Of a stretch of 32,090 nt of DNA, positions 1-32,090 are shown one piece after another. The stretch comes from Phenylobacterium sp. (GTDB lineage: Bacteria; Pseudomonadota; Alphaproteobacteria; Caulobacterales; Caulobacteraceae). Position 1 is the first letter of the stretch. Each line of letters begins with the position of its first letter. The translations under genes were made by a program, and so were the position numbers. The notes under the pieces were generated by a model that was not told where the DNA came from, made no database searches, and saw only the letters and a list, made by a program, of their open reading frames with translations. Location: NCBI RefSeq assembly GCF_016793225.1, contig NZ_JAEUMN010000076.1, positions 1 through 32,090 on the forward strand. Reading direction: 5' to 3'.

Positions 1-103
1 AGCCCTTCAGCGACTTGCCGTCGAAGAGCCGGGTCCAGCGCTCCGCCGCGGCCGCGGGCGCGGCGGCCGCGAGAACGATCAGCCCGGCGGCCAGGGCGCG
101 CAT
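1..103 (-). CDS. DUF1080 (3-keto-disaccharide hydrolase-like) protein, N-terminus only
   Basis: Only the first 34 codons are inside the window; the gene runs off the left edge. The visible part is a signal peptide (MRAL start, a hydrophobic LIVLAAAAPAAAA core, likely cleavage after the alanine run) followed by WTRLFDGKSLKG. A W-x-x-LFDGKSLKGW opening of this kind is typical of secreted DUF1080 beta-sandwich proteins, some of which act on 3-keto-glycosides. The ATG overlaps the stop codon of the acyl-CoA synthetase gene (TGATG), so the two are probably co-transcribed and translationally coupled. The assignment rests on a short motif in a truncated protein; the substrate cannot be inferred. Confidence 0.6.
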   Translation of the reverse strand, partial: MRALAAGLIVLAAAAPAAAAERWTRLFDGKSLKG

Positions 104-1644
104 CAGACGATCGTGCCCCCGGTCTTGCCCCAGTAGGCGTCCCGGATCAGGCGCTTGTACAGCTTGCCCGTCGGGTGGCGCGGCAGCTCGGCCATGAAGT
201 CGATGACCCGCGGCCGCTTCACCCCCGACAGGTGCTGGCGGCAGTAGGCGTCGAGCTCGGCCCTCAGGTCGTCCCCGGCGTCGGCCCAGTCCATGGGCTG
301 GATCACCGCCACCACCTTCTCGCCCATCTCCTCGTCGGGGGCGCCCACCACGGCGGCGTCCGCCACGCGCGGGTGGGTGATGAGCAGGTTCTCCACCTCC
401 TGCGGATAGATGTTCACGCCGCCCGAGATGATCATGAAGCTCTTGCGGTCGGTGAGGTAGAGGTACCCCTCCTCGTCCAGCCAGCCCACGTCGCCCAGCG
501 TGGTCCAGCCGTGCCTGTTGGTGCTCTCGGCCGTCTTCTCGGGCGCGTTGTGGTACTCGAACTTCGCCCCGCCCGAGAAGAAGACCATCCCCTCGGTCCG
601 CGGCGGCAGCGGCTCGCCCTCGTCGTCGCAGATCTTCACCTCGACAGGCGGGTTCGCGCGGCCGACCGAACCCTTGTGCGTGAGCCACTCGGCGCTGTTG
701 ATCGTGGTGCGCCCGTTGCCCTCGGTGCCCGCGTAGTACTCGTGGATGATCGGGCCCCACCAGGCGATCATCTGCTCCTTCACCGGGATCGGGCACGGCG
801 CGGCGGCGTGGAACACGACCTTCAGGCTGTCGTGGGCGTAGCGCGCCCGCGCCTCCGCCGGCAGCTTCAGCATGCGCACGAAGTGGGTCGGCACGAACTG
901 GACGTGGGTGATGCGGTGGCGCTCGATCAGCCGCAGGCAGTCCTCGGGGTCGAACTTCTCCATCATGACCACCGTCCCGCCCAGCCGCTGGACGTTCATC
1001 GACCAGCCGAGGGGGGCGGCGTGGTACAGCGGCGCGGGCGAGAGGTAGACCGTGTTCGGGTCCATCCCGTAGAGCGTGCGGGCCCATTCGGTGAGCCCCT
1101 CGGCCGCGGTCAGCGGGCCGCCGGGCAGCGCCCGCTTCACGCCCTTGGGCCGGCCGGTGGTTCCCGAGGAGTAGAGCATCGCGACGCCGGGCGTCTCGCC
1201 CTCCACCGGCGTGGCCGGATGCTTCGCCCGCTCGGCCTCGAACGATGCGAACGGCGCCACCGCCTCGTCGCACATGAAGAGCGCGACCCCGGGCGTCTCC
1301 TTCACCGCCTCGACCACCACGTCGGCCATGGCGCGCGACGCGACGAACGCCTTCGCGCCGGAATCCTGCACGATGTAGGCGACCTCGCCGGCGGTCAGCC
1401 GCGACGAGATCGCCGTGTAGCGCAGCCCGCACCGCTGCGCGGCCCACAGCACCTCGTAGTAGATCGGGTGGTTCTCCATCATGATCGCCACCCCGTCGCC
1501 CACCTGCAGGCCCAGCGCGCGGAACAGCTGGGCGCCTTGGTTCGAGCGCTCGTCCAGTTGGCGGTAGGTCACCGTGTGGCCGGTCCCGGCCATGATGAAG
1601 GCGGGCTTGTCGGGGCTCGTCCGGGCGTGGACGGAGGGGTGCAT
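103..1644 (-). CDS. Acyl-CoA synthetase (AMP-forming, FadD-like)
   Basis: This enzyme activates a carboxylic acid to its CoA thioester through an acyl-adenylate. The ANL-superfamily motifs are present in order: the phosphate-binding loop YSSGTTGRPKGVK near residue 160, the YYAGTEGNG adenine-site motif near residue 300, the hinge region LGDVGWLDEEGYLYLTDR, then GGVNIYPQEVE and the C-terminal catalytic lysine in PTGKLYKR. About 513 aa is normal for the family. I chose the ATG at 1644 (protein starts MHPSVH) because a GGAGG lies 11 nt upstream and it falls directly after the stop of the upstream SDR gene. An ATG at 1662 would overlap the SDR by 17 nt and has no visible ribosome-binding site. Acyl-CoA dehydrogenase, SDR and Rieske genes nearby suggest lipid or ring catabolism. 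The substrate chain or ring is unknown. Confidence 0.9.
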   Translation of the reverse strand: MHPSVHARTSPDKPAFIMAGTGHTVTYRQLDERSNQGAQLFRALGLQVGDGVAIMMENHPIYYEVLWAAQRCGLRYTAISSRLTAGEVAYIVQDSGAKAFVASRAMADVVVEAVKETPGVALFMCDEAVAPFASFEAERAKHPATPVEGETPGVAMLYSSGTTGRPKGVKRALPGGPLTAAEGLTEWARTLYGMDPNTVYLSPAPLYHAAPLGWSMNVQRLGGTVVMMEKFDPEDCLRLIERHRITHVQFVPTHFVRMLKLPAEARARYAHDSLKVVFHAAAPCPIPVKEQMIAWWGPIIHEYYAGTEGNGRTTINSAEWLTHKGSVGRANPPVEVKICDDEGEPLPPRTEGMVFFSGGAKFEYHNAPEKTAESTNRHGWTTLGDVGWLDEEGYLYLTDRKSFMIISGGVNIYPQEVENLLITHPRVADAAVVGAPDEEMGEKVVAVIQPMDWADAGDDLRAELDAYCRQHLSGVKRPRVIDFMAELPRHPTGKLYKRLIRDAYWGKTGGTIV

Positions 1645-1645
1645 C

Positions 1646-2389
1646 CTAGTTCTGGCCTCCATCCACGCGCACCACGGCGCCGGTGACGAACGACGACTTC
1701 GGGCTCGCCAGGAAGAGCGCCGCCGTGACGATCTCCTCCGGCCGGCCCGGACGGCCCAGCGCGTTGTCGGATTTCTCGCGCGCCTCCTCGGTCCAGGCCT
1801 TCGAGATGTCGGTCAGGAACGGGCCGGCCGAGATCGAATTGACCCGCACCTTCGGACCGTACTCGTGCGCCAGCGACACCGTCATGGCGTTCAGCGCCGC
1901 CTTGGCCCCCGAGTAGGGCACCACGCGCGGCAGCGGGACGAGCGCGCCGGTCGACGAGATGTTGATGATCACCCCGCCCTCGCCGTCGGCCATCCGCTTG
2001 GCCACCTGGCTCGCCAGCCGGAACGGCCCCTTGAAGTTGAGGCTGAGCACGCTGTCGAACAGCTGCTCGGTCACCTCGTGGCTGGGCACGGCCGGGCTCA
2101 TGCCGGCGTTGTTCACCAGGATGTCGATGCGGCCGAAGTCGGCGTAGGCGTCCTCGATCAGCCGGTCCATCTCGGCCCACCGCCCGGCATGGACGGCGTA
2201 GGCCTTCGCCCGGCGGCCCATGGCCCGCACTTCCTCCGCCGCGGCCTCGCACGCGTCCAGCTTGCGGCTGGCGATGATCAGGTCCGCGCCGTGGCTCGCG
2301 AACGCGCGCGCCATCTGCAGGCCCAGCCCCCGGCTCCCGCCAGTGATCAGCGCCACCTTGCCGCTGAGGTCGAAGAGGTCGTCGGCCAT
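1646..2389 (-). CDS. SDR-family NAD(P)-dependent oxidoreductase
   Basis: This is a classical short-chain dehydrogenase of 247 aa. It has the Rossmann glycine motif TGGSRGLG near residue 16, the NNAG motif near residue 94, the catalytic serine in INISSTGA and the catalytic YSGAK. The C-terminus ends in VRVDGGQ, as usual for this family. An arginine and lysine soon after the second beta strand (ASRKLDAC) suggest a preference for NADP(H), which is inference. Its stop lies 1 nt before the synthetase start, so the two form an operon (SDR first, synthetase second, then the DUF1080 protein). The 115-bp gap to the divergent acyl-CoA dehydrogenase should hold promoters for both directions. The substrate is likely a hydroxy-acyl or alicyclic alcohol intermediate, but it is not determined by the sequence. 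Confidence 0.88.
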   Translation of the reverse strand: MADDLFDLSGKVALITGGSRGLGLQMARAFASHGADLIIASRKLDACEAAAEEVRAMGRRAKAYAVHAGRWAEMDRLIEDAYADFGRIDILVNNAGMSPAVPSHEVTEQLFDSVLSLNFKGPFRLASQVAKRMADGEGGVIINISSTGALVPLPRVVPYSGAKAALNAMTVSLAHEYGPKVRVNSISAGPFLTDISKAWTEEAREKSDNALGRPGRPEEIVTAALFLASPKSSFVTGAVVRVDGGQN

Positions 2390-2504
2390 GTTCCGCTCCC
2401 GTTTTCCGCCATGCTAGGCCCGAACGGGCGTACCGCTAGGTCAGGCTTTCCGGCGCGGCCCATCCCCCCTAAGTCGGGAGCCTCGGCGGCGCGCGGGGGA
2501 CACC

Positions 2505-3737
2505 ATGGATCTGAGCTGGAGCGACGCGGATCTGCGGTTCCGCGACGACGTGCGGGCCTTCCTCGACGCCGAGCTGACTCCCGCGCTGCGCCACGTGGGC
2601 GAGACCCTCACCAGCGTCTACGCCGAGCGCGACGTCGCCATGCAGTGGCAGCGGATCCTCTACCGCAAGGGCTGGGTCGCCCCCGCCTGGCCCCGCGAGC
2701 ATGGCGGCTGCGACTGGTCGGTGACCCAGCGCTACATCTTCGCGTCCGAGCTGGCGGCGGCGCACGCCCCGCCCCTGTCGCCCATGGGCCTCGGCATGTG
2801 CGGCCCGGTCCTCATCGGCCACGGCACGCCTGCGCAGAAGGCGCACTACCTGCCCCGCATGCTCCGCGGCGACGACTTCTGGTGCCAGGGCTACTCCGAG
2901 CCCGGCAGCGGCTCCGACCTCGCCTCGCTGCAGATGGCCGCCGTGGACGACGGCGACCACCTGGTCTGCACCGGCCACAAGCTGTGGACGACCCACGCCC
3001 ACCGGGCCAACTGGATCTTCTGCCTCGTCCGCACCTCCCGGGAGGCGATCCCGCAGCAGGGCATCACCTTCCTGCTGATCGACATGACCAGCCCCGGCGT
3101 CGATGTGCAGCCGATCCTCTCGCTCAGCGGCGAGCACATCCAGAACCACGTCTTCTTCACCGACGTCCGCGTGCCCAAGGCCAACGTCGTGGGCCGCATC
3201 GGCGAGGGCTGGGGCGTGGCCAAGTACCTGATGCAGTTCGAGCGCGGCGGCGGCGTCTCCACGCCCGGCCTGAAGGTCCGCGCCCGCCGCATCGCCCAGA
3301 TGATCCGCCGCGAGACCGAGGGCCGTCCCGACCTCGCCGCCGAGGCCGCCGCCCTGTCCCGGCAGCTTGCCGAGGCGTCGGTGCGGATCGAGGCGCTGGA
3401 GGCGACCGAGCTCAAGCTGATGGCCCGGCTCTCGGCCGGCGACCCGCCCGGTCCGGAATCCTCGCTGCAGAAGACGGTCGGCACCGAGCTTTCGCAGCGG
3501 CTGACCGAGATCGCTCTGGCCGCCGCGGGCCTCTTCGCCGCGGTCTACCAGCCGCACACCGTCTCGGCGGGCGGCCCGACGCCGCACTTCACGCCGCCCA
3601 ACGACGGCCTCGCCATCGGGCCCGACTACGCACGGACCGTGGCCGCCAAGTACCTCAACGACCGCGCCGGCTCGATCTACGCCGGGTCGAACGAGATCCA
3701 GCGCAACATCATCGCCAAGGGCATCCTGGGCCTGTGA
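2505..3737 (+). CDS. Acyl-CoA dehydrogenase family protein
   Basis: This 410-aa FAD-dependent enzyme would introduce a double bond into an acyl-CoA. Visible features are the N-terminal helical domain (MDLSWSDADLRFRDDVRAF), the flavin/substrate segment QGYSEPGSGSDLASLQ, the beta-domain WTTHAHRANW, and the C-terminal GSNEIQRNIIAKGILGL, which matches the usual ACAD ending. A polar insertion around residues 265-325 (ETEGRPDLAAEAAALSRQ onward) is helical. This subtype, with YSEPGSGSDLASLQ, is common in actinobacterial and alphaproteobacterial steroid or branched-acyl pathways; that association is knowledge-based and weak here. The start ATG follows the sequence GGGGGACACC. The HSD10-like dehydrogenase follows 68 nt downstream on the same strand, giving a likely short operon. 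Confidence 0.92.
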   Translation: MDLSWSDADLRFRDDVRAFLDAELTPALRHVGETLTSVYAERDVAMQWQRILYRKGWVAPAWPREHGGCDWSVTQRYIFASELAAAHAPPLSPMGLGMCGPVLIGHGTPAQKAHYLPRMLRGDDFWCQGYSEPGSGSDLASLQMAAVDDGDHLVCTGHKLWTTHAHRANWIFCLVRTSREAIPQQGITFLLIDMTSPGVDVQPILSLSGEHIQNHVFFTDVRVPKANVVGRIGEGWGVAKYLMQFERGGGVSTPGLKVRARRIAQMIRRETEGRPDLAAEAAALSRQLAEASVRIEALEATELKLMARLSAGDPPGPESSLQKTVGTELSQRLTEIALAAAGLFAAVYQPHTVSAGGPTPHFTPPNDGLAIGPDYARTVAAKYLNDRAGSIYAGSNEIQRNIIAKGILGL

Positions 3738-3805
3738 TCCGAGGCGCCGCAGGGTGAAGCCGGGGGCGTGCTAGACGACGGCGAAATCCAGATCGGGAGC
3801 CACCC

Positions 3806-4600
3806 ATGAAGCTCGACTCTTCCGTCTCCGCCATCGTCACCGGCGGCGCCTCCGGCCTCGGCAAGGCCACCGTCAAGGCCCTGCGCGACCTGGGCGTGAA
3901 GGTCGCCATCTTCGACTTCAACGCCGAGACCGGCGAGGCGGCGGCCAAGGAGACCGGCGCCGTCTTCTGCCAGGTGAACGTGATGGACGAGGCCTCGGTC
4001 GACGCCGGCTTCGAGAAGGCCCGCGCCGCCAACGGCCAGGAGCGCATCCTGATCAACTGCGCGGGCGGCGGCCGCGGCGGCAAGACCGTGGGCAAGAACA
4101 AGGAGACGGGCGAGATCGTGCCGTTCAAGGTCTCCGACTTCTCGTACGTGCTCGAGCTCAACACCGTCGGCACCTTCCGCTGCATCGTGAAGAGCGCGGC
4201 CGGCATGATCGCCAACCTCGAGCCTGACGAGACTGGCGACCGCGGCGCCATCGTCAACACCGGCTCGGTGGCCGCCGAGGAAGGCCAGATCGGCCAGGTC
4301 GCCTATTCCGCGGCCAAGGCGGCGATCAAGGGCATGACGCTGGTCATCGCCCGCGACCTCTCGGGCGACGGCATCCGCGTGAACACCATCCTGCCCGGCA
4401 TCATGGACACGCCCATGCTGGGCGGCCTGAAGACCCGCGCCCCGCAGGTCTACGCCGGCCTCGCCGCCTCGGTGACCTTCCCCAAGCGCCTGGGCCACGC
4501 CGAGGAGTACGCGGACCTCGCCGTCACCATGTGCCGCAACGGCTACCTCAACGGCGAGACCGTCCGCCTCGACGGCGCCATCCGCATGGCGCCGCGCTGA
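3806..4600 (+). CDS. 3-hydroxyacyl-CoA dehydrogenase, type II / HSD10-like SDR
   Basis: This 264-aa SDR would oxidise a 3-hydroxyacyl-CoA to the 3-ketoacyl-CoA with NAD. It carries TGGASGLGKAT near residue 12, an acidic residue ending the second strand (IFDFNAE), which favours NAD, NCAGG near residue 85, the catalytic NTGSVAAEEGQIGQVAYSAAK segment with serine, tyrosine and lysine, and the C-terminal VRLDGAIRMAPR ending typical of HSD17B10/HADH2-like proteins. The insertion around GGGRGGKTVGKNKETG after the NAG motif is also characteristic of that group. It sits between an acyl-CoA dehydrogenase and a Rieske oxygenase on the same strand, consistent with the third step of beta-oxidation. A GGGAG ribosome-binding site precedes the ATG at a normal distance. 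Confidence 0.88.
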   Translation: MKLDSSVSAIVTGGASGLGKATVKALRDLGVKVAIFDFNAETGEAAAKETGAVFCQVNVMDEASVDAGFEKARAANGQERILINCAGGGRGGKTVGKNKETGEIVPFKVSDFSYVLELNTVGTFRCIVKSAAGMIANLEPDETGDRGAIVNTGSVAAEEGQIGQVAYSAAKAAIKGMTLVIARDLSGDGIRVNTILPGIMDTPMLGGLKTRAPQVYAGLAASVTFPKRLGHAEEYADLAVTMCRNGYLNGETVRLDGAIRMAPR

Positions 4601-4673
4601 TCGCGCGCGGCGGCCTTGCGGCCGCCGTACCGGATGGCCACGCTGGCGGCTTGCGACCAACCGGGGCTCCCGC

Positions 4674-5627
4674 ATGCCGTTCCGTGGCTTCGCCGATGTC
4701 TGGACCCCGCTCGTCCCCGCGCGTGACGTGCGGAACAAGCCCGTCCGCGTGGCCCTGGCCGGCGAGGCCCTGGTGCTGTTCCGCGACGGCCAGGGCCGCC
4801 CCGGGGCCCTGATCGACCGCTGCCCTCACCGCGGCGTGGCGCTCTCGCTGGGAAGGGTCGCCGCCGACGGCTGCCTGGAATGCCCGTTCCACGGCTGGCG
4901 GTTCGACGTCACGGGCGCCAACCGCGGCGTGCCCCTCAACCCCGAGGCTCGCCTCGAGACGCTGGGCGCCCAGGCGCTGCCGACCCGGGAGGTGGGCGGC
5001 CTGATCTGGGTCTACACCCGCCCCGGCGCCGTCGAACCGCCCGAGCCGGCCATACCACCCGCCCTCGTCGATCCCGACCTGGCCCGCACGGTCGTCCGCC
5101 GCGACTGGGCCTGTCACTGGACCCGGGCCATGGAGAACATGCTGGACGGCCAGCACCTGCCGTTCGTCCACCGCCGCACCATCGGCCGGTCCCTGCGCCG
5201 CCGCATGCGACCCGACTCGCGCATGGACGTGAGCTGGGAGGACACCGGCTTCGGGGGCCGCATCCTGGCAGCCCTGGATGGACGCGACGGCGGCAGCCTG
5301 CTGGAGTTCTACCGACCCAACATCATGGTGCTGCACATCCCCATCCCGCGGCGCCGGCTGCGTCTGCATGCGCTGGTGGTTCCCGCCGAGACCGGCCGCA
5401 CGCGCCTGATGGTCGTGGCCGTCCGCGACTTCGCCCGCAGCCCGCTTCTCGAGCCCCTGTTCGCGTGGATGAACGGCCGCATCGTCGACGAGGACCAGGC
5501 CGTGGTGGAGTCCAGCGGCCCCGAAGAATGCCCGCCCGCCGCCGAGGAACGCTCGGTCGCCACCGACCGCGCCACCCTCCAGTTCCGCCGCTACTACTAT
5601 GGCGTGCTGCGGGGATCCGGAGCCTAG
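4674..5627 (+). CDS. Rieske [2Fe-2S] ring-hydroxylating oxygenase, alpha subunit
   Basis: This is the terminal oxygenase component of a Rieske non-heme iron monooxygenase or dioxygenase (317 aa). The Rieske cluster ligands are clear: CPHRG and, about 17 residues later, CPFHGW near residues 45-69. The mononuclear iron site is visible as ENMLDGQHLPFVH, with the bridging aspartate and two histidines. The length is short for a dioxygenase alpha subunit and fits the VanA-like or pheophorbide-a-oxygenase-like monooxygenase group. No ferredoxin or reductase gene is adjacent, so electrons must come from elsewhere. It follows the HSD10-like gene by 73 nt on the same strand. The substrate is unknown; an aromatic or steroid-like compound is a guess from context only. 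Confidence 0.9.
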   Translation: MPFRGFADVWTPLVPARDVRNKPVRVALAGEALVLFRDGQGRPGALIDRCPHRGVALSLGRVAADGCLECPFHGWRFDVTGANRGVPLNPEARLETLGAQALPTREVGGLIWVYTRPGAVEPPEPAIPPALVDPDLARTVVRRDWACHWTRAMENMLDGQHLPFVHRRTIGRSLRRRMRPDSRMDVSWEDTGFGGRILAALDGRDGGSLLEFYRPNIMVLHIPIPRRRLRLHALVVPAETGRTRLMVVAVRDFARSPLLEPLFAWMNGRIVDEDQAVVESSGPEECPPAAEERSVATDRATLQFRRYYYGVLRGSGA

Positions 5628-5703
5628 GGGCGAGCTCAGCAAGCTGTGTTGCCACGCTCCGCCTCGCACCCCATCTGCGAGCCAGTCCGCGAAGGCTCGG
5701 GAA

Positions 5704-6273
5704 TTGACGCAGAGACCGACGGAGAGACAGGCCCTGGCGGTCGCCGGGGTGCTCTATCTGGCCGCCTTCCCGCTTTACGGCGGCGGTCAGTACCTGCTGC
5801 AGAACGAACAGCCTTTGGCCGGCCTGGGCCTGATCCTCGGAAACTCGGCCGTCGTTGTCGCCATCGGCCTGCTGCTGCGGCCGATCATCGCCGTGAGTTC
5901 TCCCATGACGGCGGCGGTAGTGCTGTGGGGCCGCGTGCTCGAAGGGCTCATCCTCGCGAGCGGCCCCCTCGCCTATGTCGCGCTGGCCGCGTCGCCCCTC
6001 GCCCGGAGCCTCAACGACGCCTCCTACAACGCCGGGATGATCGTTCTGGGGGCCGCGGGCGTCGTGTTTTCCCTTTGGATGCTCAGGACCCGTCCCGTCC
6101 CACCGGTCCTCGCGGCCATGGGCGTGATCGGCTATGTCGCGCTGGCCGCGGCCATGGTGCTCGAACGCGCCGGGCAGATGACGCTCAGCGGCGGGCTCGT
6201 CGCCGTCGCGGGCATCTTCGAGGTCGTCTTCGCGATCTGGATCATCGCCCGGGGTTTCCGCCCGCGCGCCTAG
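5704..6273 (+). CDS. DUF4386-like membrane protein
   Basis: This is a small integral membrane protein of about 190 aa with roughly six hydrophobic segments: AVAGVLYLAAFPLY, LGLILGNSAVVVAIGLLL, a pair around residues 70-100, GMIVLGAAGVVFSLWML, VIGYVALAAAMVL and LVAVAGIFEVVFAIWII. The opening (TERQALAVAGVLYLAAFPLY) and the spacing resemble DUF4386 proteins, whose function is not known. The start is uncertain. An ATG at 5599 would overlap the Rieske gene by 29 nt and add a hydrophilic, cysteine-containing leader unlike the family. I prefer the TTG at 5704, which gives M-TQRPTERQ and has AAGG 8 nt upstream. No membrane or transport partner is next to it. Confidence 0.62.
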   Translation: MTQRPTERQALAVAGVLYLAAFPLYGGGQYLLQNEQPLAGLGLILGNSAVVVAIGLLLRPIIAVSSPMTAAVVLWGRVLEGLILASGPLAYVALAASPLARSLNDASYNAGMIVLGAAGVVFSLWMLRTRPVPPVLAAMGVIGYVALAAAMVLERAGQMTLSGGLVAVAGIFEVVFAIWIIARGFRPRA

Positions 6274-6821
6274 CCTGCGGCGTGATCCTCCCGAGGATCA
6301 GGCGACGGCGCTTCATTGCGTCACAGCAGGCGCTTTCGAAGGCGAATAGGCGAAAGAGGTCGGTTTGCTGTGGACGGTTCCACCAAGCTCCAGAACAAAG
6401 AAAGAACCTTTGGTTGATCGCGCAGGTTTCTCGCGTAAGCGTTCTGAGGCTTCCGCTGGTTCGGGCGGGGAGTCGGCCGACACCGCCCCCCGCCCACGCC
6501 TCAGACGCGATCCCGCGAGGCCCGGAAGTTGGCTCCCCGAAGGGGTGGCGGTGGCGACCAGGTCGCCGCCACCCCAACAGCGGTCGCAGTTCCGCACCAT
6601 ACGCACAGGCGGAGGCCTGTCACCTCTGAAGCGCGACGGCGGTCGCCGATGCGGTGGATAAACTGCCCGTCTGCCGAGGCCGGTTCGCCGAGCTTGGCTT
6701 GGAACTGGCCGAGCGTCTGCACGAGCGGGCCATGGCCGCCGAAGACACGCGGGACGTGGTCGCCCGCCCGCTTGACTTCGCCTTCGCTGAAGCCAGCCGA
6801 GCGCTCGGGGAAAAGGCGAAG
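6274..6821. other. 548-bp gene-free region with nested inverted repeats (candidate structured RNA)
   Basis: I see no credible gene here; the open frames do not resemble protein families I know. The region contains a long composite stem. CTCGCG (6430-6435) pairs with CGCGAG (6514-6519). Across a TAA/GATCC internal loop, GCGTTCTGAGGC (6439-6450, one bulged T) pairs with GCCTCAGACGC (6498-6508). Inside that, GGGCGGGG (6463-6470) pairs with CCCCGCCC (6488-6495), and the loop holds the self-complementary GTCGGCCGAC (6472-6481). Two further hairpins follow: 6542-6575 (GGGGTGGCGG/CCGCCACCCC, inner CGACC/GGTCG) and 6605-6620 (ACAGGC/GCCTGT). GGGG at 6542-6545 could alternatively pair with CCCC at 6535-6538. 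The strand is undetermined. It could be a non-coding RNA, a regulatory leader or a repeat remnant. Confidence 0.45.
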
Positions 6822-8315
6822 CTAGGCCCGCGGATCGCCTGCCAGGATCGAGAGCCACCGTTTGGCGTCGGCATCGTCCGGCTCGAGCGCAAGGTAGTCG
6901 CGATAGGCCGCCACCGCGCCTGTGCTGTCGCCCTGCCTGCGAAGCGCCTCGGCAAGGCTCCAGCGCGGCCACGACGATTTCGCGAAGACCTCGACGTTGA
7001 AGCGCAGCAGGGCAAGCCCCGCGGCGGAGCGTCCGCGGTGGATCTCGCGCAGCGCCTGCGCATCAAGGAGCCCCTCGCTAGGCCGAATGGCGGGACCCTG
7101 CCCGGCATGCATCGCCCGCGCCGCCTCCGCGCCCTTGGTCAGAAACACCTGCGCCAGGGCCCGGCTGTAGTCGTGCACGCGGCTGATCTGGTCCGCGCCC
7201 GTGAGCAGCTGCTTGATGAACGACACCAGCGCGAAATAGCCGTCCGGTTCGGTGTTGCTCAGGATGCTGAAGCGATATCCGCTCTGAGGCCAAACCATCA
7301 GTTCGCCGGCGACGCCGTCATGCCCCCCGGAATGACCGATGATCCGCTTGCCATCGATCACCACCTCGCTGCACCCCAAGCCGTACATGCCGCGGTGGTA
7401 GGCCTGCCGCCCCGTCGTCCATTCGCGCATGAGCGCGGGAGAAAGCAGATCCCCCCTGGCAAGCGCTGCGCCGAAGCGGTCGAGATCTGCGACCGTGGAA
7501 AAGATGCCGCCATGGGCGGCCCCCACAGGCGTTCGTGGATCCAGATTGGATTGCCAGGCGCCCGGAAGATCGGGCGATCGGAAGTAGCCGTGCGCCATCC
7601 GCGGCGCGGCGATGTCCATGCGCAGCGGCCCCGTATCAACCATCCCGAGCGGCTTCCAGATCGTGCGCGCAAGGTGATCGAAGTAGCGCTCGCCGGTGAT
7701 CCGTTCGACCAGCAGGCCAAGCACCACATAGCCGTTGTTGCTGTAGCTGAACCCTTGACCCGGCGCCTGCACCAAGGGCTCGTCGACAAAGCGTGCGAAG
7801 TAGTCCCGGTTGGTCAACAGAGGCGGGCCGGCATAGGTCGGCAGCCAGGTGTGATGATTGCCGAAGCCCGCCGTGTGGCTCAGCAGCTGTGAGATCGTCG
7901 CCTGTCCCGCATCTGTGTTGGGATAGCCGGGCCAGGCGCTGTTCAGACTCTGATCGAGCCTGAGCTTGCCGGCCTCGACGAGCCGCATCACGGCAAGACT
8001 GGTGAACAGCTTGGGGATCGACGCCGTGTTGAATCGCGTATCGAGCTGGTTGGGGATGCCAAAGCCACGTTCGGCGAGGCCATAGCTGCCTGCGAACACC
8101 ACCTTCTCACCCCGGGAAAGCAGCACCGATCCGCTGAAATCGTCTTCCCGTACGGCTCGCTCAAGCTCGGCCTTGAGCCGCCCTGCGAGGCTAGTCGGCG
8201 TTTTCGCCATCGCCACGCCGGATTCTTCCATCGATAAGACGCTGGACAGGGCAATGGCTCCGAACGCTCGGCGGGTTATGGCAGGCTGGGCGCTTGTCGA
8301 GCCGGCGCGTCTCAT
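6822..8315 (-). CDS. Serine hydrolase, beta-lactamase (class C/penicillin-binding) family
   Basis: This is a 497-aa exported or periplasmic serine hydrolase. A Tat-like signal (ITRRAFGAIALSSVLSM) leads into the beta-lactamase fold with the nucleophile motif SIPK near residue 98, the YSNNGY tyrosine motif near residue 190, and IGHSGGHDG in place of the KTG box. The last ~120 residues (ALAQVFLTKGAEAARAMHAG onward) look like helical TPR-type repeats, a common extension in this family. It is divergent from a MarR regulator, with only 34 bp between the two ATGs and a 12-bp palindrome in that gap, so it is probably that regulator's target. No ribosome-binding site precedes the ATG, suggesting leaderless translation. 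GC is lower than in neighbours (60% in one 60-nt sample at 7261 against 75% in one at 14701). The substrate is unknown. Confidence 0.85.
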   Translation of the reverse strand: MRRAGSTSAQPAITRRAFGAIALSSVLSMEESGVAMAKTPTSLAGRLKAELERAVREDDFSGSVLLSRGEKVVFAGSYGLAERGFGIPNQLDTRFNTASIPKLFTSLAVMRLVEAGKLRLDQSLNSAWPGYPNTDAGQATISQLLSHTAGFGNHHTWLPTYAGPPLLTNRDYFARFVDEPLVQAPGQGFSYSNNGYVVLGLLVERITGERYFDHLARTIWKPLGMVDTGPLRMDIAAPRMAHGYFRSPDLPGAWQSNLDPRTPVGAAHGGIFSTVADLDRFGAALARGDLLSPALMREWTTGRQAYHRGMYGLGCSEVVIDGKRIIGHSGGHDGVAGELMVWPQSGYRFSILSNTEPDGYFALVSFIKQLLTGADQISRVHDYSRALAQVFLTKGAEAARAMHAGQGPAIRPSEGLLDAQALREIHRGRSAAGLALLRFNVEVFAKSSWPRWSLAEALRRQGDSTGAVAAYRDYLALEPDDADAKRWLSILAGDPRA

Positions 8316-8329
8316 GGACGGCAGTTTAC

Positions 8330-8341
8330 GTAAGCGCTTAC
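8330..8341. promoter_or_regulatory. 12-bp perfect palindrome, candidate MarR operator
   Basis: GTAAGCGCTTAC is perfectly self-complementary and sits in the 34-bp gap between the divergent serine hydrolase (ATG at 8315) and the MarR gene (ATG at 8350). MarR proteins bind palindromes of about this size in such gaps, so autoregulation plus control of the hydrolase is the simple reading. Neither gene has a recognisable ribosome-binding site, so the palindrome probably overlaps both promoter regions or transcript starts. Confidence 0.6.
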
Positions 8342-8349
8342 ATAATTCA

Positions 8350-8856
8350 ATGGATGATCTCGATTCAGACTATCCGCGCTCACGAGGGGCCGCCGCGATC
8401 GGCGCGAGACTTCGCCGCCTGTCGGAGAGGATCGATCAGGACGTCGGCCTCCTGTACGCCGCGAGCGGCATCCGCTTTCAGCAACGCTGGTATGGGCCCT
8501 TCAACCAGATCCGGCTGCTGGGACCGATCAGCGGCGGGGAGATTGCGCAGCGGCTCAGGGTCACCCACGTTGCCGTCAGCCAAGCCTGCTCGGGGCTGAT
8601 CACGGCTGGGCTAGTCGAACGCGCGCTTGATCCCACCGACTCCCGGCGCCGCCTCCTCACCCTGACTCCGGCCGGCCGTGAGCTGGGCGAGACGATGGAT
8701 CACTTCTGGCGTGCGCTGGAAGCCTTGAGCGAGGAGCTCAACCGGGAAGCCGGCGACCTGCACCTGCCGCTCGACCGCCTTGAAGCGGCGCTTGACCGGG
8801 AATCCATAGAGGAGCGCTTTCGTCGCCTCGCGGCCCGGAAGCCCGCGCGTCCCTGA
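8350..8856 (+). CDS. MarR-family transcriptional regulator
   Basis: This is a 168-aa winged-helix regulator. The DNA-binding region reads ISGGEIAQRLRVTHVAVSQACSGLITAGLV, followed by the wing ALDPTDSRRRLLTLTPAGREL, the standard MarR arrangement of recognition helix and D-x-R-rich wing. Flanking helices at both ends would form the dimer interface. I chose the ATG at 8350 (MDDLDSDYPRS) because longer versions would read through the promoter region and into the divergent hydrolase. The neighbouring hydrolase and the palindrome at 8330-8341 suggest local, ligand-responsive repression; the ligand is unknown. An alternative function is unlikely given the clear wing motif. Confidence 0.87.
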   Translation: MDDLDSDYPRSRGAAAIGARLRRLSERIDQDVGLLYAASGIRFQQRWYGPFNQIRLLGPISGGEIAQRLRVTHVAVSQACSGLITAGLVERALDPTDSRRRLLTLTPAGRELGETMDHFWRALEALSEELNREAGDLHLPLDRLEAALDRESIEERFRRLAARKPARP

Positions 8857-8936
8857 TCCGCGCGATCGGACACCCGGTCGCCGGTCGTTCTTCACCACGG
8901 CCGACAGCTGCGGCCTGCCAAGTGCCATGAGAATTC

Positions 8937-9011
8937 TGGAGCGGGTGAGGGGAATCGAACCCCTGACATTCAGCTTGGGAAGCTGACGTTCTACCTCTGA
9001 ACTACACCCGC
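8937..9011 (-). tRNA. tRNA-Gly, anticodon CCC
   Basis: Read on the minus strand, the gene starts GCGGGTG and ends CACCCGC, then T and an encoded CCA. The D arm is GTTC/GAAC, the anticodon stem TCAGC/GCTGA encloses the loop TTCCCAA (anticodon CCC, decoding GGG), and the T arm is AGGGG-TTCGATT-CCCCT. Length is 75 nt including CCA. U73 fits glycine identity. I looked for a repeated tRNA 3' end in the lower-GC region to its left (5.6-8.9 kb) as a sign of an integrated element and saw none by eye. Confidence 0.96.
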
Positions 9012-9157
9012 TCAGGCCGGGAGCGTCCCGGCGAGGGCGCACCGTTTAGCGTCTCTTCGTCGGCGCGTCGAGACGGCGTGGTGGGGCGGTCGGGCCGCCT
9101 CTGCGTTGACCCCCGGACCGCTCGCGCCCACCATGCCGCCCAATCAGGGAGGTTCCG

Positions 9158-9751
9158 ATGGCCGACGGCGAAGTCCTGCTCGAGCGGGCGCAGTTCAACA
9201 GCATGGTGGAAGGCACGGCCGAGGACTGGGCGGCCATCGGCCGCGCGGCGGCCAGGCATCGCGGCGAGCACGTCGACCGCATCGTGGCCCACCTGAGGCT
9301 GCTGGAGGGCGACCACGGCGGGTTCGCGGTCGACCGGCTGGAGCACTCGCTGCAGACCGCCACCCGCGCCCACCGCGCCGGCAAGGACGAGGAGTATGTC
9401 GTCTGCGCCCTGCTGCATGACATCGGCGACATCCTGCTGCCGGCCAGCCACGCCGAGCTGGGCGCCGCGATCCTCGAGCCCTACGTCTCGGAAGAGAACC
9501 ACTGGATCCTGAAGCACCACGGCGTCTTCCAGGGCTACTACTTCTTCCATCACATCGGTCTGGACCGCGACATGCGCGAGCAGTTCCGGGGCCACCCGGC
9601 GTTCGAGGCCTGCGCCCAGTTCTGCCACCTGTACGACCAGAACTCGTTCGAGCCGGGCTACGACTCGATGCCGCTGGACGCCTTCGTCCCGATGATGCGC
9701 CGGGTGATGGATACCCCGCGGCGGTCGATCTACAAGCGTCCGGCGGAGTGA
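9158..9751 (+). CDS. HD-domain protein (PhnZ/MIOX-like or phosphohydrolase)
   Basis: This is a soluble 197-aa protein with an HD metal site. LEHSLQTATRAHRAG supplies the first histidine near residue 63, and VVCALLHDIGDIL supplies the HD pair near residues 87-88. SHAELGAAIL, KHHGVFQGYYFF and the downstream DQNSF provide further candidate ligands. The EHSLQTA/HDIGD arrangement and the overall length resemble the HD-domain diiron oxygenases (PhnZ, TmpB, myo-inositol oxygenase relatives) at least as much as nucleotide phosphohydrolases. The oxygenase reading is inference. It starts with ATG after GGGAGG. Its stop overlaps the GTG start of the next gene by 4 nt (GTGA), so the two are coupled. Confidence 0.75.
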   Translation: MADGEVLLERAQFNSMVEGTAEDWAAIGRAAARHRGEHVDRIVAHLRLLEGDHGGFAVDRLEHSLQTATRAHRAGKDEEYVVCALLHDIGDILLPASHAELGAAILEPYVSEENHWILKHHGVFQGYYFFHHIGLDRDMREQFRGHPAFEACAQFCHLYDQNSFEPGYDSMPLDAFVPMMRRVMDTPRRSIYKRPAE

Positions 9752-10629
9752 ACGCCCGTCCCGCCGCGGCGCTCGCCCTCGCCGCCGCAGGCGCGGCGCT
9801 CGCGGTCGGCCCGGCGGCGGCGCAACCCGGACCGCAGGACCGCGCCCGCGAGGCCGCGGCCATGCTCACGGCGGCCGGCTACGCGATCCGCGGAAACCAG
9901 ATCCTCAACGGCTGCGGGCGCCCCGCCCGGCCCGTCCCGACCGCCGTCGACCTGAACGGGGACGGCAGGAGCGAGGCCATCGTCACCGACGTCGACCCCG
10001 CCTGCTATGGCCCGGCCGGCGCGGGCGCCTCGGTGATCTGGCGCGATCCGGCGGGCCGCTGGCGCAGGATCGGCGGAGCCGCCGGCCGCATCCGGGTGCT
10101 GCCCACCGTCACGGGCGGCTGGCGCGACTACACGCTCGACGCGCCGGGCGCCCAGCCGGTCTGGGCCTGGGCCGGAGAGGCCTATCTGCTGAAGCCCGCC
10201 TCCGCGTCCGGGCCGCCGCCTGCGACCGCGACCGCGGACCGCGCCGCGGCCTTCCGGGCCGCGGGGTTCACGGCCAGGGCCGGGCGCTACCCCGCCTGCG
10301 ACCCGCGCCAGGAGGCGACGATCGAGATCCGCGACCTCAACGGCGACGGCCGGCCCGACGCCGTGGTGACCGACGAGGGGACGAACTGCTTCGGCATGAC
10401 CGGAACGGGCTATGTGATCGTGACCAAGGAGGCGTCCGGGGCCTGGCGGCGGCTGTTCGCGAACGCCGGCATACCGAAGTTCCTGCCGACCCGCGGCGCC
10501 GGCGGCTGGCCCGACATCGAGAACGGCGGCCCCGGCTTCTGCCACCCGATCCTGCGCTGGACCGGGAGCGACTACGCCATCGTCCGCTGGAAGGCCGAGG
10601 AAGCGGGCGCCTGCGCGGGCCGGCGCTGA
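9748..10629 (+). CDS. Secreted protein with two FG-GAP-like calcium loops
   Basis: This 293-aa protein starts with GTG inside the last codons of the HD gene. An N-terminal signal peptide (AAALALAAAGAALAVGPAAAQ, likely cleaved after AQ) is followed by two similar halves. Each contains an acidic DLNGDGR-type loop: VDLNGDGRSEAIVTDVD near residue 68 and RDLNGDGRPDAVVTDEG near residue 198. Each loop is preceded by a cysteine-containing stretch (NGCGRPARPV; YPACDPRQEA) and followed by CYG/CFGMTG and WRR. The duplication is clear from the sequence. Such D-x-N-x-D-G loops usually bind calcium in beta-propeller-like or dockerin-like repeats. The function is unknown, and why a secreted protein is coupled to a cytoplasmic HD protein is unclear. 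Confidence 0.72.
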   Translation: MNARPAAALALAAAGAALAVGPAAAQPGPQDRAREAAAMLTAAGYAIRGNQILNGCGRPARPVPTAVDLNGDGRSEAIVTDVDPACYGPAGAGASVIWRDPAGRWRRIGGAAGRIRVLPTVTGGWRDYTLDAPGAQPVWAWAGEAYLLKPASASGPPPATATADRAAAFRAAGFTARAGRYPACDPRQEATIEIRDLNGDGRPDAVVTDEGTNCFGMTGTGYVIVTKEASGAWRRLFANAGIPKFLPTRGAGGWPDIENGGPGFCHPILRWTGSDYAIVRWKAEEAGACAGRR

Positions 10630-10633
10630 CGGC

Positions 10634-11518
10634 CTACTTGCGCTCGGCGCGCACCCCCAGTTTCGCGAGCTGCGCCTGGACGCTGTCGGGGCCTACGGTG
10701 TGGCCGGCGCCCACCGCGACGAAGCTGACGCCCGAGCCCTTCAGCGTCTCGACGATGGTGCGGGCCCATTCGGCGTTCCGGCGCACCACGATGACGTCGT
10801 AGAACTCGGGATAGTCCCGCTTCAGTTCGGTGACGAACAGAGTCTCCAGGCCCGCCGTGTCGCCGGCGGCCCAGGCCGAGACCATGGCGTCGAGCTGCGC
10901 CGCCGCGGAGTCCAGGTCGTCGAGCGTCGACACCAGGAACTGCGCCTGGGCGGCCGGCGACATCCCGGCGAGATAGCGGATCTGCTGTTCGGGCGTTTCG
11001 AGCCCCCTCACCTCCCAGCCGCCGGCCTTGGCCATGCGCAAGAGGCTCATCTCGACGCCGCTCTGAGGGTCGTAGCCGGCCTTCACGGCCGGCGCGAGGC
11101 TCAGCGTCAGGGCGGCGAGCCAGGGCTGCATCGGCTCCAGGGCCTGTGGCGGCAGGCCCATCGCCTGGGCCGCCGCGGCCAGCCGCGGCCGGTCCTTCTC
11201 GGGCAGCTTCGACGAGAGCGGCTGGGCCGGATCCAGGCCGTACCTGCGCACCAGCGGCTGCATCACCGCCGCGTCGTCGAGCCCCGCGGCCTCGATGACC
11301 AGCGAGCTGGACGAGGCCAGCGCCGCCTCGACCTTGCCCTCATGCCACGCCGTTCCCGGGCGCAGCACGTGGACGGTTCCCATCAGGTAGATGGTGGAGT
11401 CCTCGTCCTTGATCACCCAGAGCGCCGGCTCGGCGGCGGCCGGCGTGGCGGCGAGCAGGCCGCAGGCGACGACGGGAGCCAGGGCGCGGCGCGCCAGGCG
11501 GGAAAGCGTACGGATCAT
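10634..11518 (-). CDS. TraB/GumN family protein (copy 1)
   Basis: This 294-aa protein has a signal peptide (MIRTLSRLARRALAPVVACG, cleaved near AAA-EPALW) followed by the family opening WVIKDEDSTIYLMGTVHVL. The GTVH motif supplies the conserved glycine and histidine, and a second conserved site lies near the C-terminus in FVAVGAGHTVGPDSV (GxGH). TraB/GumN proteins (related to Tiki) are proposed metal-dependent peptidases or erythromycin-esterase-like enzymes; function in bacteria is poorly defined. I start at 11518, where AAGGGA lies 5 nt upstream. A longer reading would run into the XRE gene. It is the last gene downstream of the XRE operon and is paralogous to the protein at 12345-13214. Confidence 0.8.
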   Translation of the reverse strand: MIRTLSRLARRALAPVVACGLLAATPAAAEPALWVIKDEDSTIYLMGTVHVLRPGTAWHEGKVEAALASSSSLVIEAAGLDDAAVMQPLVRRYGLDPAQPLSSKLPEKDRPRLAAAAQAMGLPPQALEPMQPWLAALTLSLAPAVKAGYDPQSGVEMSLLRMAKAGGWEVRGLETPEQQIRYLAGMSPAAQAQFLVSTLDDLDSAAAQLDAMVSAWAAGDTAGLETLFVTELKRDYPEFYDVIVVRRNAEWARTIVETLKGSGVSFVAVGAGHTVGPDSVQAQLAKLGVRAERK

Positions 11519-11553
11519 GATGTCCCTTGTAGATCGGCAGGGTTCGGCGCGCG

Positions 11554-11751
11554 TTAAGCGGCCTCGTCCTGGAAGATGTCTTCGATGGCGAGCCCGAAGA
11601 GGCGGGCGATCTTGAAGGCCAGCGGCAGGCTCGGGTCGTACTTGCCCGTCTCGAGCGCGTTCACGCTCTGCCGGGAGACCCCGAGCCGCTCGGCCAGGTC
11701 GCCCTGGCTCCAGTCGCGTTCGGCGCGCAGCACCTTGAGGCGGTTCTTCAT
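11554..11751 (-). CDS. XRE-family (Cro/C1-type HTH) small regulator
   Basis: This 65-aa protein is almost only a helix-turn-helix domain: MKNRLKVLRAERDWSQGDLA, then ERLGVSRQSVNALETGKYDP and SLPLAFKIARLFGLAIEDIF. It resembles the compact YozG-type regulators often encoded beside a small membrane protein. I chose the internal ATG at 11751 rather than the GTG at 11763, because its ATGA overlaps the stop of the 31-aa ORF by 4 nt, the arrangement also seen one gene upstream. It is the third gene of a membrane protein, micro-ORF and regulator operon. The inverted repeat upstream of the operon (12265-12285) is a plausible operator, giving autoregulation. Confidence 0.86.
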   Translation of the reverse strand: MKNRLKVLRAERDWSQGDLAERLGVSRQSVNALETGKYDPSLPLAFKIARLFGLAIEDIFQDEAA

Positions 11752-11843
11752 GGCGTGATCCACGATGCGAGGGTCCCCACGAAGTAGGCGGCGACGAGAC
11801 TGCCATAGACGACGGCGGCGGCGCCGGAGATCAGCGGGCTCAC
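11748..11843 (-). CDS. 31-aa transmembrane microprotein
   Basis: This is a short ORF, VSPLISGAAAVVYGSLVAAY then FVGTLASWITP, predicted to be one membrane helix with almost no other sequence. Support is structural. It starts at a GTG overlapping the membrane-protein stop (GTGA) with a GGAGG 5 nt upstream. It ends at a TGA overlapping the XRE ATG (ATGA). It therefore fills the gap exactly with two 4-nt overlaps. I do not recognise it. It could be an assembly partner of the membrane protein, a coupling leader for the XRE gene, or the remnant of a longer subunit. Conservation in relatives would decide. Confidence 0.55.
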   Translation of the reverse strand: MSPLISGAAAVVYGSLVAAYFVGTLASWITP

Positions 11844-12256
11844 CGGCGCCTCCACCACCAGAACGCCCAGGCGACCAGGAAGCCGATGAGCTGCGCAGCC
11901 ATCACGGCGGTGGCGCCGGCCAGCATCAGCTTCTCGGCGCTCGCGCCGGGCCGCGCCAGTTGAAGGGCCAGATCCGGATAGAAGGCGATGGCCAGGACAC
12001 CGAAGCCCAGGCCGGCCGACCCGCCCCAGAACCAGGCCCACTTCTGGGCCTCCTGCGCCGCCTCGTCGAGGCTGCGCCAGTAGTTGAGCACGAACCACAG
12101 CGCGGGGATGGCGGCGGCGAGCCCGATGCCCAGCCGCACGCTGGCCGGCGGGTTGAAGCCGCTCAGCCGCATCGCCGTGACCACCGCGAGCAGCAGGCCC
12201 GTGGCGGCGAGCAGGGCCAGCAGGGCGCGGCCGGGCGACGATCTGAACCAACTCAC
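11840..12256 (-). CDS. Small four-helix membrane protein paired with XRE regulator
   Basis: This 138-aa integral membrane protein has four hydrophobic segments: ALLALLAATGLLLAVVTAM, VRLGIGLAAAIPALWFVLNY, AWFWGGSAGLGFGVLAIAFY and AGATAVMAAQLIGFLVAWAFWWW. The short loop RSLDEAAQEAQ between helices 2 and 3 is cytoplasmic by the positive-inside rule (WRRR at the C-terminus). The GTG at 12256 has a strong AAGGAGG 6 nt upstream. A longer reading from 12295 would begin inside the inverted repeat and add a non-membrane leader. Small membrane proteins next to YozG-like regulators are common, and some sense or modify the regulator, but no function is established for this one. I do not recognise a named family with confidence. 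Confidence 0.68.
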   Translation of the reverse strand: MSWFRSSPGRALLALLAATGLLLAVVTAMRLSGFNPPASVRLGIGLAAAIPALWFVLNYWRSLDEAAQEAQKWAWFWGGSAGLGFGVLAIAFYPDLALQLARPGASAEKLMLAGATAVMAAQLIGFLVAWAFWWWRRR

Positions 12257-12264
12257 GTGAAGCC

Positions 12265-12285
12265 TCCTTGTCTGATTGACAAGGA
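12265..12285 (-). promoter_or_regulatory. Inverted repeat over the ribosome-binding site of the XRE operon
   Basis: Two 8-bp arms, TCCTTGTC and GACAAGGA, flank a 5-nt centre just before the first gene of the operon. On the minus strand the downstream arm contains part of the AAGGAGG ribosome-binding site. It could be the DNA operator of the encoded XRE protein, or an mRNA hairpin that hides the ribosome-binding site; it may be both. A TTGACA at 12304-12309 (minus strand) is a possible -35 box, but I see no convincing -10. Confidence 0.5.
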
Positions 12286-12344
12286 AACATGACATCTCGC
12301 GCCTGTCAAGCGACCTGGACAGAATGTCGGGCTGACTTGCCTTC

Positions 12345-13214
12345 CTACTGCACTCTCACGACCTGACGCCCGCGCGCGCGGAGCAGGGACGGCAGGCCCT
12401 GGGGGCCGATCAGGTGCAGCGCGCCGACGTTGACGAGCATGACGCCCGAGGTGGCGGCCATCTCCTCCGCGAGGCGGTCTGCCCAGGCCCGGTTTCGCCG
12501 CAGGACCAGCGCCTCGTAGAGCGCGGGATTCTCGGCCTCCAGGCCCGCGTTCAGGCGCGCCACGTCGCCGGCCATCCAGGCGCGCTCCAGCGAGTCGGCG
12601 CCGAGGCGCAGAGGCAGCCGCGGGCGCGACCGCTCGCGCACCACGCCGGCGAGGTAGCGCACCTCGGCCGCCGGCGGCAGGCCGGCGTACATCCGCGCCT
12701 GGTCCTCCAGGGTCTCGAACGCCATCAGCCGCTTTCCGGCCTGGCGGGCGGCCCGCGTGGCCGTCATGTCGGCGCCCGCCTCCACCGTGGACCCGCGGCC
12801 CAGGACCGGGCGCACCGAGAGCATCAGCGCCGCCGCCCAGGGCCTCAGGTGGTCGATCCGCGCGAGGTCGGCCTGGCGCGACAGCACGGCCAGGTCGGAC
12901 GGGGCCAGCTTGCGCGACAGCGGCGTGTCGGGGTCCAGCCCGTACCGCTGCACGAGCAGCCGGATCGTCTCGGGATCGCCCGACGTCATGTCGGCCTCGA
13001 ACCAGACGGTCCCGGCCCTCGCCATCACCCGATCGTAGAGCGGCGTCCGCCACGCAAGCCCCGGCGGCAGCGCGTGCAGGGTGCCGAAGAGGTAGACCTC
13101 GGAATCGCCGTCGGTGACGCGCCACATGGCCGGCGCCGCGGCAGCGCCGCCGGCGAGGGACGCCGCCGCCAGGACGGCGCCCGCCAGCGCCGCAAGCCTT
13201 CGCCTCCAACCCAC
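12345..13214 (-). CDS. TraB/GumN family protein (copy 2)
   Basis: This 289-aa protein starts at GTG (VGWRRRL) with a signal peptide (AALAGAVLAAASLAGGAAAA) and the family opening MWRVTDGDSEVYLFGTLHAL, including the GTLH motif. The C-terminal LVNVGALHLIGPQGL matches the second conserved site, with ALH in place of the AGH found in copy 1. It aligns along its whole length with the protein at 10634-11518 (shared RYGLDP, RPWAAAL/QPWLAAL, LE-Q-RY/MYAGL landmarks), so the two are paralogues separated by the XRE operon. Activity is unknown; a metal-dependent periplasmic hydrolase is the usual proposal. Confidence 0.8.
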   Translation of the reverse strand: MGWRRRLAALAGAVLAAASLAGGAAAAPAMWRVTDGDSEVYLFGTLHALPPGLAWRTPLYDRVMARAGTVWFEADMTSGDPETIRLLVQRYGLDPDTPLSRKLAPSDLAVLSRQADLARIDHLRPWAAALMLSVRPVLGRGSTVEAGADMTATRAARQAGKRLMAFETLEDQARMYAGLPPAAEVRYLAGVVRERSRPRLPLRLGADSLERAWMAGDVARLNAGLEAENPALYEALVLRRNRAWADRLAEEMAATSGVMLVNVGALHLIGPQGLPSLLRARGRQVVRVQ

Positions 13215-13257
13215 GATGCCGCCCCCGACCCCGCCGCGCCCTCACGGCGCGAAGGCA

Positions 13258-14277
13258 CTATGCGCCCCAGATCCGGAAATGCTTCGACAATTTCAGGCCC
13301 TGCCGCTGGTAGTGCGACCCTAGGTCGCCGTAGAGCCGCGTCGGACGCTCGGTCAGCGGTTCGTAGACGAGGCGCGCGACGGTCTGGCCGTCCTCGAGGA
13401 TGAACGGCGTCTCGTGGCTCCGCACCTCGAGCACGCCCTTGGACCCTTTCCCGTGCTGCTCGTCGGTGCCGAAGCCCGGGTCGAAGAAGCCGGCGTAGTG
13501 GACGCGGAACTCGCCGACGGACGGGTCGATGGGCGTCATCTCGGCCGCTTCCATCACCGGGATCTCCACCGCCTGCTTCGAGGCCAGGATGTAGAACTCG
13601 CCGGGGTCGAGCAGCAGCTTGCCGTCGCGCGGGACCAGCGGCTCCCAGAAGTCGCGCGGGTCATGCCCCTCGATGTTGTCGAGATCGACCACCGGCGCAT
13701 GGCGACGGCCGCGATAGCCGGCGATCTCGCCGGTGAGGTCGACGCCGACGCTTTCCGTGCGGAGCCGCTCGGGCACGCCGGACTTCAGGCGCAGCTGGTT
13801 CAGCCGCGTGCCGGTGCGCACCAGCACCGAGAAGGTCTGCGGCGCGATCTCCATGTAGAGCGGGCCCGCGTAGCCCTCGTCCACGTCGTCGAAGGCGTGG
13901 CCGTGATCGGTGATGACGCGCACGAAGACGTCCACGCGGCCCGTGGAGCTCTTCGGGTTGGCCCGCGCCGAAATCCCCTTCGGCAGCTTCAGCGCTTCCT
14001 GCAGTTCGGCGATGTAGACGCAGCCGCGTTCCAGGACCGCGCCGGGTCCCAGGTCCAGCGCGTGCATCGCCACTTCCTCGAGCCGCTCGCGCACCGTGCC
14101 GTGCCGCGGCAGGAACGAGGCGCGCACCCGCCAGGCCTTGCCGCCGAGGCGGAGGTCGAGGCTGGCGGGCTGCACCTGGTCCGGCTCCCACGCGGTGGCG
14201 GAGCTGATCGCGCCGGCGGCGATCAGGGCTTCGATGGACTGGCAGGGCAGGATGCCCGGAACGCTGAAGTCGCTCAT
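13258..14277 (-). CDS. dcd: 2'-deoxycytidine 5'-triphosphate deaminase (long form)
   Basis: This enzyme converts dCTP to dUTP, feeding dTTP synthesis. At 339 aa it is the long alphaproteobacterial DCD type, roughly a tandem of two dUTPase-like barrels, instead of the ~190-aa enteric enzyme. The first half carries PASLDLRLGG and the active-site motif ANPKSSTGRVDVFVRV (the SS-GR signature). The second half repeats the fold with FRVHYAGFFDPGFG and EVRSHETPFIL. The start at 14277 (MSDFSVPGILP) matches family N-termini; upstream in-frame codons belong to the metZ promoter region. It is divergent from metZ across a 124-bp gap. No dut gene is nearby. Confidence 0.9.
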   Translation of the reverse strand: MSDFSVPGILPCQSIEALIAAGAISSATAWEPDQVQPASLDLRLGGKAWRVRASFLPRHGTVRERLEEVAMHALDLGPGAVLERGCVYIAELQEALKLPKGISARANPKSSTGRVDVFVRVITDHGHAFDDVDEGYAGPLYMEIAPQTFSVLVRTGTRLNQLRLKSGVPERLRTESVGVDLTGEIAGYRGRRHAPVVDLDNIEGHDPRDFWEPLVPRDGKLLLDPGEFYILASKQAVEIPVMEAAEMTPIDPSVGEFRVHYAGFFDPGFGTDEQHGKGSKGVLEVRSHETPFILEDGQTVARLVYEPLTERPTRLYGDLGSHYQRQGLKLSKHFRIWGA

Positions 14278-14310
14278 GGGCGGCGAAGCCTTAGCGGAGA
14301 ACGCAGGTGT

Positions 14311-14356
14311 TGCAAGGCTTCTGGAGCCGCTTGCAGGAAAGCGGGCCTTGACCCGC
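14311..14356 (+). promoter_or_regulatory. Two hairpins in the metZ leader
   Basis: Upstream of metZ, TGCAAG (14311-14316) pairs with CTTGCA (14330-14335), with an inner GCT/AGC pair and a CG bulge. GCGGG (14341-14345) pairs with CCCGC (14352-14356) across CCTTGA. Sulfhydrylase genes in alphaproteobacteria are often controlled by SAM riboswitches, so a regulatory leader is plausible, but I could not fit the SAM-II pseudoknot consensus. The same 124 bp also serves the divergent dcd promoter. Confidence 0.35.
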
Positions 14357-14401
14357 ACGGAAGGCTGCCGTTCAAGCGCAGCCTCACCGATGGAGGCCGG
14401 C

Positions 14402-15583
14402 ATGGCGGAAGACCCGCGCGACTGGGAGATTGAGACCCGAGCGGTGCGCGGCGGCCTCATGCGCACCGAGCACGGGGAAATCTCGGAAGCGCTCTTCCTG
14501 AACCAGTCCTTCGCCTACGAGAGCGCGGCGGCCGCCGACGCGCGGTTCGCGGGGGGGCCCGGCTTCATCTACCAGCGCTTCGGCAACCCCACGACGCAGA
14601 TGTTCGAGGACCGGCTGGCGCTGCTCGAAGGCGCCGAGGCCTGCAAGGCCTGCGCGTCGGGCATGGCCGCCGTCCAGCTGTCGCTGATGGGCCTGGTCCG
14701 CGCGGGCGACCACATCGTGGCGGGCCGGGCGCTGTTCGGCTCGTGCCGCTGGATCCTCTCGGAATGGATGCCCCGCTTCGGCGTCGAGACCACCTACGTG
14801 GACGCCACCGACCTCGAGGCGTGGAAGAATGCGGTGCGGCCCAACACCCGCGCCTTCCTGGTTGAGAGCCCGGCGAACCCGCTGCTGGAGGTCACCGCCA
14901 TCGGCGCGGTGGCCGAGATCGCGCACGCCGCGGGCGCGAAGCTGGTGGTGGACAACGTCTTCGCCACGCCGATCTTCCAGAAGCCGCTCGCGCTCGGCGC
15001 CGACATCGTCGTCTATTCGGCCACCAAGCACATCGACGGCCAGGGCCGGGTCCTGGGCGGCGCGATCCTTGGGGCCGCGGACGTGCTCACCGAAGCCTAC
15101 AAGGACATGCACCGGCACACGGGCCCGGCGCTGTCGCCCTTCAATTCCTGGGTGCTGCTCAAGGGTCTCGAGACGCTGGAGCTCCGCGTTCGCCGCCAGA
15201 CCGAGAACGCGGGAAAGGTCGCCGACGCCATCGCCGCGCACGGCAAGGTCCTGAAGACCATCTACCCCGGCCGGCCCGACCACCCGCAGGCCGCCATCAT
15301 CGCCAACCAGATGACCGGCGGCGGCAACGTGGTCGCCTTCGACCTGGGGAGCCGCGAGGCGGCGTGGCGCTTCCTCGACGCGCTGCAGATCGTCGACATC
15401 TCGAACAACCTCGGCGACGCCAAGTCGATGGCCACGCACCCGTCGACCACCACGCACCGCTCGATGCCCGAGGCCGAACGGATCGCCATCGGGCTCACCG
15501 AAGGCTGGGTGCGGATGAGCGTCGGCCTCGAGGGTCCGAACGACCTGATCCGGGACGTGAGCCGGGCGCTGGACGGGGCCTAG
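14402..15583 (+). CDS. metZ: O-succinylhomoserine (or O-acetylhomoserine) sulfhydrylase
   Basis: This PLP enzyme of the Cys/Met metabolism family forms homocysteine from an activated homoserine and sulfide, in methionine synthesis. The 393-aa protein has the family landmarks YQRFGNPT, ASGMAAVQLSL, ESPANPLLEV, LVVDNVFATP and the PLP-lysine motif VYSATKHIDGQGRVLGG, then the C-terminal SMATHPSTTTH and RMSVGLEG. NLGDAKSMATHPSTTTH with this N-terminus fits MetZ better than cystathionine synthase. I start at 14402 because GGAGG lies 5 nt upstream; an ATG at 14390 lies before it. The stop codon falls in the first bases of the repeat at 15582. Confidence 0.9.
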   Translation: MAEDPRDWEIETRAVRGGLMRTEHGEISEALFLNQSFAYESAAAADARFAGGPGFIYQRFGNPTTQMFEDRLALLEGAEACKACASGMAAVQLSLMGLVRAGDHIVAGRALFGSCRWILSEWMPRFGVETTYVDATDLEAWKNAVRPNTRAFLVESPANPLLEVTAIGAVAEIAHAAGAKLVVDNVFATPIFQKPLALGADIVVYSATKHIDGQGRVLGGAILGAADVLTEAYKDMHRHTGPALSPFNSWVLLKGLETLELRVRRQTENAGKVADAIAAHGKVLKTIYPGRPDHPQAAIIANQMTGGGNVVAFDLGSREAAWRFLDALQIVDISNNLGDAKSMATHPSTTTHRSMPEAERIAIGLTEGWVRMSVGLEGPNDLIRDVSRALDGA

Positions 15584-15695
15584 AGCGCGTCCCGAAAAGC
15601 GGGAACCGGCTTTTCGAATCCAGACGCGCTCAAGCGCTTGATCTGGAGCCTCATCATCCCGTTCAGACGGTTCCGTCCGAACGGTGAGGCTCTAG
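15582..15695 (+). repeat. Dispersed palindromic repeat, copy A
   Basis: This 114-bp element lies between the convergent metZ and hslO genes and contributes both stop codons (TAG at each edge). It has two composite stems. The first has outer GCGCGTC/GACGCGC and inner GAAAAGC/GCTTTTC. The second has outer GAGCCTCA/TGAGGCTC and inner CCGTTCAGACGG/CCGTCCGAACGG with one mismatch. It aligns along its whole length, in inverted orientation, with copy B at 18305-18416. Such palindromic elements are dispersed in alphaproteobacterial genomes. It may also act as a bidirectional terminator. Confidence 0.85.
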
Positions 15696-16585
15696 GCCGC
15701 CTGCAGCGCGTCGGGCTCCACGGCGTACACGCGGCTGCAGTACTCGCAGGTGACGCGGATCTTCCCGTCCGCCTCGACCATCTCGCCCCGCTCGGCGGCG
15801 TCGAAGCTCTTCAGCACCGTCTCGATGCGCTCCTGGCTGCAGCGGCAGAAGGCGCGCAGGGGCCTGGAGCCGAAGACGCGGACGCCGTCCTCGTGGAACA
15901 GCCGGAACAGCAGGGTGTCGGAAGAGAGGCCGGTGTCGAGGAGTTCGTCCTCGCCGATGGTCTCGAAGAACGCCTGCGTGCGATTCCAGGCCTCCACGGT
16001 GTCGCCCCGCGCCTCGTCGGCGGCGATGTGCTGGATAAGGAAGCCGCCGGCCCGCCACGACTCGTCCCCGCGGCCGACCGCGAGGCGCACCCGCGTCGGC
16101 GTCTGCTCGGACTGGGCGAAGTACTGCTCGGCGCACAGGGCCAGGGTCTCGCCCTCGATGGCCGTGACGCCCTGGTAGCGATCCATGTCCGGGCCCTGGT
16201 CGACGGTCATCATGAAGAAGCCCTCGCCCAGCAGGGTGCGGGCGCCGGCGCCCGAGAAGCCGTGGCTCGCCTGTTCGACCGCGTCGCCGTCGAACCGACA
16301 ATAGCCGCGCAGACCGCCCGAGGTGTCGTAGTCGGCCACGACGTAGCGCACGGGCCCGTCGCCCCGCGCCTCGACGATCAGCCGCCCGTCGAACTTGAGG
16401 TTGGAGCCCACGAGCGCGGCCAGCGCGCACGCCTCGCCCAGGAGGTTGGCCACGGGCGCAGGGTAGTCGTGACCGGTCAGGATCTCGTCTATCGCAGGGC
16501 CCAGCCGGGCCACGCGCCCGCGGACGGGCTCCCCCTCGATCTGGAACGCGCCGACAAGGTCGTCGGGAATGGAAGTCTCGGACAT
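15692..16585 (-). CDS. hslO: Hsp33 redox-regulated chaperone
   Basis: Hsp33 is a cytosolic holdase switched on by oxidation of its zinc centre. The 297-aa protein has the N-terminal core domain (LGEACALAALVGSNLKFDGR, YVVADYDTSGGLRGYCR) and the C-terminal redox switch: C247 and C249 in FCRCS, then C280 and C283 in CEYC, the CxC/CxxC zinc set. Everything needed for activation is present. The start at 16585 (MSETSIPDD) is the first methionine with a normal N-terminus; the frame stays open far upstream only because of high GC. It is followed by repeat copy A. Confidence 0.94.
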   Translation of the reverse strand: MSETSIPDDLVGAFQIEGEPVRGRVARLGPAIDEILTGHDYPAPVANLLGEACALAALVGSNLKFDGRLIVEARGDGPVRYVVADYDTSGGLRGYCRFDGDAVEQASHGFSGAGARTLLGEGFFMMTVDQGPDMDRYQGVTAIEGETLALCAEQYFAQSEQTPTRVRLAVGRGDESWRAGGFLIQHIAADEARGDTVEAWNRTQAFFETIGEDELLDTGLSSDTLLFRLFHEDGVRVFGSRPLRAFCRCSQERIETVLKSFDAAERGEMVEADGKIRVTCEYCSRVYAVEPDALQAA

Positions 16586-16677
16586 CGCGCCAATATAGGC
16601 CGCCGGGCCGGCGATGCGAGCGCGGCGCGGCGCCGCTGCGAAACCGCGAAGATCGTGGGCAGAAACCGCCCGACGCC

Positions 16678-18276
16678 CTACCGCGCCGGAATCCGCCGGA
16701 AGTCCAGGGCGTACACGCGACCGCCCGTGAAGCGCAGGGCCGCGACCCGGCCGCGGGCGTCCCGCACCACCCGCACCAGGTTTCCGCCGCCCTGGAAGGC
16801 GTCGGCGTGGAGCGGCTGCAGGCGATACGCCGCGCTGGGGCGATCCGCGGGCGACAGCACCAGGGCGCCCTGATCGACGCTGGCGATCAGGACCGCGCCG
16901 GCCTCGGGGCTGGAATAGGCGCCGGCCAGGGCCTGCAGGTCCGCCTCGGCGGGCTTGGCTTCCGGCTTGCGGACGTAGTCGGTGGTCTCGCCGTCCGCGC
17001 CGATCCGCTGGGCGGTCGCGCCCGAGAAGACAAAGTCGGCGCCCCCGGCCTTGAACCGTCCCGGCTCGGCCGCCGGCTGCAGGACGCCGCTGCCGCGCAG
17101 CCGCAGCTCGCCCTTGTCGGCGGCGATGCGCAGCACATGGCCCGTGCGTTCGTCCACGTAGAGGCCGGGCACGCCGGCGAGCTCGGCCTCGGACGGCGTC
17201 CGTCCGGCCGGCGCGGGCGCGCCCGCGCCGGGCGTCAACGCATCCGCGAGGCGGCGGCCGATCAGGACCGGATTGATGTCGCCGCGGTTGCACAGCAGCG
17301 CCACCGAAAGCCTGGCGGACGGAACCCTCGCCAGCCACGCCCGGTACGAGGCGGTGGCCCCGCTGTGGGACAGCTCGTCCCGGCCATCCGCGGTGAGCGC
17401 CATCAGGCCCCGGGCGTAGGCGATCTTCCGCCCGCCGGTAAGGACCGCCCGCTCGGCCATCCGGTCGGCCACGCCGGGCCCGAGGCGGCCCTCGCTGAGC
17501 GCGCGGTTCCAGATCAGGAGGTCGCCCACCGTCGTCAGCAGCGCGCCGTGGCCGTAGGTGTTCTCGAACGGCATGTCCTGCAGCCAGGCGCCGCCGGGCC
17601 CCGGTTCGTAGGCGAGGGCCCGGCCGGACACGATGCGGCGGAAGTTGTCGCGCCAGCTGGTGTGGGTCATGCCCAGCGGCTCGAACAGCCGGTCCTTCGT
17701 GAACTCGGCCAGCGTCTGGCCGCTCACCCGCTGCACGATCAGGCCGGCCAGGTTGTAGCCGGTGTTGGTGTAGGAATAGGCCTCGCCGGGCGCGTAGTTC
17801 AGGCTCTTCTGCCGCGACGCGATCAGCAGGACCTCCTGCGCCGTGTAGATGCGGCTGGTGCGCGGCCAGCCGGCCAGGGCGGCCACCTCGCCCCAGTCGC
17901 GCAGGCCGCTCGTGTGGCTGAGCAGCATGTCGATGGTGATCGGCCGCCCATAGTCCGGCATCTCGGGCAGGTGCTTGCGGATGTCGTCGGCGAGCGACAG
18001 CTTGCCGTCGGCCGCCAGCAGCAGGATCGCCGCGGCCGTGAACTGCTTCGAGACCGATCCGGCCTCGAACACGGTGTCCGGGGTGATCGGCGCCCCGTGC
18101 TCGAGGTCGGCCGAGCCGAACCCGCGCAGGATCGGCGCCTCGCCGGCCCGCTCGACGCCGACCGCGCAGCCGGGCTCCTGGGGCTTCAGGCGGGAGAAGA
18201 CGGCGTCGACCGGCGAGGTCTGCGCCTGCGCGCCCGTCGCCACCGCCAGGATCCCGGCCAGCACCACCCACCGCAT
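16678..18276 (-). CDS. Serine hydrolase (beta-lactamase family) with C-terminal beta domains
   Basis: This 532-aa exported enzyme has a short signal peptide (RWVVLAGILAVATGAQA) and the beta-lactamase fold: SVSK nucleophile motif near residue 72, YSYTNTGYN near residue 170, and LSHSGATASYR in place of the KTG box. After about residue 345 it continues with two beta-rich domains (PGLYVDERTGHVLRI; AGAYSSPEAGAVLIA) of the lipocalin-like type found in D-aminopeptidase and related hydrolases. The true start is 18276; a longer frame would be encoded by repeat copy B. It is unrelated in architecture to the hydrolase at 6822-8315, which has a helical tail. The substrate is unknown. Confidence 0.86.
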   Translation of the reverse strand: MRWVVLAGILAVATGAQAQTSPVDAVFSRLKPQEPGCAVGVERAGEAPILRGFGSADLEHGAPITPDTVFEAGSVSKQFTAAAILLLAADGKLSLADDIRKHLPEMPDYGRPITIDMLLSHTSGLRDWGEVAALAGWPRTSRIYTAQEVLLIASRQKSLNYAPGEAYSYTNTGYNLAGLIVQRVSGQTLAEFTKDRLFEPLGMTHTSWRDNFRRIVSGRALAYEPGPGGAWLQDMPFENTYGHGALLTTVGDLLIWNRALSEGRLGPGVADRMAERAVLTGGRKIAYARGLMALTADGRDELSHSGATASYRAWLARVPSARLSVALLCNRGDINPVLIGRRLADALTPGAGAPAPAGRTPSEAELAGVPGLYVDERTGHVLRIAADKGELRLRGSGVLQPAAEPGRFKAGGADFVFSGATAQRIGADGETTDYVRKPEAKPAEADLQALAGAYSSPEAGAVLIASVDQGALVLSPADRPSAAYRLQPLHADAFQGGGNLVRVVRDARGRVAALRFTGGRVYALDFRRIPAR

Positions 18277-18304
18277 CGACGTCTCCCCCGCTTCGGGGCG
18301 CAGC

Positions 18305-18416
18305 CTAGAGCCTCGCCCGTTCAGACGGAACCGTCTGAACGGGACAATGAGGCTCTGAATCAAACGCTTGAGCGGGTTCGGATCCGAAAGCCGGTTCTCA
18401 CTTTTCGAAACGCGCA
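18305..18416 (-). repeat. Dispersed palindromic repeat, copy B (inverted relative to copy A)
   Basis: Read on the minus strand, this matches copy A from GCGCGTTTCGAAAAG through CGGTTCCGTCTGAACGGG to GAGGCTCTAG, by eye about four bases in five. Its second stem is perfect: CCCGTTCAGACGG pairs with CCGTCTGAACGGG across AA. The first stem has decayed (GCGCGTTTC no longer pairs well). It lies upstream of the serine hydrolase, between it and the AIM24 gene. Together the two copies bracket hslO and the hydrolase. Confidence 0.85.
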
Positions 18417-18439
18417 CCAGGTCGCCGCGGCCGGCGGGA

Positions 18440-19273
18440 CTAGCGGTTGCCGCCGATCAGGTCGCCGATCCCGCCCAGCACCGAGCCCTCCCCGCGGTTC
18501 TGGCCGCCGGGGCCAGCCGCCGCCAGCATCCGGCCCGCCAGGCGCGCGAACGGCAGCGACTGGATCCAGACCTTCCCCGGGCCGGTCAGCCGCGCGAAGA
18601 ACACGCCTTCGCCGCCGAAGAACATGCTCTTCACGCCGCGCACCATCTCGAGATCGAAGTCCACGCTGGGCGTGAACGCCGCGAGACAGCCGGTGTCCAC
18701 GTGCACGACCTCGCCCGGCGCCAGCTCACGCTCGACCAGGGCGCCGCCCATCTGCACGAACACCCAGCCGTCGCCGTCCAGCTTCTGCATGATGAAGCCC
18801 TCGCCGCCGAACAGCCCGGTCATGATGCGGCGCTGGAAGGCGATCCCGATCGACACGCCCTTGGCCGCGGCGAGGAAGCTGTCCTTCTGGCAGATCAGCG
18901 TGCCGCCGACGCTGTCGAGCTTGATCGGAAGGATCGCGCCGGGCGTCGGCGAGGCGAACGCCACCTTCGCCTTGCCGCGGCCCTCGTTGGTGAACACCGT
19001 CGTGAACAGGCTCTCGCCCGTCAGCAGCCGCTTGCCGGCGCCCAGGAGCGCGCCCATGAAGCCCGCACCCTGGCCGCCGGAGCCGTCGCCGAACACCGTG
19101 GTCATCTCGACGGCGGCGTCCTTCCAGACGAACGAGCCCGCTTCGGCGATGGCGCTCTCGCCCGGATCGAGCTCGATCTCGACGAACTGCAGGTCGTCGC
19201 CCTTGATCTCGAAGTCGATGTCGTCGGCCACGCCGGCGTTGCGGTGATGGTGGCTCCAGGGTCCCTGCGACAT
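18440..19273 (-). CDS. AIM24 / TIGR00266 family protein
   Basis: This 277-aa beta-rich protein has the AIM24 features: FVEIELDPGESAIAEAGSFV, MTTVFGDGSGGQ, LTGESLFTTVFTNEG, glycine-rich GLFGGEGFIMQKLDGDG and the C-terminal VKSMFFGGEGVFFARLTGPG. The repeated GGEG motifs in two halves are characteristic. The family (yeast Aim24, bacterial homologues) has no established enzymatic role; some members bind or organise at membranes. A glycine-rich C-terminal tail ends the protein. The start at 19273 (MSQGPWSHHH) has GGAG upstream. It is downstream of truA on the same strand across a repeat element, so co-transcription is uncertain. Confidence 0.88.
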   Translation of the reverse strand: MSQGPWSHHHRNAGVADDIDFEIKGDDLQFVEIELDPGESAIAEAGSFVWKDAAVEMTTVFGDGSGGQGAGFMGALLGAGKRLLTGESLFTTVFTNEGRGKAKVAFASPTPGAILPIKLDSVGGTLICQKDSFLAAAKGVSIGIAFQRRIMTGLFGGEGFIMQKLDGDGWVFVQMGGALVERELAPGEVVHVDTGCLAAFTPSVDFDLEMVRGVKSMFFGGEGVFFARLTGPGKVWIQSLPFARLAGRMLAAAGPGGQNRGEGSVLGGIGDLIGGNR

Positions 19274-19409
19274 AGGGGGTGGCTCTCCGTTGAAGTCTGC
19301 CGCCGATATAGGACGCCGCGTCGCCCGGCTTAAGCGCTGCATCGCCGAACGGTCGTGGATAACCTCAGCCCGGGGAGTGGCTGGCCGGTCGCAGATCGCG
19401 CCGCCGCCC

Positions 19410-19492
19410 GTCATCCCGGTCTCGCTTCAGGCGAAGATCAGGACCTAGAGACTCTGCGCTACAGGGCCACCCGAAGGCCGCCGCGGGATGAC
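19410..19492. repeat. Palindromic intergenic element bounded by GTCATCCCG/CGGGATGAC
   Basis: GTCATCCCG (19410-19418) and CGGGATGAC (19484-19492) are exact inverted arms of an ~83-bp element just after truA. Inside lies a further small pairing, CGCTTCAGGCG. Elements with GTCATCCCGG-type ends are widespread in alphaproteobacteria. It could double as the truA terminator. The rest of the 222-bp gap to the AIM24 gene shows nothing I recognise. Confidence 0.55.
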
Positions 19493-19496
19493 AGCC

Positions 19497-20234
19497 TCAG
19501 TATCCCACGTGCGTCAGGTAGAGACCCTCGGCGGGGGCCACCGGGCCGCAGGCGCGGCGGTCGCGGGCGGCCAGGGCGGCTGCGACGTCCGCCGTGGTCC
19601 AGCGGCCGACGCCGACCTCGGCCAGCGTGCCCGTCATCGAGCGCACCTGCCGGTGCAGGAACGAGCGGCTGGCGAACTCCAGGATCACCTCGCCGCCCTC
19701 GCGGCGCACGTCGGCCACGTCCAGCGTCTTCACCGGCGACTTCGCCTGGCAGGCCAGGTCGCGGAAGGTGGTGAAATCGTGATGGCCCACCAGCACCTGC
19801 GCGGCCTCGCGCATGGCCCCGGCGTCCAGCGGCTTCTTCACGTGCCAGACCCGGCCCTGGTCCAGGGCGGGGGGCGCCAGGCGGTTCAGGATGCGGTAGC
19901 GGTAGCGGCGGCCGGTGGCGGAGAAGCGCGCGTGCCAGCCCTCCTCCGCCAGCTCCGCCGACAGGATCGCCACGGGGTCGGGCTGAAGGTGGAAGTTGAG
20001 CGCATTGCGGACCGTGTCGGCCGGCCAGGCCTTGGCGAGGTCCACCTGGACCACCTGCCCCGTCGCATGCACGCCGGTGTCGGTGCGCCCCGCCGCCCCC
20101 ACGCGGATCGTCTCGCCGCAGAACCTGAGCACCGCGCGCTCCAGCGCCCCCTGCACCGAGGGCAGGTCGGCCTGAGCCTGGAAGCCGTGGAACGGCCGGC
20201 CGTCGTACTCGACCAGGAGGCGGTAGCGGGGCAT
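19497..20234 (-). CDS. truA: tRNA pseudouridine(38-40) synthase TruA
   Basis: TruA makes pseudouridine at positions 38-40 of the tRNA anticodon arm. The 245-aa protein opens [19 protein letters not shown], has the catalytic aspartate in AAGRTDTGVHATGQVV near residue 52, then NFHLQPDPVAIL and RYRYRILN, and ends with FLHRQVRSMTGTLAEVG, all family motifs. Length is normal. It overlaps the fmt stop by 1 nt (TGATG), so the two are translationally coupled. Together with fmt and def it forms the usual alphaproteobacterial translation-initiation neighbourhood, here interrupted before def. Confidence 0.96.
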   Translation of the reverse strand: MPRYRLLVEYDGRPFHGFQAQADLPSVQGALERAVLRFCGETIRVGAAGRTDTGVHATGQVVQVDLAKAWPADTVRNALNFHLQPDPVAILSAELAEEGWHARFSATGRRYRYRILNRLAPPALDQGRVWHVKKPLDAGAMREAAQVLVGHHDFTTFRDLACQAKSPVKTLDVADVRREGGEVILEFASRSFLHRQVRSMTGTLAEVGVGRWTTADVAAALAARDRRACGPVAPAEGLYLTHVGY

Positions 20235-21160
20235 CAGCCCAGCCGCGTCCCGGCCGGCACGGGCGTCCCGCGCAGGAAGACCTCGGCGTCCTGCGGCCCG
20301 CGGCCCTCGCGCTGGACCCGCAGCAGCCGAACGGCGCCCTCGCCCGTCCCGACCAGGAGGGCGTCGTCCAGGGTCACGCCCGGCTCGCCGGGCTCGTCCT
20401 CGAAGCGCGACAGCAGCGCCTTCACCCGGACCGGCCCCTTCTCCGTCGGCAGCTCGAACCAGGCGCCCGGGAACGGCGACATGCCGCGAATCTTGCCGTC
20501 CAGGACCCGGCCCGGCTTCGTCCAGTCCAGCCGGGCGAACTTCGCGCTGATCTTCTTCGCGTAGGTGACGCCGTCCTCGGCCTGCGGCGTCTCGACGGCC
20601 GTCCCGGCCTCGATCTGCGGCAGCGTCCGGGCGATGAGCTCGGCGCCCGCGGCCGCCAGTCGGTCGTGGAGGGTCGCGGCCGTGTCGAGCGGGCCGATCC
20701 GGACGGTGGCGGTGGCGAGCACAGGACCCTCGTCCAGGCCCTCGGTCATGCGCATCACCTGGACGCCCGTGACCGCGTCGCCCGCCATGATCGCCCGCTG
20801 GATCGGCGCGGCGCCGCGCCAGCGCGGCAACAGCGAGCCGTGCACGTTGAAGCTGCCCAGCCTCGGCGCCTCCAGCACCTCGCGCGGCAGGATCTGGCCG
20901 AACGCCACGACGACCGCGGCGTCGAGGTCCAGCGCCCGGAACGCCGCGATCTCGCCGGGATCGCGCATCGAGGCCGGCGTCCGCACCGGAATCCCCCGCG
21001 CCTCGGCGAAGGCGTGCACCGGCGACGGCTTCAGCTCATGGCCGCGCCCGCGCGGCGCGGGCGGCTGGGAATAGACGTAAACGACCTCGTGCCCCGCGTC
21101 CAGGATGGCGGCGAGCGCGGAGACGGCGAAGTCCGGAGTGCCGAGGAAGGCCAGGCGCAT
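20234..21160 (-). CDS. fmt: Methionyl-tRNA formyltransferase
   Basis: Fmt formylates initiator Met-tRNA using 10-formyl-tetrahydrofolate. The 308-aa protein has the N-terminal domain start [16 protein letters not shown], the folate-binding region with [17 protein letters not shown] near residue 109 (conserved asparagine, histidine and the SLLP loop), and the catalytic aspartate region [12 protein letters not shown]. The C-terminal domain ([15 protein letters not shown]) binds tRNA. It precedes truA with a 1-nt overlap. The expected upstream partner def lies 1 kb away, separated by a lipoprotein gene on the other strand and the DUF559 cassette. Confidence 0.96.
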
Positions 21161-21244
21161 GGCGCGCTCTTAGCCGCCCGCGGCGGCCAAGGGAACTTCG
21201 CCGCAAGCGCGGCCGTTTCCCGGGCGATCAAGGGAGCATCCGAC

Positions 21245-21547
21245 ATGGCGAAACTGATGATCGCCGCGAGCCTGGGCCTCGCGCTGGCGGTGGGAGCGTG
21301 CACCGAGGCCGAGCGCCGCGACGCCGGCAACGACGCCGAGGCCGCCGCGGGCAAGGTCGCCGCCGAGACCCGGGACGCGGTGAACAGCCCCGAGCTCAAG
21401 GAGATGGGCGCCGAGATCAAGGAGGCCGCGGGCGACGCCGGTCAGGTCATCAAGAACGCCGCCAAGGGCGCGGCGGAAGGCGCGCGGGAAGGCGTCGCCA
21501 AGGTGGAGAAGGAAAGCGAGGAAGCCGCGCACGACCCCAACCACTAG
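21245..21547 (+). CDS. Small alanine-rich lipoprotein
   Basis: This 100-aa protein has a lipoprotein signal: MAKLMIAASLGLALAVGAC, with the lipobox V-G-A-C and C19 as the predicted lipidated residue. The rest is alanine- and glutamate-rich and almost certainly helical, with heptad-like AAxxAxE repeats. I do not recognise a family. It could be an envelope stress or spacer lipoprotein, but that is only a guess from composition. It is the only plus-strand gene between fmt and rmuC and stands alone, with its own promoter expected in the 84-bp gap. Its stop is 24 nt before the left DUF559 repeat. Confidence 0.7.
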   Translation: MAKLMIAASLGLALAVGACTEAERRDAGNDAEAAAGKVAAETRDAVNSPELKEMGAEIKEAAGDAGQVIKNAAKGAAEGAREGVAKVEKESEEAAHDPNH

Positions 21548-21571
21548 ACCCGCCTCGACGCTCGTAACGGC

Positions 21572-21629
21572 GTCCCTCCCTTAATGGGGAGGGACAGACC
21601 GCGCATAGCGCGGTCAGGGTGGGGAAGCC
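21572..21629 (+). repeat. Left terminal repeat of the DUF559 cassette
   Basis: This 58-bp arm has three parts. Hairpin H1 is GTCCCTCCC-TTAATG-GGGAGGGAC. Hairpin H2 is ACCGCGC-ATA-GCGCGGT (21598-21614). A conserved tail, CAGGGTGGGGAAGCC (21615-21629), follows. It is the inverted counterpart of 22071-22126. The DUF559 stop codon (21614-21616) lies in this arm, so the arm supplies the end of the gene. I see no target-site duplication outside the two arms. Confidence 0.85.
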
Positions 21630-22018
21630 CCGGTCGCGTCCGGCGAAGCCCGGCGTGTCCGCCCATGCGCCAACGGCGCCGCCTGGAGATGGGCGACGAT
21701 GCTCTCCATCACGCCAATCATGTTCGAGCGAACGGCGCCGGTCGGGACGCGCAAAACCGTGAACCCATGCCGGCGCAGGATCGCGTCCCGCATCGCATCG
21801 TGCGCGGCCTGCGGCTCTTCACCGTGCTGGCCACCGTCGACCTCCACCACGAGCCGCCGCGAGTAGCAGACGAAATCGAGGAAGAAGCCCCGGAACGGCG
21901 CCTGCCGTCGGAAATGGTAGCCTTCGCCGCGGAGGCGCTTCAGGCGGCTCCAGAGGATCACTTCCGGCCGGCTCATGTCGGCGCGGAGCCGGCGCGCACG
22001 TTCGATCTCAGGCCGCAT
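21614..22018 (-). CDS. DUF559 (Vsr-like, PD-(D/E)XK) putative endonuclease
   Basis: This ~134-aa protein has the DUF559 core: ERARRLRADMSRPEVILWSR, LRGEGYHFRRQAPFRGFFLD, then FVCYSRRLVVEVDGGQH and LRRHGFTVLRVPTGAV. The FRRQ-x(7)-LDFVC-x(5)-LVVEVDG pattern fits the very-short-patch-repair (Vsr) endonuclease fold, with D and E-x-D as likely metal ligands. Activity has not been established for most members. I start at the ATG at 22018; a start at 22114 would encode the right repeat. GC and codon use look less extreme than in def or fmt. Matched inverted repeats on both sides and its position inside the def-fmt neighbourhood suggest a mobile or domesticated cassette. Confidence 0.78.
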   Translation of the reverse strand: MRPEIERARRLRADMSRPEVILWSRLKRLRGEGYHFRRQAPFRGFFLDFVCYSRRLVVEVDGGQHGEEPQAAHDAMRDAILRRHGFTVLRVPTGAVRSNMIGVMESIVAHLQAAPLAHGRTRRASPDATGASPP

Positions 22019-22070
22019 GGCGCGAGAATGTTCGCTATTTGTTCTGAAGTCAAGGTCGGGTGCAGGTCCC

Positions 22071-22126
22071 GGCTTCCCCACCCTGCTCGCCTCCGGCGAG
22101 CTGTCCCTCCCCATTAAGGGAGGGAC
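22071..22126 (-). repeat. Right terminal repeat of the DUF559 cassette
   Basis: Read on the minus strand, this 56-bp arm matches the left arm: identical H1 (GTCCCTCCC-TTAATG-GGGAGGGAC) and identical tail CAGGGTGGGGAAGCC. H2 is replaced by CTCGCC-GGA-GGCGAG, a different sequence that still forms a perfect hairpin. Immediately right of it, CCCCGC (22133-22138) pairs with GCGGGG (22143-22148), another hairpin that may be part of the element or the def terminator. Confidence 0.85.
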
Positions 22127-22154
22127 ATCTTCCCCCGCCGTCGCGGGGAGGGAA

Positions 22155-22664
22155 CTAGGCCGCCTTGGCCTGCTTCTTGACCTTCTTGATGGCCTGTTCG
22201 CGCTTCAGGCGGGACAGGTGGTCGATGAACAGCACGCCGTCGAGGTGGTCCATCTCGTGCTGGATGCAGACGGCGAAGAGGCCCTCGGCGTCCTCTTCGA
22301 TCTGCTCGCCCTTGTAGTTCAGGTAGCGCAGCTTCACCCGGGCCGGGCGTTCGACCTCGTCGTAGATCTCGGGCACCGACAGGCAGCCCTCCTCGTACGG
22401 CGCGGTGTCGTCCGAGGCCCAGAGGATCTCGGGGTTCACGAAGTAGCGCGGCTGGCGGTCCTCGCCTTCCCGGGCCAGGTCCATCACGATGACACGCTTG
22501 GGAACGCCGATCTGGATGGCGGCCAGGCCAATGCCCGGCGCCGCGTACATGGTCTCCAGCATGTCGTCCATCAGGGCGCGCAGGTCGTCGTCAACCGTCG
22601 CGACCGGCTGGGACACCTGCTTCAGGCGGGCGTCGGGAACGACGAGGATCTCTCTCAGGGCCAT
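22155..22664 (-). CDS. def: Peptide deformylase
   Basis: Def removes the formyl group from nascent N-termini with a catalytic metal. The 169-aa protein has all three signatures: [10 protein letters not shown] (GxGxAAxQ), EEGCLSVPE (EGCLS, metal cysteine) and QHEMDHLDG (HEMDH, two histidines and catalytic glutamate). I start at the ATG at 22664 ([11 protein letters not shown]), as usual for the family. An in-frame ATG at 22709 would add 15 residues with no ribosome-binding site. It normally precedes fmt directly; here the DUF559 cassette and a lipoprotein gene intervene. Confidence 0.95.
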
Positions 22665-22736
22665 GGGCGGCAGGTAAGCGGGCGATAGTTGAGCGTCAAG
22701 GTCGGGCATGGCCTGCGGCGGCCGGCCAGGCTGCGG

Positions 22737-23951
22737 CTACTCGCCGCCGGCCGCAAGCCGCACCGTGGGCGCCTCTGCCTCCAGCAGCTTGGTGATCGGG
22801 CGCACCCCGGTCTCGATCACGGCCAGCTCGGGGATCTCCTTGCCCTGGTGATCCACCTTCAGGTCCTCGAAGCGGCGGGCCTGGGTGAGCACCTGGGTCT
22901 CGAGCGAGCCCACGAACTGGTTGTACCGCGAGACCGCGGCCTCCAGCGCCTTGCCGACCGAGCTGGCGTGACCGCCCATGACCGCGATGCGCTTGTAGAG
23001 CTCCTTGCCCAGGTCGGCGATCTGGCGCGCGTTCACCGCCTGCTCCTCCACGCGCCAGCCGTAGGCCACCGCCTTGCAGAGCGCGAAGAGCGTGCTGGGG
23101 GTCACGATCACGACGCGCCGGTCCATGGCGTCGCTCATCAGGTCCGGCGCGCGGTCGAGCGCGGCGGCCAGCGCGGAGTCCAGCGGCACGAACATCGCCA
23201 CGAAGTCGGGCGAGGCCTCGAACTGGTCCCAGTAGGCCTTGGCCGAAAGGCCCTGGATGTGCCCCTTCACGCTCTGCACGTGGCGCAGCCCGGCGGCGTC
23301 CCGGCCGAGGTCGTCCGTGGCCTCCTGCAGCTCCAGGAAGGCGTTCAGCGAGCACTTGGCGTCGATCACGAACAGCCCGCCGCCCGGCAGCTTCACCGTC
23401 ACGTCGGGGCGGCGGCGGCCCTCCTCGGTGTCGGTCGAGGCCTGCTCCTCGAAGTCGTAGCGGGCGGCGAGGCCGGCGGCCTCCAGCACGTTGCGCAGCG
23501 TCTGCTCGCCCCAGCGGCCCTGGACGCCCGCGCCGCGGCGCAGCGCCGCCGACAGCTTCCGGGCCTCGTCCTGCGTGGCGGCCGAGGCGGCGAGCAGCTG
23601 GGCGATCTGCTCCTTCAGGCCGCCGGTCTCCTCGGCGCGCGCCTTCTCGACCGCCGTCACCTGCTCCTGGAACTTCTGCAGCGTGTCGGCCACGGGCTTC
23701 AGCTGGGCCTCTAGGCGGGCCTGGGCCAGCTGCTCGCGGCTGCGCACCTGCTCCTCGTTCCGCTTGAGGATCTCCTCGGCGAGGCTCGAGGCCTGCTGCG
23801 TGAGCTGCGCGGCCAGGAGGTCGCCGTGACCCTCCACGAGGCGGGCCTTCAGCTCGGCGGTATTGGCCCGGCCGCGCTCGCGCAGCGCCCAGGCGACGGC
23901 GGCCGCGGCCAGGAGCACGCAGCCGATGGCGAGGAAAAGCAGACCGTTCAT
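22737..23951 (-). CDS. rmuC: DNA recombination protein RmuC
   Basis: This 404-aa protein is membrane-anchored by one N-terminal helix (LLFLAIGCVLLAAAAVAWAL). A long coiled coil spans about residues 30-135 (AQLTQQASSLAEEILKRNEE onward), then the RmuC nuclease-like domain: VQGRWGEQTLRNVLEAAGL, RPDVTVKLPGGGLFVIDAKC (a PD-(D/E)XK-type core), VPLDSALAAAL and VIVTPSTLFALCKAVAYGWR. RmuC limits inversions at short inverted repeats in E. coli. It has its own start at 23951 and is upstream of def on the same strand, 72 nt apart. The 118-bp gap to the divergent MFS gene shows no clear motif. Confidence 0.93.
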   Translation of the reverse strand: MNGLLFLAIGCVLLAAAAVAWALRERGRANTAELKARLVEGHGDLLAAQLTQQASSLAEEILKRNEEQVRSREQLAQARLEAQLKPVADTLQKFQEQVTAVEKARAEETGGLKEQIAQLLAASAATQDEARKLSAALRRGAGVQGRWGEQTLRNVLEAAGLAARYDFEEQASTDTEEGRRRPDVTVKLPGGGLFVIDAKCSLNAFLELQEATDDLGRDAAGLRHVQSVKGHIQGLSAKAYWDQFEASPDFVAMFVPLDSALAAALDRAPDLMSDAMDRRVVIVTPSTLFALCKAVAYGWRVEEQAVNARQIADLGKELYKRIAVMGGHASSVGKALEAAVSRYNQFVGSLETQVLTQARRFEDLKVDHQGKEIPELAVIETGVRPITKLLEAEAPTVRLAAGGE

Positions 23952-24069
23952 GCTGTGTTCCTAGCGCGCAGAGTGAGTCGCGGCGAGTCGGGAGTCGACG
24001 GCGCGCCCTCTGGCCACGCCCCGCGGGGCGTGCCAGCATCCGCCGCACTCGGGGGAGGACGCGACACAG

Positions 24070-25314
24070 ATGACTGCTCAAGCGCAGGCCGCGCCATTGC
24101 GCGCGGCGTTCAGCCCGCTGGTCGTCCCCTTGCTGGGGCTCGCGATCTTCATCAACTACGTGGACCGGGGGAACCTTGCGACCGCGGCCCCGCTGCTCAA
24201 GACCGAGCTGTCGCTGAGCGCGTCCGAGATCGGGGTCCTGATCTCGGCGTTCTTCTGGACCTACACGCCCGGCCTCGTGCTGGCCGGCTGGCTCGCCGAC
24301 CGGGTCAACGCCTACATGACGCTGGCCGCGGGCCTCGCGCTGTGGTCGCTCGCCACGCTGTTCACCGGGTTCGCCAGCGGCTTCGCCGTGCTGCTCGTGC
24401 TGCGGCTCGTGCTGGGCCTGGGCGAGGCGTCGGCCTTTCCCTGCTCGTCCACCATCATCGCCCGGCACGTGCCGGCCAGCCGCCTCGGCGCGGCCAACGC
24501 CATGACGCTGCTGGGAGTCTCCCTGGGCCCCGCGGTGGGCGTCTTCTTCGGCGGCCTGTTGATGGCCGAGCTGGGCTGGCGCGGGATCTTCATCCTGTTC
24601 GGGGCCCTGTCGCTCGCCTGGGTCGTCCCCTGGTTCCTGACCACGCGGACCCTGGCGGCCGCGCCGCCACCCGAGGACGCCGCCGACGGCCCGAGCCTGG
24701 CCCGCATCTTCGCCCAGCGCGACCTCTGGGGCGCGGCCCTGGGCCACTTCGCCGTCAACTTCGGCTTCTACTTCATCGTCTCTTGGATGCCGCTCTACCT
24801 CGTGCAGGCGCACGGCTATTCGCTCACCCACATGGCGACGCTGGGCGGCGTCATCTACCTCGTCTACGCGGCCTCGGCGTGGGGCAGCGGCGTGATCTCG
24901 GACCGGCGGATCGAGGCGGGCGGATCGCCCAACGCGGTGCGCAAGTTCTTCTTCGTCGCCACCCTGCTGGTGGCTTCCGCCGGCCTGGCCGCGGCGGCGG
25001 TCCTGCCGCCCACGGCGGCCATCGCCAGCCTGTTCGTCGTCGCGGTGGGCCTGGGCGCGGTGGGGCCGCACATCTTCGCCACCGGCCAGACGCTGGCCGG
25101 GCCCAAGGCGGCGGGCAAGTGGATCGGCGTCCAGAACGCCATCGCCAACTGCGCCGGCATCACCGGTCCGATCATCACGGGGATCATCGTCGACCGAACG
25201 GGCGGCTTCGAAGGCGCCTTCGTGGTGGCCGCGGCGGTCACCCTCACCGGCGTCGTGAGCTGGGGCCTGATCGTGCGCCGCATCGCGCCCCTGGACTGGA
25301 GCGCGAAGGCCTAG
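24070..25314 (+). CDS. MFS transporter, anion:cation symporter-like
   Basis: This 414-aa major facilitator protein has twelve predicted helices. After a short cytoplasmic start, FINYVDRGNLATAAPLL in helix 1 matches the ACS (anion:cation symporter) pattern, and AGWLADRVNAY is the loop 2-3 signature. The family-typical LGEASAFPCSSTIIARHVP segment and central cytoplasmic loop follow (TRTLAAAPPPEDAADGPSLA). Helix 10-12 include AVGLGAVGPHIFATGQTLAG and NCAGITGPIITGIIVD. ACS members import organic acids such as hexuronates or tricarballylate; the substrate here is unknown. It is a single gene, divergent from rmuC and convergent with recR. Confidence 0.88.
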   Translation: MTAQAQAAPLRAAFSPLVVPLLGLAIFINYVDRGNLATAAPLLKTELSLSASEIGVLISAFFWTYTPGLVLAGWLADRVNAYMTLAAGLALWSLATLFTGFASGFAVLLVLRLVLGLGEASAFPCSSTIIARHVPASRLGAANAMTLLGVSLGPAVGVFFGGLLMAELGWRGIFILFGALSLAWVVPWFLTTRTLAAAPPPEDAADGPSLARIFAQRDLWGAALGHFAVNFGFYFIVSWMPLYLVQAHGYSLTHMATLGGVIYLVYAASAWGSGVISDRRIEAGGSPNAVRKFFFVATLLVASAGLAAAAVLPPTAAIASLFVVAVGLGAVGPHIFATGQTLAGPKAAGKWIGVQNAIANCAGITGPIITGIIVDRTGGFEGAFVVAAAVTLTGVVSWGLIVRRIAPLDWSAKA

Positions 25315-25333
25315 GGACCCGGACGGCCCCCCG

Positions 25334-25936
25334 TCAGGCCGGCCGCCGGGCGCGCATCGCCTGGGCGATGGTGCCGTCGTCGAGCCAGTCCAGTTCTCCG
25401 CCCACGGGGACTCCGCGGGCCAGCATGGTGACGCTCACGTCGGCGCCGCCCAGCCGGTCGGCGAGGTAGTGGGCGGTCGTCTGGCCGTCCACCGTGGCCG
25501 GCAGCGCCAGGATCACCTCGCGCACGCCGGCGTCCGTCGCGCGGCTCACGAGCGGCCCGACCTTCAGCGCCTCGGGTCCCACCCCGTCCAGCGCCGACAG
25601 CAGCCCGCCCAGCACGTGGTAGCGGCCGCGGAAGGCCCCGGCCCGCTCCATGGCCCACAGCGCGCCCACCTCCTCCACCACGCAGATCAGCGAGGCGTCC
25701 CGCTGGGGATCGGCGCAGATGGCGCAGGGATCCTGGGTGTCGAGCGAGCCGCAGACGTGGCAGGTCTTCACCCGCTGCGCCGCCTCGGAGAGCGCGTCGG
25801 CGAGCGGCAGCAGCAGTTGGTCGCGGCGCTTCAGCAGGGCGAGCGCGGCGCGGCGCGCCGAGCGCGGGCCCAGCCCGGGCAGCTTCGACAAGAGCCCGAT
25901 CAGCCGTTCGATCTCGGGTCCGGCGGACGCGGCCAA
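25334..25936 (-). CDS. recR: Recombination protein RecR
   Basis: RecR works with RecF and RecO to load RecA on gapped DNA. The 200-aa protein has the N-terminal helix-hairpin-helix ([20 protein letters not shown]), the zinc finger [16 protein letters not shown] near residues 56-71, the Toprim domain ([33 protein letters not shown]) and the C-terminal Walker-B-like segment. The start is TTG at 25936, one nucleotide after the ebfC stop, an unusual start but one that gives the standard N-terminus. It is the last gene in the SRP RNA-dnaX-ebfC-recR cluster, a conserved arrangement. Confidence 0.95.
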
Positions 25937-25937
25937 G

Positions 25938-26264
25938 TCAGAACTTCGGCATGCCGGGGATGTTGAGACCCGCCAGCGGCCCGGCGGCCTCGCGCATCAC
26001 CTCGGCCTGGGCGGCGTCCAGCTTGCGCTTCGCGTCGGCGTGCGCGGCGACCACCAGGTCGGCCACCACCTCGCCCTCTCCCGGCGCCATGAGGCTTTCG
26101 TCGAAGGTCACGCGGGCCAGCTCGCCCGTGCCCTTGAGCGTCAGCTTCACCATGCCGCCGCCCGAGGTGCCCTCCACTTCCAGCGCGGCGATCCTCTCCT
26201 GCGCCTCGGTCATGCGCTGCTGCATGGCCTGCGCCTGCTTCATCAGGGAACCCAGGTCTTTCAT
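25938..26264 (-). CDS. ebfC: YbaB/EbfC nucleoid-associated protein
   Basis: This is a small dimeric DNA-binding protein of 108 aa, found beside dnaX and recR in most bacteria. Features are the N-terminal [20 protein letters not shown] helix, the conserved [19 protein letters not shown] segment and the C-terminal helix [20 protein letters not shown]. The start is ATG at 26264 (MKDLGSLM); the in-frame GTG at 26273 is less likely. The 1-nt gap to recR and the small gap to the upstream micro-ORF indicate one operon. Exact role (nucleoid structure, recombination support) is not settled for the family. Confidence 0.94.
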
Positions 26265-26265
26265 C

Positions 26266-26373
26266 TCACCCACTCACTGCGCCGCAGGCGCTCTCGTCCA
26301 CCGCCTGGATCACCAGGCGCGCCAGGACGGCCTGGCGATCCGAAGTCTCTCGCCGCGTCCGCAGCCGGTTCAC
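26266..26373 (-). CDS. Possible 35-aa microprotein between dnaX and ebfC
   Basis: This 35-codon frame fills the dnaX-ebfC gap. It starts at a GTG overlapping the dnaX stop (GTGA) with GGAG 7 nt upstream, and ends 1 nt before the ebfC ATG. The sequence, VNRLRTRRETSDRQAVLARL then VIQAVDESACGAVSG, could form one amphipathic helix. Against it, its DNA contains two tandem perfect hairpins (26302-26319, CGCCTGG/CCAGGCG; 26320-26337, CGCCAGG/CCTGGCG), whose arms could also cross-pair. The gap may therefore be a processing or attenuation site and the frame a by-product. I do not recognise it. Confidence 0.3.
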   Translation of the reverse strand: MNRLRTRRETSDRQAVLARLVIQAVDESACGAVSG

Positions 26374-28181
26374 GCCTCGTCTCCGTCCTCGTCCGGCGGC
26401 GGCGCTTCCGAAGGGGTCGCCTCGGCCGCCTGTTCCAGGTTTCGGATGCCGACGATCTCGGCGCCGGGGAACGCCTGCATCACCTGCTGCACGAACGGGT
26501 GCTGCTCGATGGCGGCGCGCACCTCGCGCTGCTCGCGCTTCTGCTTCTCCCACAGGCTCTCGGCGCCGCCGCCGCCCTGGGCGGTCACGAACCAGCGCTC
26601 GCCGGTCCATTCCTTCAGCCGGCCGACCAGCCGCTGGGCCAGGTTGGCGGGCGCGCCGGGGGCCGGCTCGTACTCGATCGCCCCCGGGCGGAAGCTGATC
26701 GGACGGATGAACCGCTCCACGTCCAGCTTCAGCGTGATGTCGCGGCGGCGGTCGATCAGCTTGAGCAGGTCCTCGAAGGTCTGCAGCGAGGCGACCGGCT
26801 CGGTGGACGGCTGGGCTGCTGCGGGCATCGCCGCGCGCGCCACGGCCGAGGCGGCCCCCCCGCCGCCGGAACCACCGCCCGACGTCGGCCGCCCCGACCC
26901 GGGACCGCCCCCGGCGGGCGACTCGCCGGCCTGGAGGCGCTTCAGGGCTTCTTCCGGTCCCGGCAGGTCAGCCGCATAGGCCAGCCGGATCAGCGCCATG
27001 TCCACGGCGGCCGCCGCGTCCGGCGCGCGCCGGACCTCTTCGTAGGCCTTGAGCAGCAGCTGCCAGATGCGCGCGAGCGTCCCCGCAGAGACCGCGGCCC
27101 CGACCGCCGCCAGCCGCTGGGCCTGGTCCTTCGGCATCACCAGCGCCTGCGGCCCCACGGTCTTGGCCACCGAGGCGCCGTGCGTATGGTCCAGGAGGTC
27201 CATCACCACCTGGTCCGGGTTGGCGCCGTAGCCGTAGAGCTGGCGGAAGGTCTCGATGGCGGGACCCGCCTCCCCGCGCATGATCTGCTCGAACAGGCCG
27301 ATGGTCTGCGCCCGGTCCGCGAGGCCCAGCATGTCGCGGATCGAGGCGGCGGTGACGGTCTGTCCCGGCTCGGCCTGGACGATCGCCTGGTCCAGCATCG
27401 ACTGTCCGTCGCGGACGCTGCCCTCGGCGGCGCGGGCGATCAGCATCAGGCCTTCGGCCTCGACGCGCGCGCCCTCGTTCTCGCAGATCATCTCCAGGTT
27501 CTTGACCAGGACTTCCGGCTCCACCCGTCGCAGGTCGAACCGCTGGCAACGGGAGAGGATCGTCACCGGGACCTTGCGGATCTCGGTGGTGGCGAAGATG
27601 AACTTGGCGTGCGGCGGCGGCTCCTCCAGCGTCTTCAGGAGCGCGTTGAACGCCCCGGTCGACAGCATGTGGACCTCGTCGATGATGTAGACCTTGTAGC
27701 GGGCCTCCACCGGCGCATAGCGCACCGAGTCCGTCAGCTCGCGGATGTCGTTCACGCCGGTGCGCGAGGCGGCGTCGAGCTCGAGGACGTCCATGTGCCG
27801 CCCCTCGATGATGGCGCGGCAGTGGATCCCCTCCTCCCGCAGGTCCAGAGACGGCGCGTGGACGGTGGAGCTTTCGTAGTTCAGCGCGCGCGCCAGCAGG
27901 CGGGCGGTCGTGGTCTTCCCCACGCCCCGGACGCCGGTCAGCATGAAGGCATGGGCGATCCGCGAATGGGCGAACGCGTTGCGCAGCGTCCGCACCATCG
28001 CCTCCTGCCCGTACAGGTCGTCGAAGCTGCGCGGCCGGTACTTCCGCGCGATGACGGTGTAGGCCGCGCCCGGCTCCTCGGCGGCAGGCCTGGGCGCCGG
28101 CGCGGGCGCGTCACCGAACATGTCCCCGGTGTTCGGGTCCCGCTCGGGCGGGGAATCGTCGCGCTCGAAGTCTTCGCCCAT
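26370..28181 (-). CDS. dnaX: DNA polymerase III subunits gamma/tau
   Basis: DnaX is the ATPase of the clamp loader. The 603-aa protein opens with an acidic leader, then YRPRSFDDLYGQEAMVRTL, Walker A GVRGVGKT (83-90), Walker B VYIIDEVHML, the SRC-type motif ILSRCQRFDLRR and sensor 2 SVRDGQSMLDQA. Domain III follows to about residue 415, then a Gly-rich tract (about 419-441) and the tau-specific C-terminal domain. In place of the usual Cys-rich zinc module there is YESSTVHAPSLDLREEGIHC, with one cysteine, as in other alphaproteobacteria. No slippery heptamer for a programmed frameshift is evident. In Caulobacter, ClpXP processing makes the short form. The start is ATG at 28181 or, 9 nt upstream, 28190; neither has a clear ribosome-binding site. 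Confidence 0.95.
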   Translation of the reverse strand: MGEDFERDDSPPERDPNTGDMFGDAPAPAPRPAAEEPGAAYTVIARKYRPRSFDDLYGQEAMVRTLRNAFAHSRIAHAFMLTGVRGVGKTTTARLLARALNYESSTVHAPSLDLREEGIHCRAIIEGRHMDVLELDAASRTGVNDIRELTDSVRYAPVEARYKVYIIDEVHMLSTGAFNALLKTLEEPPPHAKFIFATTEIRKVPVTILSRCQRFDLRRVEPEVLVKNLEMICENEGARVEAEGLMLIARAAEGSVRDGQSMLDQAIVQAEPGQTVTAASIRDMLGLADRAQTIGLFEQIMRGEAGPAIETFRQLYGYGANPDQVVMDLLDHTHGASVAKTVGPQALVMPKDQAQRLAAVGAAVSAGTLARIWQLLLKAYEEVRRAPDAAAAVDMALIRLAYAADLPGPEEALKRLQAGESPAGGGPGSGRPTSGGGSGGGGAASAVARAAMPAAAQPSTEPVASLQTFEDLLKLIDRRRDITLKLDVERFIRPISFRPGAIEYEPAPGAPANLAQRLVGRLKEWTGERWFVTAQGGGGAESLWEKQKREQREVRAAIEQHPFVQQVMQAFPGAEIVGIRNLEQAAEATPSEAPPPDEDGDEA

Positions 28182-28251
28182 GCAGGCCATGTAACGGGAC
28201 GGCAGGTCCCGGCGAAAGTGGGAGGGTTCAGAAAAGCGTGGAAGCTGAGGT

Positions 28252-28345
28252 GGAGACCGGACAACGACCCGAGCCGTGACCCGTTGTGGCTGCTGCCTTC
28301 CGGCCCTGACCAGGTTGGCGGGGCGTTCGTCCGCCGCCGATCTCC
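28252..28345 (-). ncRNA. ffs: Bacterial small SRP RNA (4.5S RNA)
   Basis: Read on the minus strand, the core AGGGCCGGAAGGCAGCAGCC is the SRP RNA helix 8 with the GGAA tetraloop that binds Ffh. The ends pair perfectly: GGAGATCGG at the 5' end with CCGGTCTCC at the 3' end (9 bp, one G-U). The 94-nt length fits the small bacterial type. It lies 70 nt upstream of dnaX, the classical location. It guides membrane proteins to FtsY and SecYEG with Ffh. Confidence 0.95.
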
Positions 28346-28352
28346 GCGGCGG

Positions 28353-28382
28353 CATATGGCCCATGGGGCGCGCGGCGGCAAG
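28353..28382 (-). promoter_or_regulatory. Candidate promoter of the SRP RNA
   Basis: On the minus strand, CTTGCC (28377-28382) and CATATG (28353-28358) are separated by 18 nt and lie 8 nt before the predicted 5' end of the SRP RNA at 28345. The spacing is right for a vegetative sigma factor, and CTTGCC fits the Caulobacter-type -35. It may also drive dnaX, ebfC and recR. Confidence 0.45.
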
Positions 28383-28427
28383 GGGGCGTGGTGGCGCACG
28401 CCCCGGCAAACAGGCTAGGCAGGGACC

Positions 28428-29399
28428 ATGCTTCGCCGTGTCGTCCGCTGGGTCCTCATGCTTCTCGCCCTCCTCGCCGTCGCGTGGGGCTCCGTCGCCG
28501 TCGCCGCCGAGGTGATCAGCCGCCTTCCCAAGGCCAGGGGCGAGATGGTCGACATCGGCGGCCGTCAGCTGCGGCTGGTCTGCGAGGGCGCGAAGGGCGC
28601 CAGCCCCACCGTCTGGATGGAGTCGGGGGCGTTCAGCGGCGCGGCGGACTTCGCCGCGATCCAGCAGAAGCTGGCGGCCAGGGGGCTCCGGTCGTGCGCC
28701 TACGACCGCGCGGGCATGGGGTACTCGGACCCGGGGCCCCGCCCCCGGGACGGCGACGCGATCGTCGCCGACATGAAGGCGCTGATGGCCGCGTCCGGCG
28801 AGACGGGCCCCTATGTCCTGATGGGCCACTCCATGGCGGGGCTGTACCTGCGCCAGTTCGCGGCCGCGAACCCGCAACAGGTCGTGGGCCTGGTCCTGCT
28901 CGACGCGGTGACGCCCGAGATGGTGGAGCGCCCGGAGGCCGAGCGGTTCGCCGCCGCGATGGAGCGGATCGCCCAGTTCGGCGCCGTCGCCGGGAGCCTC
29001 GGCCTGACCAAGCCCCTCTACTGGTGGGGCGACCGCATCGGCCTGCCGCCGCAGGGACGCGCGGAGAAGAGACGGGGGTTCATCTCCGGACGGCAGAGCC
29101 GCAACGCCTACGCCGAGGTCCGGGGCTGGCGCGCTGCGGCGGCCCAGGCCGCGGCGGCCGGGCCGCTGCGCCCGGAATGGCCCGTCGCCGTCATCACCGC
29201 CGGCCCTCGCACCGCGCAGATGTCGATGTGGGACGAGGTCCGCCAGGCGCCCGCGCGGGGGTCGCGCTTCCCCATGCTGCGGGCGCTGCCCGAGGCCAAC
29301 CACCGCACCATGCTGGGGCTCGTCCACGGCGACGCGGCGGTGGACGGGGTCGAACACGTGCTGCGCCACGCGGCGGGACGCGCGGCCGCGGCGCCCTGA
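28428..29399 (+). CDS. Alpha/beta hydrolase with N-terminal membrane anchor
   Basis: This 323-aa enzyme has an uncleaved-looking N-terminal helix (VVRWVLMLLALLAVAWGSVAV), then the alpha/beta-hydrolase core. YDRAGMGYSDPG provides the strand-4 motif, GHSMAG near residue 134 holds the nucleophilic serine, LLDAVTPEM is the usual strand-6 segment, and NHRTML near residue 296 contains the likely catalytic histidine. The acid is probably D in the LLDAV region or later. The helical cap follows residue 150. A periplasmic, membrane-anchored esterase is likely; the substrate is unknown. It is divergent from the SRP RNA and followed by a 54-aa ORF. Confidence 0.84.
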   Translation: MLRRVVRWVLMLLALLAVAWGSVAVAAEVISRLPKARGEMVDIGGRQLRLVCEGAKGASPTVWMESGAFSGAADFAAIQQKLAARGLRSCAYDRAGMGYSDPGPRPRDGDAIVADMKALMAASGETGPYVLMGHSMAGLYLRQFAAANPQQVVGLVLLDAVTPEMVERPEAERFAAAMERIAQFGAVAGSLGLTKPLYWWGDRIGLPPQGRAEKRRGFISGRQSRNAYAEVRGWRAAAAQAAAAGPLRPEWPVAVITAGPRTAQMSMWDEVRQAPARGSRFPMLRALPEANHRTMLGLVHGDAAVDGVEHVLRHAAGRAAAAP

Positions 29400-29442
29400 C
29401 GGAGGCGGACGCACAGCGTCGCCCGCCGTGCTAAGGTGGCGC

Positions 29443-29607
29443 ATGACCCAGCCCCCGGACGACGCGCCCGAGACCCCGATGCAGCGCGCGCTGCGGCTCA
29501 AGACGGCGGCCCTTCAGGCCAAGCCGCAGCCCCCGGGCGGACGCGGCGCCAAGCGACCCGCCTCGGGCATCGCCGCCGGCGCGTCGAAACCCTGGATGAA
29601 GCGCTAG
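29443..29607 (+). CDS. 54-aa basic protein, hypothetical
   Basis: This short ORF begins with ATG after AAGG at 6 nt spacing and encodes an acidic start (MTQPPDDAPETPM), one helix (QRALRLKTAALQAKPQ) and a basic, Gly/Pro-rich tail ending SKPWMKR. The tail with a KPWM(K/R)R end is a pattern I associate with small conserved alphaproteobacterial proteins of unknown role, but I cannot name the family. It is cytosolic with no membrane segment. The gap of 43 nt from the hydrolase stop allows co-transcription. The ribosome-binding site and sensible composition support it; length limits certainty. Confidence 0.6.
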   Translation: MTQPPDDAPETPMQRALRLKTAALQAKPQPPGGRGAKRPASGIAAGASKPWMKR

Positions 29608-29658
29608 GGTCCGGACCCAAGATCCGGGCAGAATCCGGGTCCCGGCATTCGCCGGGAC
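29607..29658. terminator. Palindromes between convergent genes, possible bidirectional terminator
   Basis: GGGTCCGGACCC (29607-29618) is a perfect 12-bp palindrome. GTCCCGGC-ATTC-GCCGGGAC (29639-29658) is a perfect 8-bp hairpin. Between them ATCCGGG occurs twice. They lie between the 54-aa gene and the convergent enoyl-CoA hydratase. There is no T-tract, so a terminator role is inference; the hairpin also looks like a fragment of a dispersed repeat. Confidence 0.4.
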
Positions 29659-29703
29659 GGTCGGAAGCTGTCGAAATCGCCGATATCGAACCGAGTTTGA
29701 ACC

Positions 29704-30486
29704 CTAGGCGCCGCGGAAGGCGGGCGTCCGCTTCTCGTTGAAGCTGGCGACACCCTCGCGGCGATCCTGCGTCGTGAAGAGGTGGTTGTAGACGGTCAGC
29801 TCCAGGTCCATCGCCTGCTTCAGGTCGAGGTCCTGGCCGCCATGCACTACCCGCTTGGCGCCGCGGACCGACAGCGGCGCCTTGCTGGCGATCAGCCGCG
29901 CCACGGAGAGGACCGTGTCCATCAGGGCGTCCGCCGGGACGACATCGCTGACGAGACCCCATTCGAGCGCCTTCTCGGCCGCGAACGGCGTGGCGGTGGT
30001 GAGGATCTCGATGGCCCGGCGCGGACCGACAGCACGCGTCAGCAGCTGCGTGCCGCCGAGGCCCGGCAGGATTCCCAGGCCCGCCTCGGGCAGGCCGAAG
30101 CGGGCGCCCTCGGCGGCGTAGGCGAAGTCGCACGCCAGGGTCATTTCGCAGCCGCCGCCCATGGCGGCGCCCTGCACCGCGGCGATCACCGGAACCGGAC
30201 AGGCGAGCTGGGCCCGGATCATCGCCTCGAAGAGGCGGTGCTGCTCGGCCCAGGCCTCGTCGGTCATGCCGTTGCGCTCCTTGAGGTCGGCGCCGGCCTG
30301 GAAGTGCCGGCCCTCTCCGGCCAGGATCACGCACCGCAGCGCCTCGTCGGCCCGCAGCCGGCTCCAGACGTCCAGCAGCTCGCGGCCCATCTGCGTCGAG
30401 AGCGCGTTCGCCACCTCGGGCCGCGCGAAGGTGATGACCGTGATCCCCGGCTCGGGCGTGGTCACCTTGATCGTCTCGTAGTTCAT
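29704..30486 (-). CDS. Enoyl-CoA hydratase/isomerase family protein
   Basis: This 260-aa crotonase-fold protein would hydrate a 2-enoyl-CoA. The oxyanion-hole segments are present: AGEGRHFQAGADLKE near residue 58 and AVQGAAMGGGCEMTLACDF near residue 104. The second catalytic region is FGLPEAGLGILPGLGGTQLL near residue 131, where a glutamate is retained in PEAGLG, as expected for a true hydratase. The C-terminal trimer helix ends AFNEK-like SFNEKRTPAFRG. It is followed upstream by a 75-bp repeat and an acyl-CoA dehydrogenase on the same strand, suggesting joint use in acyl-CoA degradation. Confidence 0.9.
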   Translation of the reverse strand: MNYETIKVTTPEPGITVITFARPEVANALSTQMGRELLDVWSRLRADEALRCVILAGEGRHFQAGADLKERNGMTDEAWAEQHRLFEAMIRAQLACPVPVIAAVQGAAMGGGCEMTLACDFAYAAEGARFGLPEAGLGILPGLGGTQLLTRAVGPRRAIEILTTATPFAAEKALEWGLVSDVVPADALMDTVLSVARLIASKAPLSVRGAKRVVHGGQDLDLKQAMDLELTVYNHLFTTQDRREGVASFNEKRTPAFRGA

Positions 30487-30523
30487 CGCCTCACCCCCTG
30501 CGCGCCGCAGGCGCTGTCGCTAG

Positions 30524-30598
30524 CAACCGCGGAAGACGCGGAAAAAGGCGGAAGGAGTCCAGCACGCTTTCCGCGCCATTCCGCGTCTTCCGCGGTTG
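30524..30598. mobile_element. 75-bp MITE-like element with perfect 20-bp terminal inverted repeats
   Basis: CAACCGCGGAAGACGCGGAA (30524-30543) and its exact reverse complement (30579-30598) bound 35 bp that contain another CGGAA/TTCCG pair. GCGGAA recurs at 30529, 30538 and 30548, near 9-bp spacing. It lies between the acyl-CoA dehydrogenase and hydratase genes and contains no gene. The pattern AACC-x-CGGA-xx-AC-x-CGGA also occurs before the GxxExxxY gene at 31832. I see no target-site duplication. Confidence 0.75.
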
Positions 30599-30620
30599 AA
30601 TTTCCATGGACGCCGCCGCG

Positions 30621-31769
30621 TCAGAAACTCTTGGGCTGCCCCAGCACGTGGGTGGCCACGTGGCTGAGGATCAGGTTCGTGGAGATGGGCGCCACCTGGT
30701 AGAGCCGCGTCTCGCGGAACTTGCGCTCGATGTCGTACTCCTCGGCGAAGCCGAACCCGCCGTGCGTCTGCAGGCACATGTCGGCGGCGAACCAGCTGGC
30801 CTCGGAGGCGACCAGCTTGGCCATGTTGGCCTCCGTCCCGCACGGCTGGCCCGCCTCGAAGAGCTCGGCGGCCCTGTCGACCATCAGGCTGGCCGAGGTC
30901 ATCTGCACATAGGCGCGGGCGAGCGGGAACTGGACGCCCTGGTTCTCGCCGATGGGCCGGCCGAAGACCACGCGATCCTTCGCGTACTGGCCGGCGCGGT
31001 CGATGAAGAAGCGGGCGTCGCCGATGCACTCCGAGGCGATGAGGATCCGCTCGGCGTTCATCCCGTCGAGGATGTACCTGAAGCCCTTCCCCTCCTCGCC
31101 CACGAGGTTCGCCGCCGGCACCACCAGGTCCTCGAAGAAGAGTTCGGTGGTGGCGTGGTTCAGCATGGTCCGGACCGGCCGGATCGTCAGGCCGTTCCCC
31201 ACCGCCGCCTTCATGTCGACCAGCAGCACGCTCATCCCGTCCGACGGCTTCTCGTCGCGACGCGGGCTGGTGCGGCAGAGCAGGACCATCAGGTCGGAGT
31301 GCTCGGCGCGGCTGATCCAGATCTTCCGGCCCGAGACGACGTAGGTGTCGCCGACCTTCCGGGCGACCGTGGAGATCCGGGTGGTGTCGGTGCCGGCGTC
31401 GGGCTCGGTCACGCCGAAGGCCTGCAGGCGCAGCTCGCCCGTGGCGATCTTCGGCAGGTACGCTTCCTTCTGCGCCGGCGTGCCGTGCCGCAGCACGGTG
31501 CCCATGGTGTACATCTGGGCATGGCAGGCTGCGCCGTTGCAGCCCGATCGGTGGATCTCCTCCAGCACGGCCACCGCGGCGCCCAGCCCCAGGCCCGACC
31601 CGCCATACTCCTCCGGAATCAGCACCGACAGGAATCCGGCCTCGGTCAGCGCCTGCACGAACGCCGTGGGATAGGCGCGCTCCCGGTCCAGCTCGCGCCA
31701 GTAGGCCCCAGGGAACCGGGCGCACAGCTTGCGCACCGCCTCGCGGATTTCAGGAAAGCTCTCGGTCAT
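30621..31769 (-). CDS. Acyl-CoA dehydrogenase family protein
   Basis: This 382-aa flavoprotein has the N-terminal helical domain (PEIREAVRKLCARFPGAYWR), LIPEEYGGSGLGLGAAV, the flavin/substrate segment FGVTEPDAGTDTTRIS, then VVSGRKIWISRAEHSD, with the second beta-domain strand and the FGRPIGENQGVQFPLA and TMLNHATTELFFEDL segments. The C-terminal THGGFGFAEEYDIERKFRE has the glutamate and glycine-rich pattern of the active-site region. It resembles the CaiA/short-to-medium-chain group. It likely acts with the hydratase downstream (135 bp away across the MITE-like element). No specific substrate can be named. Confidence 0.92.
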   Translation of the reverse strand: MTESFPEIREAVRKLCARFPGAYWRELDRERAYPTAFVQALTEAGFLSVLIPEEYGGSGLGLGAAVAVLEEIHRSGCNGAACHAQMYTMGTVLRHGTPAQKEAYLPKIATGELRLQAFGVTEPDAGTDTTRISTVARKVGDTYVVSGRKIWISRAEHSDLMVLLCRTSPRRDEKPSDGMSVLLVDMKAAVGNGLTIRPVRTMLNHATTELFFEDLVVPAANLVGEEGKGFRYILDGMNAERILIASECIGDARFFIDRAGQYAKDRVVFGRPIGENQGVQFPLARAYVQMTSASLMVDRAAELFEAGQPCGTEANMAKLVASEASWFAADMCLQTHGGFGFAEEYDIERKFRETRLYQVAPISTNLILSHVATHVLGQPKSF

Positions 31770-31831
31770 CGCCCCCGCTCTCTGCCACGCCGACCCTGCG
31801 TGAGCCTAGACCGCCGTGGGGGAAGCTCGGT

Positions 31832-31859
31832 AACCACGGACCACACGGACCACACGGAC
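31832..31859 (+). repeat. 9-bp tandem repeats before the GxxExxxY gene
   Basis: ACGGA occurs at 31836, 31845 and 31854, giving three units of about CACGGACCA at exact 9-bp spacing, opened by AACC. The same AACC-x-CGGA-xx-AC-x-CGGA logic is seen in the terminal repeats of the element at 30524-30598, with G in place of A and A in place of C at the variable positions. Confidence 0.6.
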
Positions 31860-32090
31860 ATGACGAGGGCCTGCTTCACCGGGAGGAGGCGTTCCTCATT
31901 CGAGGCGCGGTGTATGAAGTGAACCGCGTCCTGGGCCTCGGATTCCTGGAAGCGGCCTATCAGCAGAGCTTGGCTCTGGAGTTCACCCGTCGGGGAATCC
32001 CCTTCGTTGAGCATCCGACGCTCAATCTCGAATACAAGGGGACGGCGCTTCGCGCCGTCTATATCCCTGACTTCATCTGCTTCGAACGCG
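31860..32090 (+). CDS. GxxExxxY family protein, truncated by the window, probable start frameshift
   Basis: From about 31862 the frame reads DEGLLHREEAFLIRGAVYEV, then NRVLGLGFLEAAYQQSL (the G-x-x-E-x-x-x-Y motif GFLEAAY), then ALEFTRRGIPFVEHP and YIPDFICFER, with PDF as the likely nuclease-core strand. This is the GxxExxxY family (PD-(D/E)XK_3-like), of unknown function. The only nearby ATG (31860) is one nucleotide out of this frame; a single missing base after ATGAC would join it to M-T-E-G-L-L-H-R. I see no ATG, GTG or TTG in the coding frame for at least 75 nt upstream. Internal GTGs at 31910 and 31919 would lose conserved sequence. The gene may be decaying. GC is lower than in neighbours. 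Confidence 0.72.

Follow-up and report, generated by a model that had tools for sequence, protein, structure and literature searches.

The 32,090-base stretch of DNA analysed here, referred to below as the window, carries next to def a gene for a DUF559 protein that is flanked by two inverted copies of a double-hairpin repeat. Direct reading of the sequence bore out the preliminary description of this locus: its coordinates and sequences are correct, the gene is bracketed at 21572-22126 by two inverted double hairpins, and both ends carry the same hairpin (H1) and the same 15-nt tail. The features are the following.

21572..22126 (555 bp), no strand assigned: whole cassette, end to end of the inverted repeats, between def and a lipoprotein-like ORF.
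21572..21595, forward strand: H1 of the left copy, GTCCCTCCCTTAATGGGGAGGGAC, with pyrimidine arm GTCCCTCCC, loop and purine arm GGGAGGGAC.
21597..21615, forward strand: H2 of the left copy, GACCGCGC-ATA-GCGCGGTC, a hairpin set in the turn that joins the purine arm to the tail.
21616..21624, forward strand: putative third-strand (reverse-Hoogsteen) tail of the left copy, AGGGTGGGG.
21614..22114, reverse strand: ORF of 166 aa for a DUF559 (PF04480) Vsr-like nuclease, domain at 21686-22003.
22076..22084, reverse strand: putative third-strand tail of the right copy, AGGGTGGGG.
22085..22101, reverse strand: H2 of the right copy, GCTCGCC-GGA-GGCGAGC.
22103..22126, reverse strand: H1 of the right copy, same sequence as the left H1.

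The left H2 is followed by AGGGTGGGGAAGCC, and the right copy ends in the same tail, which is 15 nt long in both copies once the shared preceding C is counted. The two H2 stems, read directly, differ in sequence yet pair on both sides, and the DUF559 stop codon TGA (21614-21616, reverse strand) falls on the junction of H2 and tail, in agreement with the preliminary description. The long inverted repeat of the cassette measures 31 nt, with 94% complementarity and arms 493 nt apart, and the four cassette folds (two copies on both strands) have z scores of -4.7 to -5.6 against 200 dinucleotide shuffles, among which 0, 0, 0 and 1 folded as well. Since the longest DUF559 ORF begins at 22114, within the right H1, and the domain does not begin until near 22003, translation probably starts at Met33, about position 22018. 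A further hairpin, TTCCCTCCCCGCGACGGCGGGGGAA on the reverse strand, was seen by eye at 22128-22155, between the right repeat and the def stop; it may be a decayed third repeat. The window also holds another intergenic repeat family, a 106-bp inverted pair at 15593-15697 and 18303-18407 that is 85% identical and contains a palindrome of the form CCGTTCAGACGG..CCGTCTGAACGG.

The preliminary description had overlooked that the tail AGGGTGGGG is the mirror (the backward, uncomplemented copy) of the H1 purine arm GGGGAGGGA, with one A replaced by T. Under a pairing rule in which a G-C pair takes G, and an A-T pair takes A or T, as third base, both window copies show on one strand a 5' pyrimidine arm, a purine arm and a 3' reverse-Hoogsteen tail that is a perfect 8/8 mirror, and exactly two perfect triplex motifs occur in the whole 32,090 bases, both at the DUF559 gene. 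The repeat is thus predicted to be a class II, purine-motif, intrastrand triplex repeat of the BoxC/PIT/TM kind, in which H1 would form the duplex, the chain would turn at the base of H1, the tail would lie along the purine strand, and H2 would stand in the turn. Repeats of this kind, on record since the 1990s, are described from E. coli and many other genomes; the E. coli repeat forms a stable triplex in vitro, none having been detected in vivo according to the same account (PMC4666352). The window repeat shares with those of Holder et al. (2015) the order of pyrimidine arm, purine arm and reverse-Hoogsteen tail, the placing of G over G-C and of A or T over A-T, the intergenic copies and inverted pairs, and an E. 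coli copy (#9) beside ycjD. It departs from their search definition in that its second loop holds the hairpin H2: the form with H2 is a variant of the class II intrastrand-triplex repeat because Holder et al. searched for loops of 1-6 nt (PMC4666352), and in the window copies 19-21 nt, holding H2, separate purine arm and tail. The triplex observed in vitro is that of the E. coli motif, and one in the H2 variant is a prediction from sequence.

The mirror relation extends well beyond the window. The mirror, H2, boundary and coupling tests were made on the first 100 DUF559 loci, with permutations that leave relatedness in. Near these domains lie 178 distinct purine/pyrimidine hairpins, and 173 were scored on both strands, the five with one strand only being dropped. 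A perfect 8/8 mirror tail stands within 60 nt of 147 of the 173, compared with 68 for a direct copy; for asymmetric arms the figure is 143/169, whereas permuting arms among hairpins gave 38 on average and 52 at most. Arm types keep their own tails, GGGAGAAGG going with GGATGAGGG, GGGGAGGG with GGGTGGGG, GGGAGGAGG with GGAGGTGGG and GGGGGAAGG with GGATGGGGG, and the median distance from arm to tail, taken per arm type, is mostly either 2-4 nt or 13-25 nt. Among the distinct long linkers, 53/68 can fold a stem of at least 5 bp, with 44 different stems, against a mean of 5.4 (maximum 13) for chimeric linkers; therefore H2 covaries, which answers positively the check proposed in the preliminary description. 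Among 140 loci examined, 59 have a perfect motif on both sides, and in 45 of these the tails point inwards.

A G-quadruplex was considered in place of the triplex, since purine arm and tail together often contain four G-runs. It was rejected where, as in arm GGGAGAAGG with tail GGATGAGGG, the mirror rule preserves the places of A, something a quadruplex has no need of; this rejection applies to the forms with longer linkers and does not extend to the short-linker forms.

The two window copies also match the whalefall-1 RNA model (RF01762) over its full length, at 21570-21626 and 22074-22128, with 35.6 and 29.2 bits (E-values 1.4e-7 and 1.7e-5), both under the gathering score of 37, and they share its layout, H1-CAG-H2-CAGGGTGAGG. 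With an E-value setting, whalefall-1 was found at DUF559 flanks in five of seven loci (E 2.5e-5 to 0.16); in the other two, the match lies about 3.3 kb from DUF559 (L074) or there is none (L039). Rfam at its gathering cut-off returned, for 13 loci, one cobalamin riboswitch and no repeat. In PMC2864571 whalefall-1 is described as a noncoding RNA restricted to whale-fall metagenomes; the present matches suggest that it is a DNA repeat of this triplex kind rather than an RNA.

The protein encoded between the repeats matches PF04480 with 99 bits (cut-off 20.6) and a DUF559 model of NCBIfam, PRK09767, with 65.8 of 218 bits (E 3.5e-18), well under the curated cut-off. DUF559 was the only family above its cut-off in the Pfam scan of this ORF, which gave no match to the Vsr family model and none to a known transposase class, with MTES_1575 just below its cut-off. 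A structure model (pLDDT 77.9) has its best fold matches in NGO0050 (3hrl, E 4e-7) and the homing nuclease I-Bth0305I (3r3p, 4e-4), with a weaker one in Vsr (1vsr, 6e-3); the window protein thus combines, in the predicted structure, a Vsr-like fold with the residues E...D...ExDGxxH...D, and the EDxHD residues are invariant or nearly so across the first 100 DUF559 loci. Fold and E-D-ExD-H-D residues are those of Vsr, I-Bth0305I, NGO0050, YcjD and Caulobacter VsrA, and the accounts of VsrA and YcjD consulted make no mention of flanking repeats of the DUF559-cassette kind.

The association of such repeats with DUF559 genes was measured on 180 loci: 7 from this genome (window included), 109 from the genus, 50 from the phylum and 14 on named genome contigs. 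The genus sample comprises 29 + 20 + 40 + 20 of the places listed with strong scores, about fifteen listed ones being left out, and the phylum sample 50 listed places, roughly half of the list being left out. The left and right 400-bp flanks were compared for an inverted match; the flank width, the inverted score of at least 40 and the strict and relaxed motif limits were our own choices. An inverted-repeat score of at least 40 was reached by 124 of the 177 testable loci, many of which are syntenic among relatives and so not independent. By sample, bracketed loci number 4/6 testable in this genome; 21/28, 20/20, 27/39 and 18/20 for the best, next, middle and low-scoring genus loci; 16/30 for the best and only 8/20 for the low-scoring phylum loci; and 10/14 on named contigs, where 12 of 14 loci outscore all the sliding windows taken along the same locus (18 to 62 per locus).

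As a control we took YraN, another nuclease-fold gene. YraN tends to sit in conserved gene groups and is perhaps an easy control, so def was added as a second one. At the same score of at least 40, no inverted bracket was found at YraN (0/60) or def (0/29). At 131/180 DUF559 loci one or both sides carry a strict triplex motif, against 0/60 for YraN and 1/29 for def, and a relaxed triplex motif or an inverted bracket stands within 400 bp at 166/180, against 0/60 and 2/29. The preliminary description had asked whether the repeats are commoner near DUF559 genes than elsewhere. By pattern count they are: of 57 matches in this genome, 8 have a DUF559 domain no more than 400 bp away, compared with an expectation of about 0.1. 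That excess is inflated, since repeats at these very genes supplied the pattern; the unbiased test, the flank comparison with the two controls, agrees.

The bracket was also found on named contigs of a Deltaproteobacteria MAG and a Syntrophobacterales MAG, and a Falkowbacteria MAG carries the motif with a bracket score of 34, under the cut-off of 40. Of 36 plasmid records with a DUF559 match, seven were inspected: two from Deinococcus (L200, L204) and one from Pseudanabaena (L203) are bracketed, those of Picosynechococcus (L201) and Neisseria (L206) have direct repeats at the gene, a Sphingomonas plasmid (L205) has one motif upstream of it (by eye), and a Synechocystis plasmid (L202) has DUF559 with no bracket. 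Catalytically intact DUF559 genes are frequently bracketed by such repeats in several bacterial phyla. Six homologues that lost at least two of the six conserved active-site residues (L236, L241-L245), representing about three independent losses, have neither motif nor bracket (0/6), against 166 of the 174 loci with at most one residue altered (p 7e-8). The eight intact loci with neither are L001 (at a contig end), L020, L023, L030, L224, L269, L274 and L281. As judged from active-site residues, the repeats go with a working nuclease. In L242 and L243 the dead-site domain is the C-terminal part of a longer protein resembling an RNA methyltransferase, presumably of the TrmJ type, and there are no repeats.

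Comparison at the nucleotide level of the bracketed loci among the first 100 gave 39 syntenic and 286 non-syntenic pairs, the latter defined by no flank match of at least 200 bp and no extension beyond 150 bp. Twenty-nine of the non-syntenic pairs match over at least 80% of the repeat-to-repeat unit, the other 257 of the 286 sharing less, and 49 of the 58 ends of these 29 matches fall within 10 nt of the repeat ends. The unit of repeat, gene and repeat therefore sits at non-homologous places, its homology mostly ending at the repeat ends. Two cassette copies in this genome are 97% identical and lie in different contexts; since one is at a contig end, the pair may be an artefact of assembly or strain mixture. 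Copies lie inside operons as well, in paa of Deinococcus (L204) and pnt of Sphingomonas (L205). The 39 syntenic pairs reflect vertical descent; the element may be partly domesticated and, given the many syntenic loci, may move little at present. Where a DUF559 match is divided between two adjacent pieces (G044:C223, G041:C32, G230:C6), the copy is probably decaying.

At the def locus itself, the preliminary statement that def and fmt are normally adjacent proved roughly right: fmt lies behind def in 25 of 29 other genus loci, at a distance of 390-607 bp in 21 of these, and the gap holds (by eye) a small lipoprotein-like ORF on the other strand. The window DUF559 protein has no match at these 29 def loci, so that the insert is not a constant feature of relatives. 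The cassette part of the preliminary reading is supported. The intergenic DNA of the relatives is too diverged for the exact junction to be read, and no clean empty site was found at their def-fmt loci or in the two E. coli records examined that lack ycjD. By eye, the interval behind def holds other palindromic elements in L168, L170, L185 and L186, among them a triplex-type pair with no gene in L185, and looks like a hot spot for repeats.

Repeat and protein also vary together. Among 81 loci, the nearest non-syntenic protein neighbour has the same arm and linker class in 41% of cases, compared with 6.6% (maximum 22%) after permutation, and the share of pairs with a common linker class rises from 45% at 35-45% protein identity to all 54 pairs at 65% identity or more. 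Judged from these comparisons, repeat type appears to follow protein relatedness, with a contribution from genome relatedness.

Across genomes, one motif type was scanned in 200 members of the phylum, with a DUF559 cut-off of about 50 bits, again our choice; the patterns used for genome counts were drawn from repeats beside DUF559 genes. The motif occurs in 46 of the 200 genomes, the reversed pattern in none. Own genome excluded, 36 genomes have both motif and DUF559, 10 DUF559 only, 10 the motif only and 143 neither (p 1.7e-21); the respective numbers are 24, 6, 0 and 20 in the same class and 12, 4, 10 and 123 in other classes. In six of the 36 genomes with both, the motif count is just one or two and may reflect no more than the repeats of the cassette itself. 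Some of the DUF559 negatives may be misses, since the PF04480 search missed the E. coli control genome although K-12 has ycjD; a search with YcjD, run without positive control, gave no match in the ten motif-only genomes or in G056. The contrast is weaker within the genus, where one hairpin type occurs in 28/37 genomes that have a strong DUF559 match and in 6/22 that lack one (own genome excluded). Two genus genomes go against the rule: G056 has 43 copies of this hairpin type and no DUF559, and G049 has 61 copies, its single DUF559 gene belonging to another repeat type. In the phylum, G199, G220 and G258 have 126, 93 and 49 copies of the scanned motif and no DUF559 match; in these three and in G056 the repeats may be remnants, point to missed genes, or depend on another enzyme. 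Genus genomes have up to 11 DUF559 matches each, and within one genome the genes stand beside different repeat types (by eye).

Gene-less copies of these repeats exist as well, many of them in closely spaced inverted pairs. For this genome, a second pattern returned 57 matches and its reversed control one. Apart from the 8 near DUF559 domains, these matches belong mainly to the L005 and L006 types and frequently stand in closely spaced inverted pairs; of the window's own type the pattern finds three copies, two at the gene. Of 60 genus genomes, 49, this one included, lack any match to the Y1_Tnp domain of RAYT (PF01797), and a RAYT as mover is unsupported in this genome. A Y1 protein is present in some repeat-rich genomes (G049, G054, G056).

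Both partners are found in E. coli K-12. YcjD is annotated as a DUF559 protein in the MG1655 record, and ycjD (1351407-1351760) lies 168 bp from TMECO #9 (1351204-1351239), one of the 23 repeats in Table 1 of Holder et al. (PMC4666352). By simple arithmetic, 18 repeat loci give a probability of about 0.003 that one falls 200 bp or less from a particular gene as large as ycjD. The 2015 survey, in the sections that deal with TMECO sites, reports no mobility functions near them and no link to a gene, and a word search of its main text found none of ycjD, DUF or endonuclease (PMC4666352). Of 5426 E. coli genomes, 3333 carry the ycjD region over 80% of its length, and two records without ycjD, sought as empty sites within the species, carry an efflux operon there and no clean gap. 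By eye, the K-12 locus (L197, 5197-5475) shows TMECO #9, a decayed second repeat overlapping the 3' end of ycjD, and a tandem copy of GAATATTCTCCAGCACCGTCTCC from that 3' end. A search of the open-access literature did not find a link between DUF559 or YcjD and these repeats; the repeats and the protein family were each already known, and their pairing appears to be new.

REP and REPIN sequences with their enzyme RAYT (TnpA-REP) are palindromic inverted pairs, with the gene bracketed by its own repeat type and gene-less pairs dispersed in the genome. The DUF559 element is alike in having its gene between inverted copies of its own repeat and in the gene-less inverted pairs of the genome, which here belong to other repeat types than the three-copy type of the window. 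It is unlike them in its enzyme, an EDxHD nuclease and not an HUH transposase, with no Y1_Tnp match in this genome, in the mirror tail of its repeat, and in numbering up to 11 DUF559 matches per genome. From this anatomy and the lack of a Y1 match, we propose that the nuclease recognises the folded repeat, cuts, and spreads the cassette and its satellites. The DUF559 protein would recognise its own repeat in single-stranded DNA, for instance on the lagging strand, folded into hairpin and triplex, and would cut at or near it; cutting would, now or formerly, mobilise or copy the bracketed unit and the short gene-less pairs, and DUF559 would fill the place that RAYT holds for REP/REPIN repeats. 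On balance we favour this reading of the locus, a REP/RAYT-like element made of an EDxHD nuclease between inverted class II triplex repeats, in which recognition, cutting and mobilisation are what we infer. The preliminary description had likewise placed a Vsr-like protein in the transposase role, which is supported indirectly by the boundaries of the unit, the coupling of protein and repeat, the intact active sites and the absence of RAYT; as a whole its interpretation is supported in part.

The strongest competitor, which we hold to be unlikely, is that DUF559 clears folded repeats at replication forks as a structure-specific or mismatch-repair nuclease, standing near its substrate and moving nothing. 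The Vsr-type fold of the model and the many syntenic loci are in keeping with this, as is Caulobacter VsrA, a DUF559 protein described as underlying a DNA damage response in the absence of a cytosine methylase (PMC12907096). Such housekeeping by itself leaves unexplained the two-sided inverted bracket, the unit ends at repeat ends, the up to 11 matches per genome with different repeat types, and the copies inside the pnt (L205) and paa (L204) operons.

It is distinctly improbable that the DUF559 genes are passengers, inserted into existing repeat pairs that were spread by replication slippage or another enzyme. Some IS elements do insert into REPs, and gene-less pairs are common, one of them (L185, by eye) in the same def interval; ten genomes, moreover, have repeats with no DUF559. 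An inserted passenger would not be expected to have a protein whose relatedness predicts the repeat type, nor dead-site homologues devoid of repeats, and none of the 20 DUF559-negative genomes of the same class has the scanned motif. We give a little less credit still to a homing-type selfish nuclease, which would cut the empty allele and have the cassette copied in by repair, with the repeats as boundary or protection: I-Bth0305I is the second-ranked fold match, yet non-syntenic cassettes and genome-wide gene-less repeats exceed what allelic homing would produce, and no intron or intein context was seen. That the repeats are terminators or regulatory hairpins with no special tie to DUF559 is hardly credible, for strong hairpins do stand beside gene ends but YraN (0/60) and def (0/29) are never bracketed, the mirror tail is foreign to terminators, and the E. 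coli elements are stated, with reference to earlier work, to have no terminator activity (PMC4666352).

A wider reading can be offered tentatively, with slightly less than even confidence: DUF559 cassettes may form a new class of minimal mobile DNA in which a single Vsr-fold nuclease recognises triplex-folded single-stranded DNA and moves or copies the unit between the repeats along with its gene-less satellites, BoxC/PIT/TM repeats of E. coli and other bacteria being the satellites or scars of this class and whalefall-1 being partly its ends. The association described here gives the BoxC/PIT/TM repeats a candidate enzyme and DUF559 a candidate substrate, and the question can be tested in E. 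coli K-12, which carries both ycjD and 23 repeats. If the nuclease moves the repeats, this would be repeat mobility without a classical transposase and, to our knowledge, the first case in nature of an intrastrand DNA triplex serving as a recognition signal.
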